From contig NZ_SBHM01000007.1 in assembly GCF_004028095.1 (NCBI RefSeq), positions 2,852,001 to 2,916,000 of the forward strand: DNA of 64,000 nucleotides. The letters are read 5' to 3'. Each line of letters starts with the position of its first letter. Position 1 is the first letter of the stretch. Source of the stretch: Paenarthrobacter ureafaciens (GTDB lineage: Bacteria > Actinomycetota > Actinomycetes > Actinomycetales > Micrococcaceae). The translations under genes were made by a program, and so were the position numbers. A model generated the notes under the pieces. It was given only the letters and a program-made list of their open reading frames with translations. It did not search any database and had not been told where the DNA came from. Shown here piece by piece: positions 1 to 64,000 of this stretch.

Positions 1-1
1 G

Positions 2-181
2 TCGAGGGTGAGTTCGGTCACCATCACTGATGAGGCCACGCGTTCGGCACGTGTGGTTGTGCCGGACTACCAGCTGTCACTGGCCATCGGCAAGGAGGGC
101 CAGAATGCGCGGCTCGCCGCCAAGCTGACCGGCTGGCGGATCGACATCGTGTCCGACGCCGCCGGCACTAAAACTGACTGA
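2..181 (+). CDS. nusA: Transcription termination/antitermination factor NusA, C-terminal end (partial)
   Basis: Only the last 59 codons and the TGA stop are present; the frame is open from base 2. The visible part is the second KH RNA-binding domain, with the run [19 protein letters not shown] typical of NusA, then a short polar tail. NusA binds RNA polymerase and nascent RNA and modulates pausing, termination and antitermination. It precedes rnpM and infB, the usual bacterial nusA-ylxR-infB order. A strong hairpin 17 bases after the stop suggests that much nusA transcription ends before rnpM. Identity is secure; the rest of the gene lies upstream of the window. Confidence 0.95.
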
Positions 182-197
182 ATAAGGCCTGTGCCGT

Positions 198-231
198 GAG
201 CCCCCGCCATTCCCGGCGGGGGCTCCGGTTT
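198..231 (+). terminator. Hairpin terminator after nusA
   Basis: An 11-bp perfect stem (198-208 with 215-225, GAGCCCCCGCC) closes a 6-nt loop and is followed by CGGTTTC. The stem is strong but the T-run is short, so termination may be partial. Confidence 0.75.
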
Positions 232-252
232 CGGCTGTCAGGAGCAGGGGGC

Positions 253-258
253 TAGAAT
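253..258 (+). promoter_or_regulatory. Putative -10 element for rnpM-infB
   Basis: TAGAAT lies just after the nusA terminator and about 65 nt before the rnpM start. A weak -35 candidate, TTTCGG (229-234), lies 18 nt upstream. It would let rnpM-infB be transcribed independently of nusA. Confidence 0.5.
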
Positions 259-323
259 AGATGGAACCGGGCTTACGTCCGGTATCCGTTCGTAGAGGTG
301 CGTAAGGCAGGTTGGGACACATA

Positions 324-665
324 GTGGCTGAACTGCCCGGACATGGCCCTGGCCCTGTCCGCACCTGCATTGGATGCCGGAAGCAAGGCTCCCGGTCCGA
401 GCTCCTCCGGCTGGTCGCCCAAGGCAACGGTTCGTCCGTTGTCGTAGTGGATGAACGACGCCGGATGGCCGGCAGGGGTGCGTGGCTGCACCCCGACGAA
501 AAGTGCCTGGCATTGGCGATCAAGCGGCGCGCTTTCGGAAGGGCCCTTGCGGGCGCTGCCGAAACGACCGCCGTCGAACGCTATTTCATGCCGGGTATGC
601 CACTTGCGGAGGCCCCGGCCTCCGCAGGAAAACCGTCCAAACCTGAAAGCGGGTCAGAAATCTGA
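324..665 (+). CDS. rnpM: RnpM/YlxR family RNA-binding protein
   Basis: Small basic protein (113 aa) of the YlxR/DUF448 family. YlxR was reported to bind and modulate the RNase P RNA in Bacillus and was renamed RnpM there. The family signature is visible: RTCIGCRKQ near the N-terminus, LLRLV, then RGAWLHPD with a following Cys and an RRAFGRAL basic motif. It lies between nusA and infB as in most bacteria. The start is uncertain: GTG at 324 follows a weak GGTTGGG ribosome site, and an in-frame TTG at 312 would add four residues. The C-terminal 25 residues are low complexity (Pro/Ala/Ser). Family assignment is firm; cellular role is inferred from Bacillus. Confidence 0.88.
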   Translation: MAELPGHGPGPVRTCIGCRKQGSRSELLRLVAQGNGSSVVVVDERRRMAGRGAWLHPDEKCLALAIKRRAFGRALAGAAETTAVERYFMPGMPLAEAPASAGKPSKPESGSEI

Positions 666-817
666 TGGAAACCCGATGAGTTCCCAGCGATGAGTGCGTA
701 ACGATGACAACTTTGTTGCGCTCTGCAATGGGCCTGTCCGCCGTGGAAGCGGTAAGGGCCCGCAGTAAGAAGTAGACGGTTCGTGCCTGGCTCGGTGCGG
801 ACCGAGACAGGAGAAAT

Positions 818-3700
818 GTGGCCAAGGTCCGCGTACATGAGCTCGCCAAAGAGCTCGGTATTACTTCCAAAGATGCAGTAACCAAACTGCAGGAATTGGG
901 CGAATTCGTTCGCTCCGCCTCTTCCACCATTGAGGCCCCCGTCGTGAAGAAGCTTCGCGACGCTTTCCCGGGTGCCGGCGCTGCAAAGTCCGCCGCCCCC
1001 TCAGCTGCACCTGCAGCACGTCCCTCAACATCGGCAGCATCCCGTCCGGCTGCGCCGACTCCGGGACCTGCAGCACCGAAGGCTCCGGCTGCTCCGGCTC
1101 CGGCAGCTCCGGCTGCCTCCACGTCTGCTCCGGCGGCGCCCGCGGCTCCGGCTGCATCCACTCCGGCTGCATCCGCTCCGTCTGCGGCAAAGCCCGGTGC
1201 CCGGCCTGCTCCAAAGTCGGACTCGTCCTCTGCCCGTCCGGGTGGACAGGCACCCCGTCCGGGCGGTCCGCGTCCGGGCAACAACCCCTTCGCTACGTCC
1301 CAGGGCATGCCCCGCGGCCGTGGTGGCGATGGTGAACGTCCGCCGCGTCCGGGCAACAACCCCTTTGCAACGTCCCAGGGCATGCCCCGTCCGGGTGGCC
1401 GCACTGACGGCGAGCGTTCCGGCGGTCCCCGCCCCGCAGCAGGCGCCGGCGGTCCCCGTCCGGCAGCCGGTTCCGGTGGTCCCCGTCCCGCTGCAGGCTC
1501 AGGCGGTCCGCGTCCGGGTGCTCCGCGCCCCGGCGCTCCCCGTCCCGGTGCTCCCCGTCCCGGCGGCGGCCCTGGCGGAAACCGTCCTACTCCGGGCATG
1601 ATGCCCAACCGCACTGAGCGTCCGGCTCCCACCGGGGGTCGCCCGGGTGGTCCGGGTCGTCCGGGTGGTCCGGGCCGTCCCGGCGGCGGACCCGGTGGCG
1701 GCACCGGTGGCGGAGCTCCCGCCGGCGGTGGCTTCGGCAAGGGTGGCCGCGGTCGCGGTGGTACCCAGGGTGCGTTCGGCAAGGGCGGCGCAGGCCGTGG
1801 CAAGCAGCGTAAGTCGAAGCGCGCAAAGCGCCAGGAACTGGAGCAGATGAGCGCTCCGTCGCTGGGCGGCGTCACCGTACCCCGCGGCGACGGCGAAACG
1901 ATCATCCGCTTGCGTCGTGGTTCCTCCATCACTGACTTCGCAGAGAAGATTGATGCAAACCCCGCCTCGCTGGTGACGGTTCTGTTCCACCTCGGCGAGA
2001 TGGCTACGGCAACGCAGTCCTTGGACGAGGACACCTTCGCCCTGCTCGGCGAGGAACTCGGCTACAAGCTGCAGGTTGTCTCTCCGGAAGACGAGGAGCG
2101 CGAACTCCTCGACTCGTTCGACATCGACCTCCAGGGTGAACTGGATGCCGAAGGTGACGACGTCCTTGAGCCGCGTGCACCCGTTGTTACGGTCATGGGC
2201 CACGTTGATCACGGTAAGACCCGCCTCCTGGACGCCATCCGCAACTCCAATGTTGTGGCCGGCGAACACGGCGGCATCACCCAGCACATCGGTGCTTACC
2301 AGATCAGCCACGTCCACGAGGGCACTGCCCGCGACATCACGTTCATTGACACCCCGGGTCACGAGGCCTTCACGGCCATGCGTGCCCGTGGTGCCAAGGT
2401 CACCGACATCGCGATCCTGGTTGTCGCAGCCGATGACGGCGTCATGCCGCAGACGGTTGAAGCGCTCAACCACGCCCAGGCGGCCGGTGTGCCGATCGTT
2501 GTGGCCGTGAACAAGATCGACAAGGAAGGCGCCAACCCGGACAAGGTCAAGGGCCAGCTCACCGAGTACGGCCTGGTTCCCGAAGAATACGGTGGCGACA
2601 CCATGTTCGTTGAGGTCTCTGCACGCCAGAACCTGAACATCGACGAACTGATCGACGCTGTCCTGCTGACGGCCGACGCCGCCTTGGACCTGCGTGCCAA
2701 CCCGGACAAGGACGCTCGAGGCATTGCCATCGAAGCGAACCTGGACAAGGGCCGCGGTGCGGTTGCCACCGTCCTGGTGCAGTCCGGAACCTTGGCTGTC
2801 GGAGACACGATCGTCGCCGGTACCGCGCACGGCCGCGTCCGCGCCATGTTCGACGAGAACGGCGAGGCACTGGACGTTGCGCTGCCGTCCCGTCCGGTCC
2901 AGGTCCTCGGTTTGTCCAACGTACCGCGTGCAGGTGACACCTTCCTGGTGACGCCGGACGAGCGTACGGCCCGCCAGATCGCCGAGAAGCGGGAAGCCGC
3001 GGACCGCAACGCCGCACTGGCCAAGCGCCGCAAGCGCATCAGCCTCGAAGACTTCGACCAGGCTGTTGCCGAAGGCAAGATCGACACCCTCAACCTCATC
3101 CTCAAGGGTGACGTTTCCGGTGCCGTGGAAGCCCTCGAAGATGCCTTGCTCAAGATCGACGTCGGCGACGACGACGTTCAGCTCCGCGTCATCCACCGCG
3201 GTGTGGGTGCCATCACGCAGAATGACGTCAACCTGGCGACGGTGGACAACGCCATCATCATCGGCTTCAACGTCAAGCCTGCCGAGCGTGTGGCCGAACT
3301 GGCCGACCGCGAAGGCGTGGACATGCGCTTCTACTCCGTCATCTACGCAGCAATCGATGACATCGAGATGGCCCTCAAGGGCATGCTCAAGCCGGAGTAC
3401 GAGGAAGTCCAGCTCGGTACCGCCGAGGTTCGCGAAGTCTTCCGTTCTTCCAAGTTCGGAAACATCGCCGGCTCGATCGTCCGTACGGGCATCATCCGCC
3501 GTAACGCCAAGGCACGCGTCAGCCGTGACGGCAAGGTCATCGGTGACAACCTCACCGTTGAGACCCTCAAGCGGTTCAAGGACGACGCCACCGAAGTCCG
3601 CAGCGACTTCGAGTGTGGTATCGGTCTTGGCTCGTACAACGACATCGCCGAAGGCGACATCATCGAGACCTTCGAGATGCGCGAGAAGCCGCGCGTCTAA
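818..3700 (+). CDS. infB: Translation initiation factor IF-2
   Basis: GTPase (960 aa) that brings initiator tRNA to the 30S subunit and promotes subunit joining. The GTG start at 818 follows ACAGGAGA. An IF2_N module covers about residues 1-50 (starts [15 protein letters not shown]). Residues ~55-330 are a long Ala/Pro/Gly/Arg-rich region with internal repeats. The G domain has GHVDHGKT (~461), [16 protein letters not shown] and NKID (~565). Domains II-IV follow and end in REKPRV. The length and low-complexity N-terminus are typical of actinobacterial IF-2. rbfA follows after a hairpin, matching the conserved infB-rbfA pair. No damage is seen. Several long open frames on the opposite strand are codon-bias shadows. 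Confidence 0.98.
1271..1389 (+). repeat. Duplicated 44-bp segment in the infB low-complexity region
   Basis: Two near-identical 44-bp copies (1271-1314 and 1346-1389) each encode [15 protein letters not shown]; they differ at a few third positions. They are followed by repeated GGPRPAAG units up to about 1570. This points to expansion of the disordered IF-2 N-terminus by in-frame duplication. Confidence 0.85.
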
Positions 3701-3714
3701 GGTTCCGTTGGAGC

Positions 3715-3743
3715 GGGTCCGCCGGGATTATCCCGGCGGACCC
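3715..3743 (+). terminator. Hairpin between infB and rbfA
   Basis: A 13-bp perfect inverted repeat (3715-3727 with 3731-3743, GGGTCCGCCGGGA) closes a 3-nt loop. No T-run follows, so it may be an mRNA-stabilising or attenuating hairpin rather than a full terminator. The rbfA ribosome site follows at 3769-3774. Confidence 0.65.
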
Positions 3744-3778
3744 GTTCCGTTCCCGTTACTACTTTCCAGGAGGAAGTC

Positions 3779-4282
3779 ATGGCTGATCCGGCACGCGCTG
3801 CCAAATTGGCACAGCGGATTAAGGTCGTGGTTGCCGAGGCCCTCGGGCGTCGGGTCAAGGATCCGCGCGTCGAGTCCGTCACCGTCACCGACGCCCGCGT
3901 CACCAATGATCTGCAGCATGCCACGGTGTACTACACCGTGTTCGGCGACGAGGTTGCACAGTCCGATGCCGCAAAGGCCTTGGAGAAGGCCAAAGGCGTA
4001 CTGCGGCAGGAAGTCGGCCGCAACATCACCGTGCGCCTGACGCCTACCCTCGAGTTCGTTGCCGACCAGATCCCGGTCAACGCCTCGAACCTCGAGGAGC
4101 TCCTGCGCGAAGCCAAGCGCCGTGATGCTGAGCTTGCCGCATTGCGCGCCAGCGCCAAGCACGCAGGCGAGGCAGACCCGTACAAGAGCGATTCAGCGCA
4201 CGACGTTGACGAAGACGATTTCGACGAAGAGGACATTGACCTCACCGACGATGACGACGTGGACGAAGACGGCAACCGCTAG
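3779..4282 (+). CDS. rbfA: 30S ribosome-binding factor RbfA
   Basis: RbfA (167 aa) binds late 30S precursors and helps mature the 5' end of 16S rRNA. ATG 3779 follows a strong CAGGAGGA ribosome site. The KH-type core is recognisable: RIKVVVAEALGRRVKDPRV at the start, VTDARVTNDLQHATVYYTV, then VRLTPTLEFVAD. After about residue 125 comes a highly acidic Asp/Glu tail typical of actinobacterial members. It sits directly downstream of infB, separated by a hairpin, and is closed by a terminator at 4296. Confidence 0.96.
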   Translation: MADPARAAKLAQRIKVVVAEALGRRVKDPRVESVTVTDARVTNDLQHATVYYTVFGDEVAQSDAAKALEKAKGVLRQEVGRNITVRLTPTLEFVADQIPVNASNLEELLREAKRRDAELAALRASAKHAGEADPYKSDSAHDVDEDDFDEEDIDLTDDDDVDEDGNR

Positions 4283-4295
4283 GACTGTCTCAATG

Positions 4296-4333
4296 AAAAT
4301 GCCTCCGGGACCTTGTACCCCGGGGGCATTTTT
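4296..4333 (+). terminator. Rho-independent terminator after rbfA
   Basis: A stem of AAAATGCCTCCGGG with its complement (4319-4332, one G-T pair) closes a 9-nt loop and ends in a T-run (ATTTTT). It closes the infB-rbfA unit. Confidence 0.85.
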
Positions 4334-4348
4334 CGGCTCTGCACTCGC

Positions 4349-4354
4349 TAGGAT
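4349..4354 (+). promoter_or_regulatory. -10 element of a leaderless guaD promoter
   Basis: TAGGAT ends 6 nt before the ATG at 4361, so the transcript is expected to start at or next to the start codon. No ribosome-site-like sequence is needed. Confidence 0.6.
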
Positions 4355-4360
4355 CGAGGC

Positions 4361-4843
4361 ATGCCAGCGCACAGCGAAGAACAACGCAACGAGTACCTTG
4401 AACAGGCCATCCGGTTGGCGATCAGGAACGTCTCCGACGGCGGTGGCCCTTTCGGTGCCGTGGTGGTCACTCCGGACGGGGCTGTTCATGAAGGCGTCAA
4501 CCGCGTGACCCTGGACAACGATCCCACGGCGCACGCCGAAGTCGTGGCCATCCGTCGCGCGGCGGCTGATACGGCGAATTTCGACCTCACCGGTTCCGTG
4601 CTCTACGCAAGCTGCGAACCCTGTCCGCTGTGCCTGTCGGCGACGTTGTGGGCGAGGATCGGGAACGTCTATTACGCAGCGGACCGCCACGGCGCGGCGC
4701 GTGCTGGCTTTGACGATGCCCTCTTCTATGAATACTTTGCCGGTACCCGTCCCGAGCTGCTGCCGGTGGAGCACACCCCGCTGACGGCGTCAGATTCCCC
4801 GTTCGAGGCGTGGCGGAACTACGCGGGGCGGGTCGACTACTGA
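4361..4843 (+). CDS. guaD: Guanine deaminase-like nucleoside/base deaminase
   Basis: Zinc-dependent deaminase of the CDA/CMP-deaminase fold (160 aa), predicted to convert guanine to xanthine in purine salvage. Zinc and catalytic residues are visible: HAE (H58, E60) within TAHAEVVAIR and PCPLC (C88, C91). The C-terminal SPFEAWRNYAG closely matches the domain-swapped C-terminus I know from Bacillus GuaD, which separates it from TadA. The start is set by the upstream -10 hexamer (leaderless). It stands alone between the rbfA terminator and a convergent aminotransferase. Substrate is inferred from family resemblance; a cytosine or general nucleoside deaminase is the alternative. Confidence 0.85.
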   Translation: MPAHSEEQRNEYLEQAIRLAIRNVSDGGGPFGAVVVTPDGAVHEGVNRVTLDNDPTAHAEVVAIRRAAADTANFDLTGSVLYASCEPCPLCLSATLWARIGNVYYAADRHGAARAGFDDALFYEYFAGTRPELLPVEHTPLTASDSPFEAWRNYAGRVDY

Positions 4844-4874
4844 CGCCGCTGCGCTCCGCCGTCGGGCACCCGCC

Positions 4875-6029
4875 TCAGGCCTTGGCGGGAAGCCGTCCGA
4901 CGCCGTCGAGCAGGTCCTGTTGCTTGCCGCACAGCGCGATGCGGATCCAGCCTTCGCCGATCGACCCGAAGGCTGTGCCCGGGGCGAAAGCCACGCCGGA
5001 TGAGGCCAGGAAAGCGCGGGTCCACGCCCGGACGTCCCCGCCGCTGACGTGCGAGACATCCGCCCAGAGATAGAAAGCTCCCTGCGCCCCCAGGAACGGT
5101 ATGCCCTTCGCTGCGAGGATGGCCGAGGCGGCGTCACGGTTGCTACGGTAATGTTCGCGGGCGGTGTCGACGTAGTCCTGGGGCCCGGTCAGCGCCGCGA
5201 GGGCCGCGTACTGGGATGGCGACGCCACGCAGGAGACGATCGACTCCATCACGTTGTTCATCAGCTTCTCCATGCCCGGGGGACACACCAAGGCGCCGAT
5301 GCGCAGGCCTGTCAGTCCGTACGTCTTGGACAACGTCAGCGACGTGAAAACGCGTGCCTGGCCCGGGACATCGCTATCGAAGCGTGCGGGACTGACATGC
5401 GGGACGTCGAAGGTGAACGCTTCGTAGCACTCATCGGAAATAATCCAGAGATCGTGCCGTACGGCCAGGTCAACCAGCTGGCGCATGGTGTCTTCCTGGA
5501 TGACGGCGCCCAGCGGATTCGACGGCGAGTTGAGCATCAGCACTTTGGTCCGCGGGGTGATGAGCGCTTCGATATCCGTGATGTGCGGCTGGAAGTCGTT
5601 CTCCGGGTAGAGCGGGTATTCGACCGGCACGGCATGGAGGAGGCGGCTGGTCATGGCGAAGGTGGGGTACCCGGGATTCGGGATCAGGATTTCATCGCCG
5701 GGGGAGAGCAGCATGCTCATCACGAAGTGCAGGCCCTGCTGCGCCCCGTCCACGACGTAGACCCGCTCGGATCCCAAGGCTACGTGCTGCGTTTCGCGGA
5801 AACGTGCGGCAAACGCCTCCCGCAGGGCGGGGATCCCTGCGTTGGGCGTGTAGTTGGTCTCGTCACGATCCAGGCACGCCATGCCCGCCTCGATCACATG
5901 CCTTGCCAGCGGGAAACCGGGTTCGCCGATGCTCAGCACCACCGCCCCGGGAGTGGCCCAGGCCGCCTCGGTGATTTCGCGGATCTGGTTGACGGGGACA
6001 TCGCGGACGTGCTCGGCAAGCTGGGGCAT
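4875..6029 (-). CDS. PLP-dependent class I/II aminotransferase
   Basis: Fold-type I aminotransferase (384 aa). Visible features are IGEPGFP near residue 34, the cofactor loop NPGYPTF, the conserved NSPSNPLGAV, SDECYE, and the Schiff-base lysine K235 in SLTLSKTYG followed by GLRIG. Such enzymes transfer amino groups between amino acids and 2-oxo acids; the sequence does not fix the substrate, and aspartate-type or succinyldiaminopimelate-type (DapC) activity are both possible. The frame is open further upstream, but a minus-strand -10 (TAGGAT) sits 7 nt before ATG 6029, so MPQLAEHV is chosen. An alternative ATG lies at 6038. It is divergent from truB with overlapping promoters. Confidence 0.88.
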   Translation of the reverse strand: MPQLAEHVRDVPVNQIREITEAAWATPGAVVLSIGEPGFPLARHVIEAGMACLDRDETNYTPNAGIPALREAFAARFRETQHVALGSERVYVVDGAQQGLHFVMSMLLSPGDEILIPNPGYPTFAMTSRLLHAVPVEYPLYPENDFQPHITDIEALITPRTKVLMLNSPSNPLGAVIQEDTMRQLVDLAVRHDLWIISDECYEAFTFDVPHVSPARFDSDVPGQARVFTSLTLSKTYGLTGLRIGALVCPPGMEKLMNNVMESIVSCVASPSQYAALAALTGPQDYVDTAREHYRSNRDAASAILAAKGIPFLGAQGAFYLWADVSHVSGGDVRAWTRAFLASSGVAFAPGTAFGSIGEGWIRIALCGKQQDLLDGVGRLPAKA

Positions 6030-6036
6030 GGGAGCC

Positions 6037-6056
6037 ATCCTAGCCACCGATATACT
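6037..6056. promoter_or_regulatory. Overlapping divergent leaderless promoters (aminotransferase / truB)
   Basis: Minus-strand TAGGAT (6042-6037) ends 7 nt before the aminotransferase ATG at 6029. Plus-strand TATACT (6051-6056) ends 7 nt before the truB GTG at 6064. The two -10 boxes are only 8 bp apart, so the two start sites cannot easily be occupied at once. Confidence 0.6.
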
Positions 6057-6063
6057 GGTAAGC

Positions 6064-7029
6064 GTGCTTTCTGGACTGGTGATCGTTGACAAACCGCAGG
6101 GATGGACCAGCCACGATGTGGTTGGCCGGATGCGGCGGCTGGCAGGTACCCGGAAAGTGGGGCACGCGGGCACGCTCGATCCCATGGCCACGGGTGTCCT
6201 TGTCCTTGGCATCAATAAGGCCACGCGGCTCCTGACGTACATCGTGGGTACCTCCAAGACCTACACGGCCACCATCCGACTGGGCGAAACCACTATCACC
6301 GACGACGCCGAGGGCGACGTTACCGAGGCGCGGACCGCCGTCGACGTCACCGATGCCGCCATCGCTGCCGGCGTCTCGGCCCTGACCGGCCCCATCCAGC
6401 AGGTGCCCAGCAGCGTCAGCGCCATTAAGGTCAACGGCGAACGGTCCTACGCCCGCGTCCGCTCCGGCGAGGAAGTCAAGCTTGCCGCCCGTCCGGTGAC
6501 CATCCATCGCTTCGATGTCCACGGCATCGAAAGGATCGACGGCGGCAGGGTAGTGGACGTCGACGTCACGGTCGAATGCTCGTCCGGCACGTACATCCGG
6601 GCCTTGGCGCGGGACCTGGGAAATGCGCTCGGGGTCGGGGGCCACCTGACGAAGCTTCGGCGGACCCAGGTTGGCCCGTACACGATCGACCAGGCACGGA
6701 CACTGGAACAGCTTGCCGAAGACCTTGAGGTTCTGGAGATGTCCGCCGCGGCACGGTCGCTGATGCCCAACCGCGACCTGAGCGAAGACGAGGCAACGGA
6801 GATTTCCTTCGGTCGCCGCATCGCCGCCGGACCTGGCGCGGGGACCCCGGAGGCTGCCACGGTGGAGAATCCCGCCGCGGCCTTCGCGCCGTCGGGCGAA
6901 CTGGTTGCCCTCCTGGCGGACACGGGAGCCTTTGCCAAGCCGGTGCTGGTCTTCGCGCCGGGAACCGGGGCGGCGGCCCCGGCGGCCCCGGCTGCTGCCC
7001 CTGACGCGGGAACGGAGAGCAACAACTGA
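6064..7029 (+). CDS. truB: tRNA pseudouridine(55) synthase TruB
   Basis: Isomerises U55 to pseudouridine in the T-loop of tRNAs (321 aa). The N-terminus SGLVIVDKPQGWTSHDVV and the catalytic Asp (D39) in GHAGTLDPMATG are diagnostic; the SSGTYIRALARDLG and HLTKLRRTQVG motifs follow. The GTG start is supported by the -10 hexamer 7 nt upstream. The C-terminus carries an Ala/Pro-rich extension of about 30 residues after the usual end. It continues into two small membrane-protein genes and ribF, so truB and ribF stay close as in many actinobacteria. Confidence 0.95.
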   Translation: MLSGLVIVDKPQGWTSHDVVGRMRRLAGTRKVGHAGTLDPMATGVLVLGINKATRLLTYIVGTSKTYTATIRLGETTITDDAEGDVTEARTAVDVTDAAIAAGVSALTGPIQQVPSSVSAIKVNGERSYARVRSGEEVKLAARPVTIHRFDVHGIERIDGGRVVDVDVTVECSSGTYIRALARDLGNALGVGGHLTKLRRTQVGPYTIDQARTLEQLAEDLEVLEMSAAARSLMPNRDLSEDEATEISFGRRIAAGPGAGTPEAATVENPAAAFAPSGELVALLADTGAFAKPVLVFAPGTGAAAPAAPAAAPDAGTESNN

Positions 7030-7031
7030 CT

Positions 7032-7385
7032 ATGGACGGATACTTTTACTCCATCCTCATAGTGGGCCTCATCTCCACGATCATGTGTGTTGTGGCCGGC
7101 CTGATGAAAAAGGCGCCCAACGACGCCACAATTTTCTCCGTCCTCGCCGTGGAGCTTGCCCTGTTGGTCTACCTGGTGGGTTCCATCGTGCGGGTGGCCA
7201 TGGGGGAACAGATCGCGGGCGAGCCCTGGGAGTTCTGGGGCTACCTCGCAACAGCCCTCATAGTTCCCGTAGGCGCTGTGTACTGGTCCATCCTGGAACG
7301 CACCCGCTGGAGCAACTTTGTCCTGGCCGCCGTGGGCGTCACGGCTTTGGTGATGGCTGCCCGCATGAACCAGATCTGGTACTGA
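7032..7385 (+). CDS. Small membrane protein of unknown function
   Basis: Not recognised as a named family. The 117-aa product is almost entirely hydrophobic, with about four predicted membrane segments (roughly residues 5-25, 35-57, 68-87, 95-112) and short polar loops. It starts 2 bases after the truB stop and ends 1 base before the next gene, so it is surely co-transcribed with truB. The DNA just upstream of its ATG (AACAACTGACT) has no strong ribosome site, so translational coupling with truB is likely. No catalytic motifs are seen. Confidence 0.8.
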   Translation: MDGYFYSILIVGLISTIMCVVAGLMKKAPNDATIFSVLAVELALLVYLVGSIVRVAMGEQIAGEPWEFWGYLATALIVPVGAVYWSILERTRWSNFVLAAVGVTALVMAARMNQIWY

Positions 7386-7386
7386 C

Positions 7387-7851
7387 ATGAAGGAAGAACA
7401 CATCGTGGCTGGAGTAGAGTCCGAAACCGCCGGAACCGGTCAGAAGGACACCCGTAACACCGGCCCAGGACGGTTGTTGATTGCCGTGTACGGGGTCTTT
7501 GCCCTCTCGGCGACGGCGCGTGCGGGCTACCAGATCGCTACCAAGTTTGCCGAAGCTCCGCTGGCCCATCTGTTGTCGGCGTTTGCCGCCGTCGTGTACA
7601 TCGTGGCCACCGTATCGCTCGCCAAGCCGGGACGGACCTGGTTCAAGGTTTCGCTGGCCGCTGTCCTCGTTGAACTTATCGGGGTGCTGGTAGTGGGCGC
7701 GATGAGCCTGTTCGATCCCGTGGCCTTCCCGCATGACACCGTGTGGTCGGTCTTCGGACGCGGCTACGGCTTCGTGCCGCTCGTGCTGCCCATCCTGGGA
7801 CTGCTGTGGCTGAACCGGCGCAGGCCGTCGGATTCTCCGTCCCGGGCCTGA
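7387..7851 (+). CDS. Membrane protein of unknown function
   Basis: Predicted inner-membrane protein (154 aa) with four hydrophobic segments (about residues 31-50, 58-77, 85-107, 125-143) and the loop ARAGYQIATKFAEAPLAH between the first two. The N-terminal 28 residues are polar and an in-frame GTG near 7405 could be the true start. It begins one base after the preceding gene stops, forming a truB-membrane-membrane run before ribF. It is probably a member of an uncharacterised actinobacterial family; no function can be inferred from the sequence. Confidence 0.78.
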   Translation: MKEEHIVAGVESETAGTGQKDTRNTGPGRLLIAVYGVFALSATARAGYQIATKFAEAPLAHLLSAFAAVVYIVATVSLAKPGRTWFKVSLAAVLVELIGVLVVGAMSLFDPVAFPHDTVWSVFGRGYGFVPLVLPILGLLWLNRRRPSDSPSRA

Positions 7852-7934
7852 GGCGTATTGCGGGTAACCTTAGATTGTTCCGGCGCCGGATGGTTGCCGG
7901 GTGCAACGAAAATCAGCAGTAAAAGGCGAGGTTG

Positions 7935-8918
7935 ATGGTCCACATTTGGAACGATCCCACCGAGGTCCCGCGCGACTTCGGCCCAACAGTCGTTACCATC
8001 GGCAACTTTGACGGCGTTCATCGCGGTCATCAGCATGTCCTCGCGCAAGTCACGCAGACCGCCCGGCGGCACAATATCCCCGCAGTGGCAGTGACGTTCG
8101 ATCCCCACCCGGCGCAGGTCCACCGTCCGGAGTCTGCCCCCGAGCTGATCATGGGACTGCAGGACAAGCTTGAGGCTTTGGGCTCCACCGGCTTGGATGC
8201 GGTGTTGGTGATGAAGTACACCTTGGACCTCGCCGCCATGACCCCGCTGGAATTCGTGCGGGACGTGCTGGTGGAAGGCCTTCATGCCGAACATGTGGTG
8301 GTGGGCCACGACCTCCGCTTCGGTGCAGGTAACGGCGGAGACGTCGGCACCATGCAAGAGCTGGGGGAGAAACTGGGGTTCAGCGTCCAGGTAGTCAACG
8401 AGTTCGGAGCCGGCGGCTTCCCCCTCCATCACGACGGCGACGCGGACCGCCGGTGCTCCTCGACGTGGGTGCGCGAAGCATTGTCGCAAGGCGACGTCGT
8501 CACCGCCGCAGCGGTCCTGGGGCGCCCGCACCGTATGCGCGGCGAGGTCGTCCATGGTGCCGCGCGGGGCCGCGACCTCGGTTTTCCTACCGCGAACCTG
8601 TCCCATGACTCCACCGGATACGTTCCCGCCGACGGCATCTACGCCGGCTGGCTGATCGATGAGTCCGGGACCCGTTGGCCCGCAGCGATCTCCGTCGGTT
8701 CCAACCCCACGTTTGACGGTGTGAGCCGCCAGGTGGAGGCCCATGTGATAGACCGCCCCCGGGAAGCGGTGGAGGACTTCGACCTTTACGGGCAAACGGT
8801 GGCGGTGGAATTCTCCCGGCGGCTGCGGGGCATGGTGGCCTACCAAGGGCCGGAAGCCCTGGTGGAACAAATGAACCTCGACGTCGCCCAAGCGCACGAG
8901 TTGCTGGTGCGGGGTTAG
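7935..8918 (+). CDS. ribF: Bifunctional riboflavin kinase / FAD synthetase
   Basis: Makes FMN from riboflavin and FAD from FMN (327 aa). The N-terminal nucleotidyltransferase domain carries GNFDGVHRGH (residues 23-32) and the SSTWVREAL motif. The C-terminal flavokinase domain carries HGAARGRDLGFPTANL and the catalytic-loop SVGSNPTF. ATG 7935 is chosen because the AGGCGAGG ribosome site lies 4 nt upstream; a TTG immediately before it gives one extra Met. It precedes rpsO, the conserved ribF-rpsO order. No FMN riboswitch was recognised in the 83-bp region upstream. Confidence 0.96.
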   Translation: MVHIWNDPTEVPRDFGPTVVTIGNFDGVHRGHQHVLAQVTQTARRHNIPAVAVTFDPHPAQVHRPESAPELIMGLQDKLEALGSTGLDAVLVMKYTLDLAAMTPLEFVRDVLVEGLHAEHVVVGHDLRFGAGNGGDVGTMQELGEKLGFSVQVVNEFGAGGFPLHHDGDADRRCSSTWVREALSQGDVVTAAAVLGRPHRMRGEVVHGAARGRDLGFPTANLSHDSTGYVPADGIYAGWLIDESGTRWPAAISVGSNPTFDGVSRQVEAHVIDRPREAVEDFDLYGQTVAVEFSRRLRGMVAYQGPEALVEQMNLDVAQAHELLVRG

Positions 8919-8922
8919 CGCT

Positions 8923-9047
8923 TTCGACAACAACACTGACCTGCCGGTAAACTGATGAGTGGTTCCGGCCGCAGTCCGTGGCAGCTGGACCTGTTTTTGT
9001 GTGCGGCGACGCACCCAAGACAACCCGCCAGCGAAGTGTTGGGCGGG
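8923..9047 (+). promoter_or_regulatory. rpsO promoter and structured leader
   Basis: TTCGAC (8923-8928) and TAAACT (8948-8953), 19 bp apart, form a plausible promoter directly after ribF. The ~115-nt leader has a 5-bp hairpin with a 4-nt loop (9001-9014) and a 6-bp stem (9024-9029 with 9042-9047) just before the AGGAG site. S15 autoregulates translation through leader structure in other bacteria; that role here is inference. Confidence 0.45.
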
Positions 9048-9074
9048 AAGCACGGCACAACTCTAGGAGTTCAC

Positions 9075-9344
9075 GTGGCACTTGACGCCGCTGTAAAGCA
9101 GTCCATCATCAAGGAATACGCAACCTCTGAAGGCGACACCGGTTCGCCCGAGGTACAGGTTGCGGTCCTGACTCAGCGGATCAAGGATCTGACTGAGCAC
9201 ATGAAGCAGCACAAGCACGACTTCCACACCCAGCGCGGTCTCCTCGCCCTGGTTGGTCGCCGCAAGCGCATGCTTTCCTACCTGAAGGACACCGACATCG
9301 CCCGCTACCGTTCGCTCATCGAGCGTCTCGGCCTGCGCCGCTAG
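9075..9344 (+). CDS. rpsO: 30S ribosomal protein S15
   Basis: Primary 16S rRNA-binding protein of the small-subunit platform (89 aa, the usual length). GTG 9075 follows CTAGGAG. The conserved text [19 protein letters not shown], the [20 protein letters not shown] rRNA-contact region and the ending IERLGLRR are all present. It is monocistronic or nearly so: a promoter and structured leader lie upstream and a hairpin terminator follows at 9354, then pnp. Confidence 0.98.
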
Positions 9345-9353
9345 TCTGCCTTG

Positions 9354-9388
9354 GCGGCCCGGTCCTTCGCGGAGCGGGCCGCTTTCTT
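9354..9388 (+). terminator. Terminator after rpsO
   Basis: An 8-bp GC stem (9354-9361 with 9375-9382) plus 3 inner pairs across one G-G mismatch closes a 5-nt loop, followed by TTTCTTC. Confidence 0.75.
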
Positions 9389-9405
9389 CACCACAATTAA
9401 AAACA

Positions 9406-9560
9406 GGAATCAACCGCATCGCGCATTCGCGGTCCTCGGTAGTGATTCCCGGGAGGGGCGTCGTTTGACGCTGCAGCCCGTGGATCTCGATCGATGACCG
9501 GGTGTCGTACAGGCCAGTAATAAAGAAGAGGCCTGGGTTGGTGCGGCGACTTCCGCCAAC
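9406..9560 (+). promoter_or_regulatory. Structured pnp leader
   Basis: Three stem-loops lie before pnp: GGAATCA (9406-9412) paired with TGATTCC (9443-9449), enclosing CCGC/GCGG; GCGTC/GACGC with a 4-nt loop (9458-9471); and GTTGG-GCGG paired with CCGC-CAAC (about 9537-9560), just before the GGAGGTGA ribosome site. In E. coli the pnp leader is a double-stranded element through which PNPase controls its own mRNA; a similar role here is inference. Confidence 0.45.
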
Positions 9561-9577
9561 AGAAACGGAGGTGACCC

Positions 9578-11827
9578 ATGGAGGGTCCCGAAATCCAGTT
9601 CTCAGAAGCCACAATCGACAACGGCCGCTTCGGCAAGCGCGTTATCCGCTTCGAAACCGGCCGCCTCGCCAAGCAGGCTGCCGGCGCGTCGATGGTGTAC
9701 ATCGACGACGACACCGCGCTTCTCTCCGCAACCACCGCAGGCAAGCAGCCGCGCGAAGGTTTCGACTTCTTCCCGCTGACCGTTGACGTCGAAGAGCGCA
9801 TGTACGCTGCCGGACGCATCCCGGGTTCGTTCTTCCGCCGCGAAGGCCGTCCTTCCACGGAAGCCATCCTGGCCTGCCGCCTGATGGACCGCCCGCTGCG
9901 CCCGGCCTTCGTCAAGGGGCTCCGCAACGAGGTTCAGATCGTCGTTACCGTCCTGGCCATCAACCCGGACGAGCTCTACGACGTCGTTGCCATCAACGCT
10001 TCTTCCATGTCCACGCAGCTGTCCGGCCTGCCGTTCTCCGGTCCGATCGGCGGCGTCCGCGTTGCGCTCATCGCCGACGAGCAGGGTTCCCAGTGGGTGG
10101 CCTTCCCCAAGCACTCCCAGCTTGAGAACGCCGTCTTCAACATGGTTGTTGCCGGCCGCGTAGCCGGTGACGACGTCGCCATCATGATGGTCGAGGCAGA
10201 AGCCACGGACAACTCCTGGGACCTCATCAAGGAACAGGGCGCTACCGCTCCCACCGAAGAGGTTGTCTCCGAGGGCCTTGAGGCTGCCAAGCCGTTCATC
10301 AAGGCACTGTGCGATGCGCAGGCAGACCTGGCAGCCCGCGCTGCCAAGCCGACCGTTGAGTTCCCCGTCTTCCTTGACTACCAGGACGACGCTTACGCCG
10401 CTGTCGAGGACGCTGCGGCCGAGAAGCTCGCCGCCGTCTTCCAGATCGCGGACAAGCAGGAACGCGACAACGCCTCCGACGAACTCAAGGACGAAGTCCT
10501 GGGCTCGCTCGCCGGCGAATTCGAAGGCCGCGAGAAGGAACTGTCCGCAGCATTCCGCTCGGTCACCAAGCACGTCGTCCGCCAGCGCACCCTGAAGGAC
10601 CAGATCCGCATCGACGGCCGTGGCCTGACGGACATCCGCCAGCTGACCGCCGAGGTTGAAGTTCTGCCCCGCGTGCACGGTTCGGCCATCTTCGAGCGCG
10701 GCGAGACCCAGATCATGGGTGTCACCACGCTGAACATGCTGAAGATGGAACAGCAGATCGATTCGTTGTCGCCGGTGACGCGCAAGCGCTACATGCACAA
10801 CTACAACTTCCCGCCGTACTCCACCGGTGAAACCGGCCGCGTGGGTTCCCCGAAGCGCCGCGAAATCGGCCACGGTGCACTCGCTGAGCGCGCCCTGGTT
10901 CCGGTCCTGCCCAGCCGCGAGGAATTCCCCTACGCCATCCGCCAGGTATCCGAGGCCCTTGGCTCCAACGGTTCCACCTCCATGGGCTCGGTGTGTGCTT
11001 CGACGCTCTCCATGCTGAACGCCGGCGTGCCGCTGAAGGCTCCCGTGGCAGGCATTGCCATGGGCCTCGTTTCGGACCAGGTTGACGGCCAGACCCGCTA
11101 CGCAGCCTTGACCGATATCCTCGGTGCCGAAGACGCCTTCGGCGACATGGACTTCAAGGTTGCCGGTACCTCCGAGTTCGTCACGGCCATCCAGCTGGAC
11201 ACCAAGCTCGACGGTATCCCGGCATCGGTCCTGGCAGCAGCCCTGAAGCAGGCCCGCGAAGCCCGCCTCCACATCCTCGAGGTCATCAACGCCGCGATCG
11301 ACACCCCGGACGAGCTCTCCGAGTTCGCACCGCGCGTCATCGCCGTGAAGATCCCCGTGGACAAGATCGGTGAAGTCATCGGCCCCAAGGGCAAGATGAT
11401 CAACCAGATCCAGGAAGACACCGGCGCGGATATCTCCATCGAGGACGACGGCACGGTCTACATCGGCGCGACGAACGGCCCGTCTGCAGACGCAGCACGC
11501 TCGGCTATCAATGCCATCGCCAACCCGCAGGTTCCCGAGGTCGGCGAACGCTACCTGGGCACCGTGGTGAAGACCACCACGTTCGGCGCTTTTGTCTCCT
11601 TGACTCCGGGCAAGGACGGCCTCCTGCACATCTCCGAACTCCGCAAGCTGGCCAACGGCAAGCGTGTGGACAACGTTGATGATGTTGTTTCCGTGGGCCA
11701 GAAGGTCCAGGTTGAGATCACCAAGATCGACGACCGCGGCAAGCTCTCCCTCTCCCCGGTTGTGGCCGAGGAAGAAGCAGCTTCCGGCGACGCACCGGCG
11801 GAGACCGCTGAAGAGTCCGCAGAGTAG
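9578..11827 (+). CDS. pnp: Polyribonucleotide nucleotidyltransferase (PNPase)
   Basis: Phosphorolytic 3'-5' exoribonuclease and degradosome component (749 aa). Order: first RNase PH domain ([31 protein letters not shown]), an alpha-helical linker, second RNase PH domain ([21 protein letters not shown], then MGLV and DILGAED with the catalytic Asp cluster), KH domain ([17 protein letters not shown] near 601) and an S1 domain ([15 protein letters not shown] to GKLSLSP). An acidic tail follows. A very strong GGAGGTGA ribosome site precedes the ATG. The rpsO-pnp-M16 peptidase order is conserved in actinobacteria. A minus-strand frame of similar length is a shadow. Confidence 0.98.
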
Positions 11828-11846
11828 TCTGCAAGCAGTACCCTGA

Positions 11847-11880
11847 AAGGGCCGGTGGGCCTTAAAGTCCACCGGCCCTT
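11847..11880 (+). terminator. Terminator-like hairpin after pnp
   Basis: A 12-bp perfect stem (11847-11858 with 11869-11880, AAGGGCCGGTGG) closes a 10-nt loop. It is followed by CCGGC rather than a T-run. It lies between pnp and the M16 peptidase gene. Confidence 0.7.
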
Positions 11881-11902
11881 CCGGCTTATCTGAAAGGTTT
11901 TA

Positions 11903-13246
11903 ATGACTGTCGTACCCTTGCCCTTGGAGCAAACACTTCCCGGCGGCGAACTGATTCACGGAGCCGAAGGCGGCTCCGTCGTGAGGCGTTCCGTCCTGCC
12001 AGGCGGCGTCCGGGTGCTCACCGAGGCAATGCCGGGCCAGCGTTCTGCCACCATCGGGTTCTGGGTCGCAGTTGGTTCGCGCGACGAGGCCGAGGGCCAG
12101 CATGGTTCAACGCACTTCCTGGAGCACTTGTTGTTCAAGGGAACCAAGCGCAGGACCGCACTGGAAATTGCCTCGGCGTTCGACGAGGTGGGTGGCGAGT
12201 CCAACGCGGCGACCGCGAAGGAGAGCACCTGCTACTTCGCGCGCGTGCTGGACTCAGACCTGCCCATGGCCATCGACGTCATTGCCGACATGATCACCGG
12301 CGCCGTGCTCGACCCCGCGGAACTGGAGCAGGAGCGCGACGTCATCCTCGAAGAGATCGCCATGGACAGTGACGATCCAACGGACGTCGCCCACGAGAAA
12401 TTCGTGGCGGCAGTTCTTGGGAGCCACCCCCTGGCCCGCCCTATCGGGGGTACGCCCGATGCCATCAAGGCCGTCGCCCGGGACTCCGTATGGGCGCACT
12501 ACCAGCGCTACTACCGTCCGGAGGAGCTGGTGATTACCGCTGCCGGAGGCCTGGACCACGACGTCGTGTGCGATCTTGTCCTGAAGTCGGTGCAGGCCGC
12601 GGGGTGGAATCTTGACCCCGCGGCAGCTCCCGTCGACCGCCGTCCCACCGATCGTGCCGTCATTACCGGCACAGCGGGCCTGCATGTCGTGAAGCGCCCG
12701 GTGGAGCAGGCCAACATCATCGTAGGCTGCCCTACGATCGTGGCCACCGATGACCGCCGCTTCGTCATGAGCGTGCTCAACGCCGTCCTCGGCGGCGGGA
12801 TGTCCTCCAGGCTGTTCCAGGAAATCCGGGAGAAGCGCGGGCTCGTCTATTCGACGTATTCCTTCTCAGCGGCCTACGCCGACGCCGGATACTTCGGCAT
12901 GTACGCAGGCTGCACCCCCTCCAAGGTCCGCCAGGTCCTCGAACTGCTGGGCGTGGAGCTGGACAAGCTCGCGGCCGACGGCATCACGGAGGAGGAACTG
13001 CGCAAAGCAGTGGGCCAACTGAGTGGTGGCATCGTCCTGGCTCTGGAGGACACCGGTTCGCGGATGTCCCGTCTTGGCCGGGCCGAGCTGGTTTCCGGAG
13101 AGTTCCAGGATATCGACGAGACCCTGGAACGTATCCGGGCGGTCACGGTGGACGAAGTCCAGGAACTCGCCAAAGAGCTCGCCGCAGCGCCGCGAACCAT
13201 CACCGTCGTGGGACCCTTCGAAGAGAACGAAACGTTCGGGTTCTAA
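11903..13246 (+). CDS. M16 family zinc metallopeptidase
   Basis: Pitrilysin/processing-peptidase-like protease (447 aa). The inverted zinc motif HFLEH (residues 71-75) and the downstream zinc-ligand Glu region LEQERDVILEEI (about 145-157) are intact. The C-terminal half is the inactive M16_C fold with GGGMSSRLFQEIREKRGLVYS. ATG 11903 follows TGAAAGG. This is the pnp-linked peptidase often called PepR or YmxG-like in actinobacteria. The physiological substrate is not known. No signal peptide is seen, so it is probably cytoplasmic. Confidence 0.93.
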   Translation: MTVVPLPLEQTLPGGELIHGAEGGSVVRRSVLPGGVRVLTEAMPGQRSATIGFWVAVGSRDEAEGQHGSTHFLEHLLFKGTKRRTALEIASAFDEVGGESNAATAKESTCYFARVLDSDLPMAIDVIADMITGAVLDPAELEQERDVILEEIAMDSDDPTDVAHEKFVAAVLGSHPLARPIGGTPDAIKAVARDSVWAHYQRYYRPEELVITAAGGLDHDVVCDLVLKSVQAAGWNLDPAAAPVDRRPTDRAVITGTAGLHVVKRPVEQANIIVGCPTIVATDDRRFVMSVLNAVLGGGMSSRLFQEIREKRGLVYSTYSFSAAYADAGYFGMYAGCTPSKVRQVLELLGVELDKLAADGITEEELRKAVGQLSGGIVLALEDTGSRMSRLGRAELVSGEFQDIDETLERIRAVTVDEVQELAKELAAAPRTITVVGPFEENETFGF

Positions 13247-13265
13247 AGCAACCGCTGGAGTCGCC

Positions 13266-13721
13266 GTGGACACACCAAAGAACGCAGCAGAGGTCCTGCG
13301 CCCCTTCCTGGGGCGCTGGCGGGGCATCACGGAGATAGCATCCTCGGCGTGGGGACCGGCACGTACGGCCGAGGCCGAGGCTGTGTTCACGGCTGCAGCC
13401 GGCGGGCATGCCGTCGTCCAGAGCTACAGGCACAAGGAATCGGGCGGCGCCCACCTTGAGGGCCACGGGATGTTCTCGGTGGATCCGACGCACGGCGGCA
13501 CCCTGTGGTACTACGTGGACAGCCATGGGCAGGCGCCCTCAGCGCCGGTCCGGGGCCACTGGACATCGGGCACCTTGGGTTTCGAGCGGCGAACGGCCGA
13601 CGGCGTTGCCCGCCACACGTTCCGCGTGGAAGAAGGAACCCTGGTTCACACGGCGGAACTGCGCCTGGAAGGCAGAACCGCGTTCAGCCCGCTGCTCAAG
13701 AGCGTCTTCAGGAAGGCCTAA
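13266..13721 (+). CDS. Conserved protein, DUF1579-like beta-barrel candidate
   Basis: 151-aa protein starting at GTG 13266. Its N-terminus has LRPFLGRWRGITE, then VFTAAAGGHAVVQSYRH and MFSVDPTHGGTLWYYVDSHG. This 'FLGxWxG...' pattern resembles DUF1579/lipocalin-like beta-barrel proteins; I infer a small-ligand-binding or hypothetical barrel and cannot name a ligand. It starts 19 bp after the peptidase gene with only CTGGAG as ribosome site. Its stop overlaps that of convergent moaD (shared CTAA), so the two units run into each other with no visible terminator. Confidence 0.75.
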   Translation: MDTPKNAAEVLRPFLGRWRGITEIASSAWGPARTAEAEAVFTAAAGGHAVVQSYRHKESGGAHLEGHGMFSVDPTHGGTLWYYVDSHGQAPSAPVRGHWTSGTLGFERRTADGVARHTFRVEEGTLVHTAELRLEGRTAFSPLLKSVFRKA

Positions 13722-13984
13722 CCGCCGGCGAACGGCGGCAGGACGTCGATGACGTCCTCCGCTCCCAGCGGCGCGGAGTGGTCCCTGACGGCAACCTCGT
13801 TCCTCAGGAAACTGCTCCTTGCCACGATCCGCGCAAGCGCCGGGGTGCCTTCGGGAGGCTGGGGACGTTCGACGGCGAGCGCCGCTTCCAGCAAGGCTTC
13901 CAGGCTGGTGCCTTCCGGAAGGTGGTGGATTTCTTCTTCAACGCCTGCCGCGGCGCGCGCGGCAGCGAAGTAGCGGACGAGCAA
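13718..13984 (-). CDS. moaD: Molybdopterin synthase sulfur carrier subunit MoaD
   Basis: Ubiquitin-like small subunit of molybdopterin synthase (88 aa). It ends in the obligatory Gly-Gly (LPPFAGG), which is thiocarboxylated and donates sulfur to precursor Z/cPMP. The start MLVRYFAAARAAAGVEEE is typical of MoaD. It begins 4 bp after the moaA stop, so moaA-moaD form a minus-strand unit. The partner MoaE is on the opposite strand 7 kb away at 21155. Neither an MoeB/MoeZ nor a ThiF-like activator is in the window. Confidence 0.94.
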   Translation of the reverse strand: MLVRYFAAARAAAGVEEEIHHLPEGTSLEALLEAALAVERPQPPEGTPALARIVARSSFLRNEVAVRDHSAPLGAEDVIDVLPPFAGG

Positions 13985-13988
13985 GGTA

Positions 13989-15116
13989 TCAGCCTCCGAT
14001 TGCGCTCATGCTGCGGTCAGGTTGCACGAAGTCAGGTGCACCCAGTCCCGTGTGGTCCATGCCGTGGGCCTTGGGCTTGACCCACATCGCGTCCTGCCAC
14101 CGTTCGGCGAGTTGCTGGTCCGTTGCTCCTGCGCGGAGGAGGCCCAGGAGGTCAAACTCTTCGTGGGAGAAGAGGCAGCTCATGATCTTGCCTTCGGCGG
14201 TGATCCGGGTCCGGCGGCAATCGGCACAGAACGGTTCGGTGACGGACGCGATGATGCCGACTGTTCCGAGGACCTCACCTGCCGGTTCACCGGTAGCCGC
14301 ATCCCGGCGTCGTACTTCAAAACGTTCCGCCGGAGCCCCGTCGCGTTCGCGCGGATCCGCGCTCAACACGAACTCAGTCGACAACATCTCCCGGATCTCG
14401 GCGGCCGTAATCATGTTGCGGCGCGTCCAGCCGTGGTCCGCGTCAAGCGGCATCTGCTCGATGAACCGCAGTTCGTAACCACGTCCCAACGCCCATGCCA
14501 GCAGGTGCGGCGACTCGGCATCATTGATGCCGCGCATCAGGACAGCGTTCAGCTTGACCGGTCCCAGCCCTGCTTCCCAGGCCGCATCCACGCCCGCAAG
14601 GACACGGTCCAGGAAGGGCCGCCGGGTGAGCTTGGTGAACGTTTCCTCGTGCAGGGAGTCGAGGGAAACGTTGATGCGGGTCAGGCCCGCCGCCTTCAGG
14701 GCAGCGGCTTTCTTGTCCAGTCCGACGCCATTGGTGGTCATGGAGATAGGGAGGTCCGGTTGTTCTGCGCGAAGGGCGGCGATGATGTCCACCAGGTCGG
14801 CCCGTACCAAGGGTTCGCCTCCGGTCAGGCGCAGTTCGCGGACGCCCAGGGCCCCGACGCCGACACGCACGATCCGTACGATCTCGTCCTTGGTCATGAC
14901 GGCTTGCTTGGAGAGCCACTCAAGCCCCTCGGCGGGCATGCAGTAGGTACACCGGAGATTGCATTTGTCGGTCAGGGAAAGCCGCATGTCGGTGGCGCGG
15001 CGTCCGTAACGGTCCCACAACCCCGTCGGCACATCGGCGGGCCGTGGGGGCGGAACCTGTCCCGTTCCTGCCGTGCCGCCCGAGGGAAGCGGCGGCATGC
15101 CCAGCTGAACACTCAT
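13989..15116 (-). CDS. moaA: GTP 3',8-cyclase MoaA
   Basis: Radical SAM enzyme (375 aa) that starts molybdenum cofactor synthesis by rearranging GTP; MoaC then forms cPMP. The SAM [4Fe-4S] ligands are C52, C56 and C59 in CNLRCTYCM. The second cluster is supplied by the FCADCRRTRITAEGKIMSCL region. The C-terminal Gly-Gly essential for catalysis is present. The start is fixed by a minus-strand TAGCCT 6 nt upstream (leaderless). It is divergent from the response regulator gene. An N-terminal stretch of ~35 residues rich in Pro/Gly precedes the core. Confidence 0.97.
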   Translation of the reverse strand: MSVQLGMPPLPSGGTAGTGQVPPPRPADVPTGLWDRYGRRATDMRLSLTDKCNLRCTYCMPAEGLEWLSKQAVMTKDEIVRIVRVGVGALGVRELRLTGGEPLVRADLVDIIAALRAEQPDLPISMTTNGVGLDKKAAALKAAGLTRINVSLDSLHEETFTKLTRRPFLDRVLAGVDAAWEAGLGPVKLNAVLMRGINDAESPHLLAWALGRGYELRFIEQMPLDADHGWTRRNMITAAEIREMLSTEFVLSADPRERDGAPAERFEVRRRDAATGEPAGEVLGTVGIIASVTEPFCADCRRTRITAEGKIMSCLFSHEEFDLLGLLRAGATDQQLAERWQDAMWVKPKAHGMDHTGLGAPDFVQPDRSMSAIGG

Positions 15117-15122
15117 GAATTC

Positions 15123-15128
15123 AGGCTA
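15123..15128 (-). promoter_or_regulatory. -10 element of leaderless moaA promoter
   Basis: On the minus strand TAGCCT ends 6 nt before the moaA ATG (15116). The 165-bp region to the divergent regulator (15117-15281) holds this and the regulator's -10; no Moco riboswitch-like structure was recognised. Confidence 0.6.
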
Positions 15129-15269
15129 CGCCACCGGGACGTGATGCGTGACACCAGTTCCACTCAGCGGACTCTCCGGAAGCGCTCAAGCCACCTTGCC
15201 AGTTCTTACAAAATCCCTACGCTTTGGCTCCCGGGAGCCATTTCCCGTGCCGGGCGGGTCCGGCGAACC

Positions 15270-15275
15270 TATGCT
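15270..15275 (+). promoter_or_regulatory. -10 element of the two-component operon
   Basis: TATGCT ends 6 nt before the GTG at 15282, the leaderless spacing seen repeatedly in this window. Confidence 0.55.
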
Positions 15276-15281
15276 GAAAAC

Positions 15282-16016
15282 GTGAGCACAAATGCGGCAA
15301 CACCGGCGGCGGAGCCCGGGAACCGCCGGATCCTCCTGGTCGAGGACGAGGAAACAATTGCCGGCGTCGTACGGGATTACCTGACCCGGGCCGGCTTCCA
15401 GGTGGACCTCGCCGCTGACGGGTTCACGGCCCTTAAGCTGGCGGCGGAGCGTCAGCCCGACCTGGTGCTCCTGGACCGAATGCTCCCCGGGCTGGACGGC
15501 GTGGAAGTGTGCCGCCGGCTGAGGGTGGCCATGAGCGTACCGGTGATCATGCTTACCGCTTTGGGAACCGAGGACGATCGGATCCTGGGACTGGAGATGG
15601 GTGCCGACGACTACGTCACGAAACCCTTTTCACCCCGCGAACTGGTGCTGCGGGTCAAGTCCGTGCTGCGGCGCAGCATCAAGGAGTACTCTCCTGAGCC
15701 GACCGTGGAGCTGGCCGGCTTCGTGCTGGATCCTGCGTCCCGCACAGTCACCCATCACGGCGCGGCCTTGACCTTGACCGTGCGTGAGTTCGACCTCCTG
15801 GCGTTCCTCCTGCGGCGACCCAACCAGGTGTTCAGCCGGGAGGAACTCATCAAAGCGGTGTGGGGCTGGGACTTCGGCGACCTCTCCACGGTGACGGTCC
15901 ATGTTCGCCGGTTGCGCGAGAAGGTCGAGGAGAATCCCACCAAGCCTGAACTCTTGAAGACTGTATGGGGAGTTGGCTACCGGTTCGATTCAGGAGACGG
16001 GCATGCAGGGCACTGA
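15282..16016 (+). CDS. OmpR/PhoB-family response regulator
   Basis: 244-aa two-component regulator. The receiver domain starts RILLVEDEE (acidic pocket E21/D22/E23) with phospho-acceptor D65 in DLVLLDRMLPGLDG, the switch Thr in IMLTALG, and the Lys in YVTKPFSPREL. A winged-helix DNA-binding domain follows (LTVREFDLLAFLLRRPNQVFSREEL to TVTVHVRRLREKVE, ending VWGVGYRF). GTG 15282 is chosen from the -10 position. It overlaps the kinase gene by 14 bp. It lies between moaA and a molybdoenzyme gene, so control of that enzyme is a reasonable inference, but the signal is unknown. Confidence 0.94.
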   Translation: MSTNAATPAAEPGNRRILLVEDEETIAGVVRDYLTRAGFQVDLAADGFTALKLAAERQPDLVLLDRMLPGLDGVEVCRRLRVAMSVPVIMLTALGTEDDRILGLEMGADDYVTKPFSPRELVLRVKSVLRRSIKEYSPEPTVELAGFVLDPASRTVTHHGAALTLTVREFDLLAFLLRRPNQVFSREELIKAVWGWDFGDLSTVTVHVRRLREKVEENPTKPELLKTVWGVGYRFDSGDGHAGH

Positions 16017-17193
16017 ACTTGCCACCATCCTTGGCTGGGTGCTCTTGTGGGCGTTGGTTATTGGAGCCTTCACGCTCTTCCTGCTCCGGCTCCTGCGCCG
16101 TGCGTCTGTACTGGCGCAGATCTGCCTGGTGGTGGTGGGCACCGTGGCAGTCCTGGTGGCCGGCATGGTCAGCGCGTTCAACGCCATGGTCATCTCGGCA
16201 AGGGACCTCGAAATCATTTGGTACATCCTGGCCATGGCCTCGGTGGTTGCGGTGGTGCTGTCCTTGATGCTGGGAGTGGGGGTTTCCAGGAATGCCTCGC
16301 GCCTGGTGGAGGCCGCGCGGAGGATTGGACGGGGTGAAACGTTGGAAGCCGGGGATGGTGCGGAGCGCGCTGCTCCGGCCATGACCTCCGAACTCGCCCG
16401 GTTGGCACAAGAGCTGGAAGCGAGCAGCCGAAGCCTGGCCGAATCACGGCACCGGGAAGCGGCCGTGGAAGCTGCGCGCCGGGAGCTGGTTTCCTGGATT
16501 TCGCATGACCTCCGGACGCCGCTGGCAGGTATCCGTGCCATGACCGAAGCACTCGAGGATGGCATGGCCGCCGACGTACCGGGTTACTACCGGAAGATCA
16601 TCGGACAAACCGAACAAATGACGGCGATGGTCAACGACCTCCTGGAGCTTTCCAAAATCCAGGCAGGGTCACTCCGGTTGCGGGCCGAAGCCCTGGACCT
16701 GTACGACCTCGTGAGCGATGCACTTTCCGATCTCGCGCCCCTGGCGGCCGGCCGCGGTGTGACCCTCGACGGCGGCGGCGACCGGGAGTGCATGGCAGTG
16801 GCTGACGGTCCCAGCCTGGCCCGGGCCTTGCGTAACGTGCTGCATAACGCGGTCATCTACACGGGCAGCGGCACGGAGGTCCACGTCTGGGTAGGGCGCG
16901 AGGACGGATACGCCGTAGTGGCTGTCCAGGACCAATGCGGCGGAATTCCGGAGGAGGACATCCCGCACCTCTTCGAAACCGGGTGGCAGAGGGACCCGTC
17001 ACGTGGCGCGCCGGCGGGGCTCCAGGGTATGTACAGCGGCGCGGGGATCGGGCTGAGCATGGTTGCCGGAATCGTCAAGGCGCACGGCGGAACGGTCCAG
17101 GTGGAGAACGTCGACGGCGGTTGCCGCTTTGCGCTGGCACTGCCGGCAGGAGAGTCCGCTGGAGCCGGCGCCCACCAGGGAGGGACACCATGA
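16003..17193 (+). CDS. Membrane sensor histidine kinase
   Basis: 396-aa kinase, partner of the preceding regulator. There are about three N-terminal membrane segments (residues 8-30, 38-62, 72-95) with only short loops, so no sizeable extracellular sensor domain is visible. A HAMP-like linker and short coiled region follow. The phospho-acceptor is H168 in SWISHDLRTPLAG. The ATPase domain has LRNVLHNAVIYT (N box), DQCGGIPEED (G1) and GAGIGLSMV (G2). CAGGAGACGGG precedes the ATG. It overlaps the next gene in ATGA. The compact membrane part suggests sensing within the membrane or through a partner protein. Confidence 0.93.
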   Translation: MQGTELATILGWVLLWALVIGAFTLFLLRLLRRASVLAQICLVVVGTVAVLVAGMVSAFNAMVISARDLEIIWYILAMASVVAVVLSLMLGVGVSRNASRLVEAARRIGRGETLEAGDGAERAAPAMTSELARLAQELEASSRSLAESRHREAAVEAARRELVSWISHDLRTPLAGIRAMTEALEDGMAADVPGYYRKIIGQTEQMTAMVNDLLELSKIQAGSLRLRAEALDLYDLVSDALSDLAPLAAGRGVTLDGGGDRECMAVADGPSLARALRNVLHNAVIYTGSGTEVHVWVGREDGYAVVAVQDQCGGIPEEDIPHLFETGWQRDPSRGAPAGLQGMYSGAGIGLSMVAGIVKAHGGTVQVENVDGGCRFALALPAGESAGAGAHQGGTP

Positions 17194-18812
17194 AAGGAAT
17201 GGACACCACGAAAGGGCCGGACACCACGAAAGGGCCGGGCACCACGAAAGGGCGCGACGCCGTGAAGGGCCGGGCCGCCGTCGGCAACAGTGCGTGGTGG
17301 GCCGCGTGCGCCGGCGTGGTCTCCGGCGGAGCAGGCATCGCGGCCGGCGAGGTGACGGCAGCATTTCTCAGCCCGCTCGTCTCACCGGTCACGGCCCTCG
17401 GGGGAGCGGTCATCGACGCGGTACCGCCGGTAGTCAAAGACGTGGTCATCCGGCTTTTCGGCACGGCGGACAAGATCGTGCTGGTGGTGTCCATCGTTGT
17501 GTGTGCTGCCATCCTGGCCGCTGCCGCCGGAGTGCTCGAACGCCGGCGGACCGGGTGGGGGCTCGCTCTGGCGGGGCTGGCCGGCGTCGCCGGATTGACG
17601 GCCGTCCTGACCCGGGCGCAGTCCACCCCGCCGGCGGCTTTCGCCCCTGTGCTTGCGGCGGTCGTGACCATGGTGGTGCTCCGGGCGTTGATCCGCCGCT
17701 TGGACGCGTGGGACCGGCCGGTGGAGGCTGTGCCCCGCACATCCCTGGCCCGCCGCAGCTTCCTCAACGCTTTGGGCGGCTGGTCCATGGCCGCAGTAGC
17801 CGCGGGAGCGGTGACGGCCGTCCTTACCCGGGCAACCGCCGTCGCGTCCGGGTTCCGCGGGTCAATGACCCTCCCGAGGCCGGCCACACCGCCGCAAACG
17901 GTTCCATCCGGGGCCTCGCTCCCGGTGGAGGGCATCAGTGCCTTGGTGACGCCGAACGCCGACTTCTACCGGATCGACACCGCACTGACCATACCGGCCA
18001 TTGACCCGCCGTCCTGGAAGCTCAAAGTCACAGGGCTCGTTGAACGCGAGATCGAGATCGACTTTGCGACCCTCCTCGCCAAGCCCATGACGGAGCGGCA
18101 CATCACCATCGCCTGCGTATCCAACGAGGTGGGCGGGGACCTGATTGGCAACGCGCTCTGGCTCGGTTGGCCCGTCAGGGAGTTGCTTGCACTCGCCGTC
18201 CCCAAACCAGGGGCGGACGTGGTCTTGTCCACGAGCAACGACGGGTGGACTGCCGGCACGCCGCTTGAAGCGCTCACCGATGACAGGGACGCCCTCCTCG
18301 CCGTGGGCATGAACGGCGAACCGCTGCCCCTTGAACACGGATTCCCGGTTCGCCTGGTGGTCCCTGGCCTGTACGGATTCGTCTCCGCCACCAAGTGGGT
18401 CACTGAATTGAAGGTCACACGCTTCGGGGACGAAAAAGCATATTGGACAACGCGCGGATGGAGCGACCGGGGTCCCATCAAAACCCAGTCGCGGATCGAT
18501 GTGCCACGCAGCGGGCGGACCGCCGCAGCAGGGACTGTACAGTTCGGCGGCGTCGCCTGGGCCCAGCACCGGGGCGTCAGCCGGGTGGAATTGCGTGTCA
18601 ACCGCGGGGACTGGAAAGTGGCTGAGCTTGCTCCCGGGATCTCCGCCGACACCTGGTACCAGTGGCAGTTGGCGCTGGACCTCGCCCCCGGCGACTACGA
18701 GGTGCAGGTCCGGGCGACGGACTCCACCGGCGAACCGCAGGTCGAGAAGCGCTCGCCCGTAGCTCCCGACGGCGCCACGGGTTACCACACCATCAACGTG
18801 AAGGTCGCCTGA
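17190..18812 (+). CDS. Membrane-anchored sulfite-oxidase-family molybdopterin oxidoreductase
   Basis: 540-aa protein. The N-terminus has three imperfect TTKGP repeats, then about four to five hydrophobic segments (residues ~35-55, 85-115, 120-155, 185-215) ending in a RRSFLNALGG twin-Arg-like turn. From about residue 255 comes an oxidoreductase molybdopterin-binding domain, with the Mo-ligand cysteine C309 in ITIACVSNEVGG and LVVPGLYGFVSATKWV. A Mo-co dimerisation domain follows (VAWAQHRGVSRVELRVN to GYHTINVKV). It is co-transcribed with the two-component system and adjacent to Moco synthesis genes. Substrate is unknown; sulfite, sulfoxide or another S/N-oxide are family possibilities. The start is ambiguous within the repeat. 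Confidence 0.88.
   Translation: MKGMDTTKGPDTTKGPGTTKGRDAVKGRAAVGNSAWWAACAGVVSGGAGIAAGEVTAAFLSPLVSPVTALGGAVIDAVPPVVKDVVIRLFGTADKIVLVVSIVVCAAILAAAAGVLERRRTGWGLALAGLAGVAGLTAVLTRAQSTPPAAFAPVLAAVVTMVVLRALIRRLDAWDRPVEAVPRTSLARRSFLNALGGWSMAAVAAGAVTAVLTRATAVASGFRGSMTLPRPATPPQTVPSGASLPVEGISALVTPNADFYRIDTALTIPAIDPPSWKLKVTGLVEREIEIDFATLLAKPMTERHITIACVSNEVGGDLIGNALWLGWPVRELLALAVPKPGADVVLSTSNDGWTAGTPLEALTDDRDALLAVGMNGEPLPLEHGFPVRLVVPGLYGFVSATKWVTELKVTRFGDEKAYWTTRGWSDRGPIKTQSRIDVPRSGRTAAAGTVQFGGVAWAQHRGVSRVELRVNRGDWKVAELAPGISADTWYQWQLALDLAPGDYEVQVRATDSTGEPQVEKRSPVAPDGATGYHTINVKVA
17202..17255 (+). repeat. Three 18-bp tandem repeats at the start of the molybdoenzyme gene
   Basis: Units at 17202-17219, 17220-17237 and 17238-17255 follow GACACCACGAAAGGGCCG with few changes; degenerate half-units flank both sides. 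They encode (D/G)TTKGP. The period is a multiple of 3, so copy-number change keeps the frame. Confidence 0.9.
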
Positions 18813-18817
18813 GGCCC

Positions 18818-18848
18818 TACGCTGGGTAGGTCCGGATCGTACGGACCT
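18818..18848 (+). promoter_or_regulatory. Putative moeA operon promoter and 5' hairpin
   Basis: TACGCT (18818-18823) is a -10 candidate. A perfect 7-bp inverted repeat (AGGTCCG 18828-18834 with CGGACCT 18842-18848, 7-nt loop) would form the very 5' end of the mRNA or be an operator. moeA has its own AGGAGG site (18868-18873). Confidence 0.45.
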
Positions 18849-18878
18849 GAGAATGACCCTGAACACAGGAGGACGCCC

Positions 18879-20093
18879 GTGCCAAGATCCGTTGCTGCCC
18901 ACCGCGGCGCCGTCGTGGAACTGCTCACCAGGCAAGCAGCCCGGAAAGGCACCGAGGAACTGCCGCTGCTGGATGCCATAGGAAGAGCGCTCGCAGCAGA
19001 CCTGCGGGCACCGGTGTCGCTGCCGCCGTTCGCCAACTCGCAGATGGACGGTTTTGCCGTTTTCTCGGCGGATATCCCCGACGGCGGCGCGGAGCTCAGG
19101 GTGGGGGCGCCGGTTCCGGCCGGTGCCCGGCCGGCGGCACTGGAACGTGGCTTTGCCGTTCCCATCATGACCGGCGCCATGCTTCCCAAGGGGGCAGACG
19201 CCGTCGTCCCGATCGAGCGGGCGGTTCCTTCAGTGTTTCCTGCCGCCGGAGCCGTAGATGCGCTGGTCCGGCTTCCTGCCACGGCTCCCGGAACCTTCGT
19301 CCGGGATGCCGGAAGCGACATCGCCGAAGGTGCCTTGGCGTTGGCAGCCGGGACATCACTGGGGCCGGCGCAACTGGGCTTGCTGGCGGCGCTCGGTCTG
19401 ACGAGCGTGGAAGTGCGCAGTCCACTGCGGGTACTGCTGGTCACCACCGGCGATGAGGTCGTCGAACCCGGGAACCCGCTGGTGACAGGCAAAATCTACG
19501 ACTCCAACGGAACGCTTCTGGAGGCGTCCATGCGCCAGGCGGGGCTTGAGGTGGTGCGGAACGGAATCTCCGACGACGATCCTGCCGGGCTGCTCGATGT
19601 CCTGCGGAAGCACACGGACAACGGAAGTGCCGTGGATCTTGTGGTCACTACCGGCGGGGTCAGCAAAGGCGCGTACGAGGTGGTGCGCCAGGCAATGGCA
19701 GGCGAAGACGTCGAATTCGTGCCCGTGGCCATGCAGCCGGGCGGGCCGCAGGGAATCGGGACCTTCAACGACGTCCCTTTCCTTGGCTTTCCCGGGAACC
19801 CCGTCAGTTGCCTCGTGTCGTTCGAAATGTTCCTCCGGCCTGCGCTATCGGAAGTCCTCGGTGCGCCGAGGCCCAGGCAGATGCTGCCGGCACGGCTCGC
19901 CGAACCGTTGACATCGCCCAAGGGAAAGCACCAGGTGCGGCGCGGGATCATCGAAAACGGCGTAGTCCGCCTTGAAGGCGGCGCTGGTTCGCACCTCGTC
20001 CATGCGCTGGCCCGCTCCAACGCATTGATCCAGGTGCCCGCCGACGTCACGGAATTACAAGCAGGAGACGAAGTGGAAGTATGGGTGCTGTGA
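18879..20093 (+). CDS. moeA: Molybdopterin molybdenumtransferase MoeA
   Basis: Inserts molybdate into adenylylated molybdopterin (404 aa). Domain I/II starts with [15 protein letters not shown]. The nucleotide-like domain has [17 protein letters not shown] and [11 protein letters not shown], and the C-terminal domain IV closes the protein. GTG 18879 follows a perfect AGGAGG. It heads moeA-moaC-mog-moaE, whose genes overlap one another by 13, 4 and 11 bp, indicating one translationally coupled operon. Confidence 0.96.
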
Positions 20094-20665
20094 ACCAAAC
20101 TTCCCATGAATCCGGTAGCCTGACACACCTGCGCCACGACGGTACGGCCCAGATGGTTGATGTCTCTGACAAAGCTGTCACCACCCGCGAAGCCACAGCA
20201 GCAGCAACAGTGCGGAGCAGGCCCGAGGTTCTTGCCCTCCTTGGTGCGGGCGAACTGCCCAAGGGCGATGCCCTGGCGGTGGCACGCGTCGCCGGAATCA
20301 TGGCAGCCAAGAAGACTCCCGAGCTCATTCCGTTGTGCCATCCACTGCCCATCTCCAAAGTCACTGTGGACTTTGAACTGGGGCGGGATGCTGTCCAAAT
20401 CCTCGCCACGGTCAAGACCCGGGGCGTCACCGGAGTCGAGATGGAAGCCCTGACGGCTGCTTCGGTGGCTGCGTTGAGCGTCTACGACATGATCAAGGCT
20501 GTGGACAAGCACGCGGTCCTCACAGACATCCATGTGCTGGCCAAGAGCGGCGGCAAGAGCGGCAGTTGGAGCCTTGGGGGTCAACCGGGAGTCACTGGAA
20601 CTTCCGACGCTGCAACCTCCGGCGCCGGGGCCGTTGCCGACCCTTCCGCTGGAGGACAGGCATGA
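20081..20665 (+). CDS. moaC: Cyclic pyranopterin monophosphate synthase MoaC
   Basis: Works after MoaA to form cPMP (194 aa). Conserved text includes [23 protein letters not shown] with the active-site His region, [22 protein letters not shown] and [12 protein letters not shown] 20081 overlaps the end of moeA by 13 bp. After about residue 165 there is a ~30-residue Gly/Ser/Thr/Ala tail, longer than in typical MoaC (about 160 aa) and probably disordered. Confidence 0.96.
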
Positions 20666-21165
20666 GCGCCTGCGAGCCTGGCGCGCACGGGCCCCGGAAG
20701 GCCGGCGTCGTGATCGCCTCCACGCGAGCGGCGGCCGGAACCTACCGTGACGGGACCGGCCCGGTCATCCAGGATTGGCTGGCGGAGCACGGCTTCGATG
20801 TATTTCCGACCATGGTGGTGCCGGACGGTGAGCCGGTGGGCGCGGCCCTGCGTGCGCTCCTGACCCAGGGGCCCTCGGTCATTATCACCAGCGGCGGGAC
20901 GGGACTCAGCCCGGACGACCACACACCCGAGATGACCCTGCCACTCCTGGACCGCGAAATCCCGGGAATCATGGAAGGGATCAGGCGTGCAGGCAGCGAA
21001 AAAACACCCATGGCCATGCTGAGCCGCGGCCATGCCGGGACCGCCGGCAAGACCTTCATCATCAACCTCCCCGGTTCGCCGAAAGGGGTCATGGACGGTT
21101 TGTCCGTGCTGGACCCGCTACTCGGACACCTTTGTGAACAATTGGAAGGAAACCATGGCCACTGA
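20662..21165 (+). CDS. mog: MogA/MoaB family molybdopterin adenylyltransferase
   Basis: 167-aa protein predicted to adenylylate molybdopterin before metal insertion by MoeA. Visible are [19 protein letters not shown], the [11 protein letters not shown] motif, then [13 protein letters not shown] 20662 shares ATGA with the moaC stop, which fixes the start although the frame is open further upstream. MoaB and MogA cannot be told apart with certainty from sequence alone. Confidence 0.93.
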
Positions 21166-21610
21166 AACAGACTTCGAAGTTGTCAGTGCAGTGCTCAGCG
21201 CCGAGCCGATCTCCGTGGACCAGGCTATAGCCGCCGTCGAATCGGATACGGCCGGGGCCGTCGTCAGCTTTAGCGGCGTAGTACGCAACCACGACGGCGG
21301 CAAACCCGTGGACCGCTTGAGCTACAGTGCGCATCCCACTGCCCACCGCACCATGTCCGAGGTAGTGGCCGCGCTCGTGGCCGAGCATTCCGGCGAGGCC
21401 CAACAACCCGTCCGGATCTGGGCCGCGCACCGCGTGGGTTCCTTGGAAGTCGGAGACCCCGCCTTGGTGTGCGCCGTGGCTGCCGCGCACCGTGGGCAGG
21501 CCTTTGCCGTCTGCGCCGAGCTGGTTGACCGGATCAAGGCCCAGGTACCCATCTGGAAGGAACAGTTCTTCAGCGACGGCACCGTGGAATGGGTCGGCGC
21601 GGGGGAGTAG
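21155..21610 (+). CDS. moaE: Molybdopterin synthase catalytic subunit MoaE
   Basis: Large subunit of molybdopterin synthase (151 aa); with MoaD-thiocarboxylate it converts cPMP into molybdopterin. It carries AGAVVSFSGVVRNHDGG, YSAHPTAHRTM, RIWAAHRVGSLEVGD and the catalytic-lysine region AQVPIWKEQF. ATG 21155 follows TTGGAAGGA and overlaps mog by 11 bp. It is the last gene of the Moco operon; dapB follows after 79 bp with its own promoter. Confidence 0.96.
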   Translation: MATETDFEVVSAVLSAEPISVDQAIAAVESDTAGAVVSFSGVVRNHDGGKPVDRLSYSAHPTAHRTMSEVVAALVAEHSGEAQQPVRIWAAHRVGSLEVGDPALVCAVAAAHRGQAFAVCAELVDRIKAQVPIWKEQFFSDGTVEWVGAGE

Positions 21611-21676
21611 CCGGGGCTTTGCCTGGCAGTGGTTCGCCGGCCTGGTAACGGTTCCGTCCTGTCCGGGCCCCGGCGG

Positions 21677-21682
21677 TAGTGT
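21677..21682 (+). promoter_or_regulatory. -10 element of leaderless dapB promoter
   Basis: TAGTGT ends 7 nt before ATG 21690, so dapB is likely independent of the Moco operon. Confidence 0.55.
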
Positions 21683-21689
21683 TGATGCC

Positions 21690-22448
21690 ATGACCGAACA
21701 ACTTGCCGTAGCAGTACTTGGCGCCCGCGGGCGCATGGGAATCGAAGCCGTCAAAGCTGTTGAAGCAGCCGAGGACATGAAGCTGGTAGCCGCCCTTGGC
21801 CGCGGCGATTCCCTGGAGACGCTGCTTGAGGCAGGAGCGCAGTACATCGTGGACCTGACAGTCCCCGAGACCACCGAAGCCAACGTCCGGTTCGCCGTCG
21901 AGCACGGCATTCACGCCGTCGTTGGAACCACGGGATGGGACGCGTCACGCCTGGACTCCCTGCGCGAATTGCTGGAGCAGCAGCAGGGCACCGGCGTCCT
22001 GATCGCTCCGAACTTCGCCCTCGGATCGGTGCTGGCATCTGCGTTCGCCGCCAAGGCGTCGAAGTACTTCGAATCGGTGGAAATCATTGAGCTGCACCAC
22101 CCCAACAAGGTGGATGCCCCCTCGGGAACAGCAGTACGGACAGCGCAGTTGATCGCTGAGGCACGCAAGGAAGCGGGTCTGCCGTCCAGCCCGGACGCCA
22201 CGGAGTCCGCCCTTGAGGGAGCCCGGGGATGCGAAGTGGACGGAGTCCGCGTGCACAGCGTCCGCCTGCGCGGCCTGGTGGCACATCAGGAGGTGCTCCT
22301 GGGCGGCCCCGGCGAGCAGCTGACTTTGCGTCACGACTCCTTTGACCGTGCGTCCTTCATGCCCGGTGTCCTGCTGGGCCTGCGCAAGGTTGCTGCCCAC
22401 CCCGGCCTTACTGTGGGCCTTGACGGGTACCTGGACCTGGGGCTTTAG
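21690..22448 (+). CDS. dapB: 4-hydroxy-tetrahydrodipicolinate reductase
   Basis: Second enzyme of the lysine/meso-diaminopimelate branch (252 aa). N-terminal Rossmann motif VLGARGRMG; active-site HHPNKVDAPSGTA with the catalytic His-His and Lys; C-terminal SFMPGVLLGLRKV. The start follows from the -10 spacing. dapA (24677) and dapF (37266) are also in the window. In many actinobacteria dapB lies nearer to pnp and the M16 peptidase gene; here the Moco block lies between. Confidence 0.96.
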   Translation: MTEQLAVAVLGARGRMGIEAVKAVEAAEDMKLVAALGRGDSLETLLEAGAQYIVDLTVPETTEANVRFAVEHGIHAVVGTTGWDASRLDSLRELLEQQQGTGVLIAPNFALGSVLASAFAAKASKYFESVEIIELHHPNKVDAPSGTAVRTAQLIAEARKEAGLPSSPDATESALEGARGCEVDGVRVHSVRLRGLVAHQEVLLGGPGEQLTLRHDSFDRASFMPGVLLGLRKVAAHPGLTVGLDGYLDLGL

Positions 22449-22452
22449 GACC

Positions 22453-22941
22453 ATGTCGAACTTCTGGCACACCCTCAAGAACAACAGGACCAAGATCTGG
22501 GTTGGCGCCATCACCTTGCTGCTGGTGCTGTACTTGGTGGTTTCCCTGCAACGCTCGTTGTTGCTGCTGGGGGACCCCAACCCCGTGGCCAAGGGGATCG
22601 GTGCGGCCTACCTCGTCCTGCCTGTGGTTGGTGCGTGGGCGCTGATCCGCGAGCTGCTCTTCGGTGCACGGACTGAACAGATGGCCAAAGTCCTCGAAGC
22701 CGAGGGCGGCCTTCCGGTGGATAACCTGCCGCGCACTCCGGGCGGAAGGATCGTCCGCTCCGCGGCGGACGCTGAATTCGAAAAGTACAAGGCCGAGGCC
22801 GAGGCAGCCCCGGAGGACTGGCGCTCATGGTTCCGGCTCAGTTGTGCGTATGACGCTTCAGGTGACAGGAAGCGTGCCCGGGCATCGATGCGCGACGCCG
22901 TGAAACTGTTCCGCGATCAGTCGACGGCCGCCGGGCGGTAG
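22453..22941 (+). CDS. Membrane protein with TPR-like soluble domain, unknown function
   Basis: 162-aa protein starting 4 bp after dapB (TAGGACC before ATG). Two membrane segments (about residues 15-35 and 48-68) are followed by a soluble helical region in which EDWRSWFRLSCAYDASGDRKRARASMRDAV looks like a single tetratricopeptide-type helix pair. It is probably co-transcribed with dapB. Its 3' end overlaps the convergent acyltransferase-like gene by 25 bp. No enzymatic function is suggested. Confidence 0.78.
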   Translation: MSNFWHTLKNNRTKIWVGAITLLLVLYLVVSLQRSLLLLGDPNPVAKGIGAAYLVLPVVGAWALIRELLFGARTEQMAKVLEAEGGLPVDNLPRTPGGRIVRSAADAEFEKYKAEAEAAPEDWRSWFRLSCAYDASGDRKRARASMRDAVKLFRDQSTAAGR

Positions 22942-24152
22942 CTCCCCAGGCGTGAGGCCTGGTGGGCCAGCCACTCCAAGGGTCCGCGGCGGCGGAGCAG
23001 TGCAAAGACGGCACCTACGGCGATCACTGTGAGTGCCTGCGCCCAGTACATGGTTTCGTTCGTCCAGCCGCTGGGAAGGGGCTGGTCCACAAACCAGGAC
23101 ACCGCCCACACATGGAGCGAATACAGCGTCAGCGTCATGGCTCCCGGACCGCTGAGGACCAGCAGGAACCGTACGCCAATCCTTTCCGACCAGCTGCCCA
23201 GCAGCAGGAAGAAACCTATTGCCGCGGCGGCCGTTCCGCCGGTGTGGAGCAGGTCAAGCGTGGTTCCGGCGTGTGGTGATGCGGTGACCAGCCACCACAA
23301 TGAGTCCGTTTGGCGCAGGCCCGTCAGGTTCACTTGGAGCATGCTCTCCAGGGGGTAGCCGCGGACGCCCGGCAGCGTACTCAAGGCAGCCCGCCCACCC
23401 CAGGCTTCCATGGCCAGGATTCCCAGGACTTTCGACACGATGGCCACGGCTGTTCCGACGGCAAGCAGGAGGACTTGCACCCGCTGCTTGGACAACGCGA
23501 GCCTGCCGATCAGCAAACCGAGCAGCAGGTACGAGATCCGCTGGCACACGGGGTAGTAACCCGTGAAGAAGAGGTCTGCGAGGAGCGCCCCGGGGGTCTG
23601 CAGGTCTTCGACGTTGGGGTTGTGCCCTAGCTGCAAGGGCGGGTTTGCCTCCAGTAGCACCGGTCTGACGAGGTAGCCGAGGACCGGGGAGAGCAGTATC
23701 CATCCCGCCGCCCACGCGCTCAGCGCCCGGACGCCCAGTCCAAGGAAGGGCAGGATGCACAGGAACAGGACTGCATAGTGCACCAGGATGATGGCTACGT
23801 TGACTTCCAGCCCGCCCAGCGCCAGCCCGACGACGGCGATCACCAACGCGCGCAGCGCTACGCCACTCTTGTCGGCCCCCAGCTCAGTCCCTCGGCGCGG
23901 TGCCTGTTTGCCCGTGGCGAGGGCAAGACCGACTCCGGCGAGGACCGCGAACAACGCTGACGACCTTCCGGAGAAGGTCAAGCCGATCCATGTTGGTTCC
24001 CAACCCGGTGCAGGTCCGAAGGTCGGCAGGAGATGGGTGGCCATCATGCCCAAAAGCGCGGCACCGCGTGCCGCGTCGATGCCCGTGAGGCGCGGAGAGA
24101 AGTTGCGGCCCGGCGAAGCCATGCTGTTCGGCGTCGTGCCCGGGGAAGTCAT
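22917..24152 (-). CDS. Multi-pass membrane protein, DUF1624/DUF418 acyltransferase-like
   Basis: 411-aa protein with about ten hydrophobic segments. The N-terminal RLTGIDAARGAALLGMMATH is the HGSNAT-like/DUF1624 signature, and the C-terminal RRRGPLEWLAHQASRL is the DUF418 ending. Such proteins are thought to be membrane acyltransferases acting on cell-envelope sugars, but the substrate here is unknown. The ATG at 24152 is divergent from the SOS-controlled small gene (118 bp between starts). The 3' end overlaps the preceding TPR-like gene. Confidence 0.82.
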   Translation of the reverse strand: MTSPGTTPNSMASPGRNFSPRLTGIDAARGAALLGMMATHLLPTFGPAPGWEPTWIGLTFSGRSSALFAVLAGVGLALATGKQAPRRGTELGADKSGVALRALVIAVVGLALGGLEVNVAIILVHYAVLFLCILPFLGLGVRALSAWAAGWILLSPVLGYLVRPVLLEANPPLQLGHNPNVEDLQTPGALLADLFFTGYYPVCQRISYLLLGLLIGRLALSKQRVQVLLLAVGTAVAIVSKVLGILAMEAWGGRAALSTLPGVRGYPLESMLQVNLTGLRQTDSLWWLVTASPHAGTTLDLLHTGGTAAAAIGFFLLLGSWSERIGVRFLLVLSGPGAMTLTLYSLHVWAVSWFVDQPLPSGWTNETMYWAQALTVIAVGAVFALLRRRGPLEWLAHQASRLGSYRPAAVD

Positions 24153-24240
24153 GAAGTGATCGTCTCACGGCCGACGGCGGCCTGAATTATCGAAAGCTCC
24201 CCGGACGTGCCATGACGCCTCCCCACGCCGAGACCTTGTT

Positions 24241-24258
24241 TTCGAACATATGTTCGAA
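24241..24258. promoter_or_regulatory. LexA (SOS) box, perfect palindrome
   Basis: TTCGAACATATGTTCGAA is a perfect 18-bp palindrome and matches the actinobacterial/Gram-positive LexA operator core GAAC-N4-GTTC exactly. It is immediately followed by the -10 TAATAT (24259-24264), so LexA would sit on the promoter of the gene at 24271. Confidence 0.9.
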
Positions 24259-24264
24259 TAATAT
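24259..24264 (+). promoter_or_regulatory. -10 element of the SOS-controlled small gene
   Basis: TAATAT begins at the base after the LexA palindrome and ends 6 nt before ATG 24271, giving a leaderless, LexA-occluded promoter. Confidence 0.65.
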
Positions 24265-24270
24265 GGCGGC

Positions 24271-24615
24271 ATGAACGACGCTTCCCGATCAGCAGACGGC
24301 ATGCGCGGCCCCATGAAGGCCATGAGTCCAGGAGTGGTGGACTTCCTGTTCAGGCAACTCGTGGCAGGCGAACCGCCCGAGGATGTGCAGTGGTGCCACG
24401 AGGGTGTGGTGCTCGGTGAACAGGCTCCCGGCGCCGAACTCGCGCGCAGGCTGACCGAGACGGACCTCGACGCCCTGACGCCCTTGGAGCTGTTCGAATA
24501 TGTGCGGGCCACCCAGCGGCTGGTGACCTGGGCTGAGCACCTCAAGGAGTTGGCCGTATCGCGCTACTGCTCGGAGGAGGCCGCGGGAACCCCCGCGAGT
24601 CCCAACGTCCGGTGA
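24271..24615 (+). CDS. Small SOS-controlled protein resembling a DUF222 N-terminal segment
   Basis: 114-aa protein, not confidently in a named family. The helical stretch LDALTPLELFEYVRATQRLV with WAEHLKELAVSRY resembles the start of DUF222/HNH-endonuclease (13E12-type) proteins, but no DUF222 core or HNH motif follows; the protein simply ends. A perfect LexA box and a leaderless -10 precede it. From memory, several mycobacterial 13E12-family genes belong to the DNA-damage regulon, which fits. It could be a truncated remnant or a free-standing module. Its stop is 62 bp before dapA, which has its own promoter. Confidence 0.7.
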   Translation: MNDASRSADGMRGPMKAMSPGVVDFLFRQLVAGEPPEDVQWCHEGVVLGEQAPGAELARRLTETDLDALTPLELFEYVRATQRLVTWAEHLKELAVSRYCSEEAAGTPASPNVR

Positions 24616-24663
24616 TGACGACCATCACGCGGGCCGCATTCCCGTAACCGGCGCGGGACAGGG

Positions 24664-24669
24664 TAACGT
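24664..24669 (+). promoter_or_regulatory. -10 element of leaderless dapA promoter
   Basis: TAACGT ends 7 nt before ATG 24677. No ribosome-site-like sequence precedes the gene. Confidence 0.55.
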
Positions 24670-24676
24670 TTTTCCT

Positions 24677-25588
24677 ATGTCTGACTCCCGCGCGCGCATT
24701 CCCGCTCTTGGTACCCTGCTGACCGCCATGGTCACCCCGTTCACCGAGGATGGCAAGGTCGACTACGACCAAGCCGCAGCGCTGGCAGAAAAGCTCGTCC
24801 AGGACGGTTGCGACGGCCTCGTGGTCACCGGCACCACGGGGGAGACCTCAACCCTCACTGATGAGGAAAACCTCGGCATGTTCCGTGCCGTCAAGGAAGC
24901 CGTTGGCGGCAAGGCCGCCATCATCGCCGGAACCGGCACCAACGACACCGCACACTCGGTGCATTTGTCGCAGCGTGCCGCCCAGCTGGGTGTTGATGGT
25001 CTTCTGATCGTCACTCCCTACTACAACAAGCCCAGCCAGGCCGGCGTGCGGGCGCATTTCGAGACGATCGCTTCTTCCACGGACCTGCCCGTCATGCTGT
25101 ATGACATTCCGGGCCGATCCTCAATTGCCATCGCACCCGAGACCATGATCGCGCTGGCTCAGCACCAGAACATCGTTGCCGTGAAGGACGCCAAGGCCGA
25201 TTTCGCCGCCGCCACGCGGGTCATGGCTGAAACGGACCTCGTCTTCTATTCGGGTGATGACGGCCTGACCCTCCAGTGGATGGCGATGGGTGCTGCCGGC
25301 CTTGTGGGCGTCACCACGCATGTGGCCACCCGGCGCTTCCGTGAGCTCATTGATGCCATGAACGCGAACGACCTCGCGACAGCGAGGACCATTAACTTTG
25401 AATTGGAGCCCGTGGTGCGCGCAACCATGACCCGGGTCCAAGGCGCAGTAGCCGCCAAGCAGATTCTCAAGTGGCAGGGAGTCCTGCCCAACTCGGTTGT
25501 CCGTTTGCCCCTCGTGGAGCCGGACCAGGCCGAGATCGACACCATCCGCGGGGACTTGGCTGAGGCCGGAATGGACTTCAACGTCTAG
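24677..25588 (+). CDS. dapA: 4-hydroxy-tetrahydrodipicolinate synthase
   Basis: Condenses pyruvate with aspartate semialdehyde in lysine/DAP synthesis (303 aa, TIM barrel). Substrate-binding GTTGETSTLTDEE, the active-site Tyr in YYNKPSQAGVRAHFE, YDIPGRSS and the Schiff-base Lys in VAVKDAKAD are visible. It is followed after 27 bp by the RNase J gene, the dapA-rnj pairing common in actinobacteria. Start supported by the -10 hexamer. Confidence 0.97.
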   Translation: MSDSRARIPALGTLLTAMVTPFTEDGKVDYDQAAALAEKLVQDGCDGLVVTGTTGETSTLTDEENLGMFRAVKEAVGGKAAIIAGTGTNDTAHSVHLSQRAAQLGVDGLLIVTPYYNKPSQAGVRAHFETIASSTDLPVMLYDIPGRSSIAIAPETMIALAQHQNIVAVKDAKADFAAATRVMAETDLVFYSGDDGLTLQWMAMGAAGLVGVTTHVATRRFRELIDAMNANDLATARTINFELEPVVRATMTRVQGAVAAKQILKWQGVLPNSVVRLPLVEPDQAEIDTIRGDLAEAGMDFNV

Positions 25589-25615
25589 GACGGTTCCGCC
25601 GGAAAGAAGCAAAAT

Positions 25616-27307
25616 ATGACCCAAACCGCCCTTCCTGGACTGGTTACTCCGCCCAAACTGCCACACGGCACGCTGCGGATTGTTCCGCTCGGTGGACTGG
25701 GGGAGATTGGCCGCAACATGGCGGTCTTCGAAATCAGTGGCAAATTGCTGGTGGTTGACTGCGGAGTACTCTTCCCGGAAGAAACACAGCCCGGCGTCGA
25801 CCTGATCCTGCCCGATTTTTCCTACATCGAGGACCGCTTGGACGACGTCGTCGGTGTTGTCCTGACGCACGGACATGAAGACCACATCGGCGCCGTACCC
25901 TATCTGCTCCGCCTCAAGGCCGATATCCCGCTCATTGGCTCCCAGCTGACCCTTGCCCTGGTTGAGGCGAAGCTGCAGGAGCACCGGATCAAGCCTTACA
26001 CCCTCACCGTCACCGAGGGGCAGGTGGAACAGTTCGGCCCGTTCGAATGCGAGTTCGTGGCGGTCAACCACTCCATTCCCGACGCCCTGGCAGTGTTCAT
26101 CCGCACCGAGGGCGGAACCGTGCTCCACACCGGCGACTTCAAGATGGACCAGTTGCCGCTGGACGGCCGGATCACCGACCTGCGTCACTTTGCCCGTTTG
26201 GGTGAAGAAGGCGTAGACCTTTTCATGGCCGACTCCACCAACGCCGATGTTCCCGGCTTCACCACGGCCGAAAAGGAAATCGGTCCAACGCTGGACCTGC
26301 TGTTCGGGCAGGCGCAGAAGCGCATCATTGTGGCGTCCTTCTCCTCCCACGTCCACCGGGTGCAGCAGGTCCTGGACGCCGCTGCCAAGCACGGGCGCAA
26401 CGTGGCTTTTGTTGGCCGTTCCATGGTCCGCAACATGGCTATCGCCGCCAAGCTTGGATACCTCGACGTCCCGCCGGGAATCCTCGTGGACATCAAGAAC
26501 ATCGATGACCTGCCGGACAACCGCGTGGTCCTCATGTCCACAGGCTCGCAAGGAGAGCCCATGGCGGCGTTGTCGCGCATGGCCAACGGCGACCACCGTG
26601 TGGTGGTGGGCGAAGGCGACACGGTCATCCTGGCTTCGAGCCTCATTCCGGGCAATGAGAACGCCGTCTTCCGCATCATCAACGGCCTGCTGAAGCTCGG
26701 TGCAGCGGTCATCCATAAGGGAACCGCGAAGGTGCACGTCTCGGGTCACGCGGCAGCAGGGGAGTTGCTGTACTGCTACAACATCCTCAAGCCCTTGAAC
26801 GCCATGCCCGTCCACGGTGAAACCCGGCACCTGATCGCCAACGGAAACATTGCGGCCGCGTCCGGCGTGCCGGCGGAGAATGTCATCCTGAGCGACAACG
26901 GTACCGTCATCGACCTGAGGAACCAGAAGGCACGAGTCGTAGGACAAGTGGAGGTTGGCTTGGTCTACGTCGACGGCTCGAGCGTCGGCGAGATCACGGA
27001 TGCCGATCTGAAAGACCGGCGCATCCTTGGCGATGAAGGCTTCATCTCCGTCATCACCGTCATCAACCGGACCACCGGCAAAATCGTTTCCGGTCCCGAA
27101 ATCCATGCACGCGGTGTGGCTGAGGATGATTCCGTCTTCGACGAGATCATCCCGAAGATCAATGCCGCACTGGAAGAAGCCGTCCTGAACCACGCTGACC
27201 ACACCAACCACCAGCTGCAGCAGGTGGTCCGGAGGGTTATCGGCACGTGGGTGAACCGCAAGTTGCGCCGACGCCCGATGATCATTCCCGTGGTCCTGGA
27301 GGCATAG
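25616..27307 (+). CDS. rnj: Ribonuclease J
   Basis: Metallo-beta-lactamase/beta-CASP nuclease (563 aa) with 5'-3' exo- and endonuclease activity in mRNA decay and rRNA maturation. The zinc motif is THGHEDHIGA (about residue 85), HSIPD and HTGDFKMD complete the site, and the beta-CASP part has FSSHVHRVQQ and MPVHGETRHL. The ribosome site is weak (GGAAAGAAG). A minus-strand open frame covering most of the gene is a shadow. A 36-bp perfect palindrome after the stop acts as terminator. Confidence 0.96.
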   Translation: MTQTALPGLVTPPKLPHGTLRIVPLGGLGEIGRNMAVFEISGKLLVVDCGVLFPEETQPGVDLILPDFSYIEDRLDDVVGVVLTHGHEDHIGAVPYLLRLKADIPLIGSQLTLALVEAKLQEHRIKPYTLTVTEGQVEQFGPFECEFVAVNHSIPDALAVFIRTEGGTVLHTGDFKMDQLPLDGRITDLRHFARLGEEGVDLFMADSTNADVPGFTTAEKEIGPTLDLLFGQAQKRIIVASFSSHVHRVQQVLDAAAKHGRNVAFVGRSMVRNMAIAAKLGYLDVPPGILVDIKNIDDLPDNRVVLMSTGSQGEPMAALSRMANGDHRVVVGEGDTVILASSLIPGNENAVFRIINGLLKLGAAVIHKGTAKVHVSGHAAAGELLYCYNILKPLNAMPVHGETRHLIANGNIAAASGVPAENVILSDNGTVIDLRNQKARVVGQVEVGLVYVDGSSVGEITDADLKDRRILGDEGFISVITVINRTTGKIVSGPEIHARGVAEDDSVFDEIIPKINAALEEAVLNHADHTNHQLQQVVRRVIGTWVNRKLRRRPMIIPVVLEA

Positions 27308-27344
27308 GCTGCCAGGCAACCAGCAGCAGGCAACATGCAGTCCC

Positions 27345-27380
27345 AAGGGGGCCTGAAATCCGCGGATTTCAGGCCCCCTT
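27345..27380. terminator. 36-bp perfect palindrome after rnj
   Basis: 27345-27362 is the exact reverse complement of 27363-27380 (AAGGGGGCCTGAAATCCG arms). It forms a very strong hairpin; no T-run follows on the plus strand. The ftsK -10 begins 5 bp after it. Confidence 0.8.
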
Positions 27381-27384
27381 GCGG

Positions 27385-27390
27385 TAGCGT
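27385..27390 (+). promoter_or_regulatory. -10 element of leaderless ftsK promoter
   Basis: TAGCGT ends 7 nt before ATG 27398; its -35 region falls inside the rnj terminator palindrome. Confidence 0.55.
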
Positions 27391-27397
27391 GGCAGAT

Positions 27398-30265
27398 ATG
27401 GCGACCCGTACCTCCTCCACGCCACGAGGCAGCTCAAGCAGTAAAACCGGCAGCGGCCGGGGCTCAGCTGCAACCAAATCCAGCGCGGCGGCCAAAAGCA
27501 GCCGCAGTGGATCCACGCGGACCAAGCAGTCCGCCGTCGAACCCCAAGCGCCTTTCCCGGTTCGGATGCTGTCCGGTGCATGGCAGGGCATCGGACACGT
27601 GGTCGGCGCGGGAGTGCGCCGTATCGGTTCGGATGTCAGCGACCTTGACCCCGAGGACCGGCGGGACGGCGCTGCCCTGTTCAACCTGGTGCTGGGTATT
27701 GCTGTTGCGACCTTCGCCTGGTGGGGATGGACGGGCTGGTTGCCGGACATCGTCTACAGCGTGGTCAATGGCACGTTTGGCTGGATGTCCCTGCTCCTGC
27801 CGCTGATGCTCTTCATTTGCGCGTTCCGGCTTTTCCGGAAACCGCAGGACGGCCGCGGAAACAACCGCGTGGGAATTGGTTTCCTGGTGATGGCGCTGGC
27901 GGGGTCGGCCCTGGCGCACGTCATTGGAGGACAGCCTTCCGTGGGCGAAGGATTTGACGGGCTCCGTCGCGCAGGCGGAATGCTGGGTTTCCTTGCTGCC
28001 TCACCACTGGCGGCCATCCACGTAGCCATACCTGTCCTCTTTTACAGCCTCCTCGCGTTTGTGTCGGTGCTGATTGTGACCGCCACTCCCTTCGGGGCCA
28101 TTCCTGCCCGCATCCGCTCGGGTTACGAACACCTCATGGGCGTGGACCTGGAGGAAGCCCGGGCAAGCCAGGAAGCACATGACCGCAGCTACCTCTACGG
28201 AGAGGACAAGCCGGCCAAGGCCGGCAAGAAGAAGCGCACACGCCTCTTTGGCAAGGACCAGGAAGCCGATCCACACTTGGAAGGCTACGTGGGCGACGAG
28301 GCCTTCGAGCACGCCATCGTGGACGACGACGAATCTCCCGCCGATGCCGCTCCGCGCGTCCCGCCGGGCGTACGGCGGCCCACCCAGGCCGAAATCGCCG
28401 TCGGAAAGATCAAGGCCGCACAGGGCCTGGCCGCTGCGCCGGGCGCAGGTGCCACCCCGGGTGCCGACAATCCCACGGAGGCCATCCCCGTACTGAGTCC
28501 GGAGATGACAACTCCCGTGGCACAGGTTCCGGCCAAGCCCGCCGGAGCCCCGCTGCCCCAAACTCCCATCCCGCAGCGCACGGAACAGTTGTCCTTGGCC
28601 GGAGATGTCACCTATACGCTTCCTGCCTCCGACTACCTCACGCCGGGGTCCATTCCGAAGGAACGCACGGAAGCGAACGACGCCGTCGTTGCTGCCCTGA
28701 CGGACACCCTGACCCAGTTCAATGTCGACGCCACGGTGACGGGTTTCAGCCGTGGACCCACGGTCACCCGGTACGAGATCGAACTGTCCCCGGGAACAAA
28801 AGTGGAGCGCGTTACGGCGCTGTCCAAGAACATCTCCTACGCCGTTGCTTCCAGCGATGTCCGTATCCTGAGCCCCATTCCGGGCAAGTCGGCCATTGGC
28901 ATCGAAATCCCCAACACGGACCGCGAAACCGTGTCCCTGGGAGACGTTTTGCGGAGCCAGAACGCGCGGCGGACAGACCATCCCATGGTGATGGGCGTCG
29001 GCAAGGACGTCGAGGGTGGCTACGTGGTTGCCAACCTCGCCAAAATGCCCCACCTCCTGGTTGCCGGTGCCACGGGCGCCGGCAAGTCGAGTTTCGTGAA
29101 CTCCATGATCACGTCCATCCTGATGCGTGCAACTCCCGATGAAGTCCGCATGGTCATGGTGGACCCCAAGCGCGTGGAACTTACCGCCTATGAAGGCGTT
29201 CCCCACCTGATCACGCCCATCATCACCAACCCCAAGAAGGCTGCGGAAGCTTTGCAGTGGGTAGTGCGTGAAATGGATGCCCGCTATGACGACCTCGCGA
29301 ACTACGGCTACAAGCACATCGACGATTTCAACAAGGCGGTCCGTGCGGGCAAGGTCACGCCGCCGGTCGATTCCAAGCGGATCATCAAGCCCTACCCGTA
29401 CCTGCTGGTGATCGTGGACGAACTCGCGGACCTCATGATGGTGGCCCCGCGTGACGTCGAAGATTCGATCGTCCGCATTACGCAGTTGGCCCGTGCGGCC
29501 GGTATCCACTTGGTGCTGGCAACCCAGCGTCCTTCCGTGGACGTCGTCACCGGCCTCATCAAGGCCAACGTCCCCTCCCGAATGGCCTTTGCCACGTCCT
29601 CCGTCACCGACTCCCGCGTCGTGCTGGACCAGCCGGGTGCAGAGAAGCTGATCGGTCAAGGCGATGCCTTGTTCCTGCCCATGGGCGCTTCCAAGGCCAT
29701 GCGCGTCCAAGGTGCCTGGGTATCCGAATCGGAAATCCACAAGGTGGTGGAACACGTCAAGGGACAGCTGCAGGCCGTCTACCGTGACGACGTTGCCGCC
29801 GAGGCTCCCAAGAAGCAGATTGATGATGACATCGGAGACGATCTCGAAGTCCTCCTGCAGGCCACGGAACTCGTGGTTACCACGCAGTTCGGTTCCACGT
29901 CCATGCTCCAGCGCAAGCTCCGCGTCGGATTCGCCAAGGCGGGACGCCTCATGGACCTCCTGGAGTCCCGCGGCGTCGTGGGCCCCTCCGAGGGCTCCAA
30001 GGCCAGGGACGTCCTGGTGAAGCCGGACGATCTCGCCGCCGTGCTGGCTGCCATGAAGGGCCAGGAGGCCCCTGCGGCTCCCGACGCCCAGACCGCCGCC
30101 CTGAGCGATAACGCCAACGCCAACATCGCGGTCGGCGGCTACGCCGAGGACGTCGTTGCCGCGGACCTCGACAACCGCACCCAGTCGATCGATTATTTCG
30201 ACGGGGCCGATGGTTCCGATGACGACGAAGGCGGCGAAGACGCTTGGTCGCTCACAGGCCGCTGA
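27398..30265 (+). CDS. ftsK: DNA translocase FtsK/SpoIIIE
   Basis: 955-aa hexameric DNA pump that clears chromosome termini from the division septum. An N-terminal Ser/Lys/Thr-rich tail (~50 aa) precedes four membrane segments (about residues 90-240), then a variable linker. The motor has the FtsK alpha/beta domains with Walker A GATGAGKSS (~557) and Walker B YLLVIVDELADLMM. The C-terminal gamma winged helix (TTQFGSTSMLQRKLRVGFAKAGRLMD) reads KOPS sequences. The start is set by the -10. A long minus-strand frame inside is a shadow. Confidence 0.97.
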   Translation: MATRTSSTPRGSSSSKTGSGRGSAATKSSAAAKSSRSGSTRTKQSAVEPQAPFPVRMLSGAWQGIGHVVGAGVRRIGSDVSDLDPEDRRDGAALFNLVLGIAVATFAWWGWTGWLPDIVYSVVNGTFGWMSLLLPLMLFICAFRLFRKPQDGRGNNRVGIGFLVMALAGSALAHVIGGQPSVGEGFDGLRRAGGMLGFLAASPLAAIHVAIPVLFYSLLAFVSVLIVTATPFGAIPARIRSGYEHLMGVDLEEARASQEAHDRSYLYGEDKPAKAGKKKRTRLFGKDQEADPHLEGYVGDEAFEHAIVDDDESPADAAPRVPPGVRRPTQAEIAVGKIKAAQGLAAAPGAGATPGADNPTEAIPVLSPEMTTPVAQVPAKPAGAPLPQTPIPQRTEQLSLAGDVTYTLPASDYLTPGSIPKERTEANDAVVAALTDTLTQFNVDATVTGFSRGPTVTRYEIELSPGTKVERVTALSKNISYAVASSDVRILSPIPGKSAIGIEIPNTDRETVSLGDVLRSQNARRTDHPMVMGVGKDVEGGYVVANLAKMPHLLVAGATGAGKSSFVNSMITSILMRATPDEVRMVMVDPKRVELTAYEGVPHLITPIITNPKKAAEALQWVVREMDARYDDLANYGYKHIDDFNKAVRAGKVTPPVDSKRIIKPYPYLLVIVDELADLMMVAPRDVEDSIVRITQLARAAGIHLVLATQRPSVDVVTGLIKANVPSRMAFATSSVTDSRVVLDQPGAEKLIGQGDALFLPMGASKAMRVQGAWVSESEIHKVVEHVKGQLQAVYRDDVAAEAPKKQIDDDIGDDLEVLLQATELVVTTQFGSTSMLQRKLRVGFAKAGRLMDLLESRGVVGPSEGSKARDVLVKPDDLAAVLAAMKGQEAPAAPDAQTAALSDNANANIAVGGYAEDVVAADLDNRTQSIDYFDGADGSDDDEGGEDAWSLTGR

Positions 30266-30276
30266 CGTCCAGACGG

Positions 30277-30282
30277 TAGCCT
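30277..30282 (+). promoter_or_regulatory. -10 element of leaderless pgsA promoter
   Basis: TAGCCT ends 6 nt before GTG 30289. Confidence 0.55.
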
Positions 30283-30288
30283 AGAGAA

Positions 30289-30891
30289 GTGACTACAGCC
30301 GAGGGCGACAATGCCACGTCTAGGGGTTCCGAAGTGTGGAACCTGCCCAATATCCTCACCATGCTCCGCATCGTCCTGGTGCCCTTTTTCGTGTGGTTCC
30401 TGCTCGCGGACGATGGCCGGCACGGTCTCTGGCGGTGGGCCGCCGTCGTGGCTTTCGCTGTGGCGATCTACACGGACAAGCTCGACGGCGACATCGCCCG
30501 GGCGCGGGGCCTCATCACCAATTTCGGCAAGATCGCCGATCCCATTGCGGATAAATTGCTGATCGGTTCAGCGCTCGTCCTGCTCTCCGTCCTGGGGGAG
30601 CTGCCTTGGTGGGTGACCATCCTGATCCTGGTCAGGGAGTGGGGTATTACCGCGCTGCGGTTCTTCGTCATCAGGTACGGCGTGATGCCCGCTTCCCGCG
30701 GAGGCAAACTCAAGACGGTTGTGCAGACCGTGGCCATCTTCCTGTACACCATGCCCCTGAAAGCCATTGCGCCATGGCTCGTCGACGTCGCGTTCTGGGT
30801 GATGATGGCTGCGCTGGCCATCACGCTCTGGACCGGCGTCGAATACGTCATCCAGGCTCTCAAGCTTCGGGCCGCCGGGCGGAAAGCATGA
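30289..30891 (+). CDS. pgsA: CDP-diacylglycerol-glycerol-3-phosphate 3-phosphatidyltransferase
   Basis: Makes phosphatidylglycerophosphate for membrane lipids (200 aa). The CDP-alcohol phosphotransferase signature DG-x2-AR-x8-G-x3-D-x3-D is intact in the run from LDGDIARARG to KIADPIADK. Multiple membrane segments are visible, and NLPNILTMLRI is typical of the N-terminus. It overlaps cinA in ATGA. The ftsK-pgsA-cinA-clgR order matches other actinobacteria. Confidence 0.95.
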   Translation: MTTAEGDNATSRGSEVWNLPNILTMLRIVLVPFFVWFLLADDGRHGLWRWAAVVAFAVAIYTDKLDGDIARARGLITNFGKIADPIADKLLIGSALVLLSVLGELPWWVTILILVREWGITALRFFVIRYGVMPASRGGKLKTVVQTVAIFLYTMPLKAIAPWLVDVAFWVMMAALAITLWTGVEYVIQALKLRAAGRKA

Positions 30892-31397
30892 GCGCCGCCG
30901 TAGGTGCCGACGCAGCGGAAACCGCGACGGCGGCTGTCCGGCTGGCGCTCGAACGGCACCTGACAGTGGCCACGGCAGAGTCGCTGACGGCCGGAATGGT
31001 GGCCGCTGCCCTCGCGAATACTCCCGGCGCGTCGGGGATGCTGCAGGGCGGTGTAGTCGCCTATCAGAACTCCGTGAAGGCGTCGGTCCTGGGCGTCCCG
31101 CAGGATCTCCTTGACGCCGTTGGATCCGTTGATGGAGACGTGGCGGCAGCAATGGCCACGGGAGCCCGCCGGGCCTGCGGGGCGGACATCGGCATTTCCA
31201 CTACCGGAGTCGCAGGGCCGGACGCCCATGACGGCAAGGCAGTGGGGACGGTCTTCATCGGAATCGCCGCAGAATCCGGATCCAAGGCGTTTGAATACTC
31301 CTTCGAGGGGGACAGGCAATCCATTAGGAACCAAGCGTGTGTTGCGGCGTTGGCGAGGCTGCTTGGCGGGTTGGAAGGGGATGGTTACCGTTCGTAA
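30888..31397 (+). CDS. cinA: CinA C-terminal domain protein (nicotinamide-nucleotide amidase type)
   Basis: 169-aa protein consisting of only the CinA C-terminal domain, which in PncC enzymes deamidates NMN. TVATAESLTAGMVAAAL, GGVVAYQNSVK and GISTTGVAGPD are the family motifs. The N-terminal COG1058 domain of full-length CinA is absent, as is common. ATG 30888 overlaps the pgsA stop (ATGA). Enzyme activity is inferred from family. Confidence 0.93.
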   Translation: MSAAVGADAAETATAAVRLALERHLTVATAESLTAGMVAAALANTPGASGMLQGGVVAYQNSVKASVLGVPQDLLDAVGSVDGDVAAAMATGARRACGADIGISTTGVAGPDAHDGKAVGTVFIGIAAESGSKAFEYSFEGDRQSIRNQACVAALARLLGGLEGDGYRS

Positions 31398-31466
31398 AGT
31401 AGTCGGGAACAAAAACTGATTGCCAATAGTTGTGTCATTGTGTCGCTTCGGAATGGTCGGGGCGCC

Positions 31467-31472
31467 TAGGAT
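31467..31472 (+). promoter_or_regulatory. -10 element upstream of clgR
   Basis: TAGGAT lies 62 nt before the upstream clgR start candidate, so this gene has a true 5' leader and is separately transcribed from cinA. Confidence 0.45.
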
Positions 31473-31534
31473 GTAGAAACCAACCCGGTCCGCCAACCAG
31501 CGAACCGGAAGAACGAGGGAGCAAGGCGATACAG

Positions 31535-31969
31535 ATGGTAAAGCAGCCCGTATCCGTGAACGGCGTTGTCCGCTGGAAGGATGTGGGCTTGGCTGATCAG
31601 GCACAGAGCGAACAGAAGGAGCGCAAAATGGTCGTACTACGCCACGAAATCGGTGATGTACTGCGCGATGTCCGCCAGCGTCAGGGCCGCACCCTCCGCG
31701 AGGTCTCGCACAGCGCCCGCGTTTCACTCGGATACTTGAGTGAAGTTGAACGCGGCCAAAAGGAAGCTTCGTCCGAGCTCCTGTCTTCTATCTGCACCGC
31801 ACTGGACGTACCGTTGTCCAGCATGCTGCGCGAAGTAAGCGACCGCGTCGCAGTTGCAGAGGGAGTTGCGGTACCGGACACGGTTCCGCAGGAATTCTCC
31901 CAGCGTTACGGTCGGGATCTCGATCTCACCGACGACTTCGGCCAGGGCATGCTGTCCGGAGCGCGGTAA
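31535..31969 (+). CDS. clgR: ClgR-type XRE transcriptional regulator
   Basis: Helix-turn-helix regulator that in Corynebacterium, Streptomyces and Mycobacterium activates clp protease and other stress genes. The core [40 protein letters not shown] and [12 protein letters not shown] is nearly identical to known ClgR. Two starts are possible: ATG 31535 (144 aa; sensible codon use) or ATG 31628 (113 aa), which has the better ribosome site (AGAAGGAG). ClgR is normally short and degraded by ClpP through its C-terminus; here the C-terminus is LSGAR. It is closed by a terminator shared with marR. Confidence 0.9.
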
Positions 31970-31987
31970 CCGTCCCCTAGTACGTCG

Positions 31988-32017
31988 AAGGTCCCCAGCC
32001 ACTGGCTGGGGACCTTT
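31988..32017. terminator. Bidirectional terminator between clgR and marR
   Basis: A 13-bp perfect stem (31988-32000 with 32004-32016, AAGGTCCCCAGCC) closes a 3-nt loop. AA on one side and TTT on the other fit termination for both convergent genes. Confidence 0.8.
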
Positions 32018-32054
32018 CGCGTTGGTGGCACGGACAGCGGTTCCGCCGGATCTG

Positions 32055-32630
32055 CTACTGCGCTGCGTCCCCGGGGTCTTTGGCAGTGTCTTCCGAGGCG
32101 GGGGCTTCTACGGCGGTGTCGTCTTTGGCTGGGGCCTCCTTGATCAGCCCCTCTCCGTACACGGCGTTGAGCCTTTCCATGTACTCGGCGAGGGTCTGCA
32201 CGTCCTCCAGCGGCCATGTCCCCAGGCGTTCGCGGAAAGCCTGCCGGCGGGCGTCCTGCACCTGGTGCATCTTCTCTTCGCCCTTGTCCGTCAACCGGAT
32301 GGACTGGGCCCTGCCGTCCTGCGGATCTGCCTCCTTATAGACAAGCCCGAGGCTCTCCAGGAAGGCGATTTGGCGGCTCACGGAAGGCTTGCCGACTCCA
32401 ACGCAGGAGGCCAGGTCTGTCAGGCGGATGGGGCCCTCGCGGCGGATGATGGTCAGCAGTCCATAGGCGGCGGGTTCCATGTCCGGATGGACCTGGCGGG
32501 AAAGCTGGTGCGAGATGGAACGGGCGCGGCGCCAGAGCAAGCTCAGCTGGTGTTCAACCTGCTGAAGGGCATCATCCACTTCGTCGCGTTGGACGGCAGT
32601 GGCCGGTGCATGGGGGAGAGGATTGCTCAT
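32055..32630 (-). CDS. MarR family transcriptional regulator
   Basis: 191-aa winged-helix regulator. The DNA-binding part is LTDLASCVGVGKPSVSRQIAFLESLGLV followed by the wing DPQDGRAQSIRLTDKGEE. MarR proteins are dimeric repressors that respond to small phenolic or redox ligands; no obvious target or ligand is visible. ATG 32630 is chosen because minus-strand TAGAAT ends 7 nt upstream; an ATG at 32639 lies inside that promoter. The last 30 residues are an acidic Ala-rich tail. It is divergent from the DUF3046 gene. Confidence 0.88.
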   Translation of the reverse strand: MSNPLPHAPATAVQRDEVDDALQQVEHQLSLLWRRARSISHQLSRQVHPDMEPAAYGLLTIIRREGPIRLTDLASCVGVGKPSVSRQIAFLESLGLVYKEADPQDGRAQSIRLTDKGEEKMHQVQDARRQAFRERLGTWPLEDVQTLAEYMERLNAVYGEGLIKEAPAKDDTAVEAPASEDTAKDPGDAAQ

Positions 32631-32637
32631 GGCAACC

Positions 32638-32643
32638 ATTCTA
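32638..32643 (-). promoter_or_regulatory. -10 element of leaderless marR promoter
   Basis: Minus-strand TAGAAT ends 7 nt before ATG 32630. Confidence 0.55.
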
Positions 32644-32671
32644 GGGTCCGGCGACATGAGAGACTCTATCC

Positions 32672-32893
32672 GTGAGGGCAAGTGATTTCTGGCGGTTGAT
32701 GGACGACGAATTCGGGGCGGGCTATTCCCGGGTGCTTGCCGGATCCCTGGTGCTCGCCGGAGTTGGCGGCCGCACCGCTACGGACGCCCTCGCCTCGGGT
32801 TTCGACCCCCGCGATGTTTGGCTGGCAGTTTGCGACGTGCAGGACGTGCCACCCGAGCGCAGGCTTGGCCGGGACATCAAACCCACCGGTTAG
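32672..32893 (+). CDS. DUF3046 domain protein
   Basis: 73-aa protein starting at GTG 32672. RASDFWRLMDDEFGAGYSRV, GGRTATDALASGFDPRDVW and AVCDVQDVPPERR are the DUF3046 pattern. This small actinobacterial family is consistently found just upstream of recA. Its role is unknown; the position suggests a link to recombination or simply shared history. It is divergent from marR, with starts only 41 bp apart. It ends before the recA SOS box, so recA has its own promoter. Confidence 0.88.
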   Translation: MRASDFWRLMDDEFGAGYSRVLAGSLVLAGVGGRTATDALASGFDPRDVWLAVCDVQDVPPERRLGRDIKPTG

Positions 32894-32945
32894 CCGTAAC
32901 CCGGTCCAGCTGGTCGACGCCGGGCCGGGACACGCCGTCGCGTTG

Positions 32946-32963
32946 TTCGAATATCTGTTCGGA
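32946..32963. promoter_or_regulatory. LexA (SOS) box of recA
   Basis: TTCGAATATCTGTTCGGA has the TTCGAA-N6-TTCG(G/A)A layout; one core base differs from GAAC-N4-GTTC. A -10 TATGCT lies at 32970-32975, so the box covers the -35 region. The recA leader is about 170 nt. Confidence 0.85.
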
Positions 32964-33149
32964 TTTGGATATGCTCCTGTGAGAGGAAAATTGATCCTGA
33001 AGGACGCATTCCACGCTCCGGCGGCCCTTGTTTTCCACATAGGCCAAGCGGGCAGCTAAAAATGTCAGAGCGCCGCATTAGCGTCAGACGTGACAGGAAA
33101 GCGGCCGTTCAGGCCACTCCACAGCGAGAAAGCATCAGAGGTGTGAACC

Positions 33150-34190
33150 ATGGCGGCAACCCCGGATCGTGAGAAGGCGCTCGAGGCAGCGCTTGCCCAG
33201 ATCGACAAGCAGTTCGGCAAAGGCTCCATCATGCGCCTGGGTGATGACACCCGCGCTCCGATCGAGGTCATTCCCACCGGTTCCATTGCCTTGGACGTGG
33301 CCCTTGGCATCGGGGGACTCCCGCGCGGCAGGGTCGTGGAAATCTATGGACCGGAATCTTCCGGTAAGACCACCGTCGCCCTGCATGCTGTAGCCAATGC
33401 ACAGCGTAACGGCGGCATCGCGGCCTTCATTGACGCCGAACACGCCCTGGATCCCGATTACGCCGCGAAGCTTGGCGTAGACACGGACGCCCTGCTGGTT
33501 TCACAGCCGGACACCGGTGAACAGGCTCTGGAAATCATGGACATGCTGGTGGGCTCCGGCTCGCTGGACATCATCGTCATTGACTCCGTGGCTGCGCTGG
33601 TTCCCCGCGCTGAAATCGAGGGCGAGATGGGCGATTCCCACGTTGGCCTCCAGGCGCGCCTCATGAGCCAGGCCCTTCGAAAGATCACCGGTCGCTTGAG
33701 CCAGACCAAGACCACCGCGATCTTCATCAACCAGCTGCGTGAGAAGATCGGCGTCTTCTTCGGATCGCCGGAAACCACCACCGGTGGTAAGGCACTGAAG
33801 TTCTATGCCTCAGTGCGTATTGACGTCCGCCGCATCCAGACGCTGAAGGAAGGCGCCGATTCCGTCGGTAACCGGACCAAGGCAAAGATCGTCAAGAACA
33901 AGATGGCTCCGCCCTTTAAAATTGCCGAGTTCGACATCATCTACGGCCAGGGGATCTCGCGCGAAGGCGGCATCATCGACATGGGCGTGGAACACGGCAT
34001 CATCAAGAAGTCGGGATCCTGGTTCACCTACGACGGCGATCAGCTCGGTCAGGGCATGGAGAACTCACGCCGCTTCCTGCGGGACAACCCGGAGCTTGCC
34101 CAGGAGTTGGAACGCCTCATCAAGGAAAAGCTTGGCGTAGGCGTGAAGCCCGAAGAGGAATCGCCCAAGCTGAAGGCCGTTGACGGTTAG
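33150..34190 (+). CDS. recA: Recombinase RecA
   Basis: DNA strand-exchange ATPase and SOS coprotease (346 aa). [16 protein letters not shown], Walker [10 protein letters not shown] (~67), Walker [13 protein letters not shown], the [19 protein letters not shown] region and the ending typical of actinobacteria are complete. There is no intein, unlike in M. tuberculosis. The promoter carries a LexA box about 190 bp upstream. recX overlaps the 3' end. Confidence 0.99.
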
Positions 34191-34722
34191 GAACGGGCCG
34201 GATCCGGATTCGCCGGTTGCTGCCGATCCGGAACCGGACCCGGAATCTGTTGCGCGCGCCATCGTTTTGAGGCAATTGACGATGGCGCCGCGGAGCCGGC
34301 TCCAACTGGCACGGAAGCTTGCCGAACGTAAAGTGCCTGAGCACGTTGCCGAGGCTGTTCTCGATCGCTTTGAGGAAGTCCAGCTCATCGACGACGCCGA
34401 GTTCGCCCGCATGTGGGTACGAAGCCGATCGCAGACCAAGAAGCTCGCCAAGGGCGCCCTGCGACGGGAACTGGCTGACAAAGGCATCGAACTCGAAGAT
34501 GCCGAGGAAGCCTTGGCCCAGGTCTCGGACAAGGACGAGGAACTTGCAGCGCGCGAGCTTGTCCAGCGGAAGTTGAGGCCGGGCATGGATTTGACCGACC
34601 GGGCTGAGCGGGACAAGTACACACGCCGGTTGGCCTCCATGCTCGCGCGCAAGGGCTATTCCCCTTCACTGGCCTTCAGGATCGTCGGTGAGGTGCTGGC
34701 AGAAGCCGGTACCCTTGAGTAG
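34180..34722 (+). CDS. recX: Regulatory protein RecX
   Basis: RecA inhibitor (180 aa), a modular three-helix-repeat protein: [22 protein letters not shown], then [22 protein letters not shown] and the C-terminal [13 protein letters not shown]. The best start is TTG 34180, overlapping recA by 11 bp; no ATG or GTG is available before the conserved region. An N-terminal Asp/Pro/Glu-rich stretch of ~20 residues precedes the fold. Coupling to recA is conserved in bacteria. Confidence 0.92.
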
Positions 34723-36290
34723 TGAGTTTGACCATTCCATCCCCTGCACAAGAATCCACGCAGCCTTCCCTGGTACCTGGGACGCTTCAGGAGGCGGCAT
34801 CCTCCGTGGAGCCCAGGACCTACCAGGTCCGGACCTTCGGTTGCCAGATGAACGTCCATGATTCCGAGCGCATGTCCGGTCTCTTGGAAGAAGCCGGCTA
34901 TGTTCCGGCGGACGGGGAGTTTGCCGACGTCATCGTGTTCAACACCTGCGCGGTGCGGGAGAATGCGGACAACAAGCTCTACGGAAACCTGGGACAACTT
35001 CGCCAGGTCAAGGCAGCCAACCCCGGAATGCAGATCGCGGTGGGTGGATGCCTGGCCCAGAAGGACCGGGAAACCATTGTGCGCAAAGCACCGTGGGTGG
35101 ATGCCGTTTTTGGTACGCACAATGTGGGCGCCCTTCCCGCCCTCCTGAACAGGGCACGGCACAACAATGAAGCCCAGCTCGAGATCCTCGAGTCACTGGA
35201 TGTGTTCCCGTCCACGCTTCCCACCAAGCGTGATTCCGTGTACTCGGGATGGGTTTCCATCTCGGTCGGCTGCAACAACACCTGCACGTTTTGCATCGTG
35301 CCTTCGCTCCGCGGCAAAGAGAAGGACCGCCGCCCCGGCGAGATCCTTTCTGAGATCCAGGCACTGGTTGACGACGGCGCCGTGGAAGTAACTCTTCTCG
35401 GCCAAAACGTGAACTCCTACGGCGTGGAGTTCGGTGACCGCCAGGCGTTCTCCAAGCTGTTGCGTGCATGCGGCCAGATCGCCGGGCTGGAACGCGTCCG
35501 TTTCACGAGTCCCCACCCCGCCGCTTTCACGGATGACGTTATTGAGGCCATGGCGGAGACACCCAACGTCATGCCACAGCTGCACATGCCGCTCCAGTCC
35601 GGCTCCGACAAGGTCCTTAAGGACATGAGGCGCTCCTACCGTTCCAGCAGGTTCCTGGGCATCCTGGACAAGGTCAGGGAGCGGATTCCGCAGGCGGCCA
35701 TCTCCACGGACATCATCGTGGGTTTCCCGGGTGAGACGGAAGAAGATTTCCAAGCCACCCTGGATGTCGTGGAAAAGTCCCGCTTCGCGTCGGCCTTCAC
35801 CTTCCAGTACTCCAAGCGTCCGGGAACCCCCGCTGCCGAGTTGCCCGCGCAGCTCCCCAAAGCCGTGGTCCAGGAACGTTACGAACGCTTGACCGCGCTT
35901 CAGGACCGCATTGCAGCCGAGGAGAATGCCAAGCAGCTTGGCAGGCGGGTCGAGGTCCTGGTGACCGCCCAGTCGGGCCGGAAAGCAGGGGAGACGCACC
36001 GCCTGTCCGGCCGCGCCAAGGACCAACGCTTGGTGCACTTCTCCGTCCCGGAGGGCGCAGAAGCACCCCGTCCCGGCGATTTCGTCACGGTCATCATTAC
36101 TGAGGCCGCGGCATTCCATCTGGTTGCGGACCCTGCCGGACCCGAGGATTACATCGTGCGCCGGTCCAGGGCAGGCGACGCTTGGGACCGTTCGCAGGCC
36201 GAGTCCTGCGGTGTACCGGCGCCAGGTGCCGGTTCCGGGAAGGCCGGTGTTTCGCTGGGCATGCCCGCCATTCCGGCCCGCCGGGCCTAG
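34722..36290 (+). CDS. miaB: tRNA-2-methylthio-N6-dimethylallyladenosine synthase
   Basis: Radical SAM methylthiotransferase (522 aa) acting on i6A37 of tRNA. Order: UPF0004 domain ([31 protein letters not shown] with three cluster Cys), radical SAM domain ([12 protein letters not shown] with the CxxxCxxC), and TRAM RNA-binding domain near the end. GTG 34722 overlaps the recX stop. About 50 C-terminal residues after TRAM are an Ala/Gly/Pro-rich tail. It is followed 14 bp later by miaA, which makes its substrate. Confidence 0.96.
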
Positions 36291-36304
36291 CCAGGGGTAG
36301 ATCC

Positions 36305-37228
36305 ATGTCCGCTGCTGGCAGTAATGTGCCGTCTTTGCCTGTCATCGCCGTCGTGGGCCCCACGGGTTCGGGCAAGTCGGACCTGGGTGTGGAGCTTGCC
36401 TTGGCCTTAAACGGGGAGGTCATTAATGCTGATGCCCTCCAGTTCTACCGGGGCATGGACATCGGCACGGCCAAAATCACGGTGGAAGAACGCAAAGGCA
36501 TTCGCCACCACCTGCTGGACACCATGGAAGTGACTGAAGAAGCCAGCGTGGCCGACTTCCAGCAGGAATGCAGGGCTGCCATTCGTGACATCCGGAGCCG
36601 GGGAAAGCAGCCGATCATGGTTGGCGGCTCCGGTCTCTACGTCCGTGCGGCCTTGGACGTACTGGAGTTCCCCGGTACCGATCCGGAGCTGCGCAAGCGC
36701 CTGGAAGGCGAATACGAAGCACAGGGACTCATGCCATTACGGGAACGGCTCCAGGCGGTGGATCCGGACTCGGCCGCTCGGCTGGGGGATGCCCGGCGCG
36801 TCATCAGGGCACTGGAAGTGTATGAACTGACCGGCCGGCCCTTCAGTTCCTTCATGCCGCAACGCCAGTACTTCCAGCCGGCACTCCAGATCGGGCTTTC
36901 CGTGGATCGGGAAGAGCTGCGGGAGCGCTTGGCAGCGCGGGTCCACCGGATGGTTGATGCGGGGCTCCTGGAGGAAGTGGAACGCCTTGACGCTGCCGGA
37001 TTGAGGCGGGGGAAGACCGCTTCCCGCGCGCTGGGCTACGCACAGTTCCTGAAAGTGCTCGACGGCGACTGGAGCGTAGCAGAGGCGGCAGAGGCCACGA
37101 TCATCGCTACCCGGCAATTCGCGCGTCGCCAGCTCACTTGGTTCCGCGCCGATCCCCGGATCAGCTGGCTTGACTGGAAGGACGCCGACCTGGTGGCCAA
37201 AGCTGTGGCCCTTGCGGAGGCAGGATAA
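36305..37228 (+). CDS. miaA: tRNA dimethylallyltransferase
   Basis: Adds the dimethylallyl group to A37 of tRNA (307 aa), the step before MiaB. P-loop [44 protein letters not shown] and the C-terminal [12 protein letters not shown] are present. ATG 36305 follows CAGGGGTAG; the frame is open upstream only by chance. miaB-miaA-dapF is the usual actinobacterial order. Confidence 0.96.
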
Positions 37229-37253
37229 TTTCTGGCCGTCCACCCGTGGCAGG

Positions 37254-37259
37254 TAGCCT
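37254..37259 (+). promoter_or_regulatory. -10 element of leaderless dapF promoter
   Basis: TAGCCT ends 6 nt before ATG 37266. Confidence 0.55.
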
Positions 37260-37265
37260 AGTCCC

Positions 37266-38234
37266 ATGGATCAGACCCCCGCAGTTTCCGCCCGGCAGTC
37301 CGCCGCTGCCGAGCTCACCATGACCGCCGCCAGCCTGTCAGGTGTGGCGTTTTCGAAGGGCCATGGCACGGGAAACGACTTTGTGCTGATCGCCGATCCC
37401 GGTGCTGTCCACGACATCACCCCGGAGCAGGTGGCCGCCCTGTGCGACAGGCACCGCGGCATCGGTGGGGACGGGCTGATCCGCGCTGTTCCTTCACGCG
37501 ACCTTCCCGAAGGCCGGGCGCTGCTGGAGCAGGACGCTTCCGCTGAATGGTTCATGGACTACCGCAACGGCGACGGTTCCCTGTCCGAGATGTGCGGCAA
37601 CGGAGTGCGTGTATTTGTGCACTTCCTCATTGACCAGGGCCTGGTGGACCTGGGACCGGGTGAGGCCCTGACGATCGGTACCCGCGGCGGGATCAAGAAG
37701 ATCGCACGCTCGGACAACGGCTACGCAGTGGATATGGGTCCGTGGGAGTTCATTTTCCCGACTGAGGCCACGTCGAAGGCCATGGATGCGCTGGTCAGCG
37801 CCGATGGCCTGGAAGTAGCCCGACCGGGACTCTCGGTGAGCATGGGCAACCCCCACACGGTGGTCGCTTTGGCGGAGCTTAGCGAGCTCGCCGCAACGCA
37901 ACTCTTCAAGGCCCCGGTGGTTGACCCCAAGCCGGCCAACGGGACCAACGTCGAATTCGTGGTTCCGGCAGAGCCGCTGGTTCACGATGGCTTCGGCACC
38001 ATCACCATGAGGGTGCACGAGCGTGGCGTGGGCGAAACCCAGTCATGCGGCACCGGAGCCTGCGCCGCCGCCGTCGCCATCCGTCACTGGGCCGGGAACA
38101 CGGCACCGAACGCTTGGCACGTCAATGTGCCAGGCGGCGTGGTTGACGTGAAGTTCTTCCCGGGCGGGGACGGCCGCGAGCACGTAGAGCTCAGCGGCCC
38201 CGCGGTTATTGTGGCTAGCGGGACGCTCGCCTGA
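37266..38234 (+). CDS. dapF: Diaminopimelate epimerase
   Basis: PLP-independent racemase (322 aa) converting LL- to meso-diaminopimelate for peptidoglycan and lysine. Both catalytic cysteines are present: in [10 protein letters not shown] and in [13 protein letters not shown]. The N-terminus [14 protein letters not shown] is diagnostic, after a ~25-residue extension. The start follows the -10 hexamer. Its 3' end overlaps the convergent methyltransferase gene by 20 bp. Confidence 0.96.
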
Positions 38235-38829
38235 CCCTGAGGATCCTGAAGGACTTGGACGTGCTTTCCCGGGACACCGCAAAGGAATCGTCCAGTTCGC
38301 CGGCCAGCCAGCGCTGCAGGGAATCCGAGCCAAGGTTCTTTTGAACCACAAGCCAGGCGTTGCCGCCCGGCGCCAACCGCGGAAGCCAGGTCAGCAGGAG
38401 CCGGTGCAGTTCTTCCTTGCCAATGCGGATCGGCGGGTTGGACCAGATGGTGTCGAATTCGACGTCGGACGGCACGTCCTCCGGCAGGCTCGCCTTGACG
38501 TTCCCGAGGCCAAGCGATGCTGCGTTCTCGTTGGTCAGCGCGATGCAGCGCTCATTGACGTCAACCGCATGCACTTGGGCCGACGGCGACTTCAGGGCCA
38601 TGGTCAGCGCAATGGGACCCCAACCGCAGCCGATATCCAGCAGGTTCCCCTCGGGCGAAGGATCCGGCACTTCGCCCAGGAGGACAGCGGTTCCTTTGTC
38701 GATGCCGTCCGGGCTGAAGATGCCTGTGGAGGTCTGCAGATGCCTGGGTGCGCCTGCAAGTTCCACGGTGAGGGGCTTGCGGGTAAACGGTCCGGCCGGT
38801 TGGGCGCTGAAATAGTGTGCAGACTCCAT
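38215..38829 (-). CDS. Class I SAM-dependent methyltransferase, RsmC-like
   Basis: 204-aa 'methyltransferase small' protein. SAM-binding [13 protein letters not shown] and the catalytic SNPPIRIG (an NPPI-type motif of N-methylating enzymes) are clear. RsmC/RsmD-like proteins methylate the exocyclic amine of guanine in 16S rRNA; this short protein has only the catalytic domain. ATG 38829 is chosen: minus-strand TAATCT lies 8 nt upstream. RNA target is inferred, not shown. Confidence 0.87.
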
Positions 38830-39379
38830 AATTTGCCAGATTAGTTGGCGTTGGGCGGCATGGGAAACTGTGGTGCCTGCGCCCAAGCCCGACGTTACCC
38901 CTGCCGTCGCCTCCAGCGTGGCCGGGCCAATTTGACACGGCTGATAGTCTTGGATGCATGTTCTTGATCTTTGAGTAGCCTGCCGCCTATCCGGCAGAAC
39001 AGCCGGCCAATCATCGGCACCGCCCCGCGACGTCCGCCTGCGTACACATGACACGCATGGCCATTCCGCCCGGCGGGTTTCACGGCCCTCGGAAGATCAC
39101 TTCAACTCCGCTTTCCAGCGCTCCAGTGCCGCCTTTCCGGTTCCTCCGGACGGGTGCAGGATGTCCACGCCGGGTAAGCCGGAGTATCAGGCTTTCTTCA
39201 CACGGACCTGACGGACCCTCCACAGCGGACCATCACAGAGTCGGGCAGCGCACGTGACCGCTGCCATACGAACCAACAGGAGGCCCTTTTTGGCCCAGGC
39301 CCGTCAGCCCAGCGCGAATACCCACGCGAAAGACACCAATCAGCACTATTCTGGAATTGCCGAACAGTCTAAGGAGACC
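38830..39379 (+). promoter_or_regulatory. Long intergenic/leader region before hflX
   Basis: 550 bp between divergent starts. TTGACA (38932-38937) and two alternative -10 elements (TAGTCT 38945-38950; or an imperfect one near 38955) mark a promoter. A six-codon ORF (38958-38978) and two mutually exclusive hairpins (38980-38997: CTGCCG/CGGCAG; 38991-39006: CCGGC/GCCGG) follow directly. A good AGGAGG site (39278-39283) with a TTG at 39290, and AAGGAG before ATG 39380, offer two hflX starts. The remaining ~270 nt has no recognised content. Confidence 0.45.
38958..38978 (+). CDS. Possible leader peptide of hflX (6 codons)
   Basis: ATG-TTC-TTG-ATC-TTT-GAG-TAG encodes MFLIFE. TAGTCT ends 7 nt before the ATG, the leaderless spacing seen elsewhere in the window. 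Its stop lies 1 bp before a hairpin that excludes a second one, an attenuator-like layout. hflX homologues are antibiotic-inducible in some bacteria. A chance ORF this short cannot be ruled out. Confidence 0.3.
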   Translation: MFLIFE

Positions 39380-40942
39380 ATGACCACCCAGAAGCACTCC
39401 GGATCCGATTCCGACGCCCAGGACATGAGTCCTGAAGAAATCCAGGCCGTCATCGACCGGATTCTGTCCAAGGATGTACCCGCAGGCGCATCCGGGGATA
39501 CCGACGCCAAAGGCGTCCTTGGCAAGGCCCAGGCGATCTCCGCGCTTGAGGAAGAGCACAGCGTTTACGACGGTGAGCAGGAAGACCTGGCCGAACGTCG
39601 GGCACTGCGTCGAACAGCAGGCCTTTCAACCGAACTCGAAGACGTCACCGAAGTTGAATACCGGCAGTTGCGCCTCGAGCGGGTGGTCCTCGCCGGACTG
39701 TGGACCGAAGGCACCTTGGCCGACGCCGAGAACTCGCTCCGTGAGCTGGCTGCGCTGGCAGAGACGGCAGGTTCGGAAGTCCTCGACGGAATCGTCCAAC
39801 GCCGCACCAAGCCGGACCCCGGGACGTTCCTCGGCTCCGGAAAAGCCCAGGAACTGAAAGCTATTGTGGCGGCAACGGGCGCAGACACCGTTGTGGTAGA
39901 CACCGAGCTCTCCCCATCACAGCGCCGAGGCCTTGAAGACATCGTGAAGGTCAAGGTAGTGGACCGCACGACGCTGATCCTGGATATCTTCGCCCAGCAC
40001 GCCAAGAGCCGTGAAGGCAAGGCACAGGTGGAGCTTGCCCAGCTGGAGTACCTGCTCCCGCGGCTTCGTGGCTGGGGCGAATCGATGTCCCGCCAGGCCG
40101 GTGGCCAGGTGGGTGGCGCCGGGGCCGGTATGGGCTCCCGCGGCCCCGGTGAAACCAAGATCGAACTTGATCGCCGCCGGATCCGGACACGCATGGCCAA
40201 GTTGCGGCGGGAAATCGCCGCGATGAAGCCGGCGCGCGAGACCAAGCGCGCCAACCGCCGTCGTAATTCCGTGCCGTCGGTAGCAATTGCCGGCTACACG
40301 AACGCCGGCAAGTCCTCGCTGCTCAACCGACTGACAGACGCCGGCGTCCTGGTGGAGAACGCGCTGTTCGCCACGCTTGACCCCACTGTGCGGAAGGCGC
40401 AGACCCCGGACGGCATCGGGTACACCTTGGCGGACACCGTTGGGTTCGTCCGCTCCCTCCCGACGCAGTTGGTGGAAGCGTTCCGTTCCACGCTGGAAGA
40501 AGTGGCGGACGCGGACTTGATCCTGCACGTCGTCGACGCATCACACCCGGATCCTGAAGGCCAGATCGCTGCCGTTCGGGCCGTGTTCAGCGAGGTCGAC
40601 GCCCGCAAGGTTCCGGAAATCATCGTCCTGAACAAGGTGGACGTAGCCGATCCGTTCGTGGTGGAGCGCCTGAAGCAGAAGGAGCCACGCCACGCGGTTG
40701 TTTCCACCCGTACGGGGCAGGGAATACAGGAGCTTCTGGAAACCATCAGCCAGGCCATCCCCCGGCCGGGGGTGCGTTTGGAGCTGCTCATTCCGTATGA
40801 GCGCGGCGAACTGATCAACAGGCTGCACAGCCCCGATGCCGATATCCTCAGCATCGAACACGAGGAAAACGGGACGCGGGTGGTGGCGATGGTCCACGAA
40901 GGCCTGGCCGCCGAGCTGGAGTCATTCGTCACCAATGGTTGA
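39380..40942 (+). CDS. hflX: Ribosome-associated GTPase HflX
   Basis: GTPase (520 aa from ATG 39380) that splits or rescues stalled 70S ribosomes and 50S subunits. The HflX N-domain (LERVVLAGLWTEGT; GKAQELKAIV; SPSQRRGLED) precedes the glycine-rich linker (RGPGETKIELDRRRI) and the G domain with GYTNAGKSSL, DTVGFVRSLP, NKVD and a C-terminal domain. The start is uncertain: TTG 39290, behind AGGAGG with 6-nt spacing, gives 550 aa; ATG 39380 has AAGGAG very close. dinG overlaps the end by 8 bp. Confidence 0.93.
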   Translation: MTTQKHSGSDSDAQDMSPEEIQAVIDRILSKDVPAGASGDTDAKGVLGKAQAISALEEEHSVYDGEQEDLAERRALRRTAGLSTELEDVTEVEYRQLRLERVVLAGLWTEGTLADAENSLRELAALAETAGSEVLDGIVQRRTKPDPGTFLGSGKAQELKAIVAATGADTVVVDTELSPSQRRGLEDIVKVKVVDRTTLILDIFAQHAKSREGKAQVELAQLEYLLPRLRGWGESMSRQAGGQVGGAGAGMGSRGPGETKIELDRRRIRTRMAKLRREIAAMKPARETKRANRRRNSVPSVAIAGYTNAGKSSLLNRLTDAGVLVENALFATLDPTVRKAQTPDGIGYTLADTVGFVRSLPTQLVEAFRSTLEEVADADLILHVVDASHPDPEGQIAAVRAVFSEVDARKVPEIIVLNKVDVADPFVVERLKQKEPRHAVVSTRTGQGIQELLETISQAIPRPGVRLELLIPYERGELINRLHSPDADILSIEHEENGTRVVAMVHEGLAAELESFVTNG

Positions 40943-42992
40943 GCAGGTGGCGGCGGAGACCGCTGAAACGGCAGGGGAGAGGTTTACCCTCGAACTGCTG
41001 GAGAAGGCTGTTGCCGGTTTGGGTGGCCAGAGCCGTCCCGGGCAGCAGGAAATGGCAAAGCATGTGACCCGGGCCATCGAGTCCGGCGAGCATCTGCTGG
41101 TCCAGGCAGGGACGGGCACAGGCAAGTCGCTGGCCTACCTGATCCCGTTGATTGCCCATTCCATGGACAGCAACAAGCCGACCCTGGTTTCCACCGCCAC
41201 TTTGGCCCTCCAGACCCAGATCGTGGGCAGGGATTTGCCCCGCCTGCTGGAGACTATCACTCCCGCCTTGGCGCGCCCGGTCAACGTGGCGCTCGTCAAA
41301 GGCCGGGCGAACTACGTTTGCCTGCAGAAGCTCGAGGGAGGGTTCCCCAGCGAGGAACCCTCCGAGGGCCAGCTTTTTTCGCTCGGAGAGGACACCAGCG
41401 TGCCGCACTTTGCGGCTTCGGTGGGCGGAGCGTCGTCGCAGCTGGGCAAGGAAGTCCTCCGTCTGCGGGAGTGGGCCGGCAAGACGGCCACAGGCGACCG
41501 GGATGAGCTCATGCCCGGCGTTACGGACAGGGCGTGGAGACAGGTTTCGGTCACGTCCATGGAATGCCTGGGGGCGCAGAAGTGTCCGCTCGCCGAGGAG
41601 TGCTTCAGCGAGTTGGCACGGGCCAAGGCGGCGGAGGCGGACGTCGTGGTCACCAATCACGCGATGCTTGCCGTCAGTGCTTTCGAGGGCCTGGCCGTGC
41701 TGCCCGAGTATGACGTCGTGGTGGTCGATGAGGCCCACGAACTGCAGGACCGGGTCACGGGAGCAGTATCCGGGCAGCTGTCGGTGGCCATGGTCCACGC
41801 CGCTGCGTCCAGTGCCCGCAAGCACACAGCCATTACCGTCGACGCCTTGAATGCCGCTGCGGACCGCTTGGATCTGGCGCTGGTGGGGGTTCCCAGCGGC
41901 TTGCAGCCGAACGGCTTGAACGACGAGCTGCTCGACTGCCTCGACCAGCTGCGGGACGCCACGCGCGCCGCGCTGTCCGATTCGAAAACGGACTCCTCCA
42001 ACGCCGTCGACGGCGGACGGCAGCTTGCGCGGTCGCGCCTGATGCTCATCCTGGAACTCTGCGAGAGGCTGCTCACGGCGAAGGAAAACCGGGAAGTGGT
42101 CTGGTTCTCCAGGAACGCCGCTTTCGATCCGCAGCAGGGCTACTCCCAGCCCGATGACTCCGCACCTGCGCTCATCAACGTCGCACCGCTGAGCGTCGCA
42201 GGGCGTCTCCGTGAAGGACTGTTTGCCGATCACACAGTGGTGTTGACGTCCGCTACGCTCGCCATCGGCTCGGCCTTCGAACCGGCCGCCGGCGGATTGG
42301 GGCTGATGGGTGACGGCGCGCCCAGCTGGACAGGGCTGGACGTCGGGTCCCCCTTCGACTACCCCAAGCAGGGTGTCTTGTATGTCGCCCAGCACCTGCC
42401 GAAGCCGGGCAGGGGCACGTCGCCGGAAGCCCTGGACGAACTCGAAGACCTCATTCGGGCATCCGGTGGGGGAGCGCTGTGCCTTTTCTCCTCGCGGCGC
42501 GCGGCGGAAGAAGCGGCTGATGCCATGCGGTCGCGTTTGGATGTGGACATCCTGTGCCAGGGAGAATCCACCATGGCGGCGCTTGTGAAGCAATTCTCCG
42601 ATGAACCGGACACCTGTCTCTTCGGCACCATGTCCCTGTGGCAGGGAGTGGATGTTCCGGGTGGTACCTGCCGCCTGGTTGTCATCGACCGCATCCCCTT
42701 CCCGCGGCCGGACGATCCGCTCATGACCGCACGCTCCCGGGCGGTGGCACAGTCCGGTGGTAACGGATTCATGGCGGTCTCAGCAACGCATGCGGCCATT
42801 AGGTTGGCGCAGGGCGCCGGGCGCCTTATCCGGTCGACAGGGGACAAAGGCGTGGTTGCCGTTCTTGACTCCCGGCTCTCCACGGAAAGGTACGGAGGCT
42901 TCCTGCGTGCCGCACTCCCGCCATTCTGGACGACGACGGACCGCAAGGTAGTGCAGGGAGCTTTGGGGCGGTTGGCGAAGCAGGACCCCTAG
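40935..42992 (+). CDS. dinG: DinG/XPD-type ATP-dependent DNA helicase
   Basis: Superfamily 2 5'-3' helicase (685 aa). Walker [16 protein letters not shown], four cysteines for an Fe-S cluster (NYVCLQKL, then [15 protein letters not shown]), the DEAH box VVVDEAHEL, and motifs V/VI ([26 protein letters not shown]) are intact. These helicases unwind R-loops and forked DNA. The gene overlaps hflX by 8 bp and converges on lexA with 4 bp of overlap. No LexA box lies nearby, so direct SOS control is not evident. Confidence 0.95.
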
Positions 42993-43735
42993 AGGGAGCG
43001 CAGCACCGAAACGACCTTGCCCATGATGGTGGCTTGATCGCCGAGGATGGGTTCGTACTGGGTGTTTTGGGGGAGCAGCCAGGTGTGCCCGTCGCGCTGG
43101 CGGAAGGTCTTGACGGTCGCTTCGTCATCAAGGAGGGCGGCCACGATGTCGCCGTTGACGGCGTCGTTCTGACGGCGGACCACCACCCAGTCGCCGTCGC
43201 AGATCGCGGCATCGATCATCGAGTCACCAGCGACTTTGAGCATGAACAGTTCGCCGTGGCCAACCAATTGCCGGGGGAGCGGGACGACGTCCTCGACGGA
43301 TTGATCGGCGAGGATAGGGCCGCCGGCCGCGATCCGTCCTACCAAGGGCACCATGGCGGTGTCACTGGCAGTTGCCAGCGCGGTGACATCCATGCCGCCG
43401 CTGCTGAGCAGTGTGCCGGGAGCCTCCACCCCGGGAATGCCGGCGCCGCTGTCCAACGTCAGGGGCATGAGGACTTCCATGGCACGCGGTCGCTTGGGAT
43501 CACGGCGGAGGTAACCAAGCTTCTCCAGCTGGGATAGCTGATGGGTAACGCTGGAGAGACTGGCGAGGCCGACGGTATCCCCGATCTCGCGCATGCTGGG
43601 TGGATACCCGTTGTCATTGACCGACCGCTGGATGGTCTCGAGGATTTTCTTCTGCCGGACGGTGAGGCTCTTGGGGGCTTTGGGGGCCTGTTGGCTGCGC
43701 AGGGATGCCCTGCCTCCTGTGGCTTTTGCTGCCAT
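42989..43735 (-). CDS. lexA: LexA repressor
   Basis: SOS repressor/autoprotease (248 aa). The winged-helix DNA-binding domain has [14 protein letters not shown] and [17 protein letters not shown]. The cleavage site is A137-G138 in GRIAAGGP. The catalytic dyad is S172 ([10 protein letters not shown]) and K209 (DEATVKTF). The start chosen, ATG 43735, gives a 20-residue basic lead. The same frame stays open to GTG 43867, next to the SOS box, which would add 44 residues if used. At least two LexA boxes lie upstream, as expected for autoregulation. Confidence 0.97.
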
Positions 43736-43875
43736 GTTCGCCAATGCCCTTCCGTTCCGCCCCGGGCCTGGTCCGTTGCTGCCCGAAGATGCCGGGCCCA
43801 AAAATGTCAGACCCTCCTGATGCACTGAATCTGTGCCTGTTTCTTCACTCAAACGTAGGTCAGGCACGGGCGTTT

Positions 43876-43893
43876 ATCAAACATTTGTTCTAG
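43876..43893. promoter_or_regulatory. LexA (SOS) box proximal to lexA
   Basis: ATCAAACATTTGTTCTAG keeps the AAAC-N4-GTTC core and the 6-nt centre of the other boxes in this window. It lies 141 bp upstream of lexA ATG 43735 (9 bp from the alternative GTG 43867). Confidence 0.8.
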
Positions 43894-43942
43894 CGAGTCT
43901 CGACACCATTCGTTGATAAGTGCTAAAAATGTCATAGCAAGG

Positions 43943-43960
43943 TTCGAATATGTGTTCTAT
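43943..43960. promoter_or_regulatory. LexA (SOS) box proximal to the LysM gene
   Basis: TTCGAATATGTGTTCTAT has the TTCGAA-N6-TTC layout with two departures from consensus. It lies about 120 bp before the LysM gene. A third TTCGAA/TTCGAA pair at 43976-43992 has a 5-nt centre and is probably not a good site. Confidence 0.7.
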
Positions 43961-44075
43961 AAGCCGTTGTCGATGTTCGAAGGATGTTCGAACGCCGGCG
44001 CGGAGTGCACACAGAGAATTGGCAAGCCTGCGCGGTTCCGCCGGCGCAGGCAATCCTTCAGGAGGGCTCAGGCTC

Positions 44076-44432
44076 ATGTCCGCTGTTACGTTCCACGATT
44101 TCCGCTCCATCCCCGCCCCGGCGCGCATCAGGCTGACGCGGCGCGGCAGGATGGTCTTCTTCGGCATTCCCGCAATGCTCCTCGTTGCCGCCCTCCTCAG
44201 CCTGGCGGGCTTCCTCAACTCGCCGGCAAAGGCATCGGACAGCCAGGCGCAGCTTCAGCCTCCTGTCGCAGTGAGCGTGACCGTCCAGCCGGGTCAGTCC
44301 CTCTGGGGAATCGCGGGAGCTGCTGCGCCGGAACGTGACCCCCGCGACGTGATTGCGGAAATCATCGAGCTCAATGATCTCCGCGGAGGCCGTATCCAGC
44401 CCGGCCAGCAGCTGTTCGTCCCTGCCGGCTAG
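44076..44432 (+). CDS. LysM-domain membrane protein, SOS cell-division inhibitor candidate
   Basis: 118-aa protein with one membrane segment (residues 26-47) and an extracytoplasmic LysM domain (VTVQPGQSLWGIAG to GRIQPGQQLFVPAG, 68-117). ATG 44076 follows CAGGAGGG. It is divergent from lexA and shares its SOS-box region. Proteins of this architecture next to lexA include Bacillus YneA and mycobacterial Rv2719c/ChiZ, which block division during DNA damage; corynebacterial DivS holds the same position. The same role is inferred here from context and architecture. Confidence 0.85.
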   Translation: MSAVTFHDFRSIPAPARIRLTRRGRMVFFGIPAMLLVAALLSLAGFLNSPAKASDSQAQLQPPVAVSVTVQPGQSLWGIAGAAAPERDPRDVIAEIIELNDLRGGRIQPGQQLFVPAG

Positions 44433-44498
44433 CCCACCGGAAAGGTTCCCAAGGGCCAGGCTCGGTGTCACAGTTACAGGGCACTTCGGCCGGACCCT

Positions 44499-44504
44499 TA
44501 AACT
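44499..44504 (+). promoter_or_regulatory. -10 element of leaderless hisC promoter
   Basis: TAAACT ends 6 nt before GTG 44511. No T-box or His leader peptide was seen in the 78 bp after the LysM gene. Confidence 0.55.
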
Positions 44505-44510
44505 GTTGTA

Positions 44511-45614
44511 GTGACTGACCAGCTTGAGCGACTCGACCGACTTCCCCTCCGGACCAACCTGCGTGGACTAAGCCCCTATGGCGCTCCGCAGCTTGATGTC
44601 CCGATTTTGCTCAACGTGAACGAAAACACCCATGGTGTTCCTGCCGATGTTCAGGCGGCCATCACCGAAGCCGTCGCGGCGGCGGCCACCGGGCTCAATC
44701 GCTACCCGGACCGTGAATTCACCGAACTCCGGGAAGCGCTGGCAGAGTACCTCGGCCATGGACTTACTCCCGGCAACATCTGGGCGGCCAACGGCTCAAA
44801 CGAAGTTCTGCAGCAGATACTCCAGGCCTTCGGGGGCCCCGGCCGTAAAGCGTTGGGCTTCCCGCCCACGTATTCCATGTATCCGTTGCTTGCCAGCGGA
44901 ACCGATACCGAATACGTCCTCGGTGTCCGGGCGGATGACTACGGTCTGGATGCAGCCTCAGCGGCCAGGCAGGTCGCCGAAACCGGCGCCAACATCGTCT
45001 TCCTTTGCTCCCCGAACAACCCGACGGGTACCGGCCTTGGGCTGGACGTCGTGGAGGCCGTCTATGAAGCGGGTGAAGCCAGCCAGGCAATCGTGATCGT
45101 GGACGAGGCCTATCACGAGTTCGCCCACGACAACACCCCGAGCGCCTTGACCCTGTTGCCCGGGAGGGAGCGCTTGATCGTCTCCCGGACCATGAGCAAG
45201 GCTTTCGCTCTTGCCGGAGCCCGGTTGGGTTACATGGCAGCTGCTCCCGAGGTGACCGATGCGATCAGGCTTGTCCGCTTGCCCTACCACCTCTCTGCCG
45301 TCACGCAGGCTACTGCCCTCGCCGCTCTGCGTCACCGCGAGGCCCTGATGGCCGACGTCGAGGATATCAAGGTGCAGCGGGACCGGATCGTGACAGAGCT
45401 CCTTCGAATGGGCCTCAAGCCCGCGGCGTCGGACTCCAACTATGTGTTCTTCGGCGGCTTGGAGAACCCGCACGAGGTATGGCAGGGCTTGCTTGATGCC
45501 GGCGTGCTGATCCGGGACGTCGGTATCCCCGGCCACCTGCGCGTCACGGCCGGGACCGAGGCGGAAACCACGGCCTTCCTGGAAGCGCTGGAGTCCCTTC
45601 TGGAATCCAAGTAG
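44511..45614 (+). CDS. hisC: Histidinol-phosphate aminotransferase
   Basis: PLP enzyme (367 aa) converting imidazole acetol phosphate to histidinol phosphate. LNVNENTHGVP, ANGSNEVLQQIL, FPPTYSMYP, CSPNNPTGTG, VDEAYHEFA and the Lys in SRTMSKAFALAGARLGY are the HisC signature. GTG start set by the -10. hisD, which often precedes hisC in actinobacteria, is absent here: the upstream neighbour is the LysM gene. Confidence 0.96.
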   Translation: MTDQLERLDRLPLRTNLRGLSPYGAPQLDVPILLNVNENTHGVPADVQAAITEAVAAAATGLNRYPDREFTELREALAEYLGHGLTPGNIWAANGSNEVLQQILQAFGGPGRKALGFPPTYSMYPLLASGTDTEYVLGVRADDYGLDAASAARQVAETGANIVFLCSPNNPTGTGLGLDVVEAVYEAGEASQAIVIVDEAYHEFAHDNTPSALTLLPGRERLIVSRTMSKAFALAGARLGYMAAAPEVTDAIRLVRLPYHLSAVTQATALAALRHREALMADVEDIKVQRDRIVTELLRMGLKPAASDSNYVFFGGLENPHEVWQGLLDAGVLIRDVGIPGHLRVTAGTEAETTAFLEALESLLESK

Positions 45615-45627
45615 TCCCTGGCCCAAC

Positions 45628-45633
45628 TAGACT
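45628..45633 (+). promoter_or_regulatory. Internal -10 element before hisB
   Basis: TAGACT lies 14 bp after the hisC stop and 42 bp before hisB, a possible internal promoter of the his cluster. Confidence 0.35.
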
Positions 45634-45674
45634 TGTCCATAGATCCACCCCTCTGTTTGAAGGACGTTCCCCCC

Positions 45675-46301
45675 ATGAGCGAAACCGGTTCAACGCCGTC
45701 CGCTGCCCGTACCGCGCGCATGGAGCGCACCACCAGCGAATCCTCCGTGCTGGTGGAGATCAACCTCGACGGCTCCGGCGTCTCCGATATCAGCACATCG
45801 GTGCCGTTCTACGACCACATGCTAACGGCGTTGTGCAAGCACTCGCTCATCGACATGACCGTGAAGGCTACGGGCGATACCCACATTGATGCCCACCACA
45901 CGGTGGAAGACGTGGCTATCACTTTCGGAGAGGTCCTGCGCACGGCCTTGGGCAACAAGGCCGGAATCCGTCGTTTCGGCGAAGCCACCGTTCCCCTCGA
46001 TGAAGCGCTGGCGCACGCGGTCGTGGATGTGTCCGGCAGGCCCTACCTCGTCCACGGCGGCGAGCCGGCCGGGCAGGAATACCACTTGATCGGCGGACAC
46101 TTCACTGGATCCCTGACACGTCACGTCTTCGAGGCCATCACTCTCCACGCCGGCATCTGCCTCCACATGAACGTCCTGGCCGGTCGGGATCCCCACCACA
46201 TCGTGGAGGCCCAGTTCAAGGCCTTCGCCCGCGCGCTGCGTGCCGCCGTTGAGTCCGATCCGCGCGTGGAGGGCATACCCTCCACGAAGGGAGCACTATG
46301 A
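45675..46301 (+). CDS. hisB: Imidazoleglycerol-phosphate dehydratase
   Basis: Mn-dependent dehydratase (208 aa, monofunctional form without the phosphatase domain). The two metal motifs AHHTVED and [15 protein letters not shown], plus [13 protein letters not shown], are present. ATG 45675 follows TGAAGGA at a long spacing. Its stop overlaps hisH in ATGA. Confidence 0.96.
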
Positions 46302-47062
46302 GCAACCAGATCCTCAAGGACGGAGCCGTAGCCGATGCCTCGGCTACGGCCAAGCCGGAGTCTCCCGAGGGTAAACCGACAGTTACGGTACTGGACTACG
46401 GTTCCGGTAACGTGCGCTCGGCCGTGCGTGCACTCGAACGCGCCGGAGCGCATGTGATCCTCAGCTCCAAGCCGGAAGATGTCCTTAATGCCGACGGCCT
46501 GGTGGTCCCCGGTGTGGGTGCCTTCGAAACCGTCATGAAGGAATTGAAGGCCGTTGACGGTATCCGCATGATCGGCCGTCGTGTGGCAGGCGGACGTCCC
46601 GTGCTGGGCATTTGCGTTGGCCTCCAGGTCCTGTTCGAGGCAGGCGTGGAGCACGGCACCGAATCCGAAGGCATGGGCGAGTGGCCGGGCAAGGTGGAAC
46701 TCCTCCCGGCCCCGGTTGTTCCGCACATGGGATGGAACACTGTGGATGTGCCCGAGGGGTCCAGGCTTTTTGACGGCGTGGAAGGCGAACGTTTCTACTT
46801 CGTCCACTCCTACGGCGTCCAGGAATGGAACTTCGACGTCGTCCAGCCGCGGATGGCACCACCGAAGGTGACGTGGGCCGAACACGGTGCCCGCTTCATT
46901 GCCGCCGTGGAGAACGGGCCGCTGTGCGCTACGCAGTTCCACCCGGAGAAGTCCGGCGACGCCGGGGCACGGTTGCTGCGCAACTGGGTGGACGGCCTGA
47001 GGAAGCCGCAGGCCGAAAGCACCGCGCCCGCGGGCAGCGACGGATCCGAAGGCGCCGCCTGA
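46298..47062 (+). CDS. hisH: Imidazole glycerol phosphate synthase glutaminase subunit
   Basis: Class I glutamine amidotransferase (254 aa) feeding ammonia to HisF. The nucleophile is C106 in [12 protein letters not shown]; the His/Glu pair is in [10 protein letters not shown] ~25-residue polar N-terminal lead and a ~20-residue tail extend the ~210-aa family core. HisF, its obligate partner, is not in the window. Confidence 0.95.
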
Positions 47063-47221
47063 ATGTGGTCCGTAGTCCTCATGGGCCTGGCCGGGCTTCT
47101 GGTGGGTGGCGGCATTTCCTTCCACCAACAGAAGAAGCCCCGCTGGGTTTCCATATCTTTCTACGTGCTGGCCGGGATGTCCCTGCTCGCTGCGTATCTC
47201 CTGACGCTCCCCGGTAAATAA
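47063..47221 (+). CDS. 52-residue membrane protein inside the his operon
   Basis: ATG 47063 begins on the base after the hisH TGA; the frame runs 52 codons to TAA 47219-47221. The product begins [17 protein letters not shown] and has two hydrophobic segments (about residues 2-18 and 30-49) joined by a basic loop (HQQKKPRW), a hairpin of two membrane helices. hisA follows after 31 bp with an AAGGA ribosome site. Third-codon positions are GC-rich in keeping with coding. I do not recognise a family; scaffold, transporter-accessory or regulatory micro-protein are open options. Confidence 0.7.
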
Positions 47222-47252
47222 GCCCGCGCTCCCACCAACTGCAAGGACACTC

Positions 47253-47996
47253 ATGACTTCCTCCACCCAGCCCGTACTGGAACTCCTGCCCGCCGTCGAC
47301 ATCGTCGACGGCCAGGCGGTCCGCCTCCTCCAAGGCGAAGCAGGATCCGAAACCAGCTACGGAACGCCGCTGGAAGCTGCCCTGAACTGGCAGGAAGCCG
47401 GCGCCGAATGGGTTCACATGGTGGACCTGGATGCCGCGTTCGGACGCGGGAACAACGCCGACCTCATCAGCGAGGTTGTCTCGCAGTTGACGGTAAAGGT
47501 GGAACTGTCCGGCGGCCTGCGTGACGACGAATCGCTGGAACGGGCACTCGGCCTCGGAGTGGCCCGGGTCAACCTCGGCACGGCCGCCCTTGAGAACCCG
47601 GAGTGGACCCGCCGCGCCATTGAGCGCTTCGGCGACAAGATCGCCGTCGGACTTGATGTCCGCGGAACCACCCTTGCAGGCCGCGGCTGGACCAAAGAGG
47701 GCGGTGACCTCTGGGAGGTACTGGGCCGACTGGAAGATGCCGGCTGCGCGCGCTACGTAGTGACCGATGTCACCAAGGACGGCACCTTGCAGGGCCCCAA
47801 CGTCGACCTCCTGCGCCGAATGGTGGAAAAGACCGGCAAACCGGTGGTTGCCTCGGGCGGCATTTCCAGCCTGGAGGACCTCCGGGTCCTCCGAGAATTG
47901 GTCCCGCTGGGCGTTGAGGGCGCGATCGTGGGTAAGGCTCTGTACGCCGGCGCCTTCACCCTGCCCGAAGCCCTGGACGTTGCCGGCCGCCGCTGA
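47253..47996 (+). CDS. priA: Phosphoribosyl isomerase A (HisA/PriA)
   Basis: (beta-alpha)8 barrel (247 aa). [15 protein letters not shown] with the first catalytic Asp, [13 protein letters not shown], the [12 protein letters not shown] loop and [14 protein letters not shown] with the second Asp follow the actinobacterial HisA/PriA type, which acts in both histidine and tryptophan synthesis because these bacteria lack TrpF. Dual function is established for the family and inferred here. sseB overlaps the stop (TGATG). Confidence 0.94.
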
Positions 47997-48883
47997 TGCC
48001 GGAAAACCAAGCACCCCGACGCGAACTGCCGGGCCACATCGCCGCGGCACTGGCAGGTGCCGGGGGAGCGACTGATTCCGCAGGGCAACCGTGGGCCGGG
48101 CGCAGCCTGAGCGGGGACGCCGCGAAAATCCACAACTTCGAGGACGACGACGGATCAGCCGACGCCGGCTACCTTGCCGCTGTCCGGTCCCTTCTTGACG
48201 GTTCGGGCAGCGAGGCGGCCGTCGTTGCATCGCTCGCGACCGCGAGGGTCTTCGTTCCGGTGGTCGCCACGCTCGCCGAGGAAGCTGAAGGGGTGGATGG
48301 CCTCCACGCCGACAAGCAGGCCGACATGGCGTTGGTCACCCTCAGGGCGCCGGACGGGCGCACGGCAATGCCCGTGTTCACCTCGTCCGCTGCACTCGAG
48401 AAGTGGCATGCGGGGGCACGGCCGGTAGCTGTCTACGCTGCCCGTGCTGCCCTTTCCGCAGTTTCCGAGGATGCCCAGTTGCTGGTCCTGGATCCCGGGT
48501 CGGAGTTCACGTTCGTGGTCCGCCGTCCGGCCGTGTGGGCGTTGGCGCAGCAGCGGGACTGGACGCCGTCGTACCAGGATGATCAACTGGAGTCGGCTCT
48601 CGCTTCTTCTGCGGCCGCTTTCCCGGCTGTCCGGGGCCTGGAGACCCGGCCCGGTGCCGGAGTCGCCTCATTCACGGCGGACGGACGCCAGGTTGCCGGC
48701 GGCGGTGCCGGCCCCGAACTTCGCGTCGTGCTGTACCTCGAGGACGGACTTGACGCAGCGGCCGTGCAGTCCTTGGTGGCCGGATTGAACGAAGCGTGGG
48801 CCAACCTGGAATCATTCGCCGAAGGCGTCGATTCCATAGAAGTTAAACTGCAGCGCGCGGCGCAGAAGCCCGGGCTGCACTAA
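47996..48883 (+). CDS. SseB family protein
   Basis: 295-aa protein with the SseB N-terminal fold (VFVPVVATLAEEAEGV, ALVTLRAPDGRTAMPVFTS) and a less conserved C-terminal domain. ATG 47996 overlaps the hisA TGA by one base (TGATG), implying coupled translation. In many actinobacteria an SseB-type gene follows hisA; its role is unknown, and a secretion link known for enterobacterial SseB should not be assumed. Confidence 0.85.
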   Translation: MPENQAPRRELPGHIAAALAGAGGATDSAGQPWAGRSLSGDAAKIHNFEDDDGSADAGYLAAVRSLLDGSGSEAAVVASLATARVFVPVVATLAEEAEGVDGLHADKQADMALVTLRAPDGRTAMPVFTSSAALEKWHAGARPVAVYAARAALSAVSEDAQLLVLDPGSEFTFVVRRPAVWALAQQRDWTPSYQDDQLESALASSAAAFPAVRGLETRPGAGVASFTADGRQVAGGGAGPELRVVLYLEDGLDAAAVQSLVAGLNEAWANLESFAEGVDSIEVKLQRAAQKPGLH

Positions 48884-48936
48884 CGGCAGTACCCGTTCTC
48901 CGGGGACTGCCCCGGGGGAACACGAGGAACCAAGCT

Positions 48937-50247
48937 GTGAACTTTGCTCTCTACAAAGAGATGCTGGCCAACCGCCCTGTGCGGAGGCTCCTGCTGGTAG
49001 GGATGATTGCCCGCATCCCGCACTCGGCAGCGGGCGTGCTGTTGACGCTTCACATCGTCCTCACGTTGGGCCAGGGCTACGCGGCTGCGGGCGCTGCCGC
49101 GGCGATCATGACCATCGGCATCGCCCTGGGTGCACCGTGGCGTGGACGCCGCGTGGACATGGTGGGCCTTCGCAAAGCCCTGATCCCTTCGATCGTGTCC
49201 GAAGCTGTCATCTGGTCGCTGGTGCCGCACGTGTCGTACGCCTGGCTGTTGCCCCTGGTGTTTGTCGGAGGCCTTTTCACGTTGCCGATCTTCAGTGTGG
49301 TACGGCAGTCGCTGGGCGTCATGGTGGACGGCGAGCAGCGCAGGGGAGCGTTCGCCCTGGATTCCATCGCCACGGAACTGGTGTTCATGATTGGCCCCGC
49401 GGTGGGTGCCGTCATCGCCACGAGCGGCCTTTCGGCCCTGGGCCTGACCGCGGTAGGCCTGTCCGTCTCAGCCGCGGGACTGTTTCTGATCTGGTTCAAC
49501 CCGCCCACCCGCAGCGACACGGCATGTAGTCCTGAGGAGTCGGCGGAGCGTGCGGCTGATGAGCTTTCCGCCGCCGAGGCGGCAATGGTTGCCTCGGCGC
49601 CCGGCCACGTCCAGGAGGCTGCATCGGAGATGGCCTCCGCGGTGTCCCGAACCGCTGGACTTCGGAGTCGGGTTGCGCGGAACTTCGCGTGGTTCACAGT
49701 TTCCGTGGCGGCACTGTTCGCCGTAGCTGCCGGCGCCGGGATGGTCCTGAGTGGTTCGGATGTCAGCATCGTCGGCCTCTTGGAACGCGGCGGCCACGAG
49801 AACCAGATCGGCATTGTCTTCTTCTTCTGGTGCGCGGCCTCGGTTGTTGGCGGGCTGGTGTACGGCGCCATGAACCGCCCCATTCCGCCCATGCTCCTGC
49901 TGCTGGGGATGGCGGCGTTGACTATTCCCATGGGCTTCGCCACGGACACGTGGTCGCTGGCACTCCTGGCTATCCTGCCGGGTCTGCTGTGTGCTCCGGT
50001 GTTGTCTGCGTCATCGGAAAAGGTGGCCGACCTCGTGGACGAGGAGCGGCGTGGCGAGGCCATGGGCTGGTACGGCTCCGCACTGACCGGTGGTGTTGCC
50101 TTGGGCGCACCAATGGCGGGCATCTTTATTGACACTGTCGGCCCAGGGGGTGGTTTCGCCGCCGTCGGAATCGGCGGCGTTGTGCTCTGCCTGACCGGAC
50201 TGCTGCTGCTCTCCCTGCGGCGGCGCGCTGCCCGCGTACCGCGCTGA
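48937..50247 (+). CDS. MFS transporter
   Basis: 436-aa major facilitator protein with ~12 hydrophobic segments. Loop 2-3 carries the GAPWRGRRVDMVG variant of the MFS A-motif. The central cytoplasmic loop is long and Ala/Glu-rich (residues ~190-245). GTG 48937 follows ACGAGGAA. Substrate unknown; drug or metabolite export is the usual guess for this type. It lies 53 bp after sseB and may end the his transcription unit; a strong hairpin at 50310 follows. Confidence 0.87.
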   Translation: MNFALYKEMLANRPVRRLLLVGMIARIPHSAAGVLLTLHIVLTLGQGYAAAGAAAAIMTIGIALGAPWRGRRVDMVGLRKALIPSIVSEAVIWSLVPHVSYAWLLPLVFVGGLFTLPIFSVVRQSLGVMVDGEQRRGAFALDSIATELVFMIGPAVGAVIATSGLSALGLTAVGLSVSAAGLFLIWFNPPTRSDTACSPEESAERAADELSAAEAAMVASAPGHVQEAASEMASAVSRTAGLRSRVARNFAWFTVSVAALFAVAAGAGMVLSGSDVSIVGLLERGGHENQIGIVFFFWCAASVVGGLVYGAMNRPIPPMLLLLGMAALTIPMGFATDTWSLALLAILPGLLCAPVLSASSEKVADLVDEERRGEAMGWYGSALTGGVALGAPMAGIFIDTVGPGGGFAAVGIGGVVLCLTGLLLLSLRRRAARVPR

Positions 50248-50309
50248 GCGCCTGCCGGAAGGACGTTTCCGAAGGTTCAGCGTTTGCCGATGACAGCGCA
50301 GCCGGGTTA

Positions 50310-50355
50310 ACGACGACGGCGACTCCACCTTGCGAGGTGGGGTCGCCGTCGTCGT
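50310..50355. terminator. Large hairpin between convergent MFS and DUF1844 genes
   Basis: A 21-bp stem (50310-50330 with 50335-50355; one G-T pair) with a TGCG tetraloop lies between the two convergent stops. It probably terminates both directions, although T-runs are absent. Confidence 0.7.
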
Positions 50356-50374
50356 GATCAACCTTGTGGGGGAG

Positions 50375-50761
50375 TCAGTTCACCGGTCCGGTGAACTTCT
50401 CGCCCGGGCCCTTGCCCGGGGCATCGGGAATGAGGGAGGCCTCACGGAAGGCCAGTTGAAGGGAACGCAGGCCGTCACGCAACGGTCCGGCATGCTGGGA
50501 TCCGATCTCGGGAGCGGCGGCGGTCACGAGCCCGGCAAGGGCGGTGATGAGCTTGCGTGCTTCATCGAGGTCCTTGAGGTCTTCGGCATGTGGATCATCG
50601 GCCAGGCCCACCTTCACGGCGGCTGCGCTCATGAGGTGTACCGCGCCCGTGGTGATGACCTCCACCGCGGGGACCTCGGCGATGTCTCGGATCTGCTGGG
50701 AAACACCGGCGGCGGCGTCGCTGCCGAAGGAGTTCCGGGAATTGCTGTCTTCAGTGCTCAT
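50375..50761 (-). CDS. DUF1844 domain protein
   Basis: 128-aa protein: an ~18-residue polar start, the DUF1844 core ([53 protein letters not shown]) and a Pro/Gly tail. DUF1844 genes are commonly found next to infC in actinobacteria. The function is unknown. ATG 50761 is chosen although the frame stays open for a further 200 codons, because those upstream codons cover the infC leader and are an artefact of high GC. It is divergent from infC. Confidence 0.85.
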
Positions 50762-50850
50762 ACTGGTAAGCTTGTCACAGACCGACTGGAAGTCGTTATT
50801 CAGCATGAGTCCTCCCGCCGCGTGAATGTGCGCTTGGCGGGTTATTTCTG

Positions 50851-50856
50851 TAGAAT
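50851..50856 (+). promoter_or_regulatory. -10 element of infC operon
   Basis: TAGAAT lies 226 nt before the infC start, giving a leader of about 220 nt. No convincing -35 at the usual distance. Confidence 0.5.
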
Positions 50857-51007
50857 TGACTTTCAGTTTGCAAGCGGAGTTCTCTCCCACCCGCGTCAGC
50901 CGTTTTCCTTCGGGAACCAGAGGTTGCCGGGTACCTGGTCGGACATTTCCGGGCACTGCCCTGAAATGCGTAGCCCCCTTATGTGGGGGACTGCTCCCGA
51001 TCTTCGA

Positions 51008-51052
51008 GGCCTTCGATTGCACCGGCAATTGGAGGCCTTCTCTTTTTGCCGG
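51008..51052 (+). promoter_or_regulatory. Attenuator-like element in the infC leader
   Basis: Hairpin A (GGCCT 51008-51012 with AGGCC 51033-51037, inner ATTGC/GCAAT) is followed by TTCTCTTTTT, an intrinsic-terminator layout. Hairpin B (CCGGCAA 51022-51028 with TTGCCGG 51046-51052) uses the right half of A and the T-run, so the two exclude each other. In Bacillus, L20 controls infC-rpmI-rplT by attenuation; the same logic here is inference. Confidence 0.6.
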
Positions 51053-51082
51053 CGAACTCACCACAACCACAGGAGCTTTAAC

Positions 51083-52108
51083 ATTAGCGAGCCAAGAATC
51101 AATGAGCGTATCCGCGTCCCCGAGGTGCGGCTGGTCGGCCCTGCCGGCGAACAGGTAGGAATTGTCCGTATCGAGGACGCCCTGCGTCTGGCTGCGGAGT
51201 CCGATCTCGATCTCGTTGAAGTTGCCCCGCAGGCTAAGCCCCCTGTTTGCAAGTTGATGGACTTCGGCAAGTACAAGTACGAGGCCGCAGTGAAGGCGCG
51301 CGAGGCCCGCAAGAACCAGACCAACACGGTTCTCAAGGAAATCCGTTTCCGCCTGAAGATCGACAAGCACGACTACGAAACCAAGCGTGGGCATGCCCTC
51401 CGCTTCCTCGGTGCCGGAGACAAGGTCAAGGCCATGATCCAGTTCCGTGGCCGCGAGCAGCAGCGTCCCGAGATGGGCATCCGCCTCCTGCAGCGCTTCG
51501 CTGAAGACGTTGCCGAGGTCGGCGTTGTGGAGTCTAGCCCGCGCATCGATGGCCGCAACATGGTCATGGTGATCGGTCCGCTGAAGAACAAGGCCGAAGC
51601 CAAGGCAGAAGCGCGGCGCGCTGCCCAGCGTGCCGAGGCCAAGGCCCAGAACGAAGCCAAGGCAGCTGCCCGCGTGGATACCTCCGGCGGCCAGGCTCCG
51701 ATGACCCAGTCCCTCGGAGACCTTCTGCCCGAAGGCCTCCGGTCGGCCGGTGAAGAGCCGGTGCAGGAAACCGAAGCTCCGGTAGTTGAGGCTCCGGCAG
51801 TTGAGGAAGCCGCCCCGGCTGTGGCCGAGGAAGCTCCCGCAGCTGAAGCCCCGGTCGAGGAAGCCCCTGCAGTAGAAGCACCTGCAGCGGAAGCCCCCGT
51901 TGAGGAAGCCGCCCCGGCTGTGGCCGAGGAAGCTCCCGCAGCTGAGGCCCCGGCCCAGGAAGCACCCAAGCCGGCTGTTCCGGCGGCGCCGAAGCCTGCC
52001 GTTCCGGCAGCGCCGAAGCCGATGGCCAAGCCTGCAGCTCCGAAGCCGGCAGCACGCCCGGCGGCTCCCAAGGCCACGCCGAAGCCTGCATCACGCAAGA
52101 CCAACTAG
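51083..52108 (+). CDS. infC: Translation initiation factor IF-3 with ATT start
   Basis: IF-3 (341 aa) keeps 30S subunits free and proofreads initiator tRNA. The conserved N-terminus (M)[16 protein letters not shown] begins exactly at ATT 51083, and AGGAG (51071-51075) lies 7 nt upstream; no ATG/GTG/TTG fits. A rare AUU start is a known property of infC and lets IF-3 regulate itself. The N-domain is residues ~1-70 and the C-domain ([20 protein letters not shown]) ~78-165. After ~190 comes an extraordinary Ala/Pro/Glu-rich tail of ~150 residues containing a duplicated segment; typical IF-3 is ~180 aa. rpmI and rplT follow. Confidence 0.95.
51800..51945 (+). repeat. Exact 47-bp repeat in the infC tail
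   Basis: 51800-51846 and 51899-51945 are identical; the 99-bp offset equals 33 codons. The repeat encodes [16 protein letters not shown] and marks an in-frame duplication in the IF-3 C-terminal extension. Shorter PKPAVPAA repeats follow. Confidence 0.9.
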
Positions 52109-52226
52109 TTCGACGCCCTTGGAGCTTTGCTTCCAAGGGCAAGCAACCAGCACGCCGGCCCTCGTAGGCCGGCTGCACGAAAGAACTGCGGATACTGTCC
52201 GCGGAGACGTAAGGAGATCGGTTCCC

Positions 52227-52421
52227 ATGCCGAAGATGAAGACCCACAGCGGTGCTAAGAAGCGCTTCAAGCTGACCGGTACCGGCAAGCTGAAGCGCCA
52301 GCAGGCCAACCGCCGCCACTACCTTGAGCACAAGGCTTCCACGCTGACCCGTCGCCTTGCAGGCGACAAGATCGTCTTCAAGGGCGATGCCAAGGTCATC
52401 AAGAAGATGCTCGGCGTCTAA
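52227..52421 (+). CDS. rpmI: 50S ribosomal protein L35
   Basis: Small basic 50S protein (64 aa). [20 protein letters not shown] and the ending KVIKKMLGV are the L35 signature. AAGGAG precedes the ATG. It lies between infC and rplT in the universal infC-rpmI-rplT order. Confidence 0.98.
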
Positions 52422-52541
52422 GTTCCAAGTTCTTCGGCGGCTGCCAACCGGCAGTTGCCAACTACACCAAAAGCCTTCTCAGGCCCGCCGGGAATTCCGG
52501 TAGTAGCAGCTTGGGATAAAGATTTCTGAAGGAGTACGCAC

Positions 52542-53222
52542 GTGGCACGTGTGAAGCGGGCGGTCAACGCCCACAAGAAGCGCCGGGTTGTCCTCGAACG
52601 CGCCAAGGGTTACCGCGGTCAGCGTTCGCGCCTTTACCGTAAGGCAAAAGAGCAGCTGCTGCACTCGTTTGTTTACAGCTACGGCGACCGCCGCAAGCGC
52701 AAGGGTGACTTCCGTCGCCTCTGGATCCAGCGCATCAACGCTGCATCCCGCGCCAACGGCCTCACCTACAACCGCCTGATCCAGGGCCTCAAGGCCGCTG
52801 AGGTTGAGGTTGACCGCCGCATGCTGGCAGAACTTGCCGTGTCCGATGCCAACGCTTTCACCGCTCTGGTGAACGTTGCCAAGGCTGCACTGCCGTCCGA
52901 CACCTCCGCTCCGGCCGCCAAGGCTGAAGTTGCTGCTCCCAAGGCAGCCAAGGTTGCTCCGGCCGCCGCTACCGCTACGGCTGTCAAGGCTGTTGTTTCC
53001 GAGAAGCCGGCCATCGACGGTGCTGTTGCTGCCGTTGACGGCGAAGGTGCTCCGGAGGGTTACGCCATCAAGGGCAACGCCGAGTCCAAGAAGTACCACG
53101 TTCCGGGTTCCACCTGGTACGACAACACCGCTGCTGAGTACTGGTTCTCCACCGTTGAAGCTGCAAAGGCTGCAGGCTTTGAGCCTGCCGGTGGCGAAGC
53201 ACGCCAGCAGATCAAGAACTAG
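52542..53222 (+). CDS. rplT: 50S ribosomal protein L20 with C-terminal 'sunset'-like domain
   Basis: Early 50S assembly protein. Residues 1-118 are a complete L20 ([56 protein letters not shown]). They are followed by a ~55-residue Ala/Lys/Val linker and a compact extra domain (172-218) with [20 protein letters not shown] and [16 protein letters not shown]. That pattern (YHxPxSxWYxxTxAExWFxxxxxAxxAGF) resembles the 'sunset' domain annotated in some actinobacterial proteins. Ordinary L20 is ~120 aa, so this is nearly double. GTG 52542 follows GAAGGAG. No frameshift separates the parts, so it is one protein. Confidence 0.93.
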
Positions 53223-53248
53223 TCGCAACTGCCACTAAAGTTCTTTAT

Positions 53249-54160
53249 ATGAACGAAACCGGGCGCCCGCAAGATTTTCCGATGACCAACCCCCGAGCCG
53301 ATCGGGTGAAGGATGTCGCGAAGCTTGCCGGGCGCCCGGCGCGTTTAAAGCGGAAGAGGTTCCTCGCAGAGGGTCCCCAGGCCGTACGGGAGGCTCTGAC
53401 GCTGCACCGTGAGCGGCTCGCCTCAGGGGGCGCCGCCGTCGTCCATGAGGTCTTTGCCAGTGAAGCGTGTCTGGACCGGCTGCCGGAACTTGCCGATCTT
53501 GCCAAGGGCACCCTGCTTCGCCTCGCGAGCGATGAGGTCCTGTCCGCCATGGCGGACACCGTGAACCCCCAGGGGATCGTTGCGGTGTGCAGCTTCGTGG
53601 ACGTGCCCCTTGAGGAAGTGCTCGACGCCGGTCCACGCCTCCTCGCCGTGATGTGCCAGGTGCGGGACCCCGGCAATGCCGGCACAGTACTGCGCGCAGC
53701 AGACGCTGCGGGGGCCGACGCGGTGATCCTCACGGGATCAAGCGTGGACATCTACAATCCCAAGGCCGTCCGGTCCACCGCGGGGTCTTTGTTCCACCTC
53801 CCGGTGGTGCTGGGTGCTGACGTGGAGCAAGTGGTGGCCTTGTGCAAGGCCCGGGGGATCGGCATCCTGGCCGCTGATGGTTACGGCACCGTCAACCTGG
53901 ACAAGCTGCAGGATGAGAATGCAGCCCGTCGCCTGGGCAATACCGACGTAGCATCCGACTACGCGCTGGAAGCGCCCACCGCCTGGCTCTTCGGGAATGA
54001 GGCACAGGGACTCTCCGACGCCGAGCTGGCCTTGGCTGACCACAGGGTTGCTGTGCCGGTCTACGGGGCGGCAGAGAGCTTGAACCTGGGTACTGCAGCT
54101 ACCGTCTGCCTCTACGCCAGCGCCCGCTCCCAGCAAGATGCCGGGGTTCGGAGGCCCTAA
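53249..54160 (+). CDS. TrmH/SpoU-family RNA 2'-O-methyltransferase
   Basis: SPOUT methyltransferase (303 aa). A substrate-binding N-domain (ARLKRKRFLAEGPQAVREAL) precedes the knotted catalytic domain with motif 1 QVRDPGNAGTVLRAADAAGA, motif 2 LFGNEAQGLSD and motif 3 SLNLGTAATVCLYA. Likely targets are 23S rRNA or tRNA ribose; the exact nucleotide cannot be assigned. In many actinobacteria this gene lies between rplT and pheST, as here. It converges on an MFS gene with only 3 bp between stops. Confidence 0.92.
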   Translation: MNETGRPQDFPMTNPRADRVKDVAKLAGRPARLKRKRFLAEGPQAVREALTLHRERLASGGAAVVHEVFASEACLDRLPELADLAKGTLLRLASDEVLSAMADTVNPQGIVAVCSFVDVPLEEVLDAGPRLLAVMCQVRDPGNAGTVLRAADAAGADAVILTGSSVDIYNPKAVRSTAGSLFHLPVVLGADVEQVVALCKARGIGILAADGYGTVNLDKLQDENAARRLGNTDVASDYALEAPTAWLFGNEAQGLSDAELALADHRVAVPVYGAAESLNLGTAATVCLYASARSQQDAGVRRP

Positions 54161-54163
54161 GGC

Positions 54164-55366
54164 TCAGGCCAGGGGCTTCCTGCGTTCCACGAGCCCGCTG
54201 ATCACGGCTACGCCCAGGCCGAGAACGGCGAGCACTGCACCGACCAGCGCCGGTGCCACGTAGCCCCATCCCCAGGCGATGACGGTGCCGCCGAGGAAAG
54301 CTCCCAGGGCGTTGGCGATGTTGAGCGCGGAATGGTTCAAAGAGGACGCCAGGGAAGCCGCGCCGGGGGCGGCGTCGAGGAGCCGCGTCTGCAGGGCGGG
54401 AGTCAGCATGGAGCCGATGCCACCGACGACGAAGGCCATGAGGAACGCGGACCAGGCCCAGTTGGCCGCAATCGCGTAGACCACCAAGGCAACAGCGATG
54501 CCCGGCATCACGAAGTAGATGGTGCCCATGACGGACCGGTCGGCGATGCGCCCGCCGATGATGTTGCCCACCACCATACCCACGCCATACAGGGCGACGA
54601 CTGCGGGTATGAAGTTCTCCGGTATGCCTGCGACGCTGGTCATGGTGTGGGCGATGTAGGTGTAGACGGCAAAGAACCCGCCAAAGCCGATGATGCCGAT
54701 CAGCAGTGCCAGCCAGACTTGCAGCCGCTTGAGGGCGCCGAGTTCGCGACGGATGCTCGCCTCCGGATGTACGGGTTCGAAGGGCACGAATTTCCAGACC
54801 ATTGCCACCGTGCCGAGGCCGATGGCCCCCACGATGACGAACAGCAGCCGCCACCCGAACGTCTGACCAACCCACGTGGCCAGCGGGACGCCGATGACGT
54901 TGGAGACGGTCAGCCCGGCCATGACCATGGAAATCGCCCAGCCGCGCTTGGTGGGCGCCACGAGGCTCGCTGCAATCACGGCCGCGACGCCGAAGAAGGC
55001 GCCGTGGGGTAGTCCCGAGGCGAAGCGCGACACCAGCATCAGCCCGTAGTCGGGAGCGATGAAGGACGTCAGGTTGGCCACCGAGAGGAACAGCATGAGA
55101 CCGAGGGCCAGGTGCTTCCTTGGCAGTTTGGCGCCGAAGGCCGCAAAGACCGGCGCTCCTATGACCACGCCAAGGGCGTAGGCGGAGATCAGGTTGCCGG
55201 CCTCGGGGGTGCTGATCGCAAGCCCTTCTTCAACTTCCTTCAGCAGGCCCATCATGGCGAACTCTGTGGTGCCGATGGCGAATCCGCCCATGGCCAGCGA
55301 CAGTATGGCCAGACCAAGGTGGTGTTTGGCGGATCGCTGGACGGGTGGAGACATGGTTGTAGTCAT
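54164..55366 (-). CDS. MFS transporter, DHA1/AraJ-like
   Basis: 400-aa membrane protein with 12 predicted segments. The start HHLGLAILSLAMGGFAIGTTEF and the SRFASGLPHGAFFGVAAV motif are typical of AraJ/YdhP-type drug:H+ antiporters (TCDB 2.A.1.2). It probably exports small toxic compounds; substrate unknown. ATG 55366 has AAGAAGCAGG upstream on the minus strand. It stands alone between the convergent TrmH gene and a divergent Nudix gene. Confidence 0.88.
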   Translation of the reverse strand: MTTTMSPPVQRSAKHHLGLAILSLAMGGFAIGTTEFAMMGLLKEVEEGLAISTPEAGNLISAYALGVVIGAPVFAAFGAKLPRKHLALGLMLFLSVANLTSFIAPDYGLMLVSRFASGLPHGAFFGVAAVIAASLVAPTKRGWAISMVMAGLTVSNVIGVPLATWVGQTFGWRLLFVIVGAIGLGTVAMVWKFVPFEPVHPEASIRRELGALKRLQVWLALLIGIIGFGGFFAVYTYIAHTMTSVAGIPENFIPAVVALYGVGMVVGNIIGGRIADRSVMGTIYFVMPGIAVALVVYAIAANWAWSAFLMAFVVGGIGSMLTPALQTRLLDAAPGAASLASSLNHSALNIANALGAFLGGTVIAWGWGYVAPALVGAVLAVLGLGVAVISGLVERRKPLA

Positions 55367-55486
55367 GAGCCTGCTTCTTGAGGGTGCCTTGGGGCCTGGG
55401 AAAGTGGAGAAAGTCCAGAGTCAAGCTTAGTGCTCCGGAGGGTTCGCAGCCGTGTTATGTGATAATCCCCATGGACCCGGCCACCC

Positions 55487-55492
55487 TAGACT
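55487..55492 (+). promoter_or_regulatory. -10 element of leaderless Nudix gene
   Basis: TAGACT ends 6 nt before GTG 55499. Confidence 0.55.
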
Positions 55493-55498
55493 GGTGCG

Positions 55499-55933
55499 GT
55501 GACTGCAATGATCAATGTCGTGGGGGCGGCCGTCGTCGACTCCTTGGAACAACCCTCCAGGCTGTTGGCCGCCCGGCGTACCGCGCCGCCTAAATTCGCC
55601 GGGATGTGGGAGTTCCCCGGCGGAAAAGTCGAGGCGGGCGAATCCGCTGAGGCTGCCCTGCATCGCGAACTGGGCGAGGAACTGGGCATCACCGTGCGTC
55701 TTGGCCGTGAAGTGGACTCCGGAAGTCCATCCGGCTGGCCACTGAACGAGCAGGCGGTGATGCGGGTCTGGTTCGCGGAAGTGTCAGAGGGGGAGCCGCA
55801 ACCGCTCGAGGATCATGACGAGCTCCGCTGGGTGCGTCTTGACGGGCATGAGGAGGTCATGGAGCTTCCATGGATCCCCGCGGATCTACCCATTGTCCGG
55901 GCCTTGCTGGACCGGGTCGCAGCGGCGGGCTAG
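55499..55933 (+). CDS. Nudix hydrolase, MutT-like
   Basis: 144-aa hydrolase with an intact Nudix box GGKVEAGESAEAALHRELGE (GX5EX7REUXEEXGU layout with E-L-G-E-E-L-G-I) and the MutT-like start VVGAAVVDSLEQPSRLLAARR. Probable role is sanitising 8-oxo-dGTP or a related nucleotide. GTG start given by the -10. It stops 38 bp before the convergent radical SAM gene. Confidence 0.9.
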   Translation: MTAMINVVGAAVVDSLEQPSRLLAARRTAPPKFAGMWEFPGGKVEAGESAEAALHRELGEELGITVRLGREVDSGSPSGWPLNEQAVMRVWFAEVSEGEPQPLEDHDELRWVRLDGHEEVMELPWIPADLPIVRALLDRVAAAG

Positions 55934-55971
55934 CCACGGCGCAGGCGGGGTTGTCTGCAAAAACTGGCGTT

Positions 55972-57063
55972 CTAGAACAGCGGCTGTTGGTCCGGGGTGT
56001 GTGCAGCCTGATGCTCGGCATCAGTGCGGCTGGAAGCCGCCGGTTTGGCGTTCCGGTGACTGAATCCGGACGTGCCCTTGAATCCGTACTTCGCCTTGAA
56101 GTAATTGATCCGACCGGACAACCACACCCGGTAGTCTTTCGGGGCGTAAGCGCCTTGACCGTAGAGGCGGCGGTAGCGGCCCACCAGCTCCGGATGGTTG
56201 GCGGCGAGCCATTTCAGATACCACTCGCGGGTGCCTGGCTTGAGGTAGAGGGCGCCGGCTGTGACCCCGGTGGCACCGGCAGCCGCCAGTTCCGAAAAAA
56301 GGGAGTCGAGTGCTTCATCGGAGTCGGTCAGCCATGGAAGGATCGGCATCGCCATGACGCCGCAGCCCAGGCCGGCGTCGCGCAGCCTTGCTATGAGCTT
56401 AAGGCGTGCCCGGGGCGACGGCGTTCCAGGCTCCATCAGTTCGGCGAGGTCCGAGTTGGTCATTGCGAGTGAGATCCCAAGGTCCACCGGAACCTGGGCT
56501 GCTGCGTGCTTGAGGAGGGGAATGTCCCTTGCCAGGAGGGTGCCCTTGGTCAGAATCGAGAACGGCGTGCCGGAGTCGGCCAGGGCACGGATAATTCCCG
56601 GCATCAACGCGTACCGGCCCTCGGCACGCTGGTAGGGGTCGGTGTTGGTCCCCAGCGCAACCTGATGCCGCTGCCATGACGGCTTCGCCAACTCCTTGCG
56701 CAGCACCTCTGCTGCGTTGATCTTCACCACCACTTGGGAATCAAAGTCCCGGCCGGAGTCGAAATCCAGGTAGGTGTGGGTCTTGCGGGCAAAGCAATAA
56801 ACGCAGGCATGGCTGCAGCCACGGTAAGGATTGACGGTCCATTCGAAGGGCATGTTTGAACCGGATGGCACCTTGTTGAGCACTGACTTGGCGGTGACCT
56901 CGTGGAAGGTGACTCCGGAAAACTCGGGTGTTGAGATGGAACGCACCAGCCCGGCCAGTGGCAGCAGGGCATCCGTGACCGGGGCAGGGCCTGGAGTTCC
57001 GCCGTCACTGTTCCCGGACAAGCCGTCACTGGTAGGTGAAAGTGCTTGTGCGTTCCATCTCAT
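55972..57063 (-). CDS. Rv2578c-type radical SAM protein (SplB-like), LexA-box promoter
   Basis: 363-aa radical SAM protein. The cluster motif CxxxCxxC is in NPYRGCSHACVYCFARKTH; GTNTDPYQRAEGRY and GISLAMTNSDLAELMEPGTP follow, a layout shared with spore-photoproduct-lyase-like/Rv2578c proteins. The substrate is unknown; DNA repair is suggested by the family name and by a LexA box 9 bp upstream of the ATG (57063). The last ~30 residues are His/Ala/Ser-rich and variable. From memory the mycobacterial homologue is in the LexA regulon, which agrees. Confidence 0.87.
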   Translation of the reverse strand: MRWNAQALSPTSDGLSGNSDGGTPGPAPVTDALLPLAGLVRSISTPEFSGVTFHEVTAKSVLNKVPSGSNMPFEWTVNPYRGCSHACVYCFARKTHTYLDFDSGRDFDSQVVVKINAAEVLRKELAKPSWQRHQVALGTNTDPYQRAEGRYALMPGIIRALADSGTPFSILTKGTLLARDIPLLKHAAAQVPVDLGISLAMTNSDLAELMEPGTPSPRARLKLIARLRDAGLGCGVMAMPILPWLTDSDEALDSLFSELAAAGATGVTAGALYLKPGTREWYLKWLAANHPELVGRYRRLYGQGAYAPKDYRVWLSGRINYFKAKYGFKGTSGFSHRNAKPAASSRTDAEHQAAHTPDQQPLF

Positions 57064-57071
57064 GGGTTAAA

Positions 57072-57089
57072 TTCGAAGGTATGTTCGAA
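57072..57089. promoter_or_regulatory. LexA (SOS) box upstream of the radical SAM gene
   Basis: TTCGAAGGTATGTTCGAA lies inside an 11-bp-arm inverted repeat (57067-57077 and 57084-57094). Minus-strand TTGACT (57099-57094) is a -35 for the radical SAM gene, so LexA would cover that promoter. The divergent pcp gene starts 50 bp away on the other side. Confidence 0.85.
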
Positions 57090-57126
57090 TTTAAGTCAAG
57101 CGTCCGCAGGAGCATCCCCGGGTTGC

Positions 57127-57132
57127 TACTGT
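57127..57132 (+). promoter_or_regulatory. -10 element of leaderless pcp promoter
   Basis: TACTGT ends 6 nt before ATG 57139. Confidence 0.5.
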
Positions 57133-57138
57133 TGCCCC

Positions 57139-57780
57139 ATGATCCTCCTGACCGGGTTCGAACCCTTTGGCGGCGATTCCGTGAATCCTTCCTGGCAGGC
57201 AGTAGGGGGCGCGGCTGCGTTGCTGCGCGGCGACGGCCTTGATGTTGAGACTCTGGAGTTGCCGTGCGTGTTCGGCGAATCGGCGCGCGTCCTGGAGGCA
57301 ACCATTGATGCGATCCACCCCCGGATTGTCGTGGCCGTAGGACTGGCCGGAGGCCGTTCACGGATGTCCCTTGAACGCGTGGCCATCAACGTCGATGACG
57401 CGCGAATACCGGATAACCAAGGCAACAGGCCCATCGACCAGGACATAGTCCGGGGCGGGCCGGCGGCATACTTCACCACCTTGCCCATCAAAGCGGCCCT
57501 GCGGAACCTGCAGATTGAGGGCATCAGGGCGGAGGTCTCGCAGACGGCCGGGACCTACGTCTGCAACCACGTGTTCTACTCGCTCATGAAGACGGCGGCA
57601 GGGAAGACCGGAATCCGGGCGGGCTTTATCCATGTTCCCTACCTGCCGGAGCAGGTGCTTAACGGCAGCAGCATCCCCACCATGGCCCTGGATGACATGG
57701 TGCGGGGGATTTCCGTGGTTGTCCGCACTGCCCTTCAAACTACGGTTGATGAGCAGTTTGCTGCCGGGGCGATCCACTAA
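57139..57780 (+). CDS. pcp: Pyroglutamyl-peptidase I
   Basis: Cysteine peptidase of family C15 (213 aa) removing N-terminal pyroglutamate. LLTGFEPFGGDSVNPSW, the catalytic Glu in SLERVAIN, the nucleophile Cys in SQTAGTYVCNHVFYSL and the His in FIHVPYLPEQ form the triad. The start is set by the -10; the frame is open further upstream into the LexA box. It converges on the SIMPL gene with 3 bp between. Confidence 0.95.
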   Translation: MILLTGFEPFGGDSVNPSWQAVGGAAALLRGDGLDVETLELPCVFGESARVLEATIDAIHPRIVVAVGLAGGRSRMSLERVAINVDDARIPDNQGNRPIDQDIVRGGPAAYFTTLPIKAALRNLQIEGIRAEVSQTAGTYVCNHVFYSLMKTAAGKTGIRAGFIHVPYLPEQVLNGSSIPTMALDDMVRGISVVVRTALQTTVDEQFAAGAIH

Positions 57781-57783
57781 GCC

Positions 57784-58416
57784 TTAGCCGGCTACCAAGT
57801 CCCATTCCACCCTGACACTTGCGGACACCGACGATGTGCCGGCCTCCACGGGCAGTGTCTCGGCAGCGTAGGCACGTACCAGCCCACCCACCGGGACGGG
57901 TGCGCCGGCCGGTGCCTGCTCTGAAACGGAGATGACCCCGCCGAGCTCAGCTCCCGCCAGCCGTGCGTAGCGCTGTGCTTTGGCCAAGGCATCGGACCAG
58001 GCAGCTTGCTGCGCTGAAGCGATCAGGCCTGACGCATCGGCGAAGCCCTGTTCAAGGCCGTTGATCCTGATGGCGTCGCCGCCTGCGGCAACCGCAGAAG
58101 CGATGACGGCGGGAGCGCTTGATGGTGAGCGGAGGCCCACGTGCAGGGCCGCCGTGGCCACGTAGCCCGTCACCTTCTGTCCCTGGCCTTCGGCCCACAC
58201 CGAATCCGCGCGAAGATTGAGTCCGCTCGTGCGCAGATCGGCCTCCAGTACCCCCTCGGAGCGCAACGCTGCGGCAACAGCGGTGGCGGCAGCTCCGGCG
58301 TCGGAATAGGCCCTTTCCGCCGTGTCACGGCGGGTCTCGACTCCGAGCGTCAATGTCACGGTGTCCGGAGTTGCCGAAGCACTTCCCGTTCCCGTTACCG
58401 TCATGGTGCGTTTCAT
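57784..58416 (-). CDS. SIMPL (DUF541) domain protein
   Basis: 210-aa protein beginning MKRTMTVTGTGSASATPDTVTLTLGVE, the SIMPL/DUF541 start, with the C-terminal AAETLPVEAGTSSVSASVRVEW typical of the family. Bacterial members are often periplasmic and loosely linked to oxidative stress, but no signal peptide is visible here, so it may be cytoplasmic. It overlaps the upstream gene in ATGA and forms a two-gene unit with it. Confidence 0.9.
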   Translation of the reverse strand: MKRTMTVTGTGSASATPDTVTLTLGVETRRDTAERAYSDAGAAATAVAAALRSEGVLEADLRTSGLNLRADSVWAEGQGQKVTGYVATAALHVGLRSPSSAPAVIASAVAAGGDAIRINGLEQGFADASGLIASAQQAAWSDALAKAQRYARLAGAELGGVISVSEQAPAGAPVPVGGLVRAYAAETLPVEAGTSSVSASVRVEWDLVAG

Positions 58417-58856
58417 GCTGCCTCGATTCCTTCTCCGGCATGCCGGTGTTGGCCAGGAGGGCTGATGTAGCCGCCGGCCTCAAGTCCGGCCTGGCGTTCG
58501 AAGATATTGGCCAAGCCCGGGTTGCCCGTACGCAGTACGGACCAGCAGGCAGCCGCCCCGTAGAAGACCAGGAAGGGCAGGCCCAGGCAGTAGGCGTACT
58601 GGGTGCTGTGACGTTCCTCGTGGCCAAGCAACACTTCGTTGCGGCCGGCTACGTCGCGACCAGCCCTGTAGAGGACGACGTTCCCCATGGTGAAAGCCCC
58701 CGCCTTGGGAAGTTTCCATGCATAGTCGGAAGCGATGATCAGTCCGCGTGGACCGGGACGCCGCGGCGACTTGGACGCGACCGCTATCACCAGGCCCAGC
58801 GGCGTGCTGAGATTGACGACGTTCGCGATCTGGCGCAGGCGCTGCCCGGGAGTCAT
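58413..58856 (-). CDS. Small membrane protein with HExxH motif, unknown function
   Basis: 147-aa protein of no family I recognise. HEERH at residues 79-83, in a run GHEERHSTQYAYCLG, fits a zinc-binding HExxH motif, and a membrane segment follows (about 88-107). A Pro/Gly/His tail ends the protein. It could be a membrane-bound minimal peptidase-like protein, or the motif may be chance. Minus-strand TAGCAT ends 6 nt before ATG 58856 (leaderless). It is coupled to the SIMPL gene by ATGA. Confidence 0.75.
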   Translation of the reverse strand: MTPGQRLRQIANVVNLSTPLGLVIAVASKSPRRPGPRGLIIASDYAWKLPKAGAFTMGNVVLYRAGRDVAGRNEVLLGHEERHSTQYAYCLGLPFLVFYGAAACWSVLRTGNPGLANIFERQAGLEAGGYISPPGQHRHAGEGIEAA

Positions 58857-58862
58857 GAAGCC

Positions 58863-58868
58863 ATGCTA
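58863..58868 (-). promoter_or_regulatory. -10 element of the HExxH-SIMPL unit
   Basis: Minus-strand TAGCAT ends 6 nt before ATG 58856. Confidence 0.5.
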
Positions 58869-58924
58869 ACCCCCGGGCCTTGCCCGGCAGCAGGGCAAAG
58901 ACCGGCAAGGCGGAGCGGTTCAAC

Positions 58925-59010
58925 TAGACTGGAAGGCGGTGTTCGCCATGTGGCGTCCACCACCGTTTGTCCTGCAGCCGCCACGCCGGCCGCTTCCGAC
59001 TCGTAGCTAA
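58925..59010 (+). promoter_or_regulatory. pheST promoter and leader
   Basis: TAGACT (58925-58930) gives a leader of about 83 nt. A 20-codon ORF (58948-59010, MWRPPPF...) lies just before pheS but contains only one Phe, so a Phe attenuator is not supported. No T-box features were seen. Confidence 0.45.
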
Positions 59011-59019
59011 GAACAGTAG

Positions 59020-60081
59020 ATGACTGACACTTTGCCAGGCGCCGCCGTCCCGAACCCTCTGGACGAAGCCGCCATCACCGCTGCCGTTGAGGACGCCCTA
59101 GCAGCCATTGCCGGCGCAACCTCCCTCGAAGAACTCAAGGCCGTCCGCCTCGCGCACACCGGCGAGAAGTCGCCGCTCAGCCTTGCCAACCGCGAAATCG
59201 GCGGCTTGGCGAAGGAACACAAAGCGGCCGCCGGCAAGCTGCTGGGCTCCTCCCGGGGTCGCGTCAACCAGGCGCTCGCAGCCCGCAACGAGGTCCTCGA
59301 AGCGGAGAATGACGCCCGCATCCTGGTGGAAGAGACAGTAGACGTCACCGCCGCTCCGCGCCGCCGTCGCGCAGGCGCCCGCCATCCTCTGTCCACGCTG
59401 CAGGACCGCGTCTCGGACATCTTCGTCGGGATGGGCTGGGAAATCGCCGAAGGCCCGGAGGTGGAGTCCGAGTGGTTCAACTTCGACGCCTTGAACTTCA
59501 AGCCGGACCACCCTGCCCGCGAGATGCAGGACACGTTCTTCGTGGAGCCGCCGGAGGCGCATCTCCTCATGCGCACCCACACCTCACCGGTGCAGGTGCG
59601 TTCCATGCTGGAGCGCGAGGTTCCCATCTACGTGCTCTGCCCCGGAAAGGTGTTCCGGACCGACGAGCTCGATGCGACCCACACGCCGGTGTTCCACCAG
59701 TTCGAGGGCCTGGCCATCGACAAGAACCTCAGCATGGCGGACTTGCGCGGAACGTTGGAGCACTTCGCCCGGCAGATGTTCGGCGACGAAGCTTCCATCC
59801 GCCTGCGCCCCAACTACTTCCCCTTCACGGAGCCTTCGGCGGAGCTGGACATCTGGCACCCGGGCGCCAAGGGTGGCCCGCAATGGATTGAGTGGGGCGG
59901 CTGCGGCATGGTCAATCCCAACGTCCTCCGGGCAGCAGGCATCGACCCGGAAGTCTATTCAGGTTTTGCCTTCGGCATGGGCATCGAGCGCACCCTCATG
60001 TTCCGCAACGAGGTTGGCGACATGCGCGACATGATCGAAGGCGACGTACGTTTCAGCGAGCACTTCGGGATGGAGATCTAA
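59020..60081 (+). CDS. pheS: Phenylalanine-tRNA ligase alpha subunit
   Basis: Class II catalytic subunit (353 aa). An N-terminal coiled region (EDALAAIAGATSLEELKAVR) precedes the catalytic core: motif 1 near HPLSTLQDRVSDIFVGMGW, motif 2 FRTDELDATHTPVFHQFEGL, and motif 3 GFAFGMGIERTLM. Start ATG 59020 lies after AGAACAGTAG, with no strong ribosome site. pheT follows 2 bp later. Confidence 0.97.
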   Translation: MTDTLPGAAVPNPLDEAAITAAVEDALAAIAGATSLEELKAVRLAHTGEKSPLSLANREIGGLAKEHKAAAGKLLGSSRGRVNQALAARNEVLEAENDARILVEETVDVTAAPRRRRAGARHPLSTLQDRVSDIFVGMGWEIAEGPEVESEWFNFDALNFKPDHPAREMQDTFFVEPPEAHLLMRTHTSPVQVRSMLEREVPIYVLCPGKVFRTDELDATHTPVFHQFEGLAIDKNLSMADLRGTLEHFARQMFGDEASIRLRPNYFPFTEPSAELDIWHPGAKGGPQWIEWGGCGMVNPNVLRAAGIDPEVYSGFAFGMGIERTLMFRNEVGDMRDMIEGDVRFSEHFGMEI

Positions 60082-60083
60082 CA

Positions 60084-62627
60084 GTGCGTATCCCACTTTC
60101 CTGGTTGCGCGAGTTCGCACAGGTACCGGCCGATGCTACGGCCGAAGACGTCATGGCTGACCTGGTGAGGGTCGGCTTCGAAGAAGAAGAGGTCCACCGG
60201 CCCACGGACACCCTGAAGGGGCCGGTCGTCGTCGGGCAGGTGCTCAGCCTGGTCAAGGAACCGCAGAGCAACGGCAAGACCATCAACTGGTGCCAGGTCC
60301 GGGTCGTTCCCGAAGGGCAGGAACAGACCCTCACCGGCAAGGGCATCGATCCCTCCGGCGTCCAGGGCATTGTTTGCGGCGCGCACAATTTCGTGGAGGG
60401 GGACAAGGTTGTTGTGACCCTGCCGGGCGCCGTGCTGCCCGGGGACTTCCACATCTCTGCCCGCAAGACCTACGGTCACATGTCTGCTGGAATGATCGCT
60501 TCGGTCCGCGAGCTGGGCATCGGCGACGACCACGACGGCATCCTGGTGCTGTCCCGGATCGGTTTGGACCCGGAAATCGGAACCGACGCAATGGAACTGC
60601 TCGGCCTGTACGACCAAGCAGCGGAAATCAACGTCACTCCCGACCGCGGTTATGCCTTTTCCATCCGTGGAGTGGCCCGCGAATACGCCCACGCCACGGG
60701 TACCGCCTTCACGGATCCGGCATCCAGGGTCAACGCACCTGCCGGGCTCCAAGGCGGATACGGCGTCAAGCTCAACGACGACGCTCCAATCTACGGCAAG
60801 CCCGGCTGCGACCGGTTCGTGGCACGGACTGTCCGGGGTGTGGACCCCACGCGTCCCACGCCGCCGTGGATGGCATCCCGGCTTCGTCTGGCCGGCATCC
60901 GGAGCATCTCCCTGCCGGTGGACATCTCCAACTACGTCATGTTGGAACTCGGCCAGCCGAACCACTGCTACGACCTGGACAAGCTGTCCGGTGACATCGT
61001 CGTGCGGCGTGCCGTAGCCGGTGAGAAGATCACCACGCTCGATGACAAGGAGCGGACCCTCCACCCCGAGGATCTGCTGATCACCGACGATTCCGGTGCG
61101 ATCGGCATTGCCGGTGTCATGGGCGGCGCCCACACCGAGGTGTCGGATTCCACCACCAGCATCCTGGTGGAAGCGGCACACTTCGACGAGGTTTCGATTG
61201 CCCGCTCCCGCCGCCGGCACAAGCTGCCGTCCGAGGCTTCCAAGCGCTTCGAACGCGGCGTGGACTGGCACGTGGCCGACGTCGCCGCCCAGCGCGTCGT
61301 GGACCTGCTGGTGGAACTGGCCGGCGGCACCGCTGACGCGACCGGGACGGACGTCGGAACCGCGCCGGACGCCGTCACCATCGAACTGCCTGCCGACTAT
61401 GCCTCGAAGCGGATCGGCATCGATTTCACGGAGGAGCAGGTCACCACTTCCCTCGTTGACCTTGGCGCCACCGTGGAAAAGAACGACGGCGGCTACCGGG
61501 TTACGGCTCCAAGCTGGCGCCACGACCTCGAAACCAAGGAAGACCTGTCCGAGGAAGTCGCCCGTCTGGTCGGTTATGACAACATTCCCGCCACCTTGCC
61601 GGTGGCACCTCCGGGCCGTGGCCTGAGCCGGACCCAGCAGCAGAAGCGTCGCGTGGTGCAGGCCCTGGCAGATGCAGGCCTGACTGAGGTTCTGTCCTAC
61701 CCGTTCGTCTCCAAGGCCGCCAACGATACCTTCGGGGTAGCCGAGGAAGGCGCCGAACGGCCGGCACTGAAGCTCGCCAACCCGATCAGCGAAGAGCAGG
61801 GTTTCCTTCGCACGTCGATCCTGCCGGGACTGATCGAGGTCGCACGCCGGAACCACTCGCGGGGCTTCCGCGACGTAGCGTTGTACGAGGCCGGTTCGGT
61901 GTTCTTGCCGGAAGGGAAAATCGGTACCGAAAGCATCCCGCCGTTGGGCGTCAGGCCTGCGGATGAGGTTCTGGAGGGATTGTTCGACGGCGTTCCCCAC
62001 CAGCCGCTGCACATCGCGGCGGTCCTGACCGGCCATGATTCGCCGGCTGCCGCGACGCACACGCCGCGTGCCTGGGACTGGGCCGATGCCTTGGATGTTG
62101 CGCGGCTGATTGCCGACGTCCTTGGGGTTGAGCTGGTAGTCAGCCAGGGCAGCCACCAGGCCTTCCACCCGGGCCGGGCTGCCCGTCTGGCACTGCGCAG
62201 CGGTGACGTCGTGGGCTACGCCGGCGAACTGCACCCCAAGCTTTTGGCCGCCCACGACATGCCTGCGCGCTCCGTGGCGATGGAGATCAACGTCGAAGCG
62301 CTCTTTGAGGCTGCTGCTGACGTGATCGTCGCCAAGCACATCTCGGGCTTCCCCGTGGCCACCCAGGATGTGGCCTTGGTGGTCCCGCAGGATGTGCCCG
62401 CCGATGACGTCCTTGCCGCGCTTCGGGAGGGCGCAGGAGTGCTGCTGGAAGACGTGGCACTGTTCGATGTCTACTCGGGGCCGGGCATCGAAGAGGGTAA
62501 GAAGTCTTTGGCCTTCGGACTGCGCTTCCGCGCTGATGACCGTACCCTGACGGCAGATGAAGCTTCAGAGGCCCGGTCAGCTGCGGTGGCTGTTGCTGCC
62601 GAACGCTGTGGAGCCGTCCAGCGCTAG
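60084..62627 (+). CDS. pheT: Phenylalanine-tRNA ligase beta subunit
   Basis: 847-aa partner of PheS that binds tRNA and edits misacylated Tyr. Order: N-terminal MRIPLSWLREF, EMAP-like tRNA-binding domain (~40-155), B3/B4 editing domain (RLAGIRSISLPVDISNYVM to KLSGDIVVRRA), B5 (YASKRIGIDFTEEQV), the catalytic-like domain, and C-terminal FDX-ACB (HISGFPVATQDVALVVP to FGLRFRADDRTLTADEA). GTG 60084 follows the pheS stop. A perfect terminator closes the operon. Confidence 0.97.
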   Translation: MRIPLSWLREFAQVPADATAEDVMADLVRVGFEEEEVHRPTDTLKGPVVVGQVLSLVKEPQSNGKTINWCQVRVVPEGQEQTLTGKGIDPSGVQGIVCGAHNFVEGDKVVVTLPGAVLPGDFHISARKTYGHMSAGMIASVRELGIGDDHDGILVLSRIGLDPEIGTDAMELLGLYDQAAEINVTPDRGYAFSIRGVAREYAHATGTAFTDPASRVNAPAGLQGGYGVKLNDDAPIYGKPGCDRFVARTVRGVDPTRPTPPWMASRLRLAGIRSISLPVDISNYVMLELGQPNHCYDLDKLSGDIVVRRAVAGEKITTLDDKERTLHPEDLLITDDSGAIGIAGVMGGAHTEVSDSTTSILVEAAHFDEVSIARSRRRHKLPSEASKRFERGVDWHVADVAAQRVVDLLVELAGGTADATGTDVGTAPDAVTIELPADYASKRIGIDFTEEQVTTSLVDLGATVEKNDGGYRVTAPSWRHDLETKEDLSEEVARLVGYDNIPATLPVAPPGRGLSRTQQQKRRVVQALADAGLTEVLSYPFVSKAANDTFGVAEEGAERPALKLANPISEEQGFLRTSILPGLIEVARRNHSRGFRDVALYEAGSVFLPEGKIGTESIPPLGVRPADEVLEGLFDGVPHQPLHIAAVLTGHDSPAAATHTPRAWDWADALDVARLIADVLGVELVVSQGSHQAFHPGRAARLALRSGDVVGYAGELHPKLLAAHDMPARSVAMEINVEALFEAAADVIVAKHISGFPVATQDVALVVPQDVPADDVLAALREGAGVLLEDVALFDVYSGPGIEEGKKSLAFGLRFRADDRTLTADEASEARSAAVAVAAERCGAVQR

Positions 62628-62646
62628 CAGTGCTGTCAGGGAAGTG

Positions 62647-62695
62647 AAAGGCCCTGACAACCGTTCCGTTATGGATTCGGTTGTCAGGGCCTTTT
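62647..62695 (+). terminator. Terminator after pheST
   Basis: A 17-bp perfect stem (62647-62663 with 62678-62694, AAAGGCCCTGACAACCG) with a 14-nt loop ends in CCTTTTG. It probably also serves the convergent quinone reductase gene. Confidence 0.9.
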
Positions 62696-62730
62696 GTCGC
62701 TTCAGGGCCTGGGTGGTGTCCCGGTCGCGG

Positions 62731-63696
62731 CTAGGGGAGGAGCAGCACCTTGCCGGTGGTCTTCCGGCCTTCCAGGTCCCTGTGGGCCTGGGCTGCTTCT
62801 GCCAGCGGGTAGGTGGCGCCGACCCGGACGGACAACGTGCCGTTGGCGGCGGCGTCGAAAATTTCTGCGGCCCGCCAGCGCCGTTCGTGGGCGTTCTGGA
62901 CAAAGTGGCCCATCGTGGGACGCGTCAGGGAGAGCGAACCTCCGGCGTTGAGCCGCTGGGGATCGAACGGTGGAACGGGCCCGGAAGCCGCTCCGAACAG
63001 CACCATGGCGCCGCGGATCCGCAGGCTTCTCAGGGAATCGTCGAAAGTGTCCTTGCCGACGCCGTCGTACACCACATTCACGCCCTCACCGTCGGTGAGT
63101 TCCCGTACCTTGTCCGCAAAACCCTCGTAGCGCAGGACCTCATCGGCTCCCGCAAGCCGGGAAAGTTCGGCTTTTTCGTCCGAAGAAACGGTGGTGATGA
63201 CCCTGGCTCCGCGTGCCTTCAGCAGCTGGGTCAGCAAGAGCCCGACGCCACCGGCGCCTGCGTGGAGCAAAACGGTGTGTCCCGGTTCCACCCGGAATGA
63301 CGAGTTCATCAGGTAGTGGGCAGTGATGCCTTGAAGCGGCAAAGCGGCTGCGGTGTGGTCATCAACCCCGGCCGGGACAGGCAGGGCCTTATCGACATCC
63401 ACTACGGCGTACTCGGCGTAGGTCTTGGTTGCTTCCGCGGTGGCTACCCTGTCGCCAACAGCAAAATCTTCGACGCCTTCGCCCACCGCTTCAATGGTTC
63501 CGGCGGCTTCTGCGCCGGGAGTGAAAGGGTATTGAACCTTGTAGATCCCGCTGCGCTGGTAGGTCTCGATGAAGTTGACGCCGGCCGCCGCGACCTTGAT
63601 CAGCAGCTGGCCTGCGCCTGGGACGGGAGGTTCGACTGAAGCGTACTCGAGGACTTCAGGTCCTCCCGGTTTGTTGGCAACAATGGCGTGCGACAT
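62731..63696 (-). CDS. NADPH:quinone oxidoreductase, zeta-crystallin type
   Basis: MDR-superfamily reductase (321 aa). The N-terminal GroES-like domain has VAAAGVNFIETYQRSGIY and PFTPGAEAAG, and the NADPH-binding site is HAGAGGVGLLLTQLLK. The structural zinc cysteines are absent, as in quinone reductases (QOR). It reduces quinones or other electrophiles in one- or two-electron steps. Minus-strand TAGGAT (63752-63747) and GTGAGGAG give a normal promoter and ribosome site. Confidence 0.92.
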   Translation of the reverse strand: MSHAIVANKPGGPEVLEYASVEPPVPGAGQLLIKVAAAGVNFIETYQRSGIYKVQYPFTPGAEAAGTIEAVGEGVEDFAVGDRVATAEATKTYAEYAVVDVDKALPVPAGVDDHTAAALPLQGITAHYLMNSSFRVEPGHTVLLHAGAGGVGLLLTQLLKARGARVITTVSSDEKAELSRLAGADEVLRYEGFADKVRELTDGEGVNVVYDGVGKDTFDDSLRSLRIRGAMVLFGAASGPVPPFDPQRLNAGGSLSLTRPTMGHFVQNAHERRWRAAEIFDAAANGTLSVRVGATYPLAEAAQAHRDLEGRKTTGKVLLLP

Positions 63697-63781
63697 GGTG
63701 GCTCCTCACTCCGGGACGGTCCTTCCGGTGCCCGGTTCCAGGTTCCATCCTAGGGACGGACTGGACGCGACCGCGAAATTC

Positions 63782-64000
63782 CTAGCGTCGTCCGTGGGTT
63801 GAGGCCACCGGGCAATCGAAGCCGCGCCCGGCCGCCAGGCCTACCTCGTTCAGGTACCTGACCACTATTCCGTAGGACCCGGCCAGGGACGTTTCCGTGT
63901 AGGGGATGGAGTGCTTGGCGCAGAATGCACGCACTATTCCGGCTGCCTGGTGCAGGTGCGGGCGGGCCATATCCGGGAACAGGTGGTGCTCCACCTGCCT
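63782..64000 (-). CDS. Fatty-acid desaturase, C-terminal end (partial)
   Basis: The 72 codons present end a membrane acyl-CoA/acyl-lipid desaturase. RQVEHHLFPDMARP, at the very edge, is the third His box (HxxHH type) that binds the di-iron centre; then GIVRAFCAKHSIPYTE, typical of the family's C-terminal helix. The start and first two His boxes lie beyond base 64000. It is upstream of the quinone reductase on the same strand, 85 bp apart. Confidence 0.88.
   Translation of the reverse strand, partial: RQVEHHLFPDMARPHLHQAAGIVRAFCAKHSIPYTETSLAGSYGIVVRYLNEVGLAAGRGFDCPVASTHGRR

Follow-up and report, generated by a model that had tools for sequence, protein, structure and literature searches.

A conserved small gene of the Arthrobacter group with a LexA-box promoter at leaderless spacing and a segment related to DUF222-HNH N-termini: a candidate SOS gene

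As judged by comparison of sequences, a small gene of Paenarthrobacter ureafaciens that encodes 114 amino acids is real and conserved, has a LexA-box promoter at leaderless spacing, and represents a stand-alone domain variant of an already known kind of protein, the DUF222-HNH (13E12-type, PF02720) proteins. It lies within the 64,000-nucleotide stretch of DNA analysed here (the window; Table 1), and those records of the gene that carry a name call it hypothetical or uncharacterized only. With slightly more than even confidence we read it as a LexA-repressed SOS gene whose product, a soluble helical protein, would likely work in trans through a protein partner as an accessory factor or regulator of the damage response.

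Table 1. Features of the small gene and its surroundings in the window.
Feature	Position	Strand	Basis
-35-like hexamer TTGTTT	24236..24241	+	sequence; CTTGT columns 96-100% conserved in 55 same-genus loci
LexA box, perfect 18-bp palindrome	24241..24258	.	pattern scan, shuffles, conservation
-10 element TAATAT	24259..24264	+	sequence; TAnnAT kept in 55 loci
Small gene of predicted SOS type, 114 aa, start ATG	24271..24615	+	ORF list; orthologues; box-ATG spacing
Codons 16-45, conserved block KAMSPGVVDFLFRQLVAGE..EG, lying largely beyond the DUF222 similarity	24316..24405	+	alignment
Codons 40-105, segment homologous to the DUF222-HNH N-terminal helical domain	24388..24585	+	profiles, models
dapA, conserved downstream neighbour	24677..25588	+	PF00701

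Read from the sequence, the order upstream of the open reading frame is C-TTGTTT-TCGAACATATGTTCGAA-TAATAT-GGCGGC-ATG: the 17-bp spacer between TTGTTT and TAATAT (24242-24258) is the LexA box itself, and six bases separate TAATAT from the ATG. The first-pass annotation had described a perfect 18-bp LexA palindrome abutting this -10 element, and the sequence agrees. The palindrome TTCGAACATATGTTCGAA is present as a single copy in the window (24241-24258), with 0 occurrences in 100 shuffles. The motif TCGAACN4GTTCGA is matched at 24242-24257 with 0 mismatches, and scanning the window for it with up to two mismatches gave 9 sites against 2.7 expected. A promoter scanner, whose hexamers are stricter, did not list this promoter; the case for it is made by conservation across loci. 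Columns -9 to +21 average 1.71 bits over 55 same-genus loci against 0.14 for columns -60 to -11. The LexA box is found with at most two mismatches in all 55 and likewise in 80/80 named loci, an overlapping set made up of the best 80 of 123 and covering Arthrobacter, Paenarthrobacter, Pseudarthrobacter and one Micrococcaceae bin. The ATG lies 29-30 nt past the box start in 47 of the 55; in the remaining eight the script halted at an in-frame ATG at 21, and the next Met, three codons on, is at 30. The same spacing was obtained for 79 of the 80 named loci (in L221 no start was located by the script) and the distance from the -10 element to the ATG is fixed in relatives, so that the leaderless spacing claimed at first pass holds nearly without exception. 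A LexA box that overlaps the promoter and is conserved among relatives points to membership of the LexA (SOS) regulon, and the transcript would start at or next to the ATG.

The window also holds recA (33150-34190) and lexA (42989-43867), both with upstream LexA-like sites carrying two mismatches. Two such sites, with 2 mismatches each, are found at 43877-44432, between lexA and a divergent LysM gene, an arrangement similar to lexA-Rv2719c of mycobacteria and lexA-yneA of Bacillus. A radical SAM gene (55972-57088) has a LexA-like site with 1 mismatch just upstream of its start (57073-57088) and is likely another SOS gene. Elsewhere in the same genome (L058, C7:1511226) a box with 0 mismatches to TCGAAYN4GTTCGA precedes what looks by eye like a UmuD-like/UmuC-like pair.

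The protein was matched in 37/37 same-genus genomes of a first draw, its own genome included, and in 196/198 of a larger, overlapping draw, 186 of whose 187 good-quality genomes match. One of the two misses is a genome only 68% complete (G504). The other, G428, is 99% complete and has two dapA copies, neither of them preceded by a box within the DNA retrieved. A further genome (G465; 83% complete, 410 contigs) matches at E 1.4e-5 only, and G491 gives two matches since its frame is broken after 68 aa, possibly by a sequencing error. Nearly all genomes have just one copy of the gene. Among 73 aligned proteins 36 positions are invariant, the N- and C-terminal tails vary across orthologues, and the core is under purifying selection, with a median dN/dS of 0.13 and a maximum of 0.31 in the 115 of 1485 pairs that have dS 0.1-1. 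Kept in nearly every Arthrobacter-group genome examined, the gene probably has a working role in the damage response. The first-pass annotation had named a decayed remnant as one possibility but took the tidy promoter as a sign of use. A functionless leftover of a full-length DUF222-HNH gene could plausibly have formed when the remainder of that gene was lost, and the absence from G428 and the broken frame of G491 would fit with it, but the near-universal match, the low dN/dS, the fixed place beside dapA and a promoter kept across loci lead us to reject it as hardly credible; presence, selection and place all agree with a gene in use.

Outside the genus, a diverged version of the small gene is present in nine genomes of genus g28 and one of genus g39. 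It precedes dapA, its LexA box has no more than two mismatches, and the box-ATG spacing is that of the home genus. The g39 protein begins at the equivalent of residue 36, which marks the minimal module. Two other g28 genomes, G064 and G141, show neither protein match nor box and, together with G428 and G491, count against our best explanation. Looking for a box upstream of dapA, we found no counterpart in 33 genomes that represent 27 further genera of the family.

The genomic place is fixed. dapA lies downstream on the same strand in 79/80 named loci (the exception, within the flanking DNA read, being L173), and an acyltransferase-like gene (PF07786 in the window) lies upstream on the other strand in 66/80, again within the flanking DNA read. 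The gap between small gene and dapA exceeds 800 bases in 42 of 78 measurable loci, a further gene being inserted there; that of L158, the locus with the Paenarthrobacter aurescens TC1 orthologue, is a carbon-nitrogen hydrolase, and many others look alike by eye. The motif TAACGTTTTTC stands right before the dapA ATG in 61/80 loci and dapA probably has its own promoter. A scan of this window detected no terminator-like site between the two genes, and some read-through is thus possible. One could accordingly suppose that the LexA-type promoter serves read-through into dapA and that the small open reading frame is incidental, as the shared strand would also allow. We consider this very unlikely given the purifying selection on the protein core, the inserted gene in over half of the measurable loci and the separate dapA motif. 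dapA makes a cell-wall precursor, and its constant proximity, the small size of the protein and the LexA-type promoter could instead point to an SOS checkpoint protein that targets cell division or the synthesis of the cell wall. The same intervening genes and dapA motif weaken this idea. The protein moreover has no membrane segment (best 19-residue mean hydropathy 0.77), such as membrane-type SOS division inhibitors have, and the LysM gene adjoining lexA is a better candidate for the role, all of which makes such a checkpoint function quite improbable.

The small protein carries a net charge of -7 and finds no Pfam family up to E 10, which means no DUF222 core and no HNH nuclease domain at its C-terminus, just as the first-pass annotation had stated; NCBIfam likewise gave no match. 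With PF02720 itself, 0/17 orthologues match up to E 1, none reaching the gathering score. The resemblance to the opening helices of DUF222-HNH proteins that had also been proposed emerges instead when profiles are compared. We searched 396 genomes of the order with a profile of 17 orthologues and read 19 loci outside the home genus and g28: fifteen encode PF02720 proteins, three are chance matches, and the last (L126) has no Pfam family yet by eye shows an HNH-like motif at its end. In the PF02720 proteins the stretch hit by the profile is found where the PF02720 match begins or a little ahead of it. HHalign aligned orthologue residues 40-105 to DUF222-HNH relatives with a probability of 94 (E 1.5e-7), the partner being an alignment of 47 full-length relatives of L114, 46 of which are assigned PF02720 or close kin. 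A tighter orthologue set gave 88 (E 3.2e-6). As controls, reversed columns gave 0.2 and the best of 30 column shuffles 0.9. Conversely, with an N-terminal profile of the full-length relatives the window protein scored E 5.5e-8, every one of the 65 orthologues read came in at E <0.01, and the first reversed control appeared at E 0.45. Since L114 was itself found via the small-protein profile, full independence holds for the order-wide search but not for these profile comparisons. The profile check suggested at first pass came out negative with Pfam PF02720 and positive with the DUF222-HNH N-termini, where the similarity withstands reversed and shuffled controls and is confined to 66 residues. 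Of full-length proteins picked by PF02720 alone, 2/32 match, and the segment therefore belongs to one branch of the DUF222-HNH proteins. Taken together these data indicate that residues 40-105 are homologous to the N-terminal helical segment of that branch. Residues 16-39 have no counterpart in the alignment.

Structure models are in line with this relationship. AlphaFold predicts helices at residues 55-63 and 71-105 of the small protein, with block confidence of 89-96 over residues 51-100 and middling confidence overall (mean pLDDT 74, pTM 0.54); a structure search found no solved fold to support the model. For a full-length relative, P0182, the predicted helices span residues 37-45 and 53-84 (block confidence 91-97 over residues 31-80), so that both models have the same pattern of a short and a long helix. 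In P0182 the helices are followed by a low-confidence linker (residues 89-100, below 50) and then by the next domain, for which reason the segment looks like a separate domain. The small gene is that N-terminal domain joined to a front block of its own. When the P0182 model was compared with the PDB by Foldseek, ParB/Spo0J/Noc chains made up most of the top 14 rows, with E values of 0.087-0.5, none at E <=0.001, and probabilities up to 0.97; a ParB-like DUF222 core is a lead from modelling.

Two full-length DUF222-HNH genes of g26, L089 (box with two mismatches) and L090 (one), have a promoter plan like that of the small gene, with the ATG 29 nt past the box start. The likeness suggests descent of the small gene from a DUF222-HNH gene of this sort, the remainder of which was lost. 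The first-pass annotation had speculated that the fragment regulates full-length DUF222-HNH proteins or acts as their decoy; the small protein would then pair with the N-terminal domains of the full-length proteins in its own cell and alter their assembly or activity. Beyond the homology itself, potential partners do exist, as DUF222 matches occur in 37/37 same-genus genomes (3-18 in each), and two proteins of the same genus match the N-terminal profile to some degree, L140 at E 1.8e-4 and, more weakly, L136 at E 0.038. The three DUF222-HNH proteins of the genome itself, however, do not rise above the top reversed control under either profile (with the N-terminal profile, L057 has 4.8 bits and that control 4.9). 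Neither was a box with 0-1 mismatch seen between -80 and +500 of the open frame in any of 23 same-genus full-length genes, a range outside which some of their starts may fall; the 23 are these three plus, for each of 20 relatives, its top-scoring protein among the 3-18 in the genome. The variable DUF222 copy number, against a small gene that is nearly always single, and the lack of a counterpart for residues 16-39 also speak against pairing, which we regard as unlikely.

We therefore return to the reading of the gene as LexA-repressed and acting in trans. LexA bound to the palindrome between the -35 and -10 elements would keep RNA polymerase out. Upon DNA damage LexA would be cleaved and a leaderless mRNA made, giving a small, soluble, acidic and helical protein that would consist of the free-standing N-terminal domain of one DUF222-HNH branch and its own block KAMSPGVVDFLFRQLVAGE. 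As it has no detectable nuclease or DNA-binding domain, the protein would most likely work by helix-mediated binding of a protein partner, although it may also bind DNA or be a peptide with another action. A bolder possibility, which we put forward tentatively and well short of even confidence, is that of a lineage-specific family of SOS effectors, built from a detached DUF222-HNH N-terminal domain and a new block, that regulates a central damage-response partner throughout the Arthrobacter group; if true, it would reveal the role that the domain has in DUF222-HNH proteins. These proteins are abundant, and their domain is still named as one of unknown function. A natural, near-universal single-copy gene that consists of just their N-terminal helical domain and a new block offers a small soluble handle on what this domain binds, and extends the SOS response predicted for a large genus of soil bacteria by a hypothetical or uncharacterized gene. 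It is striking for a hypothetical protein to have so fixed a promoter and to be present almost universally. Our literature search, outside which most subscription papers lay, found no paper about such a gene by title or abstract start.

Among known systems, SosA, YneA, ChiZ, DivS and DinI are small SOS effectors. The small gene resembles them in size and in its LexA-type promoter and differs in that its product lacks a membrane segment and a matching Pfam family. The box itself is of the mycobacterial type, for which TCGAACN4GTTCGA is given as the SOS consensus (PMC4181829), and LexA of M. tuberculosis is reported to start leaderless (PMC2897130), as is predicted for the small gene. Unlike these, the box of the small gene is exactly the spacer and its ATG spacing is fixed genus-wide. 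Compared with DUF222-HNH proteins of about 400-700 aa, the small protein is far shorter and has neither a PF02720 match nor an HNH domain, and its gene has a conserved front block, a single copy and a fixed place of its own. The likeness is that one branch has an N-terminal helical domain homologous to residues 40-105 and that the two g26 genes share the promoter plan of the small gene. In addition, 13E12 genes belong to the LexA regulon of M. tuberculosis according to PMC4181829 and PMC5005354, and PMC8151990 reports a RecA-dependent response to mitomycin C for five putative HNH endonucleases of that species.
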